Shown here piece by piece: positions 1-64,000 of a DNA stretch of 64,000 nucleotides. This DNA is from Sedimenticola hydrogenitrophicus (GTDB lineage Bacteria > Pseudomonadota > Gammaproteobacteria > Chromatiales > Chromatiaceae). Numbering within the stretch: the first letter of the stretch is position 1; each line of letters begins with the position of its first letter. The notes under the pieces are model-generated. The model was not told where the DNA came from, did not search any database, and worked only from the letters and a program-made list of their open reading frames with translations. The stretch spans positions 62,001 through 126,000 of the forward strand of contig NZ_JAQGEI010000011.1 of the NCBI RefSeq assembly GCF_029017505.1, in the 5' to 3' direction. The position numbers and the translations under genes were made by a program.

Positions 1-272
1 TCCGTTTTGATTTTTCCCGCCGGGAATTCGGCCTCCCCCAGGGTGATGCCGGGGGTCTCGCTGGTGAACTTGAACTTGTCGCGGTAGAGGTAATAGCCGT
101 CGGATATTTGCCAGGTCGCGCGGATGCTGCCGGCATCCTCGGCCAGGGCGGAGAGTTTGAACGCCTGCTGGGGCAGCAGGTAGTCCGGTTCCTCCTGGGC
201 GCCGGCGAGGCCCGGTAACAGCAGCAGGATCAGCAACAGCGTCAGTAGATTCAATCTTGTTGTTGTGTGCAT
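1..272 (-). CDS. dsbD: Thiol:disulfide interchange protein DsbD, N-terminal fragment (runs off window)
   Basis: Only the first 90 codons are inside the window. Residues 1-25 form a signal peptide with a basic N-region, a leucine-rich core and an Ala-Gly-Ala cleavage site. The mature start matches the DsbD alpha domain, including the Trp-Gln-Ile...Gly-Tyr-Tyr-Leu-Tyr-Arg pattern typical of that immunoglobulin-like periplasmic domain. In the family, DsbD carries electrons from cytoplasmic thioredoxin across the inner membrane to periplasmic DsbC/DsbG and CcmG. The ATG at 272 overlaps the 3' end of cutA by 22 bases, and dsbD-cutA adjacency is common in proteobacteria, so the two are probably cotranscribed. 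The transmembrane and thioredoxin domains are not visible. Confidence 0.85.
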   Translation of the reverse strand, partial: MHTTTRLNLLTLLLILLLLPGLAGAQEEPDYLLPQQAFKLSALAEDAGSIRATWQISDGYYLYRDKFKFTSETPGITLGEAEFPAGKIKT

Positions 273-580
273 TCATCAATCCAGTGGAGATAGGCCGGCA
301 GTCCCCGTTGTACAGGGACCGCAATAATCTCCGGTAGTTCATAGGGATGGAGGGAGAGAATGGCCTGCTGCAGGTCCGCGTAACGCGCTTGCGTGGTCTT
401 GATCAGCAGCAGCCACTCCTCCGACGTCTCAAGCTTATCCTGCCAGGTATAGATCGACTTTACCGGGGCGATGATGCTGACGCAGGCGGCGAGTCGTTGT
501 TCAACCAGGAGGCCGGCAATCCGGTCGGCGCTTGCCTGGTCGGGACAGGTACAGTAGATCAAAAGCTTGTCCACAGGCAT
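251..580 (-). CDS. cutA: Divalent-cation tolerance protein CutA
   Basis: A 109-residue protein of the CutA1 family, which forms small trimers with a ferredoxin-like fold and has been linked to copper tolerance, though its biochemical role is uncertain. The N-terminus (Tyr-Cys-Thr-Cys-Pro-Asp) and the conserved C-terminal His-Pro-Tyr-Glu-Leu-Pro-Glu-Ile motif are both present. The reading frame stays open upstream to 718, but those 46 extra codons run into an inverted-repeat element and match nothing in the family. The ATG at 580 gives the normal family length, so I chose it. The 3' end overlaps dsbD by 22 bases. Confidence 0.9.
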   Translation of the reverse strand: MPVDKLLIYCTCPDQASADRIAGLLVEQRLAACVSIIAPVKSIYTWQDKLETSEEWLLLIKTTQARYADLQQAILSLHPYELPEIIAVPVQRGLPAYLHWIDECTQQQD

Positions 581-620
581 GTGGCGGAAGATACAGGATT
601 GCCCGTTCGCGCGCAAAATG

Positions 621-787
621 TTAAGGGCTCGCGCAAAAATAAGTTTCGGTATTCGGTCGCAACTGAACCCCGCTGGCGGCGTTACGCTTTTTGCCAAGGG
701 AACGGCCATTGCCTGCAAAGCGTGCCTTGCCAGCGTGGCCCAGTTACGCCCTCGGTACTGCGAAATTATTCTTGCGCGAGCCCTAAG
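621..787. mobile_element. MITE-like inverted-repeat element between cutA and fxsA
   Basis: The two ends are long imperfect inverted repeats. The left end (621-643) contains GGGCTCGCGCAA, and the right end (765-787) contains its exact complement. The pairing continues inward for about 60 bases per arm (to about 685 and from about 722) at roughly 80% by eye. There is no transposase and no convincing reading frame, so this looks like a nonautonomous element moved in trans. The element fills most of the 581-943 gap, and the rest of that gap shows no gene. No clear target-site duplication is visible. Confidence 0.65.
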
Positions 788-943
788 TCGACCCGGCGGG
801 GGGGCGGCCTTCGTGCTGCACCAGGCGTGCGTAAAGAGGGCGGGGGTTGGGGCATCAGGAGAAAGATTCAGGCGATCCGGGCTGAGCCGGTTTGGTCGGG
901 GTCATCTTGAAACGGGCAGTGGCGGGGCGTAAGCTCTGCCCCC

Positions 944-1390
944 ATGAATCCATTACTCGCGCTTCTGCTGCTGTTTGTCGGCATCCCCCTGGTTGAGCTC
1001 TATTTCCTGATCGAGGTCGGTTCCCGGATCGGCGCCCTGCCGACCATTTTCCTCACCGTCTTCACCGCCGTGCTGGGTGGGCTGCTGGTGCGCCTGCAAG
1101 GCTTCTCCACCGCCCTGCGGGTCAGGGCCGGGATGGAGCGGGGCGAGGTACCGGCGATCGAGATGCTGGAAGGGGTGGTGCTGCTGCTCAGCGGCATCCT
1201 GCTGCTGCTACCCGGCTTCTTTACCGACCTGTTCGGTTTCCTCTGCCTGGTGCCGCCGGTACGGCGTGCCATGATCGTCTGGTTCCTGAAGCGCGCCGGC
1301 ACCTTGCATCCGGCTCCGGGGAATGATCCGCAACAGCGCAACACGGAGCATCGCGTCATCGAGGGTGAATGCCGTCGGGATGATGAGTGA
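944..1390 (+). CDS. fxsA: FxsA family membrane protein
   Basis: A 148-residue inner-membrane protein matching the FxsA family, known in E. coli for relieving F-plasmid exclusion of phage T7; its normal role is unclear. Hydrophobic segments lie at about residues 3-22, 27-47 and 75-98. The short polar C-terminal tail is variable in the family. The Pro-Leu-Val-Glu-Leu-Tyr-Phe pattern in the first segment and the Leu-Leu-Pro-Gly-Phe-Phe-Thr-Asp motif near residue 90 are family hallmarks. It overlaps the start of murI by 8 bases, so the two are translationally linked. Confidence 0.88.
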   Translation: MNPLLALLLLFVGIPLVELYFLIEVGSRIGALPTIFLTVFTAVLGGLLVRLQGFSTALRVRAGMERGEVPAIEMLEGVVLLLSGILLLLPGFFTDLFGFLCLVPPVRRAMIVWFLKRAGTLHPAPGNDPQQRNTEHRVIEGECRRDDE

Positions 1391-2195
1391 GCTGGACGCG
1401 GCCGCGCCGATCGGCGTATTCGACTCCGGGATCGGCGGACTCTCGGTACTGACGCAGATTCGCCGGCTGTTGCCGGCGGAGGCGCTGCTGTACGTGGCCG
1501 ATAGCGCCCATATTCCCTATGGCAACAAGCCCGCGGACTATGTTGTCGCCCGCTCCCTGGCGATCACCCGGTTCCTGGCGGAGCAGGGGGCGAAGGCCAT
1601 CGTGGTGGCCTGCAACACCGCCACGGCCGTGGCGGTGGCGGAGCTGCGGCGGCAGTTTGCGCTGCCGGTGATCGGCGTCGAGCCCGGGCTGAAACCGGGC
1701 ATCAGCCGCAGCCGTGGCGGTGTGGTCGGGGTCCTGGCTACCGCGGGTACCCTGGGTAGCGAAAAATTCCAGCGGCTCATCTCGACCCATGGCCAACAGC
1801 GCCGGGTGATCGTGCAGCCGTGCCATGGCTGGGTGGAACAGGTGGAGTCGGGAGCCCTGGCGAGTCAGGAGACCTGGGAGCTGGTGGCGTCCATCATCCA
1901 GCCCCTGCGGCTACAGGGGGTGGATACCCTGGTGCTCGGCTGTACCCACTACCCTTTCCTGGCGCCGCTGATCCGGGAACTGGCCGGACCGGAAGTGGAG
2001 ATCGTCGATACCGGCCCGGCGATCGCCCGGGAGCTGCAGCGCCGTCTGGATGCCCTGGGATTGTTGCGGAGCGGGACGGGGACGGGCGGCGAACACTTCT
2101 GGGTAAGCGGCGATCCCAAGTCCTCCGGGATGCAACTGGCCCGGTTGTGGCGGCCGGGCTGTCCGCTGGAGCGGCTGTCGGCCGGCGTGGAGTAA
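1383..2195 (+). CDS. murI: Glutamate racemase
   Basis: Converts L-glutamate to D-glutamate, the second residue of the peptidoglycan stem peptide; cytoplasmic. From the chosen start the protein has 270 residues, the usual family length. The catalytic motifs are intact: Asp-Ser-Gly-Ile-Gly-Gly at residue 14, the first catalytic cysteine in Ala-Cys-Asn-Thr-Ala at residue 77, and the second in Gly-Cys-Thr-His-Tyr-Pro at residue 187. The frame is open from 1323, but that part lies inside fxsA. The paired ATGs at 1380 and 1383 overlap the fxsA stop, which is the expected coupled arrangement. Either ATG could be used. Confidence 0.92.
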   Translation: MSELDAAAPIGVFDSGIGGLSVLTQIRRLLPAEALLYVADSAHIPYGNKPADYVVARSLAITRFLAEQGAKAIVVACNTATAVAVAELRRQFALPVIGVEPGLKPGISRSRGGVVGVLATAGTLGSEKFQRLISTHGQQRRVIVQPCHGWVEQVESGALASQETWELVASIIQPLRLQGVDTLVLGCTHYPFLAPLIRELAGPEVEIVDTGPAIARELQRRLDALGLLRSGTGTGGEHFWVSGDPKSSGMQLARLWRPGCPLERLSAGVE

Positions 2196-2214
2196 TCTTC
2201 ACAAGCTCTCAGCC

Positions 2215-2519
2215 GGTAAGCACCAAGATAACCACTACCAACCCCGGGTCCTTTCCGAATTGTGTGGGTAGGAAGGGAGGCAGTTTGTAGCCCGGATGAA
2301 GCCCGTCCCACAAAAGCCCGATAGACACGCAAGCCCAGACGGGCGTAATCCGGGGCATTGCCCGGCGTCTGCCCCAAACCCCGGATTACGCCGCCGCGGG
2401 CACTCATGATCATTCCGGTTTCGGCGGTGGCGGCTTCATCCAGGCTACGGCGCTGCATTACCCATACGAAACGGAAAAGAGCCCCAACCCCTTATGGGGT
2501 GGTTATCTTGGTGCTTACC
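2215..2519. mobile_element. Composite inverted-repeat element between murI and the YdcF-family gene
   Basis: Three nested inverted repeats share one centre. The outer arms, 2215-2235 and 2499-2519, are a perfect 21-base pair. The middle arms, 2287-2303 and 2432-2448 (GTAGCCCGGATGAAGCC type), differ at one of 17 positions. The inner arms, 2342-2355 and 2379-2392 (GGCGTAATCCGGGG type), match perfectly. The middle motif resembles REP-type repeats seen in many gammaproteobacteria. The right arm ends at the base before the TAA of the minus-strand gene, and the left arm begins 20 bases after the murI stop. The folded transcript could help terminate both convergent genes, although no T-tract follows. 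Confidence 0.7.
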
Positions 2520-3278
2520 TTAGCCGAGCAGTCGATACCACCAGCGCCCGAGCTGCTCGTGCAGGGCGTAGTAGCTGTCCAGCAGCGCCCCCGCGTTCGG
2601 CAGCCAGTCGTGGTAGCTCGGTTGGGTGCCCGGGGTGTGGGCGAAACCGGTGGGCGCCGGCTGTACATCGATCCCGGCGGCCTCGAATACATCCAGGGCG
2701 CGCAGCATGTGCCAGGCGTGGGTCACCAGCAGGATCTTGCGGATGCCGCGCTGCTCCAGCAGCGGCTTCAGGGCATGCGCCTGTTCCCGGGTGGTGCGGC
2801 TCCCTTCTTCGATCGTCAGCACAGGCACGCCGAACTCTTTCTCCAGTACGTCACGGGCCAGTGCCGCCTCGCTGAGGCCGCGGCTGAGCGGCTTGCCGCC
2901 GCTGGTGATCAGGGGCAGGCCACTTTTGCGCGATAGCCAGGCGGCGTAGCGCAGCCGTTCCAGATGCAGGGTGTTGACGGTGTCCCCCGGCCCGAATTCC
3001 GCAGCCGCGTCGCGCCGACCCGCCCCCAGCACCACGATGGCCTGGGCGTCGGAGCTGCCGATCTGTGCCTCGGTCAATGCGGGCAGGGACTCCAGACCAG
3101 CCATCAGCTGGCTGGAGAAAAAGGGGGTCGATACCAGGTAGAGCGCGACCACACTGCACAACAGCAGCAGCTTTCCAAGCAGCCGCCGGACCATCAGCAG
3201 GCCGATCAGGCCGAGGAGTACCAGGATGCCGGGCGGCAGAAGTAGATTTTTCAGGGTCCAGACGATCTCCTGATTCAT
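2520..3278 (-). CDS. YdcF/ElyC family (DUF218) membrane protein
   Basis: A 252-residue protein with two N-terminal transmembrane segments (about residues 13-30 and 34-52) followed by a DUF218 domain. The domain shows the Ala-Ile-Val-Val-Leu-Gly strand near residue 80, Thr-Ser-Gly-Gly near 125, the Glu-x-x-Ser-Arg-Thr-Thr-x-Glu-Gln motif near 158 and Val-Thr-His-Ala-Trp-His-Met near 185. The two-helix-plus-DUF218 layout is that of E. coli ElyC, which affects peptidoglycan assembly through undecaprenyl carrier metabolism. That role fits the neighbouring murI and downstream wall genes but is not proven for this copy. It sits 3 bases upstream of lipA in transcription order reversed, and its stop abuts the inverted-repeat element. 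Confidence 0.8.
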   Translation of the reverse strand: MNQEIVWTLKNLLLPPGILVLLGLIGLLMVRRLLGKLLLLCSVVALYLVSTPFFSSQLMAGLESLPALTEAQIGSSDAQAIVVLGAGRRDAAAEFGPGDTVNTLHLERLRYAAWLSRKSGLPLITSGGKPLSRGLSEAALARDVLEKEFGVPVLTIEEGSRTTREQAHALKPLLEQRGIRKILLVTHAWHMLRALDVFEAAGIDVQPAPTGFAHTPGTQPSYHDWLPNAGALLDSYYALHEQLGRWWYRLLG

Positions 3279-3281
3279 CGT

Positions 3282-4268
3282 CTAACCCCGCTCGTCGCGG
3301 TCGAGCAGCGGGTTGGCCTGCAGGTCGGCGTGGTAGGAGGAGCGCACCAGCGGCCCGCTGGCCACGTTGGAGAAGCCCATCGACTCACCCTCCTGGCGCA
3401 GTTGATCGAATTCCCGCGGGGTGACGAAGCGGTCCACCGCCAGGTGCTCCCGGCTCGGTTGCAGGTACTGGCCGAGGGTCAGCATGTTGACCTGGTGGTC
3501 GCGCAGGTCGCGCATCACCGCCAGCACCTCCTCATGCGTCTCGCCCAGCCCCAGCATCAGGCCGGATTTGGTCTGCACCTCGGGGTGGCGCCGCTTGAAG
3601 CGGTCCAACAGTTCCAGCGATCCCCGGTAATCGGCCCCGGGGCGGGCCTGCCGGTAGAGCCGGGGGACGGTCTCCAGGTTGTGGTTGAAGACGTCCGGCC
3701 GGGTTTCGGCAAACGCCTCCAGCGCCACCTCGACACGACCGCGGAAATCGGGCACCAGGATCTCGATGCGGGTCTCCGGGTTGTGCTCGCGCAGCGCCGT
3801 GATGCAGTCGACGAAGTGGCCGGCGCCACCGTCGCGCAGGTCGTCCCGGTCCACCGAGGTGACCACCACGTAGCGCAGCCGCATCGCCTTCACCGCCTCG
3901 GCCAGCTCCGCCGGTTCGTTGGCATCGAGCGGCAGCGGTTTGCCGTGGGCCACGTCGCAGAACGGGCAGCGGCGGGTGCAGATATCCCCCATGATCATGA
4001 AGGTGGCGGTGCCGTGGCTGAAGCACTCGCCGAGATTGGGGCAGGCCGCCTCCTCGCACACCGAGCTGAGCTTGCTCTGGCGCAGGATCTGCTTGATCTC
4101 GTTGACCCGTTCGCCGCTGGGCAGCTTGACCCGGATCCAGTCCGGCTTGCGCGGCATCACCCGGGTCGGCTCGACCTTGATCGGGATTCTCGCCAGCTTC
4201 TCGCTGCCGCGCTGGTGGGTCTCGGGGGTTGCCCGAGACGGGGCGTTGTGGTCTTCGACTTTACTCAT
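3282..4268 (-). CDS. lipA: Lipoyl synthase
   Basis: A radical-SAM enzyme that inserts two sulfur atoms into protein-bound octanoyl groups to make lipoate for pyruvate and 2-oxoglutarate dehydrogenases and the glycine cleavage system. The 328-residue protein carries the auxiliary cluster ligands Cys71, Cys76 and Cys82, the radical-SAM Cys97-x3-Cys101-x2-Cys104, and the C-terminal Arg-Ser-Ser-Tyr-His-Ala-Asp (309-315) whose serine ligates the auxiliary cluster. The first 40 residues are a variable leader. The start overlaps the end of lipB by 8 bases, so the octanoyl transferase and the sulfur-inserting enzyme are made together. Confidence 0.96.
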
Positions 4269-4932
4269 GAGATGGGAGATCGCCTGTCGTCTGTTGGTGT
4301 TGATTGTAGCCGAGTCGCCCGAGGATGTGGCGGGTCAACCGGTGACCCACCCTGAATAACGCCTCCGGCCGCGCCAGATCGCGCAGCTGCGTCACCTGCA
4401 GGTCGGCAAAGCCGCAGGGGTTGATGCGGCTGAACGGCTCCAGGTCCATGTCCACATTCAGGCTCAGGCCGTGGAAGCTGCAGCCGTGCCGGACGCGGAG
4501 CCCGAGGGCCGCGATCTTGCGGGCGTCGACATAGACCCCGGGGGCGTCCGCACGGGCGTAGGCGGCGATGCCGTAGTCCCGCAACAGGTCGACAATGCTC
4601 TGCTCGATCAGGGTGACCAGCTGGCGCACCCCCAGGCGGTGACGCCGCAGGTTGAGCAGCAGGTAGGCCAGCAGCTGTCCCGGCCCGTGATAGGTGACCT
4701 GGCCGCCGCGATCGGTGCGGATGACGGGGATATCGCCGGGGGTAAGCAGGTGTTCCGGTCTGCCGGCCTGGCCCAGGGTGAATACCGGCGGATGCTCCAC
4801 CAGCCAGATCTCGTCGCGGGTCGTGTCGTCCCGTTCGGCGGTGAAGCGTTGCATCTCCCGCCACACCGTTTCGTAGGGCTGGCGGCCAAGCTCCCGGATC
4901 AGCGGCGGCCGGGTGGGGAGGTCGGCCGTCAT
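4261..4932 (-). CDS. lipB: Octanoyl-[acyl-carrier-protein]:protein N-octanoyltransferase
   Basis: Moves octanoyl groups from acyl carrier protein to lipoyl-domain lysines, producing the substrate of LipA. The 223-residue sequence has the family motif [12 protein letters not shown] at residues 75-86, the catalytic lysine region around Lys139, Gly-Cys-Ser-Phe-His-Gly at 150-155, and the Asn-Pro-Cys-Gly motif with the nucleophilic cysteine at 173. It overlaps lipA by 8 bases and the upstream ybeD by 4 bases, so ybeD-lipB-lipA behaves as one translational unit. Confidence 0.95.
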
Positions 4933-5201
4933 AGGCTCATTACCACGTCCCGGTGGGCGGTGAGAGCGTAATAGATGGCGTCCAGCTGCGCCTTGCTGGT
5001 GGCCTGGAAGGTGACGGTCACCGACAGGTACTTGCCGTTCTTGCTGGCGCGGCTGCGGCTGGCCTGGTGCGGCAGGTCGGGCACGTGCAGCGAAACGATC
5101 TCCACCACCAGTGCCTCGAAGTCCGGGTGGCTGGCGAGCCCCATCGCCTTGACGGCGAATTCACAGGGGAACTCCAGCAGGGTCTCTTTCTGTTCGTTCA
5201 T
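4929..5201 (-). CDS. ybeD: YbeD/UPF0250 (DUF493) family protein
   Basis: A 90-residue alpha-beta protein of the DUF493 family, which has a ferredoxin-like regulatory fold resembling small-molecule-binding domains. The family pattern is clear: Phe-Pro-Cys-Glu-Phe near residue 11, the central [10 protein letters not shown] strand, and a Met-Ser-Leu C-terminus. Its function is unknown. The same ybeD-lipB-lipA order occurs in E. coli, where it lies next to dacA, and here too a PBP5-type gene is close by. The ATGA overlap with lipB indicates coupled translation. Confidence 0.88.
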
Positions 5202-5206
5202 GTTGC

Positions 5207-6085
5207 TCAGGATTGTATCCGGCCCGCCTGGAGCAGGGCCTTGTATTCGCCGTAGCAGGCGGCCATGCGGGTGTAGAAGGGGCCGGGTGTGCCGTTTCCA
5301 ACCCGGCGGCCGTTCAGTTCCACCACCGGCGTCACCTCCTTGGTGGAGCTGGTGACCCAGATCTCGTCGGCGCTGTCGAGCATCGCCTCGCTGATCTCCT
5401 GTTCACGACAGGGCAATCCGTGTTGGTGCGCCAGCTCCAGCACCAGGTCGCGGGTGATCCCGGGCAGTAGCCGGTCGCTCTTGGGCGGGGTGAGGAGCTC
5501 CCCCGCCTGGACGATGAACAGGTTGCTGGCGGCCCCCTCGGTGGCCTGTCCGTCGCGGATCAGGATCGCCTCGCCCGCCCCCTGGTCCAGCGCCTCGCTG
5601 CGCAGCAGCACATTGGCCAGCAGGGTGATCGCCTTGATGTCGCAGCGCAGCCAGCGGTTGTCGGCCAGGGTGATGGCCTTGATGCCCGTCGCCAGGGTGG
5701 TGGGGTCCGGGTAGAGCGCCGGCTGGGTCATGACGAAGACGGTCGGCGCGATGCCGGCGGGGATGGCGTGGTCGCGCTGGCCGCTGGAGCCGCGCGTGAC
5801 CTGCAGGTAGATCGACTGGTCCGCCCCCGGCAGCTGGCTGATGAGGCGTTTCAGGATCGCCCGCCACTCATCCCGCTCCAGGGGATTGCGCATGCGGATG
5901 GCGTGCAGGCTGTTGTCCAGCCGGCGCAGGTGCTCCTCCAGCCGGAACAGTCGCCCACTGTAACAGGGGATCACCTCGTAGACCCCGTCGCCGAACAGGA
6001 AGCCCCGGTCCATGACCGAGATCTGGCCCTGTTGCGGCGGCAGAAAGCGGCCATTGAGATAGATTTCCGCTGGTCGCTCCGTCAT
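5207..6085 (-). CDS. Class IV (D-amino-acid type) aminotransferase
   Basis: A pyridoxal-phosphate enzyme of fold type IV, most like D-amino-acid aminotransferases. The Asp-Arg-Gly-Phe-Leu-Phe-Gly-Asp-Gly-Val-Tyr-Glu motif lies near residue 26, the PLP lysine in Asp-Ile-Lys-Ala-Ile-Thr-Leu-Leu-Ala near residue 150, and the Glu-Gly-Ala-Ala-Ser-Asn-Leu-Phe cofactor motif near 182. Its place in a peptidoglycan gene run suggests a supply of D-alanine or D-glutamate, but branched-chain aminotransferase or aminodeoxychorismate lyase relatives share these motifs. The frame allows an ATG at 6100 overlapping the carboxypeptidase gene. I prefer the ATG at 6085, two bases after that gene's stop. Confidence 0.82.
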   Translation of the reverse strand: MTERPAEIYLNGRFLPPQQGQISVMDRGFLFGDGVYEVIPCYSGRLFRLEEHLRRLDNSLHAIRMRNPLERDEWRAILKRLISQLPGADQSIYLQVTRGSSGQRDHAIPAGIAPTVFVMTQPALYPDPTTLATGIKAITLADNRWLRCDIKAITLLANVLLRSEALDQGAGEAILIRDGQATEGAASNLFIVQAGELLTPPKSDRLLPGITRDLVLELAHQHGLPCREQEISEAMLDSADEIWVTSSTKEVTPVVELNGRRVGNGTPGPFYTRMAACYGEYKALLQAGRIQS

Positions 6086-6087
6086 CG

Positions 6088-7242
6088 TTATTCCAGCCAT
6101 AACAGGACGGTATCCTTGGCGATCTGCACCACTCCCCCCTCGGCGATCGAATCCAGCGCCACCAGCTCGGTCTCGACGATGTTCTGCCCGTCCAGGGAGA
6201 CGGTCACCGCGCCGAGCGGCTGTCCCGAGGCCACCGGGGCCATGATCTGCGGCTCAATGCGCATCCCGGCATTCAGGTTCTGGTATTGTCCCCGGGGGAT
6301 GGTGATGTAGAGGTCCCTGGCCAGCCCCAGGCGCAGCTGCTCCTGGCTGCCCTTCCATACCCGCGTACTGGTCAGCTTCTCGCCGGCACTGTAGAGCCGG
6401 TGGGTCTCGAAGAAGCGGAAGCCGTAGTTGAGCAGGGACTGGCTCTCGCTGGCGCGGCTATCCTCGCTGCTGGTTCCCATCACCACCGCGATGAGGCGCA
6501 TGCCATCCTTTTTGGCCGAGGCCACCAGGCAGTATCCGGCGGCCTCGGTATGACCGGTCTTCACCCCGTCCACCGCGTCGTCGCGCCACAACAGCTTGTT
6601 GCGGTTGTGCTGCTTGATGTTGTTGAAGGTGAACTCCTTGGTGGCATACCACTGGTAGATATCCGGGAACTCGCGGATGGTGGCACGGGTCACCCGGGCG
6701 ATATCCCGTGGTGTGGTGTAGTGCTCCGCGTGCGGCAGTCCGGTGCTGTTGACGAAGTGGGTGTTCACCATCCCCAGGCGCTTGGCGTGGTCGTTCATCA
6801 GGTTGGCGAAGGTCTCCTCGCTGCCGGCCACATGCTCGGCCAGGGCGACGCTGGCGTCGTTGCCGGACTGGATGATCATGCCCTTGAGCAGCACCTCAAG
6901 GGCAACCTTTTTCCCCACCTCGATGAACATGCGCGAACCGGGGGTACGCCAGGCCTTTTTGCTTACCAGCACCTGGTCCTGCAGGGTCACCTGACCCGCC
7001 TGGATCTCTTTCATGACCACATAGGCGGTCATGATCTTGGTCAGGCTGGCGGGCTCCAGGCGCTGTTCGGCATTGTTCTCGGCCATCACATGGCCACTGT
7101 CGAAGTCGATCAGCAGGTGGCCGGTGGCGGCGACGCTGGGTGGGGCCGGTACCGGCGCGGCATTGGTGGGCAGGGCGATCAGGGCGGTCCAGAAGAGACC
7201 GAACAGGGCGAGGCGGTTGGCTCTGGTGGTACGTGCAAACAT
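6088..7242 (-). CDS. dacA: D-alanyl-D-alanine carboxypeptidase, PBP5/6 type
   Basis: A periplasmic low-molecular-weight penicillin-binding protein that trims the terminal D-alanine from stem peptides and so limits crosslinking. From the ATG at 7242, preceded by AAAGGA at five bases, it has 384 residues. The signal peptide covers about 1-28. Active-site motifs are Ser66-Leu-Thr-Lys69, Ser126-Gly-Asn128 and Lys228-Thr-Gly230. A C-terminal PBP5 beta domain ends in an amphipathic stretch that anchors the protein to the outer face of the inner membrane. A longer frame starting at 7281 has no good ribosome-binding site. Paralogues dacA, dacC and dacD cannot be told apart by sequence alone. Confidence 0.92.
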   Translation of the reverse strand: MFARTTRANRLALFGLFWTALIALPTNAAPVPAPPSVAATGHLLIDFDSGHVMAENNAEQRLEPASLTKIMTAYVVMKEIQAGQVTLQDQVLVSKKAWRTPGSRMFIEVGKKVALEVLLKGMIIQSGNDASVALAEHVAGSEETFANLMNDHAKRLGMVNTHFVNSTGLPHAEHYTTPRDIARVTRATIREFPDIYQWYATKEFTFNNIKQHNRNKLLWRDDAVDGVKTGHTEAAGYCLVASAKKDGMRLIAVVMGTSSEDSRASESQSLLNYGFRFFETHRLYSAGEKLTSTRVWKGSQEQLRLGLARDLYITIPRGQYQNLNAGMRIEPQIMAPVASGQPLGAVTVSLDGQNIVETELVALDSIAEGGVVQIAKDTVLLWLE

Positions 7243-7418
7243 GGTATTCCTTTGTCGGTTACTTGGACCTGAAGACAGCATAAAACTGGCGAGGTTCTGT
7301 CGGTTGTCCGTTTATTCTAACCCGAATGCGGGGTCAAAACTGCTTCTGATGGCCGACGCCATCCGAGCGGAGTCGCCGTTTCTGTGCGCCGGTTCACCCG
7401 CGCCGCCCGGCGTGGTCG

Positions 7419-8276
7419 TCAGTCGATGACGACCTGGGTCTCGACAATGCCCAGCGAAGCCAGGTTGACGCTCAGGCTGTCCACCTGTTCCACGCCGGCC
7501 AGGGGGCCGATCTGCACCCGAAACAGCGGCTGCCCCCGGTTGTCGATCTGCTGGATGCGCACCCTCTCGCCCAGGGAACCGGCCAGTCGCCGGCTCAGCT
7601 GGTCGGCGTTGTGCCGGCTGCTGAAGGCGCCAACCTGGATGAACAGCCCGGGGGCCGCCGGATGGCTGGCCTGGATGAGCGGACTGACCGGGGCTGACGG
7701 AGGCGCAGCCGGAGCCTGTCCGGGCGGGATGCCGGGATCGAGGGCCCGCACCTCCACCAGGCCGGTGCCTTCGCCGAGAATGCCCAGCTTGGTGGCCGCC
7801 GCATAGGAGAGGTCGATCAGCCGGTTGTCATGGAACGGGCCGCGGTCGTTCACCTTGACGATGGCCGTGCGGCCGTTGCGCAGATTGGTCACCTGGACAT
7901 AGGTAGGCAGCGGCAGGCTCTTGTGCGCGGCGGTCATGGCGTACATGTCATAGGGTTCGCCGCTGCTGGTAGCGCGGCCGTGAAACTTGGTTCCGTACCA
8001 GGAGGCGATGCCCCGCTCCACGTAGCCCCGGCTGCTCGGCAGGGTTTGATAGCGCTGGCCGAGCACCACATAGGTGGCCGGGTTGCCGCGCCGGCTGACC
8101 GGCTCGGCCCGCGGCGTGGCATCGGCGATGGCATGGGGATCGAGTCGCCGCGCCGGTGCACTGTCGCCGCTGTCCGGAAAGCCGGGCGGCAGGGAGGGGC
8201 GGGTCGAGCAGGCCGCCAGCAGCGTGGCGCAGGCCAGCCCCAGGAGCAGCAGTTTTCCCGGCATGGCGGCGGCCAT
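7419..8276 (-). CDS. rlpA: Septal ring lytic transglycosylase-like lipoprotein RlpA
   Basis: A 285-residue outer-membrane lipoprotein. The lipobox Leu-Ala-Ala-Cys puts the lipidated cysteine at 23. A double-psi beta-barrel occupies about residues 85-172, with the family motif Gly-x-Ala-Ser-Trp-Tyr-Gly and the catalytic-type Val-Asn-Asp-Arg-Gly-Pro-Phe. A SPOR domain fills the last 75 residues and should bind the denuded glycans at division septa. In Pseudomonas, RlpA cleaves such naked strands. Its start shares one base with the mltB stop (TGATG), so these two lytic enzymes are coupled. The signal peptide begins close to the ATG, supporting this start. Confidence 0.92.
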   Translation of the reverse strand: MAAAMPGKLLLLGLACATLLAACSTRPSLPPGFPDSGDSAPARRLDPHAIADATPRAEPVSRRGNPATYVVLGQRYQTLPSSRGYVERGIASWYGTKFHGRATSSGEPYDMYAMTAAHKSLPLPTYVQVTNLRNGRTAIVKVNDRGPFHDNRLIDLSYAAATKLGILGEGTGLVEVRALDPGIPPGQAPAAPPSAPVSPLIQASHPAAPGLFIQVGAFSSRHNADQLSRRLAGSLGERVRIQQIDNRGQPLFRVQIGPLAGVEQVDSLSVNLASLGIVETQVVID

Positions 8277-9295
8277 CAGCCGGACGTCCCGTTTTTCAGC
8301 GCCCCGTTTTTCAGCGCCAGGATCTCCTGGCTCAGCTGGTAGACCGCCATGGCGTAGAGGTTGCTGTGATTATACCGGGTGATGACATAGAAGTTGTTCA
8401 GTCCCAGCCAGAACTCGGCGCCGGCGTCGCCCTGGAGGTGGAGAATGGTCGCCTTGGTGTCATCCGCAACACCGGGGGGGGCGGTGACGACGCCGGCCGC
8501 CGCCAGCTCCAGCAGCGGTGTGTTGGGTGGCGCCGCCCGCTGGGCCGGCTCTATATAATGGGGTTGCCCCGGTTCGATCGGTCGGGCCGGCAGGGCCACG
8601 GCCTCCCCCTGGCGCCAGTTGTGGCGGCTGAAGTAGTTGGCCACGCTGCCGATGACATCGGCGTCATTGCCCCAGATGTCGCGCTTGCCGTCACCGTCGA
8701 AATCCACCGCATAGCTGAGGTAGCTGGTGGGGATGAACTGGGGGGTGCCCATGGCGCCGGCATAGGAGCCCAGCGCCATGGCCGGCTCCATTCGCTCCTC
8801 CATCAGGATCTGCAGGAAGGCCTTCAGCTGGGTACGCCCGAACTCATGGCGTCGCGGATAGTGATAGGCCTGAGTGTAGAGGGCGTCGAGGATGGGGATG
8901 CTGCCGGGCCGCTTGCCGTAGAAGGTCTCGACACCGATGATCGCCACGATGATTTCCGGCGGCACGCCATAGACCGCCTGGGCTCGCTCCAGGGTGGTCC
9001 GGTGTTTCTCCCAGTAGGCGACCCCCTCCTCGATGCGGTTGGGCTGGAGGAAGATCGGCCGGTAGCTCTTCCAGGTATGGATGGTCTCGGCCGGACGGTC
9101 GAGGCTGTCGATCACCAGCTGGTTGCGGCTGGCTCCCTGCAGCAGTTCGCGCAGGGTCTCCACGGGGTACCCCTTCTCCGCGGCCAGATCCTGGATCAGC
9201 GCTTCGACCTCGTCTGCCGGGGGCGCCCCCAGGACCGCACCGTGCCAGTAAAGCAGGGCCGCCAGAGTGCCGATTTTGGTCAGGGTGCTTAACAT
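8276..9295 (-). CDS. mltB: Membrane-bound lytic murein transglycosylase B
   Basis: Cleaves the MurNAc-GlcNAc bond of peptidoglycan, releasing 1,6-anhydro products. The 339-residue protein has a signal peptide to about residue 24 without a lipobox cysteine, so it resembles soluble Slt35 forms. The catalytic glutamate is Glu123 in Gly-Val-Glu-Thr-Phe-Tyr-Gly. The motif Gly-Ala-Met-Gly-Thr-Pro-Gln-Phe-Ile-Pro-Thr-Ser and the EF-hand-like Asp-Phe-Asp-Gly-Asp-Gly-Lys follow. Near the C-terminus the residues Leu-Lys-Asn-Gly-Ala-Leu-Lys-Asn-Gly come from a perfect 15-base tandem duplication (8288-8302 and 8303-8317). Confidence 0.93.
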   Translation of the reverse strand: MLSTLTKIGTLAALLYWHGAVLGAPPADEVEALIQDLAAEKGYPVETLRELLQGASRNQLVIDSLDRPAETIHTWKSYRPIFLQPNRIEEGVAYWEKHRTTLERAQAVYGVPPEIIVAIIGVETFYGKRPGSIPILDALYTQAYHYPRRHEFGRTQLKAFLQILMEERMEPAMALGSYAGAMGTPQFIPTSYLSYAVDFDGDGKRDIWGNDADVIGSVANYFSRHNWRQGEAVALPARPIEPGQPHYIEPAQRAAPPNTPLLELAAAGVVTAPPGVADDTKATILHLQGDAGAEFWLGLNNFYVITRYNHSNLYAMAVYQLSQEILALKNGALKNGTSG

Positions 9296-9332
9296 GCCGT
9301 GTTCCTTTTGCGGTTCCGCGCCCCGCTGCCTG

Positions 9333-10469
9333 TCAGGTGGGCAGCAGTTTGCGATGGGTGTGTATGGACATCAGGATACCGAAACCGGCCATGATGGTCA
9401 CCAGCGAAGTGCCGCCGTAGCTGACCAGGGGCAGCGGCACCCCGACCACCGGCAGGATACCGCTGACCATGCCGGTATTCACGAACAGGTAGACGAAAAA
9501 GACCATGGTGACGGCCCCGGCCAGCAGCCGGCTGAAGGTGTCCTGGGCCTGGGCGGCGATATACAGGCCGCGCAGGATGATCGCCAGATAGAGCGCCAGC
9601 AACAGCAGGATGCCGGTGAAGCCGAACTCCTCGGAGAGGACGGCGAAGATGAAGTCGGTGGTCCCCTCGGGGAGGAATTCCAGATAGGACTGGGTGCCGT
9701 TCAACCACCCCTTGCCGAAGAGTCCGCCGGAGCCGATGGCGATTTTCGATTGGATGATGTGATAGCCGGTGCCCAGCGGGTCCCGCTCCGGATTGAGGAA
9801 GGTGAGGACCCGGTTACGCTGGTAGTCGCGCATGCCCCACTCCCACAGCACCCAGGAGACCGGGATGGCGGTGACGGTCATGCCGCCGATGAAGCGCCAG
9901 CTGAGCCCGGCGAGAAACAGCACGAAGATGCCCGCGCTGGCCACCAGCAGCGAGGTGCCGAGGTCGGGTTGGCGGGCGATCAGCAGTACCGGAACCAGGA
10001 TCATCAGTCCGGCGATGACCAGCCGGCTCCAGCGCGGTGGCAGGGATTTCTCCGCCAGGAACCAGGCGATCATCATGGGCACCGCCAGCTTGACCAGTTC
10101 GGACGGCTGGAAGCGGAACAGCCCCAGGTTGAGCCAGCGCTGCGCGCCCTTGCCGACCTGTCCGGCCACCAGTACCGCGATCAGCATCAGGATGCCGGCG
10201 GCAAACAGCCAGGGGGCCCAGCGGCGTAGCGTGGCGGGCGGAACCTGGGCGACCACCACCATCACCGCGAAGGCGATCCCCAGGCGGATCACCTGACGCT
10301 CGATCACCGTCATGTCCTGGCCGCTGGCGCTGTACAGCACCAGCAGGCCGAATCCGCACAGCAGGATCAGGCCGGTCAACAGCGGGAGGTCCAGGTGCAG
10401 GTCCGCCAGCAGACCCTCGGCCCGGGTCGGGTTGGATTCCGGCAGGCCGCTCGGCTGGTAGCGCGCCAT
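9333..10469 (-). CDS. rodA: Peptidoglycan glycosyltransferase RodA (SEDS family)
   Basis: A multipass inner-membrane protein of 378 residues that polymerises lipid II for side-wall growth together with PBP2. Roughly ten hydrophobic segments are visible. Family signatures include Phe-Gln-Pro-Ser-Glu-Leu-Val-Lys near residue 120, Arg-Gln-Pro-Asp-Leu-Gly-Thr near 167, the periplasmic Ser-Glu-Glu-Phe-Gly-Phe-x-Gly loop, and the C-terminal Leu-Pro-Leu-Val-Ser-Tyr-Gly-Gly-Thr-Ser. The start overlaps the mrdA stop by one base. The mrdA-rodA order with stop-start overlap keeps the transpeptidase and glycosyltransferase partners in step. Confidence 0.96.
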   Translation of the reverse strand: MARYQPSGLPESNPTRAEGLLADLHLDLPLLTGLILLCGFGLLVLYSASGQDMTVIERQVIRLGIAFAVMVVVAQVPPATLRRWAPWLFAAGILMLIAVLVAGQVGKGAQRWLNLGLFRFQPSELVKLAVPMMIAWFLAEKSLPPRWSRLVIAGLMILVPVLLIARQPDLGTSLLVASAGIFVLFLAGLSWRFIGGMTVTAIPVSWVLWEWGMRDYQRNRVLTFLNPERDPLGTGYHIIQSKIAIGSGGLFGKGWLNGTQSYLEFLPEGTTDFIFAVLSEEFGFTGILLLLALYLAIILRGLYIAAQAQDTFSRLLAGAVTMVFFVYLFVNTGMVSGILPVVGVPLPLVSYGGTSLVTIMAGFGILMSIHTHRKLLPT

Positions 10470-12313
10470 CAGCGGGACTCCTTGAGCAGCTGGTGGTCCA
10501 TGATGGCCTTGGCGATGGGGGCGGCCACCGAGCCGCCGTGACCGCCGTTCTCGACGATCACGGCGACGGCGATGCTTGGCGCCTCGGCCGGGGCGAAGGC
10601 GATAAAGAGGGCGTGGTCGAGCATCTTCTTCTCCAGCTTCTCCTCCTCGTATTTCTCTTCCTGCTTGACGGTGAACACCTGGGCGGTGCCGGTCTTGCCG
10701 GCAATCCGATAATGCTCGTTGCGGACCAGCCGGGCGGTCCCGCGCGCTCCCTCGGTGACCTGCAGCATCGCCTCGACGATACTATCCCAATTGGCATCGG
10801 AGTGCCGGGCGATCTGCAGCTGTTGGCTGACCGGCTGCTCCTGCGGGTCCGGCTCACCGTTGCGGCGGATCGATCGGACAATCCGCGGGCGGACGCGTGC
10901 GCCGCGGCTGGCGAGGGTGGCCGTGGCGCTGGCCAGCTGCAGCGGCGTGGTCAGGAAGTAGCCCTGGCCGATCCCGGTGATGAGGGTCTCGCCCGGATAC
11001 CAGGACTGGTTCCTGGTCGCCCTTTTCCACTCCCGGGAGGGCAGTAATCCACCCAGTTCGCCGGTGATATCGACCCCGGTCTTCTTGCCGAATCCGAACG
11101 GCGCCAGGTACTCGGACAGCTGGTCGATCCCCATCTGCTGTGCCAGATCGTAAAAATAGACATCGCAGGACTGGGTAATGGCCTTGTCCAGGTCGACGGA
11201 GCCATGGCCGGCCTTTTTCCAGTCACGGTATTTGTGGCTGAGGTTCGGCAGCTGGAAGTAACCGGGGCAGTATTTTTTCTGGTTCGTGGTGATGACGCCC
11301 ATCTCCAGTCCCCCCAGGCCGATAAAGGGCTTGATGGTGGAGCCGGGCGGGTACTGGCCGCGGATGGCGCGATTGAACAGGGGCATGTCGTCCGAATTCT
11401 GCAGCGCGTCATAGTCCGCCGAGGAGATCCCCTCGACAAACAGGTTGGGGTCGAAGCCCGGTTTGCTGACCATGGCCAGGATATCCCCGGTGCGCGGGTC
11501 GATGGCCACGGCCGCGCCGTTTTCCGCCGCGAACGCCTCCATGGCCACCCGCTGCAGCGAGGCGTCCAGGGTGAGGTGCAGGTCCATGCCCGGGGCCGGC
11601 GGTTCGCTTTCCAGGATCCGGATCACCCGCCCCAGGGCATTGATCTCGACCTGCTGCAGACCCACTTTGCCGTGCAGTTCCGCTTCATAGTATTTCTCGA
11701 TGCCGTTCTTGCCGATGTGCGTGGTCCCGGAGTAACTGGAGGTATCGATACTCTGCAGTTCCCGCTTGTTGATGCGGCCGACGTAGCCGAGGATATGCGC
11801 GGTGACATCCTTGAGCGGATAATCCCGCAGCAGCTTGGCCTGGATATCCACGCCGGGGAAGCGGTGGCGGTTGACGGCAAAGCGCGCCACCTCCGCGTCA
11901 CTGAGCTGGACCCGGATGGGGATGCTCTCGAAGCGGCGCTGATGACTTTTCAGCCGGGCAAAGCGTTTCCGGTCGTTGTCGCTGATGTCGATGATCTGGC
12001 CCAGCTCCTGTAGCGTCCGGTCCAGGTCCTTGACCCGTTCCGGGGTGATCTCCAGGCTGTGGGTGGGCAGGTTCTGGGCCAGGATGACGCCGTTGCGGTC
12101 ATAGATCAGCCCCCGGGTCGGCGGCAGCGGTTCCACCTTGACCCGGTTGTCCCGCGACAGGGTGGTGAAGTGGGCGTGGTCGGTGATCTGCAGCTTGGCG
12201 AGGTGCAGGATCAGCAGCAGCAGCAGCAGCAGGATGATCAGGGCCGCGGTGCCGGCGCGGGCGCGGAACAGGCGGCTCTCGCGCAGGTAATCCTTCAGCG
12301 TGTTTGGATACAT
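10469..12313 (-). CDS. mrdA: Penicillin-binding protein 2, elongasome transpeptidase
   Basis: Crosslinks new peptidoglycan during cell elongation and activates RodA. The 614-residue class B PBP has one N-terminal transmembrane helix (about 22-41). A pedestal domain follows with Pro-Thr-Arg-Gly-Leu-Ile-Tyr-Asp-Arg near 64-72. The transpeptidase domain has Ser324-Thr-Ile-Lys327, Ser381-Cys-Asp383 and Lys539-Thr-Gly541. The charged Glu/Lys insertion after the KTG motif is typical of proteobacterial PBP2. It lies 3 bases from mreD, completing the mreBCD-mrdA-rodA elongasome set. Confidence 0.96.
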   Translation of the reverse strand: MYPNTLKDYLRESRLFRARAGTAALIILLLLLLLILHLAKLQITDHAHFTTLSRDNRVKVEPLPPTRGLIYDRNGVILAQNLPTHSLEITPERVKDLDRTLQELGQIIDISDNDRKRFARLKSHQRRFESIPIRVQLSDAEVARFAVNRHRFPGVDIQAKLLRDYPLKDVTAHILGYVGRINKRELQSIDTSSYSGTTHIGKNGIEKYYEAELHGKVGLQQVEINALGRVIRILESEPPAPGMDLHLTLDASLQRVAMEAFAAENGAAVAIDPRTGDILAMVSKPGFDPNLFVEGISSADYDALQNSDDMPLFNRAIRGQYPPGSTIKPFIGLGGLEMGVITTNQKKYCPGYFQLPNLSHKYRDWKKAGHGSVDLDKAITQSCDVYFYDLAQQMGIDQLSEYLAPFGFGKKTGVDITGELGGLLPSREWKRATRNQSWYPGETLITGIGQGYFLTTPLQLASATATLASRGARVRPRIVRSIRRNGEPDPQEQPVSQQLQIARHSDANWDSIVEAMLQVTEGARGTARLVRNEHYRIAGKTGTAQVFTVKQEEKYEEEKLEKKMLDHALFIAFAPAEAPSIAVAVIVENGGHGGSVAAPIAKAIMDHQLLKESR

Positions 12314-12316
12314 GGC

Positions 12317-12805
12317 TCAGCTGACCTGGAACTTGCGCCGCAGATCCCGCAGCACGATGTACACCCAGGGCCAGAGGAGCATGCCGACCAGGGGCGGCGC
12401 CCAGTAGGAGAGCGGCGGCGTGGGCTGACCCACGGCACCCATGACCCAGAGGGAGAGCAGTTTCTCCAGCAGCAGCAGTACCAGGATGGTCAGCGACTGC
12501 TGCCACAGGGGAAACAGGCGGATCCGCAGATGCATCTCGAAGGTGATGTAGGCGATCAGCCCCAGCGACAGGGCGTGCTGCCCGAGCAGGGTGCCGGAGA
12601 GCACATCGACCACGATGCCGAGCAGCCAGCCGACACCGACGCCGACCCGCAGGGGCAGCGCCATGGTCCAGTAGATCAGCACCAGGGTGTACCATTGCGG
12701 GCGCAGCATCTGCGCCCAGTCGGGCAGCGGCAGGATGGCCAGCAGCAGGGCGACGCAGAAGCTGGCAATGATGACCGGTGTGCCGCTTCGGGGTGTCAGC
12801 GTCAT
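12317..12805 (-). CDS. mreD: Rod shape-determining protein MreD
   Basis: A 162-residue inner-membrane protein with about five hydrophobic segments, which in the family joins MreC and the PBP2-RodA pair. The frame is open to 12904, but the upstream 33 codons are non-hydrophobic and lie inside mreC. The ATG at 12805 overlaps the mreC stop as ATGA, which is the conserved arrangement. The Pro-Gln-Trp-Tyr-Thr-Leu-Val-Leu-Ile-Tyr-Trp pattern and Gly-Leu-Ile-Ala-Tyr near the middle agree with gammaproteobacterial MreD. Confidence 0.92.
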   Translation of the reverse strand: MTLTPRSGTPVIIASFCVALLLAILPLPDWAQMLRPQWYTLVLIYWTMALPLRVGVGVGWLLGIVVDVLSGTLLGQHALSLGLIAYITFEMHLRIRLFPLWQQSLTILVLLLLEKLLSLWVMGAVGQPTPPLSYWAPPLVGMLLWPWVYIVLRDLRRKFQVS

Positions 12806-13710
12806 GGCTCCCCCGCCGGCGTCTGTGCCGCGGCCTGCCCGGACGTCTCCGGGGGCGCTTCGGTCTCCTCGGCGGTGTCCTGGCCGGGCGGTGTCAGCGT
12901 CCACACCAGCAGCGCCTCGCGGGCGCGTTCCAGGTGGGCGCTGGGCTGGGCCCTGATGCGGGCGAAGGGTTCGCCCGGTTCGCGGCTAATGGTGGTCACC
13001 GTGGCGACCGGGTAGCCGGACGGGAAGCGGCCGCCCAGCCCGGAGGTGACCAGCAGGTCGCCCACCTCGATGTCGGCATTGTTCGGCAGATTCGGCAGCT
13101 CCAGCTCATTGATGTGCCCGGTGCCGATGGCCACGGTGCGCAGGCCGTTGCGGTTCACCTGGATCGGCAGTGCATGGCTGGCGTCGGTGATCATCAGCAC
13201 CGAGGAGGTGAAGCGGTTGACGTGCACCACCTGGCCCATGACCGCGTTGGCGTGCAGCACCGGCTGGCCCTTGTAGATGCCGGAGCTGGAGCCCTTGTTC
13301 AGCAGCACCAGCTGGCGGTACGGGTCCATGTCCACGGCGATCAGTTCGGCGATCAGCACCCGGTCGCCGAGCTTGAAAGAGGAGTCGAGCAGATCCCGCA
13401 GGCGCATGTTCTCCGCCTCCAGGGCCGCCAGTTTCTGCTGCCGGCCCTGCAGCAGCAGGTTCTCCCGGTGCAGTTCGCGGTTCTCCTCCTGCAGGTGGGT
13501 GCGGGTGGCGAACGTCTCGGAGGCCCAGTAGCCGATGGCGATGGGCAGATTGGCCACAAACTGCAACGGGTAGGTGACGGTGGAGAGCAGTGAGCGGACC
13601 GCTTCCAGATGGTGCTGGCGGTGATCGACAATCATCAGGACGAGCGAAAGCACCACGGCGAGCAGTACGCGGATACTGGTGGACGGACCTTGTGTAAAGA
13701 TCGGTTTAAT
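12802..13710 (-). CDS. mreC: Rod shape-determining protein MreC, apparent AUU start
   Basis: A bitopic scaffold that links cytoplasmic MreB to periplasmic PBP2. With the start at 13710 it has 302 residues: a short cytoplasmic tail, a transmembrane helix at about 14-30, a coiled coil at about 75-105 rich in Glu and Leu, and the two-barrel MreC domain to about residue 265, then an acidic and proline-rich tail. No ATG, GTG or TTG fits the conserved N-terminus. A TGA lies three codons upstream of an ATT codon in the place of the usual Met, followed by Lys-Pro-Ile-Phe-Thr-Gln-Gly-Pro-Ser as in E. coli. AGAGG precedes it by ten bases. A GTG at 13656 would truncate the helix. Confidence 0.85.
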   Translation of the reverse strand: MKPIFTQGPSTSIRVLLAVVLSLVLMIVDHRQHHLEAVRSLLSTVTYPLQFVANLPIAIGYWASETFATRTHLQEENRELHRENLLLQGRQQKLAALEAENMRLRDLLDSSFKLGDRVLIAELIAVDMDPYRQLVLLNKGSSSGIYKGQPVLHANAVMGQVVHVNRFTSSVLMITDASHALPIQVNRNGLRTVAIGTGHINELELPNLPNNADIEVGDLLVTSGLGGRFPSGYPVATVTTISREPGEPFARIRAQPSAHLERAREALLVWTLTPPGQDTAEETEAPPETSGQAAAQTPAGEP

Positions 13711-13751
13711 AGGGGATCAGCCTCTTGACTTCTGATCAGCGCCTGACGGCA

Positions 13752-15216
<1,465 letters not shown>

Positions 15217-15504
15217 ATGTCGCTGCAAAGATCCGATGTTGAGAAGATTGCCCATCTGGCACGTCTGGCCGTGAGCGAGGATGAGCTGGACGCGGTCACC
15301 GCCGATCTGTCGAACATCCTGCACCTGGTAGCGCAGATGGAGCTGGCCGATACCGCGGGGGTCGAGCCCATGGCCCACCCGCTGCACATGGTGCAGCGGT
15401 TGCGGGAGGATGCGGTGAGCGAGACGGATCAGCGGGAAAAGTTCCAGGCGATCGCGCCGCTCACCGAGGCGGGGCTCTATCTGGTGCCCCGGGTGATCGA
15501 GTAG
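15217..15504 (+). CDS. gatC: Asp-tRNA(Asn)/Glu-tRNA(Gln) amidotransferase subunit C
   Basis: The small scaffold subunit of the GatCAB amidotransferase, which wraps around GatA and stabilises the complex. The 95-residue length and the family patterns Val-x-Lys-Ile-Ala-x-Leu-Ala-Arg-Leu near the N-terminus and Leu-Val-Pro-Arg-Val-Ile-Glu at the C-terminus are standard. It heads gatC-gatA-gatB on the plus strand, with gatA 173 bases downstream across a large inverted repeat. Confidence 0.95.
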
Positions 15505-15520
15505 GCCTGTTTTCGGGGGA

Positions 15521-15589
15521 GGGGGGCGGAGTCAAGCCGCTCGGACCAGGAAGAATTTTTCGCGCCGGTGCGCGGCTGGACTCCCCCCC
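15521..15589 (+). other. Large imperfect hairpin in the gatC-gatA gap
   Basis: Positions 15521-15540 pair with 15572-15589. The G-rich run at 15521-15526 faces the C-run at 15585-15589, GGAGTC at 15528-15533 pairs with GACTCC at 15579-15584, and AGCCGC at 15535-15540 pairs with GCGGCT at 15572-15577. The loop is about 31 bases and there is no T-tract after it. It could be a transcript-stabilising or attenuating structure between cotranscribed genes, or the remains of a repeat element. Confidence 0.45.
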
Positions 15590-15677
15590 TGGGTGGTTTG
15601 GTCGATGCGCTGCCGCTTATCCACCCCGCGGCTCCTCCGGCCACCGGTGTGGTTAATGTTTGTGATGGGTAGAGTGT

Positions 15678-17132
15678 ATGCATAACAAAAGTATTTCGGA
15701 ATTGGCGCACGGCCTGCGGACCGGTGAATTCACCAGCGTTGAGCTCACCCGGGTCCACCTCGACCGGATCGCCAGTCACAACCCGACGCTGAACTGCCTG
15801 GTCAGCGTCTGCGAAGAGGGCGCGCTGCAGGAGGCGGAGCTGGCGGACCGGCGGCTTCGCGCCGGTGATGTTGGCCAGCTGGCCGGCATCCCGATCGTGC
15901 ACAAGGACATCTTCTGCACCGACGGGGTGAAAACCAGCTGCGGCTCGAGAATGCTGGATAACTTCATCGCCCCTTATGATGCCCATGTGGTCTCCCGGTT
16001 GAAGCAGGCGGGGGTGGTCATGCTGGGCAAGGCCAATATGGACGAGTTTGCCATGGGCTCGTCCAATGAGAACAGTTTCTACGGACCGGTGCACAATCCC
16101 TGGCAGGCGGGTGCCGTCCCGGGAGGCTCCTCCGGGGGGTCGGCCGCCGCGGTGGCGGCGCGCCTCTGTGTCGCCGCCACCGGCACCGATACCGGCGGGT
16201 CGATCCGCCAGCCGGCCGCCTTTTGTGGCATCACCGGGCTGAAACCCACCTATGGCCGGGTGTCCCGCTACGGCATGGTCGCCTTCGCCTCCTCCCTGGA
16301 CCAGGGCGGACCGATGGCGCGCAGTGCCGCGGATGCCGCGGCCCTGCTGCAGGTGATGGCCGGTTTCGACGGCCGCGACTCCACCAGCGCCGAACAGCCG
16401 GTTCCCGACTATTCCGCGACCCTGAACGATGACCTGAAGGGGTTGCGTATCGGTGTGCCCAAGGAGTACCTGGGCGAGGGGCTGGAGGCGGCGATTGCCG
16501 ACTCCATTCAGGCGGCGCTGGGCGAGTTTGTCCGTCAGGGGGCGGAGCTGGTGGATATCAGCCTGCCCAATACCCACCTGGGCGTGCCGACCTACTATGT
16601 GGTGGCGCCGGCCGAGTGCTCTTCCAACCTGTCGCGCTTTGACGGGGTACGCTACGGCTACCGCTGCAGCGAACCGCGCGACCTGGAGGATCTCTACAAG
16701 CGCTCCCGCGGCGAGGGCTTCGGGGCCGAGGTGAAGCGGCGCATCATGATCGGTACCTATGCCCTGTCGGCCGGCTATTACGACGCCTACTACCTGAAGG
16801 CGCAGAAGATCCGCCACCTGATCTCGGACGATTTCCGCGCCGCCTTCGAGCAGGTGGACGTGATCATGGGGCCGACCGCGCCCTCGACCGCCTTCGGCAT
16901 TGGCGAGAAATCGGCCGATCCGGTCACCATGTATCTTTCGGATATCTACACCATTGCGGTGAACCTGGCCGGACTGCCCGGGATGTCGGTGCCGGTGCGG
17001 CCGGTCAACGGCATGCCGGTGGGTCTGCAACTGATCGGAAACTATTTCCAGGAGGCGCGCTTGTTGAACGTGGCCCACCAGCTGCAGCAGGCGACCAACT
17101 GGCACAGCGCCACGCCGGCCGGTTTTGAGTAA
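15678..17132 (+). CDS. gatA: Asp-tRNA(Asn)/Glu-tRNA(Gln) amidotransferase subunit A
   Basis: The amidase subunit that releases ammonia from glutamine and channels it to GatB for transamidation of misacylated tRNAs. The 484-residue protein has the amidase-signature catalytic triad: Lys76 in Val-His-Lys-Asp, the cis-serine in Pro-Gly-Gly-Ser-Ser-Gly-Gly-Ser near 151-155, and the nucleophile Ser175 in Asp-Thr-Gly-Gly-Ser-Ile-Arg. The start ATG is followed by the typical Ser-Ile-Ser-Glu-Leu. gatB begins 24 bases after its stop. Confidence 0.97.
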
Positions 17133-17156
17133 CATAGACGGATATAGAGACAGCAT

Positions 17157-18593
17157 ATGCAATGGGAAACCGTAATCGGGCTGGAGATCCACGCCCAACT
17201 GGCGACCAGATCCAAGATCTTTTCCGGGGCCTCCACCGCCTTCGGGGCGGAACCCAATACCCAGGCGTGCACTATCGATCTCGGCCTGCCCGGGGTATTG
17301 CCGGTGCTGAACCAGGAGGCGGTGCGCATGGCCATCACCTTCGGCGTGGCGATCCAGGCGGAGATCGCCCCGCGTTCGGTATTCGCGCGCAAAAACTACT
17401 TCTACCCGGACCTGCCCAAGGGCTACCAGATCAGCCAGTTCGAGCTGCCGATCGTCGGCAAGGGCCGGGTGGAGATCGAGCTCGAAGACGGCACGCTGAA
17501 GCCGGTCGGGGTGACCCGCGCCCACCTGGAGGAGGATGCAGGGAAATCGCTGCACGAGGATTTTCACGGCATGACCGGGGTGGACCTGAACCGGGCCGGC
17601 ACGCCGCTGCTGGAGATCGTCTCGGAGCCGGATATGCGTTCCGCCAAGGAGGCGGTGGCCTATGCGAAGAAGATCCATCAGATCGTCCAGTATCTGGGGA
17701 TCTGCGACGGCAACATGCAGGAGGGGTCATTCCGCTGCGATGCCAATGTCTCGGTCAGGCCCAAGGGTGGGCCGCTGGGTACCCGCGCCGAGCTGAAGAA
17801 TCTGAACTCCTTCCGCTTTCTGGAGCGCGCCATCAATATCGAGGTGGAGCGCCAGATCGACCTGATCGAGGGCGGCGGCGCGGTGGTGCAGGAGACTCGG
17901 CTGTATGATGCCGACAAGGATGAGACCCGCTCCATGCGCTCCAAGGAGGAGGCCAACGATTACCGCTATTTTCCCGACCCGGATCTGCTGCCGGTGGAGC
18001 TGGATGCGGGCCTGATTGAATCGGTCCGGGCGGGCATGCCGGAGCTGCCCGACGCCAAGCGGGCCCGCTTTGCCCGGGATTACGGACTGAGCAGCTACGA
18101 CGCCGCGGTCCTCACCGCCAGCAAGGGGCTGGCGGACTATTTCGAACTGGCGGCCAAGGTGGCGGGCGACGCCAAGCTGGCGGCCAACTGGGTGATGGGG
18201 GAGTTCTCCGGGGCCCTGAACCAGGCCGGGCTGGCCCTGGAGCAGAGTCCGGTCAGCGCCGAACAGCTGGGTGGCATGCTGCTGCGCATCGTTGACAACA
18301 CCATCTCCGGCAAGATCGCCAAACAGGTGTTCGAGGCCATGTGGGCCGGCGAAGGCAGCGCCGACCGGATTATCGAGGCGCGCGGGCTGAAGCAGATCAC
18401 CGACAGCGGGGCGATCGAGGCGGTGGTGGACGCGGTACTGCAGGCCAATCCGGAGCAGGTGGCCAACTACCGCAACGCGGACGAGCAGAAGCGGCCCAAG
18501 ATGCTCGGCTTCTTTGTCGGCCAGGTGATGAAGCAGTCCAAGGGTAAGGCCAATCCGCAACAGGTGAACGAACTGCTGCTGAAAAAGCTCTGA
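17157..18593 (+). CDS. gatB: Asp-tRNA(Asn)/Glu-tRNA(Gln) amidotransferase subunit B
   Basis: The kinase and transamidase subunit, which phosphorylates the Glu or Asp on the misacylated tRNA and replaces the phosphate with ammonia from GatA. The 478-residue protein starts [12 protein letters not shown] and carries the [11 protein letters not shown] motif near 83. The Asn-Ser-Phe-Arg motif follows near 215, and a helical GatB/YqeY tail domain occupies about 330-478. It ends the gatCAB operon. The presence of GatCAB means at least one of the Gln or Asn tRNAs may be charged indirectly, although a tRNA-Gln gene itself is present downstream. Confidence 0.97.
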
Positions 18594-18612
18594 GCGCAGT
18601 CAGCCAAGTCAC

Positions 18613-18692
18613 GGATTCCGGTTGTCAGAATAACCGCGAAGTACGCCAAGCTTAAAACCTGTTCAGTTTGTAGCCTGGATGGAGCCCGACCC
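18613..18692. repeat. Intergenic repeat fragment related to the 2215-2519 element
   Basis: Positions 18664-18692 match 2281-2309 at 26 of 29 bases, covering the GTAGCCxGGATGxAGCC core. The sequence just before it (18619-18650) is an AACCGCGAAGTACGCCAAG-type stretch that resembles short intergenic repeats seen in other proteobacteria. It lies between the convergent gatB and ANTAR genes. A partner arm, AGCCC...GGGGCT, at 18683-18718 could fold with it. It appears to be a decayed or half copy. Confidence 0.55.
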
Positions 18693-18720
18693 CTGCTCTG
18701 ACCACCGGATCGGGGCTGAA

Positions 18721-19341
18721 TCAGCGCGGTTTCCGTGCGTGCTGGAAGATTGCCTCGAACAGGCCATTCCGGCTGGCACTCTCCCGCACCAGCGCGTGCG
18801 CCAGGTTGGCCAGTTTCAGGCTCTTGAAGCGGGCAAAGGCGCGGATGGCGTCAAACGCCGACTGTTCATCCGCGGCATAGCGCTGCATGTAGATGCCCAC
18901 GGCCACGCTGATCTCCCGGTTGCGGTTGATCGCCTCCAGCAGGTCGGACTCATTCTGCTGCAGCTGCTGCAGTTCGGCGGAGCGCTTCAGGGCCGCCTCG
19001 ATGGCCGGTATCAGCTGCTGGGTGTTGATAGGCTTGACCAGATAGCCCAGCGCCCCCTCGCGGGTGGCGACCTCCACCACCTCACGATCGGCGTAGGCGC
19101 TGAGGAACAGGGTGCTGATGCGCCCCCGCTCCTTCAGCTCCCGGGCCGCCTCGATTCCGCTCATGCCGGGCATGCGGATATCCAGAATGGCGAGATCGGG
19201 CCGCTCCCGCAGGCCCAGGCGGACCGCGCTCCGGCCGTCCTGGGCGGAGATAACCTGGTAGCCCGCCTCGCTCAGGCCGCTGGTAATGCTGGTGAGGGTA
19301 AACGGATCATCATCGGCAACCAGGATTTTGTTTTGGGTCAT
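18721..19341 (-). CDS. ANTAR-domain response regulator (AmiR/NasT type)
   Basis: A 206-residue two-domain regulator. The N-terminal receiver has the acidic pocket Asp10-Asp11-Asp12, phospho-acceptor Asp54 in Leu-Asp-Ile-Arg-Met-Pro-Gly, and conserved Lys103. A helical linker (about 110-137) joins it to an ANTAR domain at about 138-195, with Leu-Glu-Ala-Ile-Asn-Arg and Ala-Val-Gly-Ile-Tyr-Met. ANTAR proteins bind paired hairpins with six-base loops in nascent RNA and block terminators, often in nitrogen or amide metabolism. No sensor kinase or NIT-domain partner lies nearby, and the target transcripts are unknown. Confidence 0.9.
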   Translation of the reverse strand: MTQNKILVADDDPFTLTSITSGLSEAGYQVISAQDGRSAVRLGLRERPDLAILDIRMPGMSGIEAARELKERGRISTLFLSAYADREVVEVATREGALGYLVKPINTQQLIPAIEAALKRSAELQQLQQNESDLLEAINRNREISVAVGIYMQRYAADEQSAFDAIRAFARFKSLKLANLAHALVRESASRNGLFEAIFQHARKPR

Positions 19342-19454
19342 GGTGATCTCTGGCCGATCCGTGTGCTAGGTCTTCCGTATCCACGAGGGATGCAGGTGAC
19401 GGGTATCAGGAAGCTAACAGCCGCCCGGTGGCCGGCCGCCCGTTATCGCTCGGG

Positions 19455-19483
19455 ATTATAAAGCATGTAACAGGGAAGCCCAA
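19455..19483 (-). promoter_or_regulatory. Sigma70-type promoter for the ANTAR regulator
   Basis: On the minus strand TTGGGC (complement of 19478-19483) is followed, after 17 bases, by a perfect TATAAT (complement of 19455-19460). Transcription would start near 19448, giving a leader of about 105 bases before the ATG at 19341. It sits just upstream of the ANTAR gene and 18 bases or less from the end of the methyltransferase gene, so the regulator probably has its own transcript. Confidence 0.55.
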
Positions 19484-19500
19484 ATCCGCATGTCCGCACC

Positions 19501-20112
19501 CTAATCCGGCACACTGGCCATGGCCACCGTATAGGTCGCCCCCTGCTTGAGTTTCTTGTAATTACCGAACACCTCGATGAAGGCCTTCTGGATGAATTTG
19601 CGCAGGCCGCTGATGGTCACCACGTAGAAGCGGGCACCGGGGTTCATGCGTACCAGGGCATCGTAAAAGTAGAGGTAGTAGAGCTCCTTGCCGGTCTTGG
19701 CCGGCAGGTTGGAGATGATCAGGTCAAAACGGCGCTCGCCCACCTGATCGAAGCCGTTGCTGAGAAAGATCTCCGTATTGGTGATGCCGTTGACCGCGGC
19801 ATTTTTCCGGCTGTAGTCGATGGCGACGAAATCCTTGTCCACCAGCACACTGGTCCCCAACGGCGCCAGCCGGGCCAGGGTCAGGCCGAGCGGCCCATAG
19901 CCGCATCCCAGGTCCAGGGTGTCGTCACTCTCCCGCACCTCCAGGTGATCGAGCAGCAGGCGGCTTCCTTCGTCGATCCCTTTCGGGGAGAACAGGCCCC
20001 AGGTGGTGTGATAGGTGAGGGTCTGCCCGCGCAGGGTCTCCCGGAATACGATGTCCCGGCGCAGATTGTTCAGGTAAGTGACGGTATTCTCGGGGATTAT
20101 TATTCTGTTCAT
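19501..20112 (-). CDS. Class I SAM methyltransferase, RsmC/RlmG-like
   Basis: A 203-residue Rossmann-fold methyltransferase. The SAM-binding motif Asp-Leu-Gly-Cys-Gly-Tyr-Gly-Pro-Leu-Gly is at about 67-76, an acidic motif II (Val-Asp-Lys-Asp) is near 91, and motif IV reads Ser-Asn-Leu-Pro-Ala-Lys near 134. RsmC-like rRNA guanine-N2 methyltransferases usually have Asn-Pro-Pro-Phe there, so the substrate may differ or the motif has drifted. The upstream Gly-x-Phe-Ser-x-x-x-Ile-Asp-x-Gly stretch is typical of the small RsmC-like subgroup. It lies 6 bases downstream of moeB, so the two are probably cotranscribed. Confidence 0.8.
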   Translation of the reverse strand: MNRIIIPENTVTYLNNLRRDIVFRETLRGQTLTYHTTWGLFSPKGIDEGSRLLLDHLEVRESDDTLDLGCGYGPLGLTLARLAPLGTSVLVDKDFVAIDYSRKNAAVNGITNTEIFLSNGFDQVGERRFDLIISNLPAKTGKELYYLYFYDALVRMNPGARFYVVTISGLRKFIQKAFIEVFGNYKKLKQGATYTVAMASVPD

Positions 20113-20118
20113 GGGTGA

Positions 20119-20862
20119 CTAATGGCCGCCGCAGGTCTTGCAGGCGGGATCTTTTTTCAGTATCAGGGTGCGCCACTGCATCTCCAGGGCGTCCAGCACC
20201 AGCAGCCGGCCCACCAGCGCATGGCCCGAACCGGTGAGCACCTTGATCGCCTCCAGCGCCTGCACACTGCCGATAATGCCCACCAGCGGTGACAGGACGC
20301 CGTTGGCGGAGCAGGTTTCATCCATTTCGGCGGCACTGCCGTAGAGGCAGCGATAGCACGGCTCGTCCGCCTGGCCGGTGAAGACCGAGACCTGTCCCTC
20401 CATGCGGATGGCGGCGCCCGAGACCAGCGGAATGCGGTGAGCGACGCAGGCCGCGTTGATGGCGAAGCGGGTGGTGAAATTGTCCGTGCCGTCGATCACC
20501 AGGTCGGCACGCCGGATCTCCCGCTCCAGCTCCTCGCCCTCGAGCCGGCTGGAGACGGTCTCGATCCGGCATTCGGGATTGAGCGAGCGCAGGGTTTGGC
20601 GGGCGGAATCCACTTTCAATTGCCCGATGCTCCCGGTGGTGTGGATGATCTGGCGTTGCAGATTGGTCAGGTCGACGCGGTCGAAATCCACCAGCACCAG
20701 CTCGCCGATGCCGGCGGCGGCCAGATACATGGCGGCGGGCGATCCGAGCCCCCCCAGTCCGAAAATCACTACCCGGGATTGCAGCAGTTTTTCCTGTCCC
20801 TCGATGCCGATGCTGGGGAGCATGATCTGGCGGCTGTAGCGGAGGAGTTGGTCGTCATTCAT
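20119..20862 (-). CDS. moeB: E1-like adenylyltransferase MoeB/ThiF
   Basis: Adenylates the C-terminal Gly-Gly of a ubiquitin-like sulfur carrier, MoaD in molybdopterin synthesis or ThiS in thiamine synthesis. The 247-residue length fits E. coli MoeB. The nucleotide-binding Gly-Leu-Gly-Gly-Leu-Gly-Ser-Pro is at about 35-42, the Asp-Gly-Thr-Asp-Asn-Phe motif near 125, and zinc ligands appear as two CxxC pairs, Cys-Tyr-Arg-Cys and the C-terminal Cys-Lys-Thr-Cys. Proximity to hemA-prfA-prmC matches the E. coli-like and Chromatiales order and favours MoeB, but ThiF cannot be excluded from sequence alone. Confidence 0.87.
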   Translation of the reverse strand: MNDDQLLRYSRQIMLPSIGIEGQEKLLQSRVVIFGLGGLGSPAAMYLAAAGIGELVLVDFDRVDLTNLQRQIIHTTGSIGQLKVDSARQTLRSLNPECRIETVSSRLEGEELEREIRRADLVIDGTDNFTTRFAINAACVAHRIPLVSGAAIRMEGQVSVFTGQADEPCYRCLYGSAAEMDETCSANGVLSPLVGIIGSVQALEAIKVLTGSGHALVGRLLVLDALEMQWRTLILKKDPACKTCGGH

Positions 20863-20956
20863 AGGTCGAGGTCAAATTATCTATGCTCAGGCGTGACCCG
20901 GAATGGCAACTCCCGCCTTCCGGTCCCTGTAGGGTATGGTTCGCTGTAGGGTCCTG

Positions 20957-21367
20957 CTACAGATATTTTCGCCAGTGTTCGGGCCGGTGGTCCGAACAGC
21001 CGTGATTTCTATGTTCGTAGCGGTTGATGAAAATCTTGCGTGTGCTGTTGTGGTCCTCGTCGCTGCAGCCGTTGTTGGCGCGCTGGATCTCCTCGGTGTA
21101 GTAATAGAGGGCGCGCGAGATCTTATAGATCAGTTTGCTGCTGAGATGAAAACCGCAATCGATCAGCGCGGTTTCGATGTGCTCCAGTGAGATCTTGAGG
21201 ACGTGGTAACGCACTTTGAGTAGCAGCCGGGTCTCGGGATGGACCTCGATGACGCCGTCGATCCCGTCCAATAGCCTGGCGGCCGAGTGTGCCTGCCCAG
21301 GGTCGGGGTGAAGCTCCGTGAAAACGATTTCCCGGAACTTGATGACGTCGCTATCGCCGCTTTCCAT
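20957..21367 (-). CDS. Uncharacterised small protein with Cys-Ser-Asp motifs
   Basis: I do not assign a function. From the ATG at 21367 the protein has 136 residues. The first 85 alternate predicted strands and helices and resemble a ferredoxin-like or HMA-type fold, but without the metal-binding CxxC. A Tyr-Tyr-Tyr helix follows. The C-terminal 40 residues are polar and contain Gly-Cys-Ser-Asp-Glu-Asp-His and Gly-Cys-Ser-Asp-His-Arg-Pro-Glu-His-Trp, a spacing that could bind metal. I recall similar uncharacterised proteins in sulfur-oxidising gammaproteobacteria. The frame is open to 21415, but the 21367 start has AGGA nine bases upstream. The gene lies between moeB and prmC on the same strand. 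Confidence 0.72.
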   Translation of the reverse strand: MESGDSDVIKFREIVFTELHPDPGQAHSAARLLDGIDGVIEVHPETRLLLKVRYHVLKISLEHIETALIDCGFHLSSKLIYKISRALYYYTEEIQRANNGCSDEDHNSTRKIFINRYEHRNHGCSDHRPEHWRKYL

Positions 21368-21387
21368 AGTGTTGATCCTAAACACTA
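21367..21387 (-). promoter_or_regulatory. Hairpin or operator at the start of the uncharacterised gene
   Basis: A perfect dyad with seven-base arms, TAGTGTT and AACACTA, separated by seven bases. On the minus-strand transcript the loop contains AGGA, the likely ribosome-binding site, and the last base of the stem is the first base of the start codon. It could act as a translational switch or as a DNA operator. Confidence 0.45.
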
Positions 21388-21429
21388 CGCAGAAATTATC
21401 AAGCGTTGCGCACACATTTTGGTATGAAT

Positions 21430-22314
21430 TTAAAGGGTATGATATCCCTGGGATTGGGCCGTGTTATGCAGCGGCCGTTTGCCCCGGGTGAGCCGGTCGC
21501 GCAGCGCCAGGTCCTGGTGTGTCGTCGTCTCCCGATACCCGGCCTGTTCGAAGAGCCGGCGCACGGCAGCGGCCTGATCCAGGCCGTGTTCGATAATCAG
21601 CCACCCATCGGGCTGCAGGTAGGGGGGTGCGCCGTGGATCAACCGGCGGATGTCATCCAGGCCGTCGGCGCCTGAACTCAGGGCGGTGGCCGGCTCCCAG
21701 GGGAGGCCGTCGCGTAGCAGGTGGGGATCGCCCTCGGCCACGTAGGGGGGGTTGCTGAGGATCAGGTCACAGCGTTCCCCGTCGTGCAATGCCGCGAACC
21801 AGCTCCCCTGGCGCAGCTCGATACGGGTCAGGCCGAGCGCCTGGAAATTGTCGGCGGCGACCGCCAGGGCGGCCGCCGATAGATCCGTGGCGATCAGCCG
21901 TGCCAGGGGGCATTCGCTGGCGATGGCGGCGGCGATGGCGCCGCTGCCGGTTCCCAGGTCGGCCACGCATGCGCCCTCTCCCGCTCCCAGCAGCGCCAGC
22001 GCACACTCTACCAGCAGCTCGGTCTCGGGGCGCGGGATCAGCGTGTCCGGCGTGACCTTCAGGGAGAGCGACCAGAACTCCCGGTGGCCGGTGAGGTAGG
22101 CCACCGGTTCGCCCTGCTCGCGGCGTGCCAGCAGGGCCAGGAACTGTGCCTGCTGATCCGCGGTCAGGGGTTGTTCAGGCCAGGCGTAGAGATGGCTGCG
22201 CGGGCGTTGCAGGACGTGGGCCAGCAGCACCTGCGCCTCCAGGGCGGCGAGGCCGGCGGTCTGCGCGGCCTGCCGCAGTGCCGCAGCGATGGAGAGCGGT
22301 TTGTCGGCAGTCAT
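21430..22314 (-). CDS. prmC: Release factor glutamine methyltransferase
   Basis: Methylates the glutamine of the GGQ motif in RF1 and RF2, which speeds peptide release. From the ATG at 22314 it has 294 residues. An N-terminal helical domain binds the release factor, followed by the SAM-binding Asp-Leu-Gly-Thr-Gly-Ser-Gly-Ala-Ile-Ala motif near 120 and the catalytic Ser-Asn-Pro-Pro-Tyr-Val near 185. A TTG four codons earlier is possible but unlikely. It follows prfA by 15 bases, placing enzyme and substrate in one operon. Confidence 0.95.
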   Translation of the reverse strand: MTADKPLSIAAALRQAAQTAGLAALEAQVLLAHVLQRPRSHLYAWPEQPLTADQQAQFLALLARREQGEPVAYLTGHREFWSLSLKVTPDTLIPRPETELLVECALALLGAGEGACVADLGTGSGAIAAAIASECPLARLIATDLSAAALAVAADNFQALGLTRIELRQGSWFAALHDGERCDLILSNPPYVAEGDPHLLRDGLPWEPATALSSGADGLDDIRRLIHGAPPYLQPDGWLIIEHGLDQAAAVRRLFEQAGYRETTTHQDLALRDRLTRGKRPLHNTAQSQGYHTL

Positions 22315-22329
22315 GCGCGGATTCAAGGC

Positions 22330-23406
22330 TCAGTGGGCCAGGGAGGTGAGAAGCTCCGCCTGGTGTTCCTGGGTCAGCGGATCGATCACCTGGTCGAGCG
22401 CACCGGTCATGATCTCGTCGAGCTTGTACAGGGTCAGGTTGATGCGGTGATCGGTGAGCCGGTTCTGTGGGAAGTTGTAGGTGCGGATCCGCTCCGAGCG
22501 GTCGCCGCTGCCCACCTGCAGCTTGCGCGACTCGGCCTGTTCGCTGGCCTGCTTCTCGTGGATGCCGGCGAGCAGCTTGGCCTGCAGCAGGGAGAGGGCG
22601 CGGGCCTTGTTCTTGTGTTGGGAGCGCTCGTCCTGGCACTCCACCACGATGCCGCTCGGCAGGTGGGTGATGCGCACCGCCGAGTCGGTCTTGTTGACAT
22701 GCTGTCCGCCGGCCCCGGAGGCGCGAAAGGTGTCGATGCGCAGGTCGTTGTTGCCGATCTCCACGTTGTCGACCTCGGCTGCCTCCGGCAGGATGGCCAC
22801 GGTGCAGGCCGAGGTGTGCACCCGGCCCTGGGATTCGGTCTCCGGGACCCGCTGGACCCGGTGGGTGCCGGACTCGAATTTCAACCGCGAGTAGACATTG
22901 CACCCGGAGACCCGGCTCACCACCTCCTTGTAGCCGCCCTGTTCCCCAGGTGTCTGGCTGATGGTCTCGGTGTGCCAGCCCATCTGCTCGGCATAGCGCA
23001 GGTACATGCGCAGCAGATCGCCGGCGAACAGCGCCGCCTCCGCCCCCCCGGTGCCGGCGCGCACCTCGAGGAAGATGTTTCGATCATCGTTGGGATCGGG
23101 GGGGATCAACAGCAGCTGCAGTTGCGGTTCCAGCCGGTGCAGCTTCTGCTCCCCTTCGCTCAGCTCCTCCCTGGCCAGATCGGCCATTTCCGGGTCGCCC
23201 AGCATCTCCCGGGCGCTGGCGATTTCACCCTCCAGGTCGCGGTAGCGGCCGAAGCACTCCACCACCGGCTCCAGCAGGGCATACTCCTGGCCGAGTACTC
23301 GGTAGCGGTTCTGATCGTGCTGGACTTCCGGCTCGGCGAGGAGGGCGGTGATCTCTTCAAAACGTTCGGCAATCTGCTCCAGCTTGCTGCGTATGGATGC
23401 GTTCAT
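22330..23406 (-). CDS. prfA: Peptide chain release factor 1
   Basis: Recognises UAA and UAG stop codons and triggers hydrolysis of peptidyl-tRNA. With the ATG at 23406 the protein has 358 residues and its numbering agrees with E. coli. The stop-codon tripeptide at 188-190 is Pro-Glu-Thr, where E. coli has Pro-Ala-Thr, and the catalytic Gly-Gly-Gln is at 233-235. The frame is open to 23496, but that stretch has no family similarity. The start codon sits at the foot of a strong hairpin (23406-23427). hemA precedes it by 70 bases in the conserved hemA-prfA-prmC order. Confidence 0.96.
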
Positions 23407-23427
23407 GCGGCACATCCCTGTGCCGCA
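23406..23427 (-). promoter_or_regulatory. RBS-sequestering hairpin at the prfA start
   Basis: TGCGGCAC and GTGCCGCA form a perfect eight-base stem around the six-base sequence ATCCCT, which reads AGGGAT in the transcript. The loop therefore holds the only Shine-Dalgarno-like sequence before the prfA ATG, and the start codon begins at the base of the stem. Translation of RF1 could be limited or controlled by this fold. Confidence 0.45.
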
Positions 23428-23476
23428 CCCTGACGGGCGGCCTTCGGCCGTGAAAATTGTCTCTCCTGCCAATTTT

Positions 23477-24742
23477 TCATTGAGTGTTTTTGTCACTGAT
23501 CTGGAACAGGGTGTTGGCCGCCTCCAGGATCTCCGACTGGCCCTCGAAACCGGCCTGCCTGATCTGGGTGCTGGGGGTGTGCAGCAGCTTGTTGGTCAGG
23601 GTGTGGGCGAGGAACCGGAGGCTCTCCTCGGGGGATTTGCCGGACTGCATCTGCTTCAGCGCCCGCTCCAGCACCTCGTCGCGCATCCGTTCTGCCTGGC
23701 GGCGATAGTCCTGGATCATCCCCACCGCATCCAGGGAGCGCAGCCAGCCCATGAACTCATCGACATGCAGATCGACAATCTCCACCGCCTGTTCCGCCGC
23801 CTCCTGGCGTGAGCGCAGGTTCTCCTGGATCACCTCCTGCAGGTCGTCGACCGTGTAGAGGTAGACATCATTGAGTTCGCTCACTTCGCTTTCGATATCC
23901 CGGGGAACGGCGATATCGACCATGAAGATCGGCTGGTGCTTGCGTTTTTTCAGGGCGCTCTCCACGGTGCCCTTGCCGACCACCGGGAGCGGGCTGGCGG
24001 TGGACGAGATGACGATGTCCGCCTCCGCCAGGTGGTTGGGGATCTCGGTAAGGCCGATGGCGAAGCCGTCGAACTGACCGGCCAGCTGATGCGCCTTCTC
24101 CAGGGTCCGGTTGGCCACGATGATCCGGCCGATGCCGTGCTGATGCAGGTGGCGGGCCGCCAGCTCGATGGTCTCGCCGGCACCGATCAGCAGCGCGGTC
24201 TGTTGTGACAAGTCGCTGAAGATCTGGCGGGCCAGGCTGACGGCGGCAAAGGCGACCGAAACCGGACTGTGGCCTATGGCGGTGTCGGTGCGCACCTGTT
24301 TGGCCACCGAGAAGGTGTGCTGAAACAGGCGGCCGAGAAACTTGCCGGTACTGGAGGCGTCATTGGCGGTCTGGAAGGCCTGTTTCACCTGTCCCAGGAT
24401 CTGCGGCTCCCCGAGCACCATGGAGTCCAATCCGCTGGCCACCTTCAACAGGTGGCGGACACACTCCTGGTCCTGATGGCTGTACAGGAAGGGGGAGATG
24501 GTCTCCTGCTCCAGGCCATAAAATCCACCCAGCCAGGCGCAGATATCCTCCCGGCTGGAGCGGGTGTGGGCGCAGTAGAGCTCGGTCCGGTTGCAGGTGG
24601 AGAGAATCACCGCTTCGTCGATGCCGGGCTGTTCCGACAGGCTGCGCAGCGCCGCCACGATGATATCCGGGCCGAAGGTGAGCCGCTCCCGGATGTCGAT
24701 GGGTGCTGTCTTGTGGTTAAGGCCGAGTGTAATCAGTGCCAT
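23477..24742 (-). CDS. hemA: Glutamyl-tRNA reductase
   Basis: The first committed step of C5 tetrapyrrole synthesis: NADPH reduces glutamyl-tRNA(Glu) to glutamate-1-semialdehyde. The 421-residue protein has the N-terminal Gly-Leu-Asn-His-Lys-Thr-Ala-Pro, the catalytic Cys50 in Ser-Thr-Cys-Asn-Arg-Thr-Glu, the Leu-Gly-Glu-Pro-Gln-Ile-Leu-Gly-Gln motif near 110, the NADP-binding Gly-Ala-Gly-Glu-Thr near 187, and a C-terminal dimerisation helix. It leads the hemA-prfA-prmC operon, divergent from the TPR lipoprotein gene. Confidence 0.97.
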
Positions 24743-25212
24743 ATGAACTTATCGCGTATCAGGGCAGTCTCAGTATTTCGCTAGGGGTGGATTCGCATCC
24801 CGCCCCGGTTGGTTGCAGCCGGTTCAGGCGTCGGTTCCATCAGGCCACGACAGGGCCAAGCGGTTGTCTACCGGACCCAGGAAAGTGAAATTTTGTATTA
24901 TCAAAAGGTTAAATACAAGTCGCAGGGCACTTTTTAGGCGTTTAATGCAGGACGACGTCATCTGACGCTGTACCGGGCGCGGATCTGCCTGCTTGCTTGC
25001 CGGGACGCCGGAAACCGATCCCTGGGGGGCTTGCCGCGGCCATTCATGGCCGCAGACACCCGTCAATCAACCCGTCAGATCCGCACTCACAAACAGTTGC
25101 GTGTTTAGATAACGTGGTTCCGAGGTTAAATGTCGTCCGGTGGCTGTAAACTCGGTTATCATCTATTCTCACTAACAGGCCCTGGGCTGGGCGTTTTTCA
25201 GGTGTAATATTC
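24743..25212. promoter_or_regulatory. Divergent hemA / TPR-lipoprotein intergenic region
   Basis: A 470-base gap between divergent genes. The only long frame (24824-25066, minus) has low-complexity composition and no recognisable domain, so I do not call a gene. A possible hemA promoter on the minus strand is TGCGAC (complement of 24919-24924), 16 bases, GATAAT (complement of 24897-24902), within an AT-rich patch at 24880-24920. I see no convincing promoter for the plus-strand gene, although the sequence at 25150-25190 is AT-rich. Confidence 0.35.
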
Positions 25213-26979
25213 ATGCGGCAGTCGCTTCAACTGGTTCTCACCCTCGCATTTTCCTGGATACTTGTAAGCTGCCAAACCAGCCCGGTCGGCCCTGTTCCCG
25301 AGAGCGCGGCCAAGCCGCTACCGCGGCAGGCGGCAGCACCACGGCTCACCCTTGACACCCCCATTCCCACGGGGGTTCCGGCGGCTGGGACCCCTGAGCT
25401 GACCGAGGATATCGTGTTCAACCTGTTGGCGGGCGAGGTGGCCGCGCAACGCGGGGCGTTGGATGAGGCGTATGCGCACCAGTTCCAGGCCGCCCTGTTG
25501 TCCGGTGACGCTACCGCCGCCGAGCGGGCGACCCGCCTGGCCCTGCATCTGAATAAGGGCGAGCTCGCCGTCAAGGCGGCCGGTCTCTGGGTGGAGCTGG
25601 CGCCGGAGGATCTCACGGCGCGTCAGCTGCTGGTGGTGCTGATGTTGCGCCAGGATGAAAACGCGCCTGTGCTGGATCATCTCAAGACCATTGTGCGCAT
25701 CAGTGAAGGCAAGGATGAGAATGGTTTTCTCAATGTGATGGCGGCCATCAACCGCGAGCTGAAGCGGGAGTCGGCCATGGGGTTGATGCGCAGATTGGTG
25801 CTGGAGTTTCCCGGCGATCCCCGTGGTGGTTACGCCATGGCCATTGCCGCGCTGGTGGACAAGGATTATACGGCGGCTGAACAGGAGGCGGACCGGCTGG
25901 TCGCTGCCCATCCCGATTGGCCAAAGGGCTACCTGGTGTTGAGCCGGGTCTATCTGTCCCAGGATGACAAGCCGAAGGCCAGGGGGCTGCTGGCGGATGC
26001 CGTTCGCCGTTTTCCGGCCGACCCGTTCCTGTTATCCGCTTATGCGCGGCTGCTGGTGGATGCCAAGGAGCTGCAGCCGGCCTATGAACAGTTCCTGCGG
26101 CTGGAGGAGATAGAGTCGGAAGGGGGGGATGCCAGCTACTGGCTGGGGCTGATCGCCCTGGAGCTGGGCGAGGATGAGGCGGCGCGCGGACATTTTCTGC
26201 GGCTGCTCGATCTCGATAAGCAGACGGACGTCGCCGCCTACTATCTGGGCCGGATCGCGGAAAAAAGGGAACAGTCGCGGCAGGCCGTGCAGTGGTATCA
26301 GCGGGTGGACGGCGGTGAATACCTTGCCGAGGCCCAGGTACGCAGCGTCAGGCTGATGGCGGCCATGGGTGAGACCCGTGAGGCGTTCGACTGGCTGCAG
26401 CGGATGCGTATCCAGTATCCGGATCAGGCGGCCAGGTACTACCTGATCGAGGTGGAGCTACTGCGCGAACACGGAACGCCGGCGCAGGTGATGGCGCTGT
26501 TCGATACGGCGATCGGTGCACTGCCTGAGAGCAACGAACTGCTCTACGCCCGCGGCCTGTATGCGGCCACCCAGAAACGGGTGGATATCCTGGAGCGGGA
26601 CCTGCTGCGGGTGATCGCCAACGATCCCAAACATGCCGATGCCCTGAATGCGCTCGGTTACACCCTGGCCGATCAGACCGCCCGGCATCAGGAGGCGTTG
26701 GACTATATTCAGCGTGCATTGGCGCTGAAACCGGATTCAGCGGCGATCCTGGACAGCATGGGCTGGGTGCTGTTCAGGTTGGGGCGGAACCAGGAGGCGA
26801 TAGGCTATCTGCGCCAGGCCTATGACAAGCTGCCTGACGCGGAGATCGCCGCGCATCTGGGAGAGGTGCTCTGGGTGACCGGGGAGCAGCAGCAGGCAAG
26901 GGAGATCTGGCAGGGTATCCTCGACAAAACCCCGCAAAGTGAACATGTGCTGGAAGTGATGCGGCGCCTCGAGATCTGA
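25213..26979 (+). CDS. Tetratricopeptide-repeat lipoprotein
   Basis: A 588-residue secreted lipoprotein. Residues 1-20 are a lipoprotein signal with Leu-Val-Ser-Cys, so Cys20 should be lipidated. The rest is mostly helical TPR-type repeats; a clear canonical unit lies near 475-555 (Ala-Leu-Asn-Ala-Leu-Gly-Tyr...Ala-Leu-Asp-Tyr-Ile and the following repeat). Proteins of this type occupy this locus in many gammaproteobacteria, between hemA and lolB-ispE, and are thought to assist envelope assembly. Here no lolB lies between it and ispE, which starts 64 bases downstream. Its partners are unknown. Confidence 0.88.
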   Translation: MRQSLQLVLTLAFSWILVSCQTSPVGPVPESAAKPLPRQAAAPRLTLDTPIPTGVPAAGTPELTEDIVFNLLAGEVAAQRGALDEAYAHQFQAALLSGDATAAERATRLALHLNKGELAVKAAGLWVELAPEDLTARQLLVVLMLRQDENAPVLDHLKTIVRISEGKDENGFLNVMAAINRELKRESAMGLMRRLVLEFPGDPRGGYAMAIAALVDKDYTAAEQEADRLVAAHPDWPKGYLVLSRVYLSQDDKPKARGLLADAVRRFPADPFLLSAYARLLVDAKELQPAYEQFLRLEEIESEGGDASYWLGLIALELGEDEAARGHFLRLLDLDKQTDVAAYYLGRIAEKREQSRQAVQWYQRVDGGEYLAEAQVRSVRLMAAMGETREAFDWLQRMRIQYPDQAARYYLIEVELLREHGTPAQVMALFDTAIGALPESNELLYARGLYAATQKRVDILERDLLRVIANDPKHADALNALGYTLADQTARHQEALDYIQRALALKPDSAAILDSMGWVLFRLGRNQEAIGYLRQAYDKLPDAEIAAHLGEVLWVTGEQQQAREIWQGILDKTPQSEHVLEVMRRLEI

Positions 26980-27043
26980 TCCTGTCCGATGAATCTCCGC
27001 GTCATTACCCCTCCTGTCGTCTGCCCACGCCCTGCAATCCGCC

Positions 27044-27925
27044 ATGTTAACCGCTGATACCGACTGGTGGCCGGCGCCGGCCAAGCTCAATCTCATGCTG
27101 CGGGTCGTCGGTTGCCGGCCAGACGGCTACCACCTGCTGCAGACGGTGTTCCGCTTTGTCGATTATGGCGACCGGATCGCGTTCCGGATCAGGTCGGACG
27201 GGGCGATCCGGCGGCCACTGGGAAATGCCGCGGTGCCGGAGTCGGAGGACCTGATGGTCCGGGCGGCCCGGCTGCTGCAGCAGCAAGCCGGCCTCTCTCT
27301 GGGTGCGGATATCTCCCTGGTGAAGAATATCCCCATGGGCGGCGGGCTGGGGGGTGGCAGCTCCGATGCGGCGACCGTGCTGGTGGCGCTCAATCGTCTG
27401 TGGCAGGTCGATTATTCCCTGGAGAAGCTGGCCGAACTGGGCCTGCGCCTGGGTGCCGACGTGCCGGTCTTTGTTCGCGGGCAGGCGGCCTGGGCCGAGG
27501 GAGTCGGCGAACTGTTGACGCCGCTGCGGATGCCGCCGGCCTGGTATCTGGTGGTGGTGCCCGATTGCCATGTCTCCACGGCCGATGTTTTTAATGATCC
27601 GCAATTGACACGGAACGCGCCTCGAACGACAATACGCGACTTTCTCGCTGGCAGTCAGGTTAATGACTGCCTGCCGGTTGTATTGAATCACTATCCCGAG
27701 GTCGCTGCGGCTGTACGGTGGCTGGAAACCTTCGCGCCCGCGCGGTTGACCGGTACCGGCGGGGCCGTTTTCGCAGAGTTTGCCGGGGAAGCCGAGGCGC
27801 GGCGGGTGTTGCAGCAAGTCCCTGACCTGTATAAGGCGTTTGTCGCCCGGGGGCTGGACAGCTCGCCGTTGCTGGAGCGGGTGGCGGGCCGGAACCCGTA
27901 TCCCGAGACGTCGTCAGGCGGCTAG
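27044..27925 (+). CDS. ispE: 4-diphosphocytidyl-2-C-methyl-D-erythritol kinase
   Basis: A GHMP-family kinase that phosphorylates CDP-methylerythritol in the non-mevalonate isoprenoid pathway. The 293-residue protein has the substrate lysine in Pro-Ala-Lys-Leu-Asn near residue 14, the ATP-binding loop Pro-Met-Gly-Gly-Gly-Leu-Gly-Gly-Gly-Ser-Ser at 97-107, catalytic Asp in Gly-Ala-Asp-Val-Pro near 139, and Thr-Gly-Thr-Gly-Gly-Ala near 235. The downstream order tRNA-Gln, prs, rplY, pth is the classic gammaproteobacterial ipk-prs arrangement. Confidence 0.95.
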   Translation: MLTADTDWWPAPAKLNLMLRVVGCRPDGYHLLQTVFRFVDYGDRIAFRIRSDGAIRRPLGNAAVPESEDLMVRAARLLQQQAGLSLGADISLVKNIPMGGGLGGGSSDAATVLVALNRLWQVDYSLEKLAELGLRLGADVPVFVRGQAAWAEGVGELLTPLRMPPAWYLVVVPDCHVSTADVFNDPQLTRNAPRTTIRDFLAGSQVNDCLPVVLNHYPEVAAAVRWLETFAPARLTGTGGAVFAEFAGEAEARRVLQQVPDLYKAFVARGLDSSPLLERVAGRNPYPETSSGG

Positions 27926-27979
27926 GAGCCCTTCGGGTTTATCTACCCTACTCGAATTAGGGTGACCAGTAAGATTTTT

Positions 27980-28054
27980 TGGGGCGTCGCCAAGCGGCTA
28001 GGCACCTGGTTTTGATCCAGGCATACGTAGGTTCGAATCCTACCGCCCCAGCCA
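27980..28054 (+). tRNA. tRNA-Gln (anticodon TTG)
   Basis: A 75-base cloverleaf. The acceptor arm TGGGGCG pairs with CGCCCCA. The anticodon stem CCTGG/CCAGG encloses the loop TTTTGAT with anticodon TTG. The T-arm contains GTTCGAATC, and GCCA at the 3' end shows the CCA is encoded. It lies between ispE and prs, as in many gammaproteobacteria, and is probably processed from their shared transcript. Confidence 0.96.
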
Positions 28055-28140
28055 TATTATTTAAGGTATCTGCACGGCAGGCGCCTGAATCGGCCCGCAT
28101 ATAGTCCCGTTAGTTAGTCAGACAGGTGGAGAGGCTTGTT

Positions 28141-29094
28141 ATGCCAGATAGCCACATGATGGTTTTTTCAGGAAATTCCAATCCTGAACTTGTTAGCGAG
28201 ATCACCTCTCGGCTCAGTCTGCGTACGGGTAAGGCGATCGTCGGTCGTTTCAGCGACGGCGAGGCGATGGCCGAGATACAGGAGAGCGTGCGCGGACGTG
28301 ATGTGTACGTCATTCAGAGCACCTCGCAGCCGACCAATGACAACCTGATGGAGCTGTTGGTGCTGATCGATGCGCTACGCTGGGCGTCGGCAGAGCGTAT
28401 CACGGCAGTGATCCCCTATTTCGGTTATGCGCGTCAGGATCGCCGGCCACGCTCCGCCCGGGTGCCGATCACGGCCCGCCTGGTGGCCAAGCAGATCGCG
28501 GCGGCGGGTGCGGATCGGGTGGTTACCGTTGATCTGCATGCCGATCAGATCCAGGGTTTTTTTGACATTCCGGTGGACAATATCTACGCACTGCCGGTGC
28601 TGCTGGGCGATGTGTGGCGCCAGAAGTATCCCAATCTGATGGTGGTGTCACCGGATGTGGGTGGCGTGGTGCGCGCCCGGGCACTGGCCAAGCAGCTGGA
28701 TGACGCGGACCTGGCGATCATCGACAAACGTCGACCCAAGGCCAATGACGCCCAAGTGATGAATATCATTGGTGATGTCAAGGGCCGGACCTGCGTGCTG
28801 ATAGATGACATGGTCGATACCGCCGGTACCCTGTGCAAGGCAGCCCAGGCGCTCAAGGAGCGGGGCGCGGAACAGGTGATCGCCTACTGTACCCATCCGG
28901 TGTTGTCGGGTCCGGCGATCCGCAATATCGAGAATTCGGTGCTCGATCAGCTGGTGGTTTCGAACACCATCCAGCTGCACGAAGAGGCGCGGCACTGCAC
29001 CCGGATTCGCCAGATCTGCATCGCGGAGCTGCTGGCGGAGACCATGCGCAGGATCGCCCTGAATGAATCGGTGACCTCACTCTTCATGGAGTGA
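28141..29094 (+). CDS. prs: Ribose-phosphate pyrophosphokinase
   Basis: Makes PRPP from ribose-5-phosphate and ATP for nucleotide, histidine, tryptophan and NAD synthesis. The 317-residue protein has the flexible catalytic loop Tyr-Ala-Arg-Gln-Asp-Arg near 99, the His-Ala-Asp-Gln-Ile-Gln-Gly-Phe-Phe motif near 135, and the PRPP-binding Asp-Asp-Met-Val-Asp-Thr-Ala-Gly-Thr near 220. A GTG at 28126 is in frame, but the ATG at 28141 has GGAGAGG seven bases upstream and gives the standard N-terminus. Confidence 0.97.
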
Positions 29095-29157
29095 CCGCCT
29101 ATCCTTCACTGCCCAATCTGGTCGCGGAAGGCAGTGATTATTTAGGATTTGGAAAGA

Positions 29158-29304
29158 AATAACTGCCGCATATTGCGCCGGGCTTTTTTTAACTTGAAGG
29201 GGCGTTTGCCTTCAAGGCACGGCAAGGCGCGCATAGTCGTTCTATGTAAGTCTTGCCGTAACGCCGAAGGCGGACGAAAAGACCAGCAAGATGTGGTAGT
29301 TATT
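29158..29304. mobile_element. Inverted-repeat element between prs and rplY
   Basis: The ends 29158-29176 and 29286-29304 are inverted repeats matching at 16 of 19 positions (AATAACTgCCgCATaTTGC type). The interior is 109 bases, contains a T-run at 29184-29190 and an internal GGCAAG...CTTGCC pair, and has no reading frame. It looks like a nonautonomous MITE-like element. Its right end lies 38 bases before the rplY start, so it contributes to the rplY leader. Confidence 0.5.
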
Positions 29305-29342
29305 TATGGACAGATCCGTAACTTGATGGTTTGGAGAAAATC

Positions 29343-29969
29343 ATGAAAGAAGTATTTGTTGTTAACGCGCAGCTGCGCACTGATACAGGGAAGGGTGCGA
29401 GCCGCCGCCTGCGTCATGCCGGGCTGGTTCCGGGTATCGTTTATGGTGCCCACCAGGACCCCGCCATGATCTCTATGGTGCACAGTGATCTGGTTCAGCA
29501 TCTGGACCACGAAGCTTTTTATTCACACATTCTGAGCCTGAATATCGATGGCAAGCCGGAGCAGGTGATCCTGAAGGATCTGCAGCGTCATCCGGCCCGT
29601 CCGTTTGTCATGCATGCGGATTTCCTGCGGGTCAGTGCCAAGGAGAAGCTGAAGACCCACGTGCCGCTGCACTTCGTGGGTGAAGAGGTGGCGCCCGGTG
29701 TCAAGGCCGGCGGCGTGGTCTCGCATCTGCTGACCGAGGTCGAGGTGAGCTGTCTGCCGGGCGATCTGCCTGAGTATATCGAGGTCAACGTCGCCGCGCT
29801 GGCAATTGGCGATGCGGTCCTGCTGTCCGAGCTGGCGTTGCCGAAGGGCGTCGAGTTGCCGGCGCTGGCGCAGGACGAGCCGCAGGATGTGCAGGTGGTG
29901 TCTATCCACGCCGCGCATGTGGTGGCCGAGGAAGAGGCGGGTGAAGAAGAGGGTTCAGCGGAGGAGTGA
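29343..29969 (+). CDS. rplY: Large ribosomal subunit protein bL25, CTC/TL5 type
   Basis: Binds 5S rRNA. At 208 residues it is the long two-domain form: an N-terminal L25 beta-barrel (about 1-90) and a C-terminal TL5-like domain (about 95-185), then an acidic tail rich in Glu and Gly. E. coli has only the short form. The ATG at 29343 has TTGGAG seven bases upstream; a start at 29331 is less likely. It belongs to the prs-rplY-pth order. Confidence 0.95.
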   Translation: MKEVFVVNAQLRTDTGKGASRRLRHAGLVPGIVYGAHQDPAMISMVHSDLVQHLDHEAFYSHILSLNIDGKPEQVILKDLQRHPARPFVMHADFLRVSAKEKLKTHVPLHFVGEEVAPGVKAGGVVSHLLTEVEVSCLPGDLPEYIEVNVAALAIGDAVLLSELALPKGVELPALAQDEPQDVQVVSIHAAHVVAEEEAGEEEGSAEE

Positions 29970-29989
29970 TCCGCGTTCCTGTACCAGCT

Positions 29990-30022
29990 GATGGGCCGGG
30001 CAATGCCCGGCCCATCTGTTTT
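29990..30022 (+). terminator. Intrinsic terminator after rplY
   Basis: GATGGGCCGGGC and GCCCGGCCCATC form a perfect 12-base stem with a three-base loop, followed by TGTTTT. It lies 20 bases after the rplY stop and should end most of the ispE-prs-rplY transcript before pth. Confidence 0.8.
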
Positions 30023-30159
30023 GTCCAGGGATGGACATATGCCGCGGAGGCCAGGGATGGCCGGGAGCGGCTTTGTCCGCACGCCGCTGCGTGGATGTCG
30101 TTCTCGCCTCCTGGCGTTTCGAGGTGCGGGGAGTAGGATGAGCAAGACGAAGCCCGTCC

Positions 30160-30189
30160 GGTGTCTGGAACTGAACTCCGAAACTTGAG
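30160..30189. repeat. Inverted partner repeat upstream of pth
   Basis: This 30-base stretch matches the reverse complement of 30843-30872 at 29 of 30 bases. It ends 16 bases before the pth ATG, so it provides the immediate pth leader, where no strong Shine-Dalgarno sequence is visible. No matching left end is seen upstream, so this may be a truncated copy of the element downstream of pth. Confidence 0.65.
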
Positions 30190-30205
30190 AAAGTGACAGT
30201 CCCAT

Positions 30206-30796
30206 ATGAGTAACCAACCCTCACAACCCATTCGCCTGATTGTCGGCCTCGGTAATCCGGGGGGCGATTACGCCGCGACGCGCCATAACGCGGGATTCTG
30301 GTTCGTGGATCTCCTGGCGGAAAGGCATGGCGGTGTGTTCAGGTCGGAGTCGAAATTCCATGGCCAGGTGTGTCGCATCCTGGTCAAGGGGCGGGAGTGC
30401 TGGCTGCTCAAGCCGTCCACCTTCATGAACCGCAGCGGGCAGTCGGTATCCAGTCTGGCCAAATACTACAAGATCGGCCTTGAGGAGATCCTGGTGGCCC
30501 ACGATGAGCTGGATATGCCGCCGGGTGTCGTGCGTCTCAAGTTTGGTGGCGGTCACGCCGGGCACAATGGCCTGCGGGATCTTGTCAGCGCCTTGGGCGG
30601 CAAGGAGTTCTGGCGGCTGCGCATCGGTATCGATCACCCCGGGAACGCCCGTGAAGTTGTCAACTATGTGCTGGGTCGTCCCTCGAAGCAGGATGCCGAT
30701 GCCATTGCCGGGGCCCTGGGAGAAAGCGAACGGGTGCTGCCGGATCTGGTCGAGGGCCGGTTTCAACAGGCGATGAATTCACTGCACTCGGGTTGA
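30206..30796 (+). CDS. pth: Peptidyl-tRNA hydrolase
   Basis: Recycles peptidyl-tRNAs that fall off ribosomes by cleaving the ester bond. The 196-residue protein has Gly-Leu-Gly-Asn-Pro-Gly near 14-19, the catalytic His27 in Thr-Arg-His-Asn-Ala-Gly, the Pro-Ser-Thr-Phe-Met-Asn-Arg-Ser-Gly motif near 70, and the catalytic aspartate in Ala-His-Asp-Glu-Leu-Asp near 100. It lies between two inverted copies of a 30-base repeat and after a strong terminator, so it may use a separate promoter. Confidence 0.96.
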   Translation: MSNQPSQPIRLIVGLGNPGGDYAATRHNAGFWFVDLLAERHGGVFRSESKFHGQVCRILVKGRECWLLKPSTFMNRSGQSVSSLAKYYKIGLEEILVAHDELDMPPGVVRLKFGGGHAGHNGLRDLVSALGGKEFWRLRIGIDHPGNAREVVNYVLGRPSKQDADAIAGALGESERVLPDLVEGRFQQAMNSLHSG

Positions 30797-30842
30797 TGGT
30801 GGCGCCTCGGCATGGGTGAATATTCCGCGGTGGTGTTTACAG

Positions 30843-31007
30843 CTCAAGTATCGGAGTTCAGTTCCAGACACCAGGTGGGCCACCCCTTTCCGGGACACGC
30901 TGTGAATACGTATCTGGATGCCCTCGGCGTCGGCACAAATGCCTCCGACGGTCCCGGCAAGGGGGACGCCCGCCCTGAGCGACGCCTGTTGAACCCCGAA
31001 ATTTGAG
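30843..31007. mobile_element. MITE-like element downstream of pth
   Basis: The ends 30843-30861 and 30989-31007 are imperfect inverted repeats of the form CTCAAxTxTCGGxGTTCA, matching at 14 of 19 positions. The first 30 bases also match the inverted repeat upstream of pth at 29 of 30. The 165-base element has no convincing gene. It lies between the pth stop and the bidirectional terminator. Confidence 0.6.
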
Positions 31008-31092
31008 TTACAACCTTCCCTCCCAGTAGATGCACCTCTGGCGCAATGGGCTGTTCACCGCGAGGAGCGCTGCCCCTACAGCTACCGCCAAG

Positions 31093-31129
31093 AAAAAACC
31101 CCGCACGGATTATCCGTACGGGGTTTTTT
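31093..31129. terminator. Bidirectional intrinsic terminator between pth and fadL
   Basis: AAAAAACCCCG and CGGGGTTTTTT frame an inner ACGGAT/ATCCGT stem. The A-run and T-run on opposite sides make it work for both the plus-strand pth transcript and the minus-strand fadL transcript, which converge here. Confidence 0.88.
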
Positions 31130-31179
31130 AGGGATGAATGCGCGGACAGACGGCCTGTCCGTGCATCCTCCGGATCAGA

Positions 31180-32466
31180 TTACATCTTCCAATTGTAGGC
31201 GACGCCGATGGAGTCCTGGTACATCTTCAGGTCCGCCTCGCCGCCACCAAATGCGGCGGGTATGGAGCCGGAGCCCTTCACCTTCTTCTCGAAGGCGTGC
31301 ATATAGCTGAAGGTGAGTTCCGAGCCGTTGTCCAGGGTCCAGGTGGCGCCCAGGGTCAGATGGTCCTCGACCGTGGCGGGGGCGAGCATGTTGAACAGGG
31401 TCTCCGCCGCGGGGATGGGCTGATCGGCGTGGTTGTAACCGGCGCGCAAGGTGAGCTGCTTGCTGTACTGGTAGGCAACGCCCAGCTTGTAGACGGTCTG
31501 GTCCTCCCAGCCGAAACCCAGGCCGCCGTCGGCACCGAGCAGGCCAGCGGCTGTGCCGAAACCTGGGTTGGTGGAGGGGCCGCCGTTACCTATCGCGTTC
31601 ACCTCGCTGTAGTTGATGCGCACCACGTCGGCGGCGATGACCAGTTTCGGCGTGGCCTGGACGGCGATACCGATGGCGAAGTTCTCGGGGATGTCGAAGT
31701 CGCCCTGCTCCGCGAACAGGCCGGCATAGTCGTCGAACTCGGTCATGTAGGTGCGGGTCTGGTAGGTGGCGCCCAGGGTCACGCTGTCCGCGACCTTGCC
31801 CTGCCAGCCGATACGCAGCCCGGCGCCGTAGGAGAAGTCATGGCCGTTGTTGGTGACATTGCCCGGATCAGATGAGAACTGGCCCGGACCCACCTGGGCA
31901 AAATTCTGCAGGCCCTGTGCCTCGAAGGCCTGCGCCGCCAGATTCAGGCCGATGCCCAACGAGTGGTTCTCGTTCAGCTTGAACGCGTAGGTGGGGACGA
32001 TGAACAGCTGGGCCAGGTCGACACCGGTGCGGGAGGGGAAGGCCGCGCCGTTGAAGAGGGCAAAGCCGTTCTTGTAGTCGGTGTTCATGCCGCCGTTGCC
32101 GAATACCGAGACGCCGAAGGAGCTGTTCTCATTCAGCATCCGGTTGTAACCGAATTCGGGGATCAGGAAGTTCTTGGTGTCGCTGCCGTCGTAGTGGCCG
32201 TCAACGCCCGCGCCACTTCCGGACACATCCGAGCTGCGGATCGGCCGGAACCACTCGATGCCGATATCCACGCGGTTGCCCTGATGGACCATGCCGGCCG
32301 GGTTGACGCCGCCGGCCAGCGCATCCTGGGAATAGGCGACGCCGACGCCGCCCATGCCTTTGGCTTTCTGCCCGACGCCGTGGGAGAAGTAACCATCGGT
32401 GGCCCAGGCACTGGAGACGAAAAGGGAAGAGATCGCTGTTACGAGCAGCTGTTTCTTGAAATGCAT
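31180..32466 (-). CDS. fadL: FadL/OmpP1/TodX family outer-membrane channel
   Basis: A 428-residue beta-barrel protein. Residues 1-22 are a signal peptide ending Ala-Trp-Ala. The mature N-terminus (Thr-Asp-Gly-Tyr-Phe-Ser-His-Gly) and the Asn-Pro-Ala-Gly-Met motif near 56 form the hatch typical of FadL. Alternating hydrophobic strands follow to the C-terminal Tyr-Asn-Trp-Lys-Met. The family imports long-chain fatty acids or hydrocarbons, and the substrate here is unknown. GGAGG lies nine bases before the ATG. The gene stands alone, bounded by its own promoter and a terminator. Confidence 0.88.
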   Translation of the reverse strand: MHFKKQLLVTAISSLFVSSAWATDGYFSHGVGQKAKGMGGVGVAYSQDALAGGVNPAGMVHQGNRVDIGIEWFRPIRSSDVSGSGAGVDGHYDGSDTKNFLIPEFGYNRMLNENSSFGVSVFGNGGMNTDYKNGFALFNGAAFPSRTGVDLAQLFIVPTYAFKLNENHSLGIGLNLAAQAFEAQGLQNFAQVGPGQFSSDPGNVTNNGHDFSYGAGLRIGWQGKVADSVTLGATYQTRTYMTEFDDYAGLFAEQGDFDIPENFAIGIAVQATPKLVIAADVVRINYSEVNAIGNGGPSTNPGFGTAAGLLGADGGLGFGWEDQTVYKLGVAYQYSKQLTLRAGYNHADQPIPAAETLFNMLAPATVEDHLTLGATWTLDNGSELTFSYMHAFEKKVKGSGSIPAAFGGGEADLKMYQDSIGVAYNWKM

Positions 32467-32578
32467 TTGTTAATTCCTCCGCTACTATGCCTGGCGCTAC
32501 CTGGGTGGCTGCGGCATAAGGGTCGCTACTGTTTTTGGTTGTCTTGGTATTGCTATTCTTCTTGTTATCTGCGTCGCC

Positions 32579-32607
32579 ATAATGCGCATCGATTTGATGA
32601 ATGTCAA
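32579..32607 (-). promoter_or_regulatory. Sigma70 promoter for fadL
   Basis: On the minus strand TTGACA (complement of 32602-32607) and CATTAT (complement of 32579-32584) are separated by exactly 17 bases. The AT-rich sequence just upstream (32609-32640) could act as an UP element. The leader to the fadL ATG at 32466 would be about 105 bases. The rest of the 32467-32800 gap shows no gene. Confidence 0.65.
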
Positions 32608-32800
32608 CTAGAAAAAATATTAGAATATTAGTAACTTATGTCTATTAACGGATGTTATAGGTGAATTGATTGGATTGTATGGAGGTTTTCCCTAGGGCCG
32701 GTAGAATAGCACGGGAAGAGGCGGACGAGGGTGCGGTTTTATGCGTCGGGGGAGGCGGATTGGCGGGGTCGAATGGTTCGCTAAATTCTTGGAAAAGATA

Positions 32801-32829
32801 TTGACACCACCCCTGTGATCAAGCAGAAT
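32801..32829 (+). promoter_or_regulatory. Sigma70 promoter of the tRNA-tuf cluster
   Basis: TTGACA at 32801-32806 and CAGAAT at 32824-32829 are 17 bases apart. The GC-rich discriminator GCCGGGC follows, as expected for a stringently controlled stable-RNA promoter. tRNA-Tyr starts 12 bases after the -10 hexamer. Confidence 0.8.
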
Positions 32830-32841
32830 GCCGGGCTTCGT

Positions 32842-32926
32842 GGAGGGGTTCCCGAGTGGCCAAAGGGATCAGACTGTAAATCTGACGGCTCCGCCTTCGG
32901 AGGTTCGAATCCTCCCCCCTCCACCA
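32842..32926 (+). tRNA. tRNA-Tyr (anticodon GTA)
   Basis: An 85-base class II tRNA. The acceptor GGAGGGG pairs with CCCCTCC. The anticodon stem CAGA/TCTG holds loop CTGTAAA with anticodon GTA. A long variable arm (ACGGCTCCGCCTTCGG region) and an encoded CCA end are present. It is first in the tRNA-Tyr, Gly, Thr, tuf operon. Confidence 0.97.
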
Positions 32927-33150
32927 ACTTAAATTGTACTGTGCGATGTGGCGCGGTACGGTAGGTGGAAGGCTCTCCTGCGTTGGTTGTGGGGGAGGAG
33001 GCGAACCGATAAGAGGTTCGACGGGGCGCGCAGCGACCCGAACGTTGCGCGTAGCGCAACGGCCCGGAGGGCGAAGGCCGCAGGCCGGAGTAATCCCCCC
33101 CCACCACCGAATTTGAAGCGGTTGTGGTAAGCGATCCGTCGCTTGGCAGC
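32927..33150 (+). other. Long spacer between tRNA-Tyr and tRNA-Gly
   Basis: The 224-base spacer is unusually long for this tRNA cluster and has no credible gene. It contains hairpins CGAACC-GATAAGA-GGTTCG and GTTGCGC-GTA-GCGCAAC. Near 33085-33120 a CGGAG...AATCC...CCCCCC...CCACC string resembles the tRNA-Tyr 3' end, suggesting a decayed duplication. Confidence 0.4.
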
Positions 33151-33224
33151 GCGGGTGTAGTTCAATGGTAGAACTTCAGCCTTCCAAGCTGAATACGTGG
33201 GTTCGATTCCCATCACCCGCTCCA
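33151..33224 (+). tRNA. tRNA-Gly (anticodon TCC)
   Basis: A 74-base cloverleaf. GCGGGTG pairs with the 3' CACCCGC. The anticodon stem CAGC/GCTG holds loop CTTCCAA with anticodon TCC. TTCGATTC is in the T-arm and the CCA end is encoded. Confidence 0.97.
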
Positions 33225-33270
33225 TATCAAGTCCTTCGGCAGGGCTTATTATGATGGTACGTAGTGCAAG

Positions 33271-33346
33271 GCCCATGTAGCTCAGTTGGTAGAGCACACC
33301 CTTGGTAAGGGTGAGGTCAGCAGTTCGAATCTGCTCATGGGCTCCA
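33271..33346 (+). tRNA. tRNA-Thr (anticodon GGT)
   Basis: A 76-base cloverleaf. GCCCATG pairs with CATGGGC. The anticodon stem ACCC/GGGT holds loop TTGGTAA with anticodon GGT. The CCA end is encoded. It lies 79 bases before tuf, as in the E. coli thrT-tufB order. Confidence 0.97.
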
Positions 33347-33425
33347 TTAATCTAGTCCCGGGCACGCACCGTGCGCGGGTTTATTTGTCATAAGTTTTAG
33401 AGCGAACCTTTCGGAGATTGAGTCG

Positions 33426-34616
<1,191 letters not shown>

Positions 34617-34618
34617 TC

Positions 34619-34704
34619 ATTGTTAGTTATCTGTAGCTGGCTCTGGAGAAGCGGCGGATCGCAAGGTCCTGCCGCCTCTTCGTCTGGCAACTAACAATTT
34701 TTTT
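34619..34704 (+). terminator. Extended intrinsic terminator between tufB and tRNA-Trp
   Basis: The outer stem ATTGTTAGTT (34619-34628) pairs perfectly with AACTAACAAT (34689-34698). An inner stem GAAG-GGCGG/CCGCC-CTTC lies inside it, and seven T residues follow. The T-run ends two bases before tRNA-Trp begins. It should reduce read-through from tufB into trpT-secE-nusG. Confidence 0.7.
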
Positions 34705-34706
34705 AC

Positions 34707-34782
34707 AGGCCAGTAGCTCAATTGGTAGAGCAGCGGTCTCCAAAACCGCAGGTTGGGGGTTCGAGTCCCTCCTGGCCTGCCA
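34707..34782 (+). tRNA. tRNA-Trp (anticodon CCA)
   Basis: A 76-base cloverleaf. AGGCCAG pairs with CTGGCCT. The anticodon stem CGGT/ACCG holds loop CTCCAAA with anticodon CCA. The 3' CCA is encoded. It lies 32 bases before secE in the common trpT-secE-nusG order. Confidence 0.97.
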
Positions 34783-34814
34783 TTATATAAGGCGCCTTTG
34801 CAAAGAGGTGCTCA

Positions 34815-35192
34815 GTGGCAGGAATGAACGCAAAGGCTGAAGTCGAAAGTTCAGGGATGGATACAGTAAAGCTGTTACTGGCAGTGATTCTGCTGGTGGG
34901 TGGCATAGCGCTGTTCTATTTTCTAGATGAATACTCTGCCCTGGTAAGGGTTATTGGTCTGTTGGCGGTGACTGGCGTGGCGGTGTTTATCGCACTGCAG
35001 TCGGTCGCGGGTCGTCGTGTCTGGGATTTTGCCAGGGCATCGCGAACCGAGGTAAGGAAGGTTGTCTGGCCGAGCCGGCAGGAGACCATCCAGACTACGC
35101 TAATCGTGTTTGCCATGGTGTTATTGATCGGTATCGTGCTCTGGGTGTTCGATATGGTATTGATGGCGATCGTTCAGGCTGTAACCGGATAG
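34815..35192 (+). CDS. secE: Preprotein translocase subunit SecE
   Basis: The clamp subunit of the SecYEG channel. At 125 residues it is the long enterobacterial-type form with three transmembrane segments (about 18-36, 42-59, 95-118). The conserved amphipathic helix contains Phe-Ala-Arg-Ala-Ser-Arg-Thr-Glu-Val-Arg-Lys-Val-Val-Trp-Pro-Ser-Arg. The GTG at 34815 has AGAGGTG four bases upstream and is preferred over the ATG at 34824. nusG follows after 9 bases. Confidence 0.93.
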   Translation: MAGMNAKAEVESSGMDTVKLLLAVILLVGGIALFYFLDEYSALVRVIGLLAVTGVAVFIALQSVAGRRVWDFARASRTEVRKVVWPSRQETIQTTLIVFAMVLLIGIVLWVFDMVLMAIVQAVTG

Positions 35193-35201
35193 GAGAATAC
35201 T

Positions 35202-35735
35202 ATGGCATTGCGGTGGTATGTGGTTCACGCCTACTCCGGTTTTGAGGCGCAGGTTAAGCGCTCCCTTGAGGAGCGTATCAAGCGTTTCGGCATGGAGTCG
35301 AATTTCGGTCAGATACTCGTTCCCACCGAAGAGGTGGTCGAGATGCGCAGCGGGCAGCAGCGGCGCAGTGAGCGCAAGTTTTTCCCGGGCTATGTGCTGG
35401 TGCAGATGGAGATGACCGACGAGACCTGGCACCTGGTCAAGGATGCCCCCAAGGTGATGGGCTTTATCGGCGGTACCGCCGATCGACCCGCGCCGATCAC
35501 CGAGCGTGAGGCCGATGCCATTCTGCAGCGGGTTCAGGAGGGTGTGGAGAAGCCGCGTCCCAAGGTGCTGTTCGAGCCGGGTGAGGTGGTGCGCGTTGTT
35601 GATGGGCCCTTTAACGACTTTAACGGCGTGGTTGAGGATGTTGACTATGACAAGAGTCGCCTCAAGGTCTCCGTGCTGATTTTTGGGCGCTCCACCCCGG
35701 TCGACCTCGAGTTCGGCCAAGTGGAGAAAAGCTGA
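35202..35735 (+). CDS. nusG: Transcription termination/antitermination protein NusG
   Basis: Binds RNA polymerase and links it to Rho or to ribosomal protein S10. The 177-residue protein has the NGN domain (about 1-115, starting [11 protein letters not shown]) and a C-terminal KOW domain (about 125-177) with [11 protein letters not shown]. It is cotranscribed with secE. Confidence 0.97.
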
Positions 35736-35792
35736 GCGGGTCCCTGTCTGCCGGCCTCGTGCGGGGCCGGCGTACCCGCTCACCTATGTATC

Positions 35793-35822
35793 CGGGGAGC
35801 CGAAAGGCGTTTGCACCCGACC
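35793..35822 (+). promoter_or_regulatory. Probable L1 autoregulatory site in the rplK leader
   Basis: The sequence GGGGAGCCGAAAGGCG followed by TTTGCACCC folds into a GCC-GAAA-GGC hairpin with an asymmetric internal loop and a lower GGG/CCC stem. This resembles the L1-binding structure of 23S rRNA and of L11-operon leaders. L1 would repress rplK-rplA translation. Upstream, 35736-35782 forms a separate GC-rich nested hairpin. Confidence 0.45.
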
Positions 35823-35833
35823 AGGAGTAAGAA

Positions 35834-36265
35834 ATGGCAAAGAAAATTCAAGCTTATATCAAGCTGCAGGTTAAGGCCGGTTCGGCCAATCCCAGTCCAC
35901 CGGTCGGTCCAGCGCTGGGTCAGCACGGTGTGAATATCATGGAGTTCTGCAAGGCCTTCAACGCCAAGACCGAGAGTCTTGAGAAGGGGTTGCCGATTCC
36001 CGTGGTGATTACCGTCTACGCCGACCGTAGCTTCACCTTCATCACCAAGACCCCTCCGGCAGCGGTACTGCTGCAGAAGGCCGCCGGCGTCGCCAAGGGC
36101 TCGGGTACACCCAACACCGTCAAGGTGGGCAAGGTGACCCGCGAGCAGTTGGAAGAGATCGCCGGCGTGAAGATGCCCGATATTACCGCTGCCGATATGG
36201 ATGCGGCTGTTCGGACTATCGCCGGTACCGCCCGTTCCATGGGCCTTGATGTAGAGGGGGTATAA
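35834..36265 (+). CDS. rplK: Large ribosomal subunit protein uL11
   Basis: Part of the GTPase-associated centre with 23S rRNA helices 43-44, needed for RelA activation. The 143-residue protein has the N-terminal [13 protein letters not shown] motif that binds thiostrepton-type antibiotics with the rRNA, and a C-terminal rRNA-binding domain. AGGAGTAAGAA precedes the ATG. rplA follows 3 bases later. Confidence 0.97.
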
Positions 36266-36268
36266 GCC

Positions 36269-36964
36269 ATGGCCAAGTTGAGCAAGCGCGCCCGCGCCAT
36301 CCAAGAGAAGGTCGAGGCAGGCAAGCAGTATGGGATTCTGGACGCGGTCGCACTGCTGAAGGAGATCTCCACCGTGAAGTTCGGCGAGGCGGTTGATGTC
36401 TCCGTCAATCTGGGCGTGGATCCGCGCAAATCGGATCAGAACGTGCGTGGCTCCACCGTGCTGCCGAACGGCACCGGCAAGGTGGTACGAGTGGCCGTAT
36501 TCGCCCAGGGCGCGAACGCCGAAGCCGCCAAAGAGGCGGGTGCCGACGTGGTCGGTTTCGATGATCTCGCGGCCGATGTCAAGGCCGGCAAGATGGATTT
36601 CGATGTGGTTATCGCCACCCCCGATGCCATGCGCGTGGTCGGTCAGCTGGGACAGATTCTCGGTCCGCGTGGCCTGATGCCGAATCCCAAGGTGGGAACC
36701 GTGACCCCGAACGTGGTCGAAGCGGTGCAGAACGCCAAGGCTGGTCAGGTGCGCTATCGCACCGACAAGGGCGGCATCATTCACTGCACCATCGGCAAGG
36801 TCAGCTTTGAGCCGGCCGCGGTGAAGCAGAATCTTGAGGCGCTGCTGGCCGATCTGAAAAAGATCAAGCCCAGTGCCGCCAAGGGTGTGTACATGAAGAA
36901 GGTGACTGTCTCCTCGACCATGGGTCCGGGGCTGCAGGTGGACCTCTCTTCGCTGGATATCTGA
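36269..36964 (+). CDS. rplA: Large ribosomal subunit protein uL1
   Basis: Forms the mobile L1 stalk that helps release E-site tRNA, and in the family represses its own operon. The 231-residue protein has the normal two-domain L1 fold, with the [10 protein letters not shown]-Xaa-Gly-Thr-Val motif near 128-141. It is translationally adjacent to rplK. Confidence 0.97.
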
Positions 36965-37029
36965 TTGTTGCGGGCAGGGGGTGTACCTCCTGCCGCCAAG
37001 GAACTTTGGGGCACCGGCCAGCAGGCCGG

Positions 37030-37090
37030 ATGCCGTCAAAGACCGCAGGCGCCTGATGGGCTTAATCATTGCCTGCGCAGACGGTGCTCC
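37030..37090 (+). promoter_or_regulatory. L10 leader (autoregulatory site for rplJL)
   Basis: The leader contains the recognisable L10(L12)4-binding core: CCGTCAAAGACCGCAGGCG, a variable arm, then CGCCTGCGCAGACGG. The CCGTC/GACGG and GCAGGCG/CGCCTGC pairs enclose the AAAGA and AGA bulges that form the kink-turn. L10 binding here would repress rplJ and rplL. A further hairpin, AAAATGAC-GTT-GTCATTTT at 37171-37189, ends just before the rplJ Shine-Dalgarno. At 36973-36994 a GC-rich hairpin follows rplA. Confidence 0.8.
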
Positions 37091-37204
37091 TGATTCGGTT
37101 TTCTGAATTCTGATGATGGTGCACGTTGTAGTGGAGTGCCCAAACCCGCAAGGGTGAGGGTCTGATAGGTAAAATGACGTTGTCATTTTGTTAGGAGGTG
37201 ACGA

Positions 37205-37732
37205 GTGCCACTCAATCTTGAGCAAAAGAAAGCTGTCGTCGCCGAAGTCGCTGAAGTAGCAAGTACTGCCTATTCCGCGATAGCCGCCGAGTATCGGGGT
37301 CTGACCGTGGGTGAGATGACTGAGTTGCGTGCCAAGGCGCGTGAAGCAGGGGTCTACGTCCGTGTAGTCAAGAACTCGCTGGCTCGTCGTGCGGTCGAGA
37401 ATACGGATTTTGAATGTATGAAAGAGGGGTTGACGGGTCCGCTTGTCATCGCTTTTTCACAGGAAGATCCAGGTGCTGCTGCGCGCGTGATCAAAGACTT
37501 TGCCAAAGATCACAGCAAGCTGGTTGTGAAAGTGGTTTCAATCGGGGGCAAGCTGCTTGCCGTTTCCGATCTTGAGGCGCTTTCCAAGATGCCTACTTAC
37601 GAGCAGGCTGTCAGTATGCTTATGGCTGTCATGAAGGCTCCGGTGGAAAAACTTGCGCGTACCATTAATGAGGTACCGGGTAAGTTGGTCCGCACCGTGG
37701 CTGCGATCCGTGATGCGAAAGAGGCTGCTTAA
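37205..37732 (+). CDS. rplJ: Large ribosomal subunit protein uL10
   Basis: The stalk base, which carries L7/L12 dimers on its C-terminal helix and binds the L10 leader RNA. The 175-residue length and the Glu-Tyr-Arg-Gly-Leu-Thr-Val motif near 29 are typical. The start is GTG with AGGAGGTG just upstream. rplL follows 61 bases later. Confidence 0.96.
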   Translation: MPLNLEQKKAVVAEVAEVASTAYSAIAAEYRGLTVGEMTELRAKAREAGVYVRVVKNSLARRAVENTDFECMKEGLTGPLVIAFSQEDPGAAARVIKDFAKDHSKLVVKVVSIGGKLLAVSDLEALSKMPTYEQAVSMLMAVMKAPVEKLARTINEVPGKLVRTVAAIRDAKEAA

Positions 37733-37793
37733 TAGCTTTTATCCCTTAATCTACACACGTTGTAAGTGTTAACCCATTATCAGGAGTTTTACA

Positions 37794-38171
37794 ATGGCCG
37801 TTTCTAAAGAAGATATCCTGGAGACTATCGCCGGTATGACCGTTATGGAGGTTGTCGAACTGATCTCCGCCATGGAAGAGAAGTTTGGTGTTTCCGCCGC
37901 GGCTGCCGTTGCTGCCGCTCCGGCTGCCGCTGGTGGCGAAGCCGCCGCTGCTGAAGAGCAGACCGAGTTCGACGTTGTCATGACATCGTTCGGCGCCAAC
38001 AAGGTTTCCGTCATCAAGGCCGTGCGTGGTCTGACCGGCCTCGGTCTGAAGGAAGCGAAGGATGCTGTGGAAGGCGTTCCCACCACGGTCAAGGAAGGTG
38101 TTTCCAAGGACGAGGCTGAGAGCGTGAAGAAAGAGCTGGAAGAGGCGGGTGCTGCAGTTGAGATCAAATAA
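37794..38171 (+). CDS. rplL: Large ribosomal subunit protein bL12 (L7/L12)
   Basis: The flexible stalk protein that recruits translational GTPases. The 125-residue protein has an N-terminal dimerisation region, an Ala-rich hinge (about 35-55) and a globular C-terminal domain with Lys-Ile/Val-x-Val-Ile-Lys-x-Val-Arg and Gly-Leu-Gly-Leu-Lys-Glu-Ala-Lys. CAGGAG precedes the start. Confidence 0.97.
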
Positions 38172-38210
38172 TTCTTGATTTCATACAGTTGCACACGCTC
38201 GTGAGGTTGG

Positions 38211-38240
38211 GGCTGGTGGCGTTTTCGTCACCGGCCTTTT
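38211..38240 (+). terminator. Attenuator between rplL and rpoB
   Basis: GGCTGGTGGCG and CGTCACCGGCC form an 11-pair stem (one G-U and one T-G wobble) with a TTTT loop and a TTTT tail. It lies 40 bases after rplL. By analogy to the E. coli rplL-rpoB attenuator, it should lower rpoBC transcription relative to the ribosomal genes. Confidence 0.7.
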
Positions 38241-38256
38241 CCCGCTTCTAGACTTA

Positions 38257-38290
38257 CTTTCCAAGCGCTGCCGCGGATGCTTTTGGAAAG
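38257..38290 (+). promoter_or_regulatory. RNase III-type hairpin before rpoB
   Basis: CTTTCCAAGCG pairs with GC-TTTTGGAAAG across a short GC-rich loop, just after the attenuator. Position and shape match the E. coli rplL-rpoB processing hairpin. The remaining 210 bases before rpoB show no gene. Confidence 0.5.
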
Positions 38291-38499
38291 CAGGTTTTAG
38301 AGACAGTCAGGCGGCACTGTTTCTGTTCAGGATGTTACAGGGTTAGAGAATGAATGGTTCGTTGGCATATACCTGATGCGGGCGTTGGGTAGGAACACAG
38401 CTACAGGGAAGTGTTCCGGCAGGGAATGAGCTGGAAGCAAAATATTAAGAGTATCTTTTCGAAGATCCACGGGATCTCAAGAAATCGAGGGACGGCAAC

Positions 38500-41400
38500 A
38501 TGGCCTATTCTTTCACAGAGAAAAAGCGTATTCGTAAGGATTTCGGCAAGCGTCCGAGTATCCTGGAAGTACCTTTTCTTTTGGCGACACAGATCGATTC
38601 ATATCGCAAGTTTCTCCAGGAGGGTGTCGCAGTAGCAGACCGCGCGGATGTGGGACTGCATGCCGCCTTTAAATCGGTTTTCCCCATTGAGAGTTATTCC
38701 GGAAACGCGGTTCTGGAGTATGTCAGCTATCGTCTGGGTACCCCGGTCTTCGATGTACGGGAGTGCCAGTTGCGGGGTGCCACCTATGCTGCGCCGTTGC
38801 GCGTGCTGGTGCGCCTGGTGATCTACGATAAGGATGCCCCGGCCAAGTCCAAGGTGGTCAAGGATATCCGGGAGCAGGAGGTCTACATGGGCGAGATGCC
38901 CCTGATGACCGATAACGGCACGTTCGTGATCAACGGCACCGAGCGGGTAATTGTCTCCCAACTGCACCGCTCGCCGGGCGTGTTTTTCGATCATGACAAG
39001 GGCAAGACCCACAGTTCCGGCAAGCTGCTGTTTTCCGCCCGGGTGATCCCCTACCGCGGTTCCTGGCTGGACTTCGAATTCGACCCCAAGGACAACGTCT
39101 TTGTGCGTATCGACCGGCGCCGCAAACTGCCCGCGACCGTGTTGCTGCGGGCGCTTGACTTCAATACCGAGCAGATGCTGGCCATGTTCTTCGAGACCGA
39201 CAAGGTCGCGCTCAGCAAGAAGTCGGCGAAACTGACCCTGGTCCCGGAACGCCTGCGCGGCGAGACCGCCACTTTCGATATCAAGGTCGGCAAGAGTGTC
39301 ATCGTTGAGGCGGGCCGCCGGGTCACCGCGCGGCATATCCGTGAACTGGAAAAGGCCGAGGTCAAGTCCCTCGACGTACCGTTTGACTTCCTCTACGGCA
39401 AGACCATTGCCCATGACGTGATCGATCAGGATACCGGTGAGCTGCTCGCTTCGGCCAATGACGAGCTGACTGCCGAGCTGCTCGAGAGCCTGATAGAGAA
39501 CGGCATCAAGAAGATTGAAACCCTGTTCACCAATGATCTTGATCAGGGTCCCTACCTGTCCACCACGCTGCGCATCGATAGCACTGCCAATGCCCTGGAG
39601 GCACAGGTGGAGATCTATCGCATGATGCGCCCCGGTGAGCCACCCACCAAGGAGGCGGCCGAGAAGCTGTTCAACAGCCTGTTCTTCAGTGCCGATCGGT
39701 ACGACCTGTCCGCAGTCGGGCGGATGAAGTTCAACAAGCGTCTGGGCCGCGACGAGGTGACCGGTGAAGGGGTGCTCTCCAATGAGGATATTGTTGATGT
39801 GCTCAGAGAGCTGATCAATATCCGTAACGGCCACGGCATCGTCGATGATATCGATCACCTGGGCAATCGGCGCATCCGTTCGGTAGGCGAGATGGCGGAG
39901 AACCAGTTCCGCGTCGGCCTGGTGCGGGTCGAGCGGGCCGTGCGCGAGCGTCTGACCCTGGCGGAATCCGAAGGGCTGATGCCGCAGGAGATGATCAACG
40001 CCAAGCCCGTCTCCGCGGCGATCAAGGAGTTCTTTGGCTCCAGCCAGCTGTCCCAGTTCATGGACCAGAACAACCCGCTCTCGGAAGTGACGCACAAGCG
40101 GCGTGTTTCCGCGCTTGGCCCGGGTGGTCTGGCGCGTGAGCGTGCCGGCTTCGAGGTGCGCGACGTGCATCCGACCCACTACGGCCGCGTCTGTCCCATC
40201 GAGACCCCTGAGGGCCCGAATATCGGACTGATCAACTCGCTGGCGGTGTATGCCCGTACCAACGATTACGGTTTCCTCGAAACCCCTTACCGGGTGGTAA
40301 AGGATGGCCTGGTAACCGATGAGATCGACTACCTCTCGGCGATTGAAGAGGGACGCTACGTCATCGCCCAGGCGAGTGCCGCGGTGGATGACAAGGGGTA
40401 TCTGTTCGAGGAGCTGATTCCCTGCCGGTTTCAGAACGAGACCATGCTCACTGGTCCGGAAAAGATCCAGTATATGGATGTCTCGCCCAAGCAGATCGTC
40501 TCGGTGGCGGCGTCGATGATTCCGTTCCTGGAGCATGATGATGCCAACCGCGCGCTGATGGGTTCCAACATGCAGCGTCAGGCGGTGCCGACCCTGCGTG
40601 CCGAAAAGCCGCTGGTAGGCACCGGCATGGAGCGCGCCGTGGCGGTCGACTCCGGTGTGACGGTGGTGGCGAAGCGTGGCGGCTTGGTGGATGCGGTCGA
40701 TGCCGCGCGTATCGTGGTGCGGGTCAATGACGAAGAGACGGTCGCCGGTGAGGCGGGCGTGGATATCTACAACCTCACCAAATACACCCGCTCCAACCAG
40801 AATACCTGTATCAACCAGCGTCCCCTGGTCAAGCCCGGCGACATCATCACCCGGGGCGATGTGATGGCCGATGGTCCCTCCACGGATCTGGGTGAGCTGG
40901 CGCTGGGGCAGAATATGCGCGTCGCCTTCATGCCCTGGAATGGCTACAACTTCGAGGACTCCATTCTGGTCTCCGAGCGGGTGGTTCAGGAGGATCGCTT
41001 CACCACGATCCACATCGAAGAGCTGACCTGCATGGCCCGGGACACCAAGCTGGGTTCCGAGGAGATTACCGGCGATATCCCCAATGTCGGTGAGGCCGCG
41101 CTGGCCAAGCTGGACGAGTCCGGCATCGTCTACGTGGGAGCCGAGGTGAAGGAGGGCGACATCCTGGTGGGCAAGGTGACCCCCAAGGGCGAGACCCAGC
41201 TGACCCCGGAAGAGAAGCTGCTGCGCGCCATCTTTGGCGAGAAGGCGGCGGATGTGAAGGACACCTCGCTGCGCGTCTCCTCCGGCCGGGTCGGTACGGT
41301 CATCGATGTGCAGGTGTTCACCCGTGACGGGGTCGAGAAGGACGCCCGCGCCCTGCAGATTGAGAATGCCGAACTGGAACGGGTCAAGAAGGACCTGGAC

Positions 41401-42576
41401 GACCAGCTGCGGATCATGGAAGAGGATACCTTCCAGCGTGTCGAGAAGATGCTGCTGGGCAAGGTGGCCGACGGCGGGCCCAATCAGCTGAAGGCCGGCG
41501 CCAAGATCACCAAGGGCTATCTGGCCGAACTGGATCAGGACCGCTGGCTGGAGATCCGTCTGCACAATGAAGAGGCGGCGGCCCAGTTGGAGGCCATTGC
41601 CGAGCAGGTGAAGCAGCAGCGCGAGGAGTTCCGCGAGAAGTTCGAGGAGAAGAAGCGCAAGCTGACCACCAGTGACGACCTGGCACCGGGTGTGTTGAAG
41701 ATGGTGAAGGTCTATGTGGCGGTGAAGCGGCGCATCCAGCCGGGTGACAAGATGGCCGGCCGACACGGTAACAAGGGTGTCATCTCGATGATCCAGCCGG
41801 TCGAGGATATGCCGTTCGACGAGAACGGCCAGCCGGTGGATATCGTGCTGAATCCGCTCGGCGTGCCGTCGCGTATGAACGTCGGACAGATCCTGGAGAC
41901 CCATCTGGGTTGGGCTGCCAAGGGCGTCGGTGAGAAGATCGGCAAGATGCTGGAGGCGAAGGCCAAGATCGCCGAGCTGCGCAAGTATCTCGATAAGGTC
42001 TACAACGCCAGCGGCAAGCCGGAGGATCTGGACAGCTTCAGCGATGACGAGATTGTCGAGTTGGCCAGTAACCTCAAGCGTGGCGTGCCGATGGCGACGC
42101 CGGTGTTCGATGGTGCCACCGAGGAGGAGATCCGGGCGCTGCTGAAGCTGGCCGATCTGCCGGAGAGCGGGCAGACGACGCTGTTTGACGGCAGGACCGG
42201 TGAGGCGTTCGATCGCCAGGTGACGGTCGGCTACATGTATGTGCTGAAGCTGAACCACCTGGTGGATGACAAGATGCATGCCCGTTCAACCGGTCCCTAC
42301 AGTCTGGTCACCCAGCAGCCGCTGGGTGGTAAGGCGCAGTTCGGCGGGCAGCGCTTCGGTGAGATGGAGGTATGGGCGCTGGAAGCCTATGGCGCCGCCT
42401 ACACTCTGCAGGAGATGCTTACCGTGAAGTCCGATGATGTGACCGGCCGTACGCGAATGTACAAGAACATCGTGGACGGTAACCACCAGATGGAGGCCGG
42501 CATGCCGGAGTCCTTCAACGTGCTGGTGAAAGAGATACGCTCACTGGGCATCAATATTGAATTGGAGCGGGAATAG
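38500..42576 (+). CDS. rpoB: RNA polymerase beta subunit
   Basis: Forms the catalytic cleft with beta prime. It has 1358 residues, slightly longer than the E. coli protein. The rifampicin-binding region (about 510-575) reads [14 protein letters not shown] and Thr-His-Lys-Arg-Arg-Val-Ser-Ala-Leu, with the susceptible-type residues. The lysines and His in [10 protein letters not shown] near 1085 mark the active-site region. The C-terminal Tyr-Met-Leu... clamp region is complete. rpoC follows after 70 bases. Confidence 0.98.
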
Positions 42577-42646
42577 GGTCCGGCACGCGTTGTAACGTAG
42601 CGCATACCGAGACGAATACCGGAACCCGACAGCAGGAGATACGATC

Positions 42647-46867
<4,221 letters not shown>

Positions 46868-46877
46868 TCGCCGAACC

Positions 46878-46914
46878 CAGAGGGGCGTCGTGTCGCCCCT
46901 CTGTTATTTATATT
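46878..46914 (+). terminator. Intrinsic terminator after rpoC
   Basis: CAGAGGGGCG and CGCCCCTCTG make a perfect ten-base stem with a six-base loop, followed by TTATTTATATT. It lies 10 bases after the rpoC stop and ends the rif (L10-beta) operon. Confidence 0.85.
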
Positions 46915-46967
46915 CTAAAGAACTTGGGCGGCCACCTTGTCCAACAATCAGGGTGGCCATGGTAGTG

Positions 46968-46996
46968 TTGACACCTCCTTGCCAGGCGCGTAGAAT
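46968..46996 (+). promoter_or_regulatory. Sigma70 promoter of the str-S10-spc-alpha run
   Basis: TTGACA at 46968-46973 and TAGAAT at 46991-46996 are 17 bases apart, followed by a GC-rich GCGCGC discriminator. The leader to rpsL is about 185 bases and contains a perfect hairpin TCCGGTCA-GA-TGACCGGA at 47102-47119. No gene is seen in the leader. Confidence 0.85.
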
Positions 46997-47189
46997 GCGC
47001 GCTCTTCACTTGGGCTGAAGTACTCTTCTGGCCCGGGGTTCAGGATAATTCCCAGGCGCTATCCGCCTCGGGGACAAGGTTTAAGCCTGTGGTTGACGCG
47101 CTCCGGTCAGATGACCGGATGGGTGCCGACCGCGCGCTTTTCTGGTGCGATAGAGGGTGCCTAAGACACTTCTCTGGAGACGGGATTTA

Positions 47190-47564
47190 ATGGCTACAAT
47201 CAATCAGTTGGTGCGCAAGCCACGCATGCGCAAAGTAGAAAAAAGTAATGTGCCTGCGCTGGAGGCGTGCCCGCAGAAGCGTGGCGTCTGTACACGTGTC
47301 TATACGACCACCCCGAAGAAACCGAACTCCGCATTGCGTAAGGTTGCGCGTGTGCGTCTGACCAACGGTTTCGAGGTGAGTACCTATATCGGTGGTGAGG
47401 GGCACAACCTTCAGGAGCACTCGGTGGTGCTGATTCGCGGTGGTCGTGTAAAGGACTTGCCCGGCGTGCGCTATCACGTTGTGCGCGGTAGCCTGGACAC
47501 CTCCGGTGTGGACAAGCGTCGCCAGGGGCGTTCGAAATATGGTGCCAAGCGGCCTAAGAGCTGA
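47190..47564 (+). CDS. rpsL: Small ribosomal subunit protein uS12
   Basis: Sits at the decoding centre. It has 124 residues from the ATG at 47190; a GTG-type extension to 47157 is out of family. The streptomycin-sensitive Lys43 is present in Thr-Pro-Lys-Lys-Pro-Asn-Ser-Ala, and the Lys-Asp-Leu-Pro-Gly motif with the methylthio-aspartate site near 89 is intact. It heads the str operon 33 bases before rpsG. Confidence 0.97.
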
Positions 47565-47594
47565 TTGGGTTCACTAACAGGACTGAGTTAATAA

Positions 47595-48068
<474 letters not shown>

Positions 48069-48130
48069 GAAACGCGTTTAAACCCGTTTTACCTTTTTTT
48101 GCTCTTTTACATTGTTGATCGGATTGAGTC

Positions 48131-50221
48131 GTGGCGCGAAGCACACCTATTGATAGGTATCGGAATGTTGGGATTATGGCGCATATTGATGCGGGTAAGA
48201 CCACCACCACCGAGCGCATTCTGTACTACACCGGGGTCTCTCACAAGATCGGTGAAGTGCACGATGGTGCGGCGACTATGGATTGGATGGAGCAGGAGCA
48301 GGAGCGTGGTATCACCATTACTTCCGCTGCAACAACCTGTTTCTGGAAAGGGATGGATCAGCAATTTCCGGAGCATCGTATCAATATCATCGATACTCCG
48401 GGGCACGTCGATTTCACCATCGAGGTCGAGCGCTCGTTGCGTGTCCTGGATGGCGCCTGCGCGGTGTTCTGCGCGGTGGGCGGCGTTGAACCGCAGTCCG
48501 AGACGGTGTGGCGGCAGGCTGACAAGTACGGCGTCCCGCGCATCGCCTTCGTGAACAAGATGGACCGCATGGGTGCCGACTTTCTGCGCGTGGTAGCGCA
48601 GGTGCGCGCCCGGCTCGGTGCCAATCCGGTGCCCCTGCAGCTTCCCATCGGCGCGGAAGAGGCCTTTCAGGGGGTGGTTGACCTGATCAAAATGAAGGCG
48701 ATCTACTGGGATGAGGCATCCCGTGGCATGACCTTCGAGGAAAAGGAAATTCCCGCCGAGCTTCAGTCGCTGGCCGCCGAGTGGCGCGAAAAGCTGGTTG
48801 AAGCGGCCGCTGAAGCGGATGATGCGCTGATGGAAAAGTACCTGGATACCGGTGCGCTTTCCGTCGCAGAGATCAAGTCCGGATTGCGTATCAGGACGCT
48901 CTCCAGTGAGATAACGCCGATGATGTGCGGCTCCGCCTTTAAAAACAAAGGCGTGCAGGCCCTGCTCGATGCCGTTATCGAATACATGCCGGCCCCGGTT
49001 GACGTGCCGGCAATCAAGGGTGTGCTGGATGATGAGGAGAGCGTGGCCGAGCGCCCGTCCAGCGATGACGCGCCCTTTGCTGCCCTGGCGTTTAAGATAG
49101 CGACCGATCCTTTTGTCGGTAATCTGACGTTCTTCCGCGTCTATTCCGGTGTCCTCAAGTCAGGCGACAGTGTTTTTAATCCGGTCAAGGGAAAGAAGGA
49201 TCGGGTCGGCCGGATACTGCAGATGCACTCCAACTCGCGCGAAGAGATCAAGGAGGTGCACGCAGGCGATATCGCGGCAGCGGTCGGTCTCAAGGATGTC
49301 ACCACCGGCGACACGCTGTGTGCGCTCGATGCGCATATCACCCTGGAACGAATGGATTTTCCGGAGCCGGTGATCGCCGTGGCGGTGGAACCCAGAACCA
49401 AGGCCGACCAGGAGAAGATGTCGGTTGCGCTGTCCAAGTTGGCGCATGAAGATCCCTCGTTTCGGGTAACGACGGATCCGGAGTCGGGACAGACCATTAT
49501 CGCCGGCATGGGCGAACTGCATCTGGAGATTATCGTCGACCGGATGCGCCGGGAGTTCAGCGTTGAGGCCAACGTCGGTGCCCCTCAGGTCGCCTACCGC
49601 GAGACCATTCGCTCGGTCGTGGAGCAGGAAGGCAAGTTCGTCAGGCAGTCGGGCGGACGCGGTCAGTACGGCCATGTATACCTGCGGATCGAGCCCGCGG
49701 AGACCGGTAGCGGCTATGAATTCGTCAACGGCATTGTGGGTGGTGTGGTGCCCAGGGAGTACATTCCCGCCGTTGACAAGGGTGTCCAGGAGCAGATGAA
49801 GAATGGCGTTCTGGCTGGATACCCGATGGTGGATGTCAAGGTCACCCTGTTTGATGGGTCGTACCATGATGTGGACTCCAGCGAGATGGCATTCAAGATC
49901 GCTGGGTCGATGTGCTTTAGAGAAGGGGCGGGCAATGCCAGGCCGGTGCTCCTTGAGCCGATCATGAAAATCGAAATCATAACGCCCGAGGATTACATGG
50001 GTGATGTGATGGGTGACCTGAACAGGCGACGTGGTGTAGTTCAGGGTGTGGATGATTGTCCGGCGGGTCGGCAAATCAAGGCGGAGGTTCCGCTGTCCGA
50101 GATGTTTGGATATGCGACGGATCTTCGCTCGGCCACGCAGGGTCGTGCAACGTACAGCATGGAATTTGCTAAATACAGTGAAGTCCCGGCGAATATCGCT
50201 GAGGCTGTGAAGAAACAGTAA
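48131..50221 (+). CDS. fusA: Elongation factor G
   Basis: The GTPase that drives tRNA-mRNA translocation. It has 696 residues. G-motifs are Ala-His-Ile-Asp-Ala-Gly-Lys-Thr-Thr near 17-25, Arg-Gly-Ile-Thr-Ile-Thr near 59, Asp-Thr-Pro-Gly-His near 88, and Asn-Lys-Met-Asp near 142. Domain IV contains Ser-Gly-Gly-Arg-Gly-Gln-Tyr-Gly-His near 508. The start is GTG with GGATTGA upstream. It ends Glu-Ala-Val-Lys-Lys-Gln and lies 17 bases before the second tuf gene. Confidence 0.97.
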
Positions 50222-50238
50222 TCTGGAAGGGGTAAACC

Positions 50239-51429
<1,191 letters not shown>

Positions 51430-51434
51430 TAAAT

Positions 51435-51746
51435 ATGGCCAACCAGAGAATTCGTATTCGACTGAAGGCATTCGATCATCGTCTGATCGATCAGTCCGCA
51501 CGTGAGATTGTCGATACCGCCAAGCGTACCGGGGCGCAGGTCCACGGACCTATTCCGCTACCTACCAAGAAGGAGCGGTTCACGGTGCTGATTTCGCCAC
51601 ACGTAAACAAAGACGCGCGTGATCAGTACGAAATCCGTACTCACAAACGGCTGATGGATATCGTTGATCCTACCGACAAAACGGTAGATGCGCTGATGAA
51701 GTTGGATCTGGCGGCGGGTGTTGACGTTCAGATCAAGCTGAACTGA
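51435..51746 (+). CDS. rpsJ: Small ribosomal subunit protein uS10
   Basis: A 103-residue protein of the 30S head that also binds NusB and NusG in antitermination. It starts [17 protein letters not shown]. The five-base gap after tufA leaves no room for the S10 leader on which L4 acts in E. coli. Confidence 0.97.
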
Positions 51747-51756
51747 GGTGATGACG

Positions 51757-52404
51757 ATGTTAGGAATAGTAGGACGAAAAGTCGGCATGACTCGGGTGTT
51801 CACCGAGGAAGGCGTTTCAGTACCGGTGACGGTCATTGAAGTAGAGCCCAATCGTGTTACCCAGTTGCGTACTATCGAAAACGATGGATACAGCGCGGTT
51901 CAGGTGACCACCGGAAGCCGCAAGGCCTCCAGGGTATCCAAGCCGGAAGCCGGACACCTGGCGAAAGCGGGAGTCGAGGCCGGACGCGGCATGTGGGAGT
52001 TCCGTCTCTCTACAGGTGAGGTCGATGGCTTTGAAGTCGGCGGTGAAATCAAGGTCGACATGTTCGAGGCCGGCCAGATTGTCGACGTGCGCGGTATCAC
52101 CATCGGTAAGGGATTCCAGGGCGCGGTCAAGCGTTATGGTTTCCGGATGCAGGATGCCACGCATGGCAACTCACTGTCTCACCGGGCGCCAGGCTCGATC
52201 GGACAGTGTCAGACGCCGGGCCGTGTATTCAAGGGTAAAAAGATGGCAGGCCATATGGGCAACGTGAAACGCTCCATTCAGAATCTCCAGGTGGTGAGAG
52301 TCGATACCGAGCGCAACCTGTTGCTGGTTAGAGGGGCTGTGCCAGGTTCCCGTGGCGGTGATGTGATCATCACGCCCGCGATCAAGATGCTGAACAAGGG
52401 GTAA
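51757..52404 (+). CDS. rplC: Large ribosomal subunit protein uL3
   Basis: Reaches into the peptidyl-transferase region. It has 215 residues from the ATG at 51757, which has GAGGTG six bases upstream; starts at 51748 (GTG) and 51751 (ATG) are also in frame. [10 protein letters not shown] at the N-terminus and the methylatable Gln in Gly-Ser-Ile-Gly-Gln-Cys near 150 fit the family. Confidence 0.96.
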
Positions 52405-52410
52405 TAAAAA

Positions 52411-53025
52411 ATGGACCTCAATGTACAGGCTGGCAATGGCGGCACCGAGACTATCCAGGTTTCGGATGCGGTATTTGCGGCCGATTATAATGAAGCACTG
52501 ATCCATCAGGTGGTCACTGCGTATATGGCGGCGGCACGGTCCGGCACCAAGGCAGGAAAAAGCCGGTCTGATGTGAGCGGTGGCGGTATCAAGCCTTTTC
52601 GTCAGAAAGGTACCGGTCGTGCGCGTGCCGGCACCAGCAGGAGCCCGATCTGGCGTACCGGTGGCGTGACCTTCGCGGCGCGTCCGCGGGACTATTCGCA
52701 GAAGGTCAATCGCAAGATGTACCGCGGCGCGATTCGCTCCATCCTGTCCGAACTGCTGCGCGCCGAGCGCATGGTGGTGGTCTCGGACTTCGCCTTGGAA
52801 GCGCCGAAGACCAAGGGGCTGGTCTCGAAACTGAATGACCTCGGCATGAAAGAAGTGTTGATTGTGGCCGTACAGCCGGATGAGAACCTTTACCTGGCGG
52901 CACGGAATCTGTATGGGGTTGATGTCTGCGACGTGCGTGAGCTCGACCCGGTCAGTTTGATCGGATTCGACAAGGTGCTCATAACCTCCGAGTCACTGAA
53001 GCAGCTGGAGGCGAGCCTGTCATGA
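52411..53025 (+). CDS. rplD: Large ribosomal subunit protein uL4
   Basis: Lines the peptide exit tunnel; the 204-residue protein contains the tunnel loop [13 protein letters not shown] near 60-72. In E. coli L4 also regulates the S10 operon, but the leader it uses there is missing here. It overlaps rplW by 4 bases. Confidence 0.96.
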
Positions 53026-53318
53026 ATAAAGAACGTCTGATGCAGGTGTTGTTGGGACCGGTCATTTCCGAGAAAAGTACGATTGCTGCGGATGTCAGTC
53101 GCCAGTTTGTCTTCAAGGTCGTGCCGGATGCCAAGAAGCCTGAGATTAAACGGGCTGTCGAAATGATGTTCGATGTCACGGTTGATAACGTGCGCGTTGT
53201 CAACATCAAGGGCAAAAGCAAGCGTTTCGGTCAGATTAAAGGTCGTCGTAACGGTGTTCGAAAAGCCTATGTGAGGCTGGCCGAGGGCAGTGATATCGAC
53301 TTCGGTGCGGGTGCCTGA
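53022..53318 (+). CDS. rplW: Large ribosomal subunit protein uL23
   Basis: Lies at the tunnel exit and docks trigger factor and SRP. The 98-residue protein has the Gly-Pro-Val-Ile-Ser-Glu-Lys-Ser motif near 12-19 and the basic Lys-Gly-Lys-x-Lys-Arg-Phe loop near 66. It overlaps the end of rplD by 4 bases. Confidence 0.96.
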
Positions 53319-53357
53319 TCGGCCCTTTAGCGCAACGAATAGAGCGGAATTAAGAGT

Positions 53358-54185
53358 ATGGCTATTGTAAAAACCAGACCAACATCAGCAGGTCGCCGGT
53401 TTGTGGTTAAGGTGGTAAATCCTGAGCTGCATAAAGGGGCCCCGCATGGGCCGCTGCTGGAGCAGAAGAGCAAGAATGGCGGTCGCAACAATAACGGACG
53501 CATCACTGTTCGGCACCAGGGTGGCGGTCATAAACAGCGTTACCGTGTGATTGATTTCAAGCGGGACAAGGACGGTATACCGGGTGTTGTGGAACGCCTG
53601 GAGTACGACCCGAACCGTACCGCGAATATCGCACTGATCAAGTACGCGGATGGTGAGCGTCGCTACATCATCGCGCCCAAGGGTCTGGTTGCCGGTGACC
53701 CCGTCCTGTCAGGCGAGGATTCCGGCATCAAGCCGGGCAACTGCCTGCCGCTGCGGAATATTCCGGTCGGCACCAACGTACACTGCATTGAAATGAAGCT
53801 TGGCAAGGGCGCGCAGATTGCCCGTTCTGCCGGAACTTCCGCGCAATTGGTTGCACGCGAGGGAGAATATGCTACTCTGCGCCTCCGCTCCGGCGAGATG
53901 CGCAAGATTCGCAGCGAATGTCGCGCAACCATTGGCGAAGTGGGCAACACCGAGCACAGCCTGCGCAAGCTGGGTAAGGCCGGTGCGACCAGGTGGCGTG
54001 GAGTCAGGCCAACCGTACGCGGCGTGGCCATGAACCCGGTGGATCACCCGCATGGTGGTGGTGAAGGCCGGACCTCCGGCGGACGTCATCCGTGCAGTCC
54101 CTGGGGCGTGCCTACAAAGGGTTACAAGACACGTACCAATAAGCGTACTGATGCAATGATTGTGCGTCAGCGCAATCGTAAGTAA
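53358..54185 (+). CDS. rplB: Large ribosomal subunit protein uL2
   Basis: Needed for subunit joining and the peptidyl-transferase centre. The 275-residue protein has the central [12 protein letters not shown] and the C-terminal [10 protein letters not shown], with the conserved histidine near 230. Confidence 0.97.
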
Positions 54186-54206
54186 ATGGAACCGAGGTAA
54201 TTTAAC

Positions 54207-54482
54207 GTGCCACGTTCAATTAAGAAAGGCCCCTTCGTCGATCATCATTTGATGAAAAAAGTGGACGAAGCAGTGGCGAGCAACAGCAAACGTCCGATTA
54301 AGACATGGTCCCGCCGTTCAATGGTGCTGCCTGATATGATTGGTCTGACAATTGCCGTATATAACGGGCGCCAGCATATTCCAGTGCTTGTCACCGAGAA
54401 CATGATTGGCCATAAGCTTGGTGAGTTTGCACTGACCCGGACATTCCGTGGTCATGCGGCTGACAAGAAATCGAAACGATAA
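54207..54482 (+). CDS. rpsS: Small ribosomal subunit protein uS19
   Basis: A 91-residue head protein near the A-site finger bridge. It starts [12 protein letters not shown] and contains Thr-Trp-Ser-Arg-Arg-Ser near 35. It is 14 bases before rplV. Confidence 0.97.
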
Positions 54483-54496
54483 TCGGGGTAGGAACC

Positions 54497-54829
54497 ATGC
54501 AGGCTGCTGCTAAATTGCGTTTTGCGCGTATTTCGGCCCAGAAGGGTCGTCTGGTCGCCGATCAGATCAGGGGTCTGCCTGTGGAGCAGGCTCTGAATGT
54601 CCTCTCCTTCAGCAATAAGAAGGGCGCGGACCTTATGAAAAAGTTGCTGGATTCTGCGATTGCGAATGCAGAGAACAATGAAGGCGCGGATATCGACGAG
54701 TTGAAGGTTGCCTCGGTGATGGTCGATGAGGGTCCGACGATGAAACGGATCAGGGCGCGTGCCAAGGGCCGTGCGGCCCGTATTTTAAAGCGTACCAGTC
54801 ACTTCACCGTGATTGTGTCGGACAGGTAA
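54497..54829 (+). CDS. rplV: Large ribosomal subunit protein uL22
   Basis: A 110-residue protein whose beta-hairpin lines the exit tunnel beside L4. The hairpin region [15 protein letters not shown] near 80-95 is intact, with no macrolide-resistance-type change obvious. Confidence 0.97.
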
Positions 54830-54838
54830 GGCAGAGTT

Positions 54839-55531
54839 ATGGGTCAGAAAGTACATCCAATAGGAATTCGTCTTGGCATCGTCAAGCAGTGGACGTCGAA
54901 ATGGTATGCCGACACCAAGGATTATGCTGATATGCTGAATACCGACCTGGCGGTGAGAGACTATTTGAAAAAACGTCTTTCCCAGGCCTCGGTGAGCCGT
55001 ATTCAGATCGATCGTCCTGCGAAAAATGCCCACGTAACCATTCACTCGGCACGCCCGGGTATCGTGATCGGCAAGAAGGGCGAGGATATCAACACCCTGC
55101 GTGAAGAGGTATCCCGGCGCATGGGTATCCCGGCACATATCAGCGTCGAAGAGATTCGTAAGCCGGAACTGGATGCTCAGCTGGTTGCTGAGGGCATCAC
55201 CCAGCAGCTGGAGCGTCGTGTCATGTTCCGCCGGGCGATGAAGCGTTCCGTGCAGACGGCGATGCGTCTGGGCGCGGGCGGGATCAAGATAAATATTTCA
55301 GGCCGGTTGAATGGCGCTGAAATTGCCCGTAACGAATGGTATCGGGAAGGTCGGGTACCACTTCACACACTGCGTGCTGACATCGATTACGGTTTTGCGG
55401 AAGCCAAGACCACCTATGGAATCATCGGTGTGAAGGTTTGGATTTTCAAAGGCGAAGTCTTTGGTGACGAGGTTCAGGACGAAGCTGCGCCAAAACCCGC
55501 GCGTCGTAAAGCACCGCGTAAGAAGGATTAA
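54839..55531 (+). CDS. rpsC: Small ribosomal subunit protein uS3
   Basis: A 230-residue protein at the mRNA entry channel with helicase activity. The KH motif Val-Ile-Gly-Lys-Lys-Gly-Glu-Asp-Ile is near 67-75. The tail is rich in Ala, Pro and Lys (residues 210-230), typical for the family. rplP follows 3 bases later. Confidence 0.97.
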
Positions 55532-55534
55532 GTC

Positions 55535-55948
55535 ATGTTATTGCCAAAGCGGACTAAATTCCGTAAACAGATGAAGGGCCGTAATCGCGGCCTGGCGAAC
55601 CGGGGTAACAAGGTTAGCTTCGGTGAATACGGCCTGCAGGCCGTCGATCGCGGTCGTATGACCTCGCGTCAGATCGAGGCCGCCCGGCGTACCATTACCC
55701 GTACCGTGAAGCGTGGCGGGAAAATGTGGATACGTGTTTTTCCCGACAAGCCAATTACCAAGAAACCTTTGGAAGTGCGTCAGGGTAAGGGTAAGGGTAG
55801 TGTCGAGTACTGGGTTGCCTTGATTCAGCCTGGTCGCGTACTTTATGAAATTGAAGGTGTCTCTGAAGAGATGGCGCGTGATGCGTTCCAGCTTGCAGCT
55901 GCCAAACTGCCGTTCAAGACCGCCTTCATCAAACGGACGGTAATGTGA
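55535..55948 (+). CDS. rplP: Large ribosomal subunit protein uL16
   Basis: A 137-residue protein at the A-site elbow that completes 50S maturation. It has Pro-Lys-Arg-Thr-Lys-Phe-Arg-Lys-Gln at the N-terminus and the conserved Arg near 81, the YcfD hydroxylation site in E. coli. The stop overlaps the rpmC start as TGATG. Confidence 0.97.
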
Positions 55949-56148
55949 TGAGCGCGAGTGAACTTCGTCAAAAGAGCCCTGCTGAGCTTGAGGGGGCATT
56001 ACTGGAGCTGCGCAAAGAGCAGTTCAATCTGCGTATGCAGCAGGGCACTGGTCAGTTGTCACGCCCGTCGGAGATGCGACGGGTAAGAAAAGAGATTGCC
56101 CGGGTGAAGACATTGCTGAATGAGAAAGGTGTAGGTGAAGCATCATGA
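55948..56148 (+). CDS. rpmC: Large ribosomal subunit protein uL29
   Basis: A 66-residue two-helix protein at the tunnel exit. The ATG at 55948 shares one base with the rplP stop; a GTG at 55945 is a possible alternative. [11 protein letters not shown] near 24-34 is the family signature. It overlaps rpsQ by 4 bases. Confidence 0.95.
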
Positions 56149-56405
56149 GCGATCAGAACAACAGCAATCGCACACTCGAAGGCCGTGTGGTCAGCGATAA
56201 GATGGACAAGAGTATTACCGTCCTGGTCGAGCGCAAGGTGAAGCACCCGATTTATGGCAAGTTCATTCGGCGGTCCACCAAGGTGCATGCCCATGATGAA
56301 GCCAACGAGTGTGGTATCGGCGATATGGTGGTGGTGGAGCAGTGCCGCCCGCTCTCCAAGAGCAAGGCTTGGCGTCTGGTCAAGGTTGTCACAAAGGCGA
56401 CCTGA
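56145..56405 (+). CDS. rpsQ: Small ribosomal subunit protein uS17
   Basis: An 86-residue OB-fold protein of the 30S body. [11 protein letters not shown] near 13-23 and the central Lys-His-Pro-Ile-Tyr-Gly are present. It is the last gene of the S10 block. The 59-base gap to rplN holds a perfect 14-base palindrome, AAATCGTACGATTT (56419-56432), but no terminator. Confidence 0.97.
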
Positions 56406-56464
56406 GGTAGGCACCGGTAAATCGTACGATTTCGGTTTAGTGATAATTTAATTGGAATAGACCA

Positions 56465-56833
56465 ATGATCCAGATGCAGACAATGCTTAACGTCGCCGAT
56501 AACAGTGGCGCAAAGCGAGTTCAGTGCATAAAGGTGCTGGGCGGATCACACCGTCGCTATGCTGGTATCGGGGACATTATCAAAGTGAGCGTCAAAGACG
56601 CCATTCCCCGCGGCAAAGTGAAGAAAGGTGATGTATACAATGCGGTAGTTGTGCGTACCAGGAAAGGCGTAAGACGTCCGGATGGATCCTTGATCCGTTT
56701 TGACGGCAATGCCGCTGTCCTGTTGAACACGCAACTGCAGCCGATCGGAACCCGTATTTTTGGACCGGTTACCCGTGAACTGCGCAGCGAGCGATTCATG
56801 AAGATCATCTCGCTCGCGCCTGAAGTACTCTAA
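56465..56833 (+). CDS. rplN: Large ribosomal subunit protein uL14
   Basis: A 122-residue protein at bridge B8. It starts [16 protein letters not shown]. It opens the spc block, joined to the S10 block without a visible terminator. Confidence 0.97.
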
Positions 56834-56843
56834 GGGGTGAATC

Positions 56844-57164
56844 ATGGCTATGCGTAAGATCAAAAAAGGTGACCAGGTGGTCGTCCTCGCCGGAAAGGAT
56901 AAAGGCAAGCAGGGAACTGTACTGCGGGTGATTGACGAAAAGGTCATTGTTGAAAATATCAACATTGTTAAAAAACACACCAAGGCCAATCCGGCGAAGG
57001 GTGAGCAAGGTGGCATACTGGATAAAGAGATGCCCATCGATGCTTCCAATGTTGCCGTATACAACCCCAATACCGGCAAGGCCGATCGGGTGGGTATAAA
57101 GACGCTGGAAGATGGGCGCAAGGTGCGCTACTTCAAGTCTAATGGCGAAGTCGTGGATATCTGA
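56844..57164 (+). CDS. rplX: Large ribosomal subunit protein uL24
   Basis: A 106-residue KOW protein that starts 50S assembly. The KOW motif [15 protein letters not shown] is at about 8-22. rplE follows 13 bases after its stop. Confidence 0.96.
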
Positions 57165-57177
57165 GGCGGATAGAAAG

Positions 57178-57717
57178 ATGGCAAGATTACAACAGGTCTA
57201 CCGCGACGAACTCGTGGGTAAGCTGAAAGATCAGTTTAGCTTCAAGAGCGTGATGGAAGTTCCGCGGATAACCAAGATCACCCTGAATATGGGTGTCGGC
57301 GAGGCACTGGGCGACAAGAAGGTACTTGAGTTCGCCGTCAGCGATATGGAAAAGATTGCCGGCCAGAAGGCAGTCGTTACCCTGGCGCGCAAATCAGTGG
57401 CAGGCTTCAAGGTCCGTGAAGGCTGGCCGATCGGTTGCAAAGTAACCCTGCGCAGTGATCGGATGTATGAATTCCTCGATCGACTGATCAACGTGGCGAT
57501 TCCCCGTATTCGGGATTTCCGCGGACTGAATCCGAAGTCGTTCGATGGGCGTGGCAATTACAGCATGGGTGTGAAGGAGCAGATCATGTTCCCGGAGATC
57601 GATTTTGATAAGATCGACACCCTGCGTGGGCTGGATATCGTAATTACCACCACTGCAAAGAATGATGCGGAAGGTCGCGCGCTTCTTGAAGCGTTCAATT
57701 TTCCTTTCAAGAACTGA
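57178..57717 (+). CDS. rplE: Large ribosomal subunit protein uL5
   Basis: A 179-residue 5S rRNA-binding protein that contacts P-site tRNA. The ATG at 57178 gives the family start Met-Ala-Arg-Leu-Gln; the frame is open from 57112 but overlaps rplX. The [10 protein letters not shown] motif is near 36. Confidence 0.96.
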
Positions 57718-57733
57718 AACAGAGCAGAATCGC

Positions 57734-58039
57734 ATGGCAAAAAAGAGCATGATCGCGCGTGAAGTAAAGCGGGCAAAGATTGTTGAGAAGTACGCGGAAA
57801 AGCGTAAACAACTCAAGGCTACCATCAGCAACCCGGCTAGCAGTCATGAGCAGGTTGATGAGGCGGTGCAGAAACTGCAGAAGATGCCCAGGGATGCCAG
57901 CCGTTCGCGCCAGCGTAATCGCTGTCGGGTGACCGGGCGTCCGCACGGTGTTTACCGCAAGTTTGGCCTGTGTCGAAACAAGCTCCGCGAAGCGGCCATG
58001 CGTGGTGATGTTCCAGGGCTTGTAAAAGCCAGCTGGTGA
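57734..58039 (+). CDS. rpsN: Small ribosomal subunit protein uS14
   Basis: A 101-residue zinc-free form. It has Met-Ala-Lys-Lys-Ser-Met near the start, then [12 protein letters not shown] and Lys-Ala-Ser-Trp at the C-terminus. An upstream in-frame extension to 57662 runs inside rplE and is rejected. Confidence 0.95.
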
Positions 58040-58145
58040 TGTAGAATACACCACCCTTTTCAGGGTGCACCCGCCTGCCGGCGGGTTTCTGTCAATCGTT
58101 TGGGTATCGCGTCTGATTAGGGCGGCTGACCCTGGGGATTTAAAA

Positions 58146-58541
58146 ATGAGTATGTCTGATCCGATCGCGGATATGCTGACGCGTATTCGTAATGGTCAAC
58201 AAGTTTCCAAGGTGGCTGTGTCCATGCCATCTTCCAAGAAGAAGGTTGCCGTTGCGCAGCTGCTTCTCGATGAAGGCTATATTGCCGGTTTCAATGTCGA
58301 GGCCAAGGACAATAAGTCTACACTCCAGATAGACCTGAAATACTTCCAGGGTAAACCGGTAATTGAGATGGTCCAGCGCGTAAGCCGTCCTGGCCTGCGT
58401 ATCTATAAGGGCAGCAAAGAGCTCCCGAAAGTACGCGGCGGACTCGGCGTTGCCATCATTTCAACCTCGCAGGGTTTGATGACCGATCGCGCGGCCCGTT
58501 CCACTGGTCAAGGCGGCGAAGTCGTCGCTTACGTGGCTTAA
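58146..58541 (+). CDS. rpsH: Small ribosomal subunit protein uS8
   Basis: A 131-residue central-domain protein; in E. coli it represses the spc operon. ATGs at 58146 and 58152 are both plausible; the first gives [13 protein letters not shown]. The C-terminal [10 protein letters not shown] motif is typical. The 106-base gap before it is longer than its neighbours and holds an imperfect GGGTGCACCCGCC hairpin. Confidence 0.95.
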
Positions 58542-58555
58542 CCGGAGGGATAGAC

Positions 58556-59089
58556 ATGTCTCGTGTAGCAAAAAATCCGATACCCCTGCCTTCCGGCGTG
58601 GATGTCAACCTGAACGGCAGCGAACTGACCGTGAAAGGTAGCAAGGGAACCATGACGCTCGGCCTGCATGCATTTGTCACCATCAAGAATGAGGGCGACA
58701 CGCTTCGCGTTGTTCCTGTACAGGAAGGCCGCAACGAGTGGGCAATGGCCGGTACCTTCAGGGCGCTGGTCGGAAATATGGTGACCGGTGTCAGCACCGG
58801 TTTTCAGAAGAAGTTGCAATTGATCGGCGTCGGTTATCGTGCGCAGGCCAAAGGTGATGTTCTGAATATGAATCTTGGTTTCTCTCATCCTGTGGATTAT
58901 CCGATCCCCGAGGGAATCACTATCGAAACCCCCAGCCAGACCGAAATCGTAGTGTCTGGGTGCGACAAGCAACGTGTCGGCCAGGTCTCCGCGGAGATTC
59001 GCGCCTACCGTCCGCCTGAGCCCTATAAAGGCAAGGGTGTGCGTTATGCCGATGAGCATGTTGCCCGTAAAGAAGCCAAGAAAAAATAG
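58556..59089 (+). CDS. rplF: Large ribosomal subunit protein uL6
   Basis: A 177-residue protein near the sarcin-ricin loop, formed of two related halves. It starts Met-Ser-Arg-Val-Ala-Lys-Asn-Pro-Ile and ends with [11 protein letters not shown] and a Lys-rich tail. Confidence 0.97.
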
Positions 59090-59100
59090 GTCATACTGAG

Positions 59101-59457
59101 ATGGACAAGAAAACTACACGTTTACGCCGCGCTCGCAGAGCTCGTGCAAAGATTCGCGAACTGGCGGTCAATCGTCTGACCATCTTTCGTACTCCGAGAC
59201 ATATGTATGCCCAGGTGATTGCGCCCAACGGATCCCAAGTGATCGCCAGCGCATCAACCGTGGAAAAAGACGTAAGGGCGCAACTGGAAGGGGCGTCTGG
59301 TAATAGCACTGCCGCAGCGATTGTCGGCAAGGCCATTGCGGAGCGAGCCAAGGCTGCTGGTGTCGAAAGTGTTGCGTTCGATCGTGCCGGTTTTAAATAT
59401 CACGGCCGGGTAAAGGCGTTGGCTGACGCTGCCCGCGAAAACGGTCTTAAGTTCTAA
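59101..59457 (+). CDS. rplR: Large ribosomal subunit protein uL18
   Basis: A 118-residue 5S rRNA-binding protein with a basic N-terminal tail and the C-terminal [15 protein letters not shown] motif. Confidence 0.97.
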
Positions 59458-59467
59458 GGGGCAGGCT

Positions 59468-59974
59468 ATGTCGAAATTCAATGAAAGGCCGGAAGGTGAC
59501 GATCTGATTGAAAAACTGATCAACGTCAACCGCGTCGCGAAAGTGGTCAAGGGTGGTCGTGTTTTTGGATTCGCGGCACTCGCGGTTGTGGGTGATGGCA
59601 ATGGCAAGGTCGGCTTCGGCAGCGGCAAGGCGCGTGAGGTGCCGATCGCCATTCAAAAGGCGATGGAAAACGCGCGCCAGAATCTGCGCACTGCGAAACT
59701 GAATGGCGATACACTGCAGTATCCGCTGATCGGTCGACATGGCGCGGCCAAGGTCTATATGCAGCCGGCGTCAGAAGGTACCGGTATCATCGCCGGCGGC
59801 GCCATGCGTGCCGTCTGTGAGGCGGTGGGCGTGCACAATGTCCTGGCCAAGTGCATAGGCACAAACAATCCGATCAACGTGGTCCGCGCGACGGTAAATG
59901 CGCTGACCGAGATGACTGATCCTGAGACCGTGGCCGCCAAGCGTGGCAAATCGGTCAAAGAGATCCTGGGGTAG
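59468..59974 (+). CDS. rpsE: Small ribosomal subunit protein uS5
   Basis: A 168-residue fidelity protein. It has the dsRBD-like [15 protein letters not shown] near 18-32 (the spectinomycin-linked loop is unaltered) and Gly-Thr-Gly-Ile-Ile-Ala-Gly-Gly near 102. rpmD follows 3 bases later. Confidence 0.97.
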
Positions 59975-59977
59975 GTC

Positions 59978-60166
59978 ATGAGTGAAAAAAAGATGATGAA
60001 AGTGACTCTGGTCCGCAGTGCGCATGGCCGGCTTGAAAGTCATAAGGCCTGTGTCCGCGGTTTGGGGCTTCGGCGTATTCGTCACAGTGTACTGGTGGAA
60101 GATACTCCTGCGACCCGTGGCATGGTGAATAAAGTCAGCTACATGGTTCAGGTAGAGGAGGCTTGA
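59978..60166 (+). CDS. rpmD: Large ribosomal subunit protein uL30
   Basis: A 62-residue protein with Val-Thr-Leu-Val-Arg-Ser near the start and Gly-Leu-Gly-Leu-Arg-Arg-Ile near 30. Its stop is one base before the rplO start. Confidence 0.95.
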
Positions 60167-60167
60167 G

Positions 60168-60602
60168 ATGCGTCTGAATACCATTAAGCCTGCAGAAGGC
60201 GCGACAACAGACGCCAAGCGCGTCGGCCGCGGAATCGGCAGCGGTCTTGGAAAAACGGCCGGTCGTGGTCATAAGGGCCAGAAATCACGCTCCGGTGGTT
60301 TTCATAAAGTAGGTTTCGAGGGCGGCCAGATGCCGCTGCAGCGCCGCCTGCCGAAGGTTGGCTTTACCTCCCGGAAAGGCCGGGTCACCGCCGAGGTGAG
60401 ACTGAGCGAACTGGCCAAGGTGGACGGTGAGGTGGTCGATATGAAGGCGCTTTACGACGCCAATGTACTGCCTTTCAACATGAAGCGCGCCAAGATCATT
60501 CTTTCCGGTGCCATCGAAAAGGCGGTAACGGTTCGTGGATTGGGCGTCACCAAGGGCGCGCGGGCTGCCATCGAGGCGGCTGGCGGGAAGATCGAGGAAT
60601 AA
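60168..60602 (+). CDS. rplO: Large ribosomal subunit protein uL15
   Basis: A 144-residue protein with a long basic Gly-Arg-Gly-rich N-terminal arm (Gly-Arg-Gly-Ile-Gly-Ser-Gly...Gly-Arg-Gly-His-Lys-Gly-Gln) and a globular C-terminus. Its stop directly abuts the secY start. Confidence 0.97.
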
Positions 60603-61952
60603 ATGGCTGGACAGGGCACAAAAGCCGGCGGCCTTGCCGGGGCAGGTAAGTTCACCGAGCTACGCCAGCGGCTTTTGTTCGTTATCGGAGCCCTGCTGGT
60701 TTTCCGGATTGGTACATTTATTCCGGTCCCGGGGGTGAATCCCGCGGCTGTGGCGGTCCTGTTTGACCAGCAGCAGGGTGGCATCCTCGACATGTTCAAC
60801 ATGTTTTCCGGAGGCGCGCTGGAAAGGGCAAGTCTGTTTGCCTTGGGAATCATGCCGTACATCTCGGCGTCGATCATCATGCAGTTGATGGCTGCGGTGA
60901 TTCCCAAGCTGGAACAGCTGAAAAAAGAGGGTGAACAGGGGCGGCGCACGATTACCCAGTACACGCGTTATGGCACCGTGGTGCTGGCGACCTTCCAGGC
61001 GGTGGGTATCGCGATTGCGTTGCAATCACAGCAGGCGGGTGGCATAGCGGTAGTCTCGCAACAGGGGCCCGGGTTCATCCTGACGGCGGCTGTGTCCCTG
61101 GTCACCGGCACGCTGTTCCTGATGTGGCTGGGCGAGCAGATCACCGAACGCGGGCTTGGCAACGGGATATCGCTGATCATTTTTGCGGGTATCGTCGCCG
61201 GGTTGCCGTCGGCCATTGGCGGGACGCTGGAGCTGGTGCGTACCGGTGAAATGAACGCCCTGACGGTGTTGATCCTGTTTGCGCTGGCGATCGCGGTCAC
61301 CGCCTTCGTTGTCTTCGTTGAGCGGGGGCAGCGCCGGATCACGGTGAACTACGCCAAGCGTCAACAGGGCAGGAAGATGTTCGCCGCGCAGAGCAGTCAT
61401 CTGCCGCTGAAGTTGAATATGGCGGGCGTTATTCCGCCGATCTTCGCCTCCAGCATCATCCTGTTCCCATCGACGCTGGGGCAGTGGCTGGGTACCCAGG
61501 AGAACATGCGCTGGCTGCAGGATATCGTCGCCAAAATCTCCCCGGGCGAGCCGCTGTACGTGCTGCTCTATGCCCTGGCTATCGTGTTTTTCTGTTTCTT
61601 TTATACGGCGCTGGTATTCAACTCGAAGGATACGGCGGATAACCTGAAGCGTTCCGGGGCATTTATTCCAGGTTATCGCCCGGGAGAGCAGACGGCACGC
61701 TATATCGATAAGGTGATGTCCCGCCTGACGTTTGCAGGTGCGATTTATATAACGGCGGTGTGTCTGCTGCCGGAATTTTTGATTGTCGGTTGGAATGTTC
61801 CTTTCTACTTTGGCGGAACGTCCTTGTTGATCATCGTTGTTGTCGTCATGGACTTCATGGCACAGGTGCAGGCACACATGATGTCTCACCAGTATGAAGG
61901 GTTGATGAAGAAGGCGAATCTGAAGGGTGGCGGCGCAGGCTTGCTGCGTTAA
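60603..61952 (+). CDS. secY: Preprotein translocase subunit SecY
   Basis: The ten-helix channel of the Sec translocon, 449 residues. Signatures include [14 protein letters not shown] near 30, the plug region after it, [11 protein letters not shown] near 80, and the cytoplasmic loop with Gly-Asn-Gly-Ile-Ser near 185. Its partner SecE is in this window; SecG is not. Confidence 0.97.
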
Positions 61953-61990
61953 CGCCGATAAGATTCCACGGTATTTTTGGAGATTGAGTC

Positions 61991-62104
61991 ATGAAAGTAA
62001 GGGCGTCTGTAAAGAAGATTTGCAGGAACTGCAAGATTGTCCGGCGCAATGGCGTGGTGCGGGTTATCTGCAAAGAAGCCAGGCATAAACAGAGACAAGG
62101 CTAA
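61991..62104 (+). CDS. rpmJ: Large ribosomal subunit protein bL36
   Basis: A 37-residue zinc-ribbon protein, [11 protein letters not shown] and on. The ligands Cys11, Cys14, Cys27 and His32 are all present, so this is the zinc-containing form. GGAGATTGAG precedes the ATG. It lies in the usual place between secY and rpsM. Confidence 0.95.
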
Positions 62105-62124
62105 GCTTTTCGCTTGATTTGTTG

Positions 62125-62200
62125 AAGAAATCCAGTTAAAGTTGTGCGTTCACCGCGCCCAACGTGAGCTGATAATTGTATTTTTAGGAGTTACCTGATG
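62125..62200 (+). promoter_or_regulatory. Candidate S4-binding leader before rpsM
   Basis: The 93-base gap contains TTGTGCGTTCAC and GTGAGC flanking a C-rich loop, then an AT-rich stretch and TTTTTAGGAG before the rpsM ATG. The order of elements resembles the E. coli alpha-operon pseudoknot bound by S4, which begins with a similar TTGTGCGTT. S4 (rpsD) is encoded downstream in this operon. Pseudoknot pairing was not computed. Confidence 0.4.
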
Positions 62201-62554
62201 GCCCGTATTGCAGGCGTCAACATTCCCGATCGTAAGCACGCGGTCATCGCGTTGACCGAGATCTATGGAGTCGGTTCTACCCGTGCTGCTCGTATCTGCG
62301 AGGCCGCGGGTGTGGCAAAAGATGCAAAGATTCAAAACCTGACCGAAGGTGAAGTAGAGGCGCTTCGTGCCGAAGTCGCCAAGTTTACGGTCGAGGGCGA
62401 CCTTCGCCGTGAAGTGTCCATGAACATCAAGCGTCTGATGGACCTTGGTTGCAATCGTGGAATCCGTCACCGTCGCGGCCTGCCGCTGCGTGGCCAGCGT
62501 ACCAAAACGAATGCGCGTACCCGCAAAGGCCCGCGGCGTCCGATCAAGAGATAA
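62198..62554 (+). CDS. rpsM: Small ribosomal subunit protein uS13
   Basis: A 118-residue head protein at the subunit bridges. It starts [10 protein letters not shown] and ends with the basic tail containing [10 protein letters not shown] that touches P-site tRNA. First gene of the alpha block. Confidence 0.97.
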
Positions 62555-62609
62555 TAGCAATCCGGTCACCGGGTTGTTTACAGCGATATAGTTCACAGGA
62601 ACATTAAAG

Positions 62610-62996
62610 ATGGCAAAGCCGAGCAGCGTGCGGAAGAAGGTAAAAAAGAGCGTCACCGATGGTGTCGCCCACATTCACGCTTCCTTTAACAATACGATCG
62701 TCACCATTTCCGATCGGCAGGGTAATGTCTTGTCCTGGGCAACTGCGGGTGGTTCAGGATTCCGTGGCTCGCGCAAGAGCACGCCATTCGCTGCGCAGGT
62801 TGCGGCCGATCGCGCTGGCGAACGGGCCAAGGATTACGGCGTGAAAAACCTTGATGTCAATGTCAAGGGCCCGGGCCCGGGACGCGAGTCTGCGGTTCGC
62901 GCACTGAATAATGCAGGATTCAAGATCACCAGTATTTGTGATGTTACCCCAATCCCGCACAATGGTTGTCGCCCGCCTAAAAAGCGTCGCGTTTAA
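62610..62996 (+). CDS. rpsK: Small ribosomal subunit protein uS11
   Basis: A 128-residue platform protein. It has [13 protein letters not shown] near 20-32 and the C-terminal [12 protein letters not shown]. The 55-base gap before it shows no structure beyond a short GGTCACCGG repeat. Confidence 0.97.
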
Positions 62997-63015
62997 TCTG
63001 GAGTTATAGATAATC

Positions 63016-63636
63016 ATGGCAAGATATATCGGTCCCAAGTGTAAGCTGAGCCGGAGAGAAGGCACTGACCTGTTTCTGAAGAGCCGCGCTCGCTCCCTGG
63101 AATCAAAATGTAATATGGAAAAGCAGCCTGGTCAGACGACTGACCGGCGCCGCCGCCTCTCTGATTACGGTATGCAGCTTCGTGAGAAACAGAAGATGCG
63201 CCGTATGTATGGAATCATGGAGAAGCAGTTCAGCAACTACTACAAGAATGCGGCCCAGAGCAAGGGCGCCACAGGCGATAACCTGTTGCGTCTGCTCGAG
63301 ACCCGTCTGGATAACGTGGTTTATCGGATGGGCTTCGGAAGCACCCGTTCTGAATCACGGCAGCTCGTGAGCCATAAATCCATCGAGGTTAACGGTAAGG
63401 TGGTCAATATCCCCTCCTACCATATCCAGGTCGATGATGTGGTGAGTGTTCGCGAGAAATCAAAAAACCAGCTGCGCATTCAAAGTTCTCTGGCGCTCGC
63501 GGAACAGTTCGGCACCGTCGACTGGATCGAGGTCGATGCGAAGGGCATGAAGGGTACCTTCAAACGTCTGCCGGACCGCTCCGAACTGCCTGCGGAAATT
63601 AATGAACAGCTGGTAGTAGAGCTGTACTCCAAGTAA
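63016..63636 (+). CDS. rpsD: Small ribosomal subunit protein uS4
   Basis: A 206-residue 16S rRNA assembly initiator and, in E. coli, the alpha-operon repressor. It has an N-terminal basic region with Cys9 and Cys32, then the S4 RNA-binding domain with [12 protein letters not shown] near 95-106. Confidence 0.97.
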
Positions 63637-63658
63637 GGATTACCTTCAAGAGGTCGAA

Positions 63659-64000
63659 ATGCCGGAGTTTGTTAGCGATTTTCTCAAGCCGCGATTAGTG
63701 AGTGTTCAGCCGTTAAGCGAGTTACACGCCAAGGTTTCGCTTGAACCGATGGAGCGTGGCTTTGGTCATACACTTGGCAACTCATTGCGCAGAATACTGC
63801 TCTCCTCCATGCCCGGAAGTGCAGTGGTTGAGGCCGAGATCGAAGGGGTTCTTCACGAGTACACCAGTATCGAAGGTGTGCAGGAAGATGTCCTGGAGAT
63901 TCTGCTGAATCTGAAGGATCTGGCCATCATCATGCATTCCCGTGATGAGGCGACGCTGACGCTGAAAAAGAAGGGGCCCGGTCCCGTTCTGGCCAGCGAT
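63659..64000 (+). CDS. rpoA: RNA polymerase alpha subunit, N-terminal fragment (runs off window)
   Basis: The first 114 codons of the alpha subunit, which nucleates assembly of beta and beta prime and carries promoter-contacting domains further on. The visible part is the dimerisation domain: [23 protein letters not shown] near 29-51 is the strongest RpoA signature. AGAGG lies before the ATG at 63659. Confidence 0.96.

Follow-up and report, generated by a model that had tools for sequence, protein, structure and literature searches.

Exceptions to initiation at AUG, GUG or UUG are usually seen as oddities found in infC and a handful of other genes. In E. coli, an AUU start reportedly limits pcnB synthesis, to judge by the title of a paper by Binns and Masters from 2002. 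In the excerpts consulted, ATT starts are given for infC and none for mreC (PMC5559785, PMC3091656, PMC1805508), and an AUU start is given for pcnB of E. coli (PMC9410913). The initial annotation of the locus described here had regarded AUU starts as known mainly from these two genes; pcnB is borne out, but the codon is less confined, with AUU or AUA starts described for cvfC1, ccpN and citZ of S. aureus. These three starts gave about 10% of the level of an AUG reporter in poor medium, ccpN reached up to 30% of it in rich medium, and extended Shine-Dalgarno (SD) sequences are described at infC, cvfC1 and ccpN (excerpts of PMC13009471). For Streptomyces sigR a GTC start is given, and IF3 is stated to act on codons of the infC and sigR type (excerpts of PMC5472188).

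The mreC gene of Sedimenticola hydrogenitrophicus is described here as a member of this set, with an AUU codon that probably sets the amount of wall-building MreC made. It is like infC in having an AUH (AUU, AUC or AUA) codon behind a strong ribosome site, apparently within the same genome, where infC reads ATC; it differs in that infC feeds back on its own product, whereas mreC encodes a wall-elongation protein. We know of no role of the mreC product in initiation. The pcnB gene, reported for E. coli, shares the AUU start and, going by the paper title, the limiting of synthesis. Likeness to sigR lies in a non-canonical start behind a long conserved site (AGGAGGTG) and in an operon where the ratio of partners matters; however, among 34 species of a single genus the sigR codon is GTC in 32 and GTT in two rather than AUH, and its IF3 dependence was measured (excerpts of PMC5472188). 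With ccpN (AUA) and cvfC1 (AUU) it shares a start of the AUU/AUA type with extended SD pairing, kept in relatives, but these are other genes of another phylum, whose starts were mapped by Ribo-Ret and measured with reporters (excerpts of PMC13009471).

No report of a non-AUG start of mreC was found in the literature; coverage of subscription journals was poor, so this is weak evidence. The excerpts seen of PMC5945682 and PMC3694923 contain nothing on the mreC start codon. Non-AUG starts as such are already known; what is new is mreC as a member, the breadth of conservation and a natural set of compensated AUG replacements. A core morphogenesis gene keeps an AUH codon in most genomes read from one bacterial class.

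The mreC locus and its first codon

The window, meaning the whole stretch of 64,000 nucleotides that was analysed, was found to hold mreC between mreB and mreD (Table 1). The identity of mreC was established by matches to TIGR00219 (230.2 bits, cut-off 92.75) and Pfam MreC PF04085 (138.7 bits, cut-off 28), and the solved MreC chain 7eft aligns with the product over residues 1-277 of both. The ATG of mreD overlaps the stop codon of mreC by four bases (ATGA), an arrangement shared by 43 of the 50 AUH genomes in which both genes could be aligned, the canonical mreD codon nearest the mreC stop having been chosen by script. Elsewhere in the window, positions 62146-62230 match the Rfam alpha operon ribosome binding site (45.9 bits, gathering 38).

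Table 1. Features of the mreC locus, in positions of the window
Feature	Position	Strand	Basis or remark
mreC reading frame	12802-13710	minus	302 codons plus stop; TIGR00219, PF04085, structure alignment
Putative AUU start codon of mreC	13708-13710	minus	Aligned with Met1 of E. coli MreC
In-frame TGA, three codons 5' of AUU	13717-13719	minus	Closes the frame; sequence
Predicted extended SD, GAGG(C)UGAUCC	13714-13724	minus	RNAduplex
Extended SD, GAGG part	13724-13721	minus	
Extended SD, bulged C	13720	minus	
Extended SD, UGAUCC part	13719-13714	minus	
mreB, upstream cistron, ATG start	13752-14801	minus	Pfam MreB_Mbl, 491.1 bits
mreD, ATG at 12805	12317-12805	minus	Position, and frame similarity among relatives

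On the minus strand the 5' region of mreC reads AGTCAAGAGG CTGATCCCCT ATT AAA CCG ATC TTT ACA CAA GGT CCG TCC. The initial annotation had taken this ATT for the first conserved codon, at the place of Met in E. coli MreC, with a TGA three codons upstream and AGAGG stopping ten bases before it. All of this was confirmed in the minus-strand sequence (AGAGG at 13725-13721), and mreC of E. coli K-12 (b3250) has ATG at the aligned codon. Between TGA and ATT lie TCC and CCT alone, with no ATG, GTG or TTG. If AUU is used, KPIFTQGPSTSIR is an example of a tryptic peptide that would be derived from residues 2-14 of MreC.

The GTG codons downstream had been rejected as starts in the same annotation, and rightly so, being sited inside the membrane helix at a place of weak ribosome-site energy; their first bases are, however, 13656 and 13653 and not 13659 and 13656. 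An ORF list limited to ATG, GTG and TTG begins mreC at the GTG at 13656, and codon 26 (13635-13633) is ATG in 130 of the 159 genomes which have only an AUH codon at the start (see below), there without a ribosome site. That one of these downstream canonical codons is used, the conservation upstream of it being accidental, is nevertheless very improbable. In AUH genomes the ribosome-site energy was -6.5 kcal/mol at the AUH codon, compared with -1.1 kcal/mol at the first downstream canonical codon and -1.9 kcal/mol at codon 26; the AUH site was stronger than that of the first downstream canonical codon in 155/158 genomes, and a downstream start would lose or cut the membrane helix.

Codon periodicity also argues for a start at the AUH codon. 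Differences between genomes at codon positions 1, 2 and 3 were flat in codons -8 to -5 (0.75/0.74/0.74) and slightly uneven in codons -4 to -1 (0.69/0.56/0.66), while they were clearly periodic in codons +1 to +4 (0.29/0.18/0.60) and 5-9 (0.43/0.34/0.69) and weaker in codons 10-17. It was on ribosome-site energy and this periodicity that both the GTG and the codon-26 ATG were rejected. Periodicity gives no such mark within the genus, where codons -4 to -1 are nearly invariant as well and vary at third positions only (0/0/0.14, much like 0/0/0.20 for codons 1-9). The constancy of AUH within the AUH group is no evidence either, because the group is defined by this codon; it is the absence of any alternative start that is evidence for AUH as the predicted first codon. 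Taken as a comparison of sequences, the data support AUU as the codon at which translation of mreC would start.

The Met at codon 26 lies in the membrane helix and is a trap for start prediction. Gene finders limited to ATG, GTG and TTG must drop the membrane anchor of MreC or misplace the start in AUH genomes.

Occurrence of AUH starts among relatives

The initial annotation had proposed a comparison of this position in related genomes. ATT with a stop three codons upstream was found in 9/9 genomes of the genus (G000-G008), and the same ATT start was found in separate records of S. hydrogenitrophicus SB48, S. selenatireducens BK-1 and S. selenatireducens DSM 17993, some of which may duplicate members of the nine. 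Because of this recurrence it appears very unlikely that raw reads would show ATG, GTG or TTG at the codon. A sequencing or assembly error at the mreC start has a negligible probability: it was ruled out by the ATT in 9/9 genus genomes, and it is contradicted by 159 AUH-only genomes, among them assemblies of one or two contigs (G004, G030, G064, G107).

These 159 genomes are part of a count of 237. Their AUH codon (ATT in 68, ATC in 65 and ATA in 26) either occupies the aligned position or precedes it by one codon, and an upstream in-frame stop closes the frame without any intervening ATG, GTG or TTG. A canonical codon was found at the aligned position in 30 genomes (26 ATG, 2 GTG and 2 TTG) and further upstream in 23. 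A further 15 combine AUH with a canonical codon within the open frame, eight have neither and in two the frame runs off the contig. AUH is therefore not indispensable, given the 30 genomes with a canonical codon at the position and the 23 with one upstream. In the family of the window's organism (n=54) the codon was AUH only in 46 genomes and ATG in four; three have AUH plus a canonical codon and one has an open end. Two rows, G036 and G039, are poor, aligning weakly at the mreC start.

Sampling of the Gammaproteobacteria comprised 369 genomes, 332 of them with an mreC match. The count takes in 187 of these, which favours nearer relatives, and leaves 145 matched genomes outside, seven of which were read later (G234, G255, G312, G371, G420, G469, G512). 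Among the 187, AUH only was found in 115, a canonical codon at the position in 26 and upstream in 23, AUH plus a canonical codon in 14, neither in eight and an open contig end in one. Five of the eight with neither have an AUH codon three codons upstream, preceded by a ribosome site. G489 carries a doubled N-terminal motif (ATA AAG CCG CTA AAG CCA), and the AUA three codons up is therefore the likely start.

A separate phylum search gave 29 loci, counted by eye and distinct as loci from the 237, although five of the genomes (G287, G309, G418, G494, G510) are already among these. AUH alone was read at the aligned position in nine loci; two have AUH one codon upstream, and in five it is accompanied by a canonical codon. 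In 12 the position itself is canonical (11 ATG and 1 TTG), and one locus is unclear. In family f160 (3.7-6.7 Mb), which may perhaps resemble Pseudomonas, ATC or ATT was present in 7/7 loci, one of them also with a canonical codon further up. Four genomes in which MreC shares 74-94% identity with the E. coli protein start the gene with ATG. The AUH start may have arisen once in the class and later been lost in some lineages, among them the ATG genomes near E. coli; the tree itself cannot distinguish gain from loss.

Twenty far relatives outside the 237 were also read, and in 19 a canonical codon is present, either at the position or upstream of it; a canonical codon was available in 6/6 from other classes of the phylum and in 13/14 far members of the class. 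The remaining one, G580, lacks any canonical start ahead of the aligned part of MreC, and has an Ile codon just inside the stop. By its sequence it is a possible AUH start outside the main group.

The same start search was applied to the neighbouring genes, in those genomes whose stretch held the gene and aligned from the first residues. For mreB a canonical start was found in 134/134 genomes and for mreD in 59/60, the exception having ATG four codons inside. The infC gene of the window's genome, used as a positive control, apparently begins ATC GCT GCA CCA behind GGAGG. Among 30 infC loci, 18 have a best-site AUH codon 6-10 codons before the conserved motif, ten gave no motif and two matched the wrong frame; this control is rough, because the AUH codon was chosen by its ribosome site. 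The infC ATC (L106, 1731-1729, minus strand) lies eight codons before the ATG of the standard ORF list, and the genome would apparently have two AUH-start genes, mreC and infC. Over-use of ATA at the mreC start relative to internal Ile codons (20/138, 14.6 expected, p 0.08) was dropped as proof of a start.

Ribosome-site strength and start type

The median ribosome-site energy was -6.5 kcal/mol in AUH genomes (n=159) compared with -2.4 kcal/mol in those with a canonical codon at the position (n=30; p 1e-10, kinship ignored). Compared with shuffled upstream windows, the AUH median was -5.8 vs. -3.9 in the family and -7.0 vs. -4.2 outside it. Canonical genomes outside the family have no site beyond chance, because their energies match those of shuffled windows (-2.45 vs. 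-2.78). The site of mreB itself is alike in both groups, at -3.8 (n=82) and -3.5 (n=25).

Kinship was considered on a tree of MreB and MreC (144 rows, quick method), from which the first ten MreC codons were excluded. Start type is, by this tree, inherited, with at least 12 changes compared with 24.7 in shuffles (minimum 21; 126 rows), and 12 compared with 24.4 in strict rows, that is without those having AUH plus a canonical codon. Among edge-disjoint pairs of unlike start type, the AUH member has the stronger site in 11/11 (Wilcoxon p 0.001), in a test whose AUH side held 12 rows with an extra canonical codon, four of them in pairs; when such rows were left out the result was again 11/11 (p 0.001). 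A thresholded independent-pair test (treekit) with an author-chosen cut of -4.4 kcal/mol, underpowered at nine pairs, gave 5.3 pairs in the same direction and 0.8 in the other (median p 0.125). These comparisons support conservation of the predicted start codon together with compensation by the ribosome site. Four ATG genomes of the own family (G011, G024, G026, G056) have a median site of only -0.45. They are grouped on the tree, have almost no ribosome site and make a good natural replacement set.

It is possible to view the two combinations as neutral states, AUH with a strong site equalling AUG with a weak site in output, between which lineages drift without any advantage of AUH. Such drift fits both the 12 or more changes counted on the tree and the compensation in 11/11 contrasts. 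We consider it unlikely, however, since AUH only is kept in 9/9 genomes of the genus and 46/54 of the family though one base change would give AUG, and since the 12 changes fall short of the 24.7 in shuffles, though inheritance alone also gives that.

The site upstream of the mreC start extends beyond the core SD. With the 16S tail GGAUCACCUCCUUA, the window's GAGG-C-UGAUCC was predicted by RNAduplex to pair at -15.2 kcal/mol (with one bulge), compared with -5.8 kcal/mol with the core anti-SD. The 16S 3' end GGATCACCTCCTT was confirmed in a genus mate (L396); the tail gave 0 matches in the draft of the window's genome and was present in 5/8 other genomes examined. Across the family the longer tail gave a gain of -4.65 compared with -1.9 when the spacer was shuffled (n=46, kinship included), and TGAT occurs in 16/46 spacers compared with 0.9 expected (kinship included). 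Outside the family extended pairing gave no gain (n=113, p 0.34).

RNA folding at the mreC start of the window showed nothing unusual (z 0.29). Coupling to the end of mreB was also considered as a cause and is unsupported, because the distance from mreB to mreC varies and differs little between the groups (medians of 68 and 76 nt, n=150 and 29).

A possible limit on MreC synthesis

Our favoured explanation, which we consider likely, is that AUU with a strong SD sets a fixed and modest rate of MreC synthesis, below that of MreB, and that MreD is probably capped too. Initiator tRNA would start mreC at AUU, giving a protein that begins with Met, while the strong SD, which in the family would pair further into the 16S 3' tail, would hold the ribosome on a poorly read codon. 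This "weak codon plus strong site" would fix MreC synthesis at a modest level, under the MreB of the same cluster. The cap would extend to MreD because mreD begins inside the mreC stop (ATGA), and MreB, lying upstream, would be exempt. That AUG lineages also have weak ribosome sites suggests that it is the rate which is selected, not the rare codon itself.

The initial annotation suggested an IF3-sensitive start that would tie MreC levels to initiation fidelity. On this reading, which is possible though doubtful, rejection by IF3 would be the reason why AUU is retained: MreC (and MreD) would increase whenever IF3 runs low relative to ribosomes, and wall elongation would respond to the state of translation. 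The AUH codons are those of infC, and the idea is made plausible by the infC of the window's genome, which apparently starts with ATC behind GGAGG; the 18/30 infC loci with a best-site AUH codon point the same way. The sigR system also offers a precedent, as an IF3-repressed non-canonical start that sets partner stoichiometry (excerpts of PMC5472188). Against it, AUG lineages are repeatedly without a strong site, which looks like selection of the rate. In a broader form, an IF3-sensitive AUH codon would limit MreC and, by coupling, MreD, their ratio to MreB would follow the IF3:ribosome balance and growth state across much of the Gammaproteobacteria, and enterics and others would have lost the link through AUG with a weak site; this we hold to be rather unlikely. 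We infer that output may be low, that MreD may follow it and that the start may be sensitive to IF3.

The AUU codon opens the MreB:MreC:MreD ratio to a one-base test. The natural AUG replacements with weaker sites are in addition a ready evolutionary experiment on the trade-off between start codon and SD.

The bases flanking the start were also found to be biased. The second base before it is C in 110/159 AUH genomes (CC in 63) and in 7/30 canonical genomes (CC in 2), the window having CT at 13712-13711. The base after the start (13707 in the window) is A in 154/159 AUH and 19/30 canonical genomes. Kinship, the conserved Lys codon or contacts with the initiator tRNA may account for this bias.
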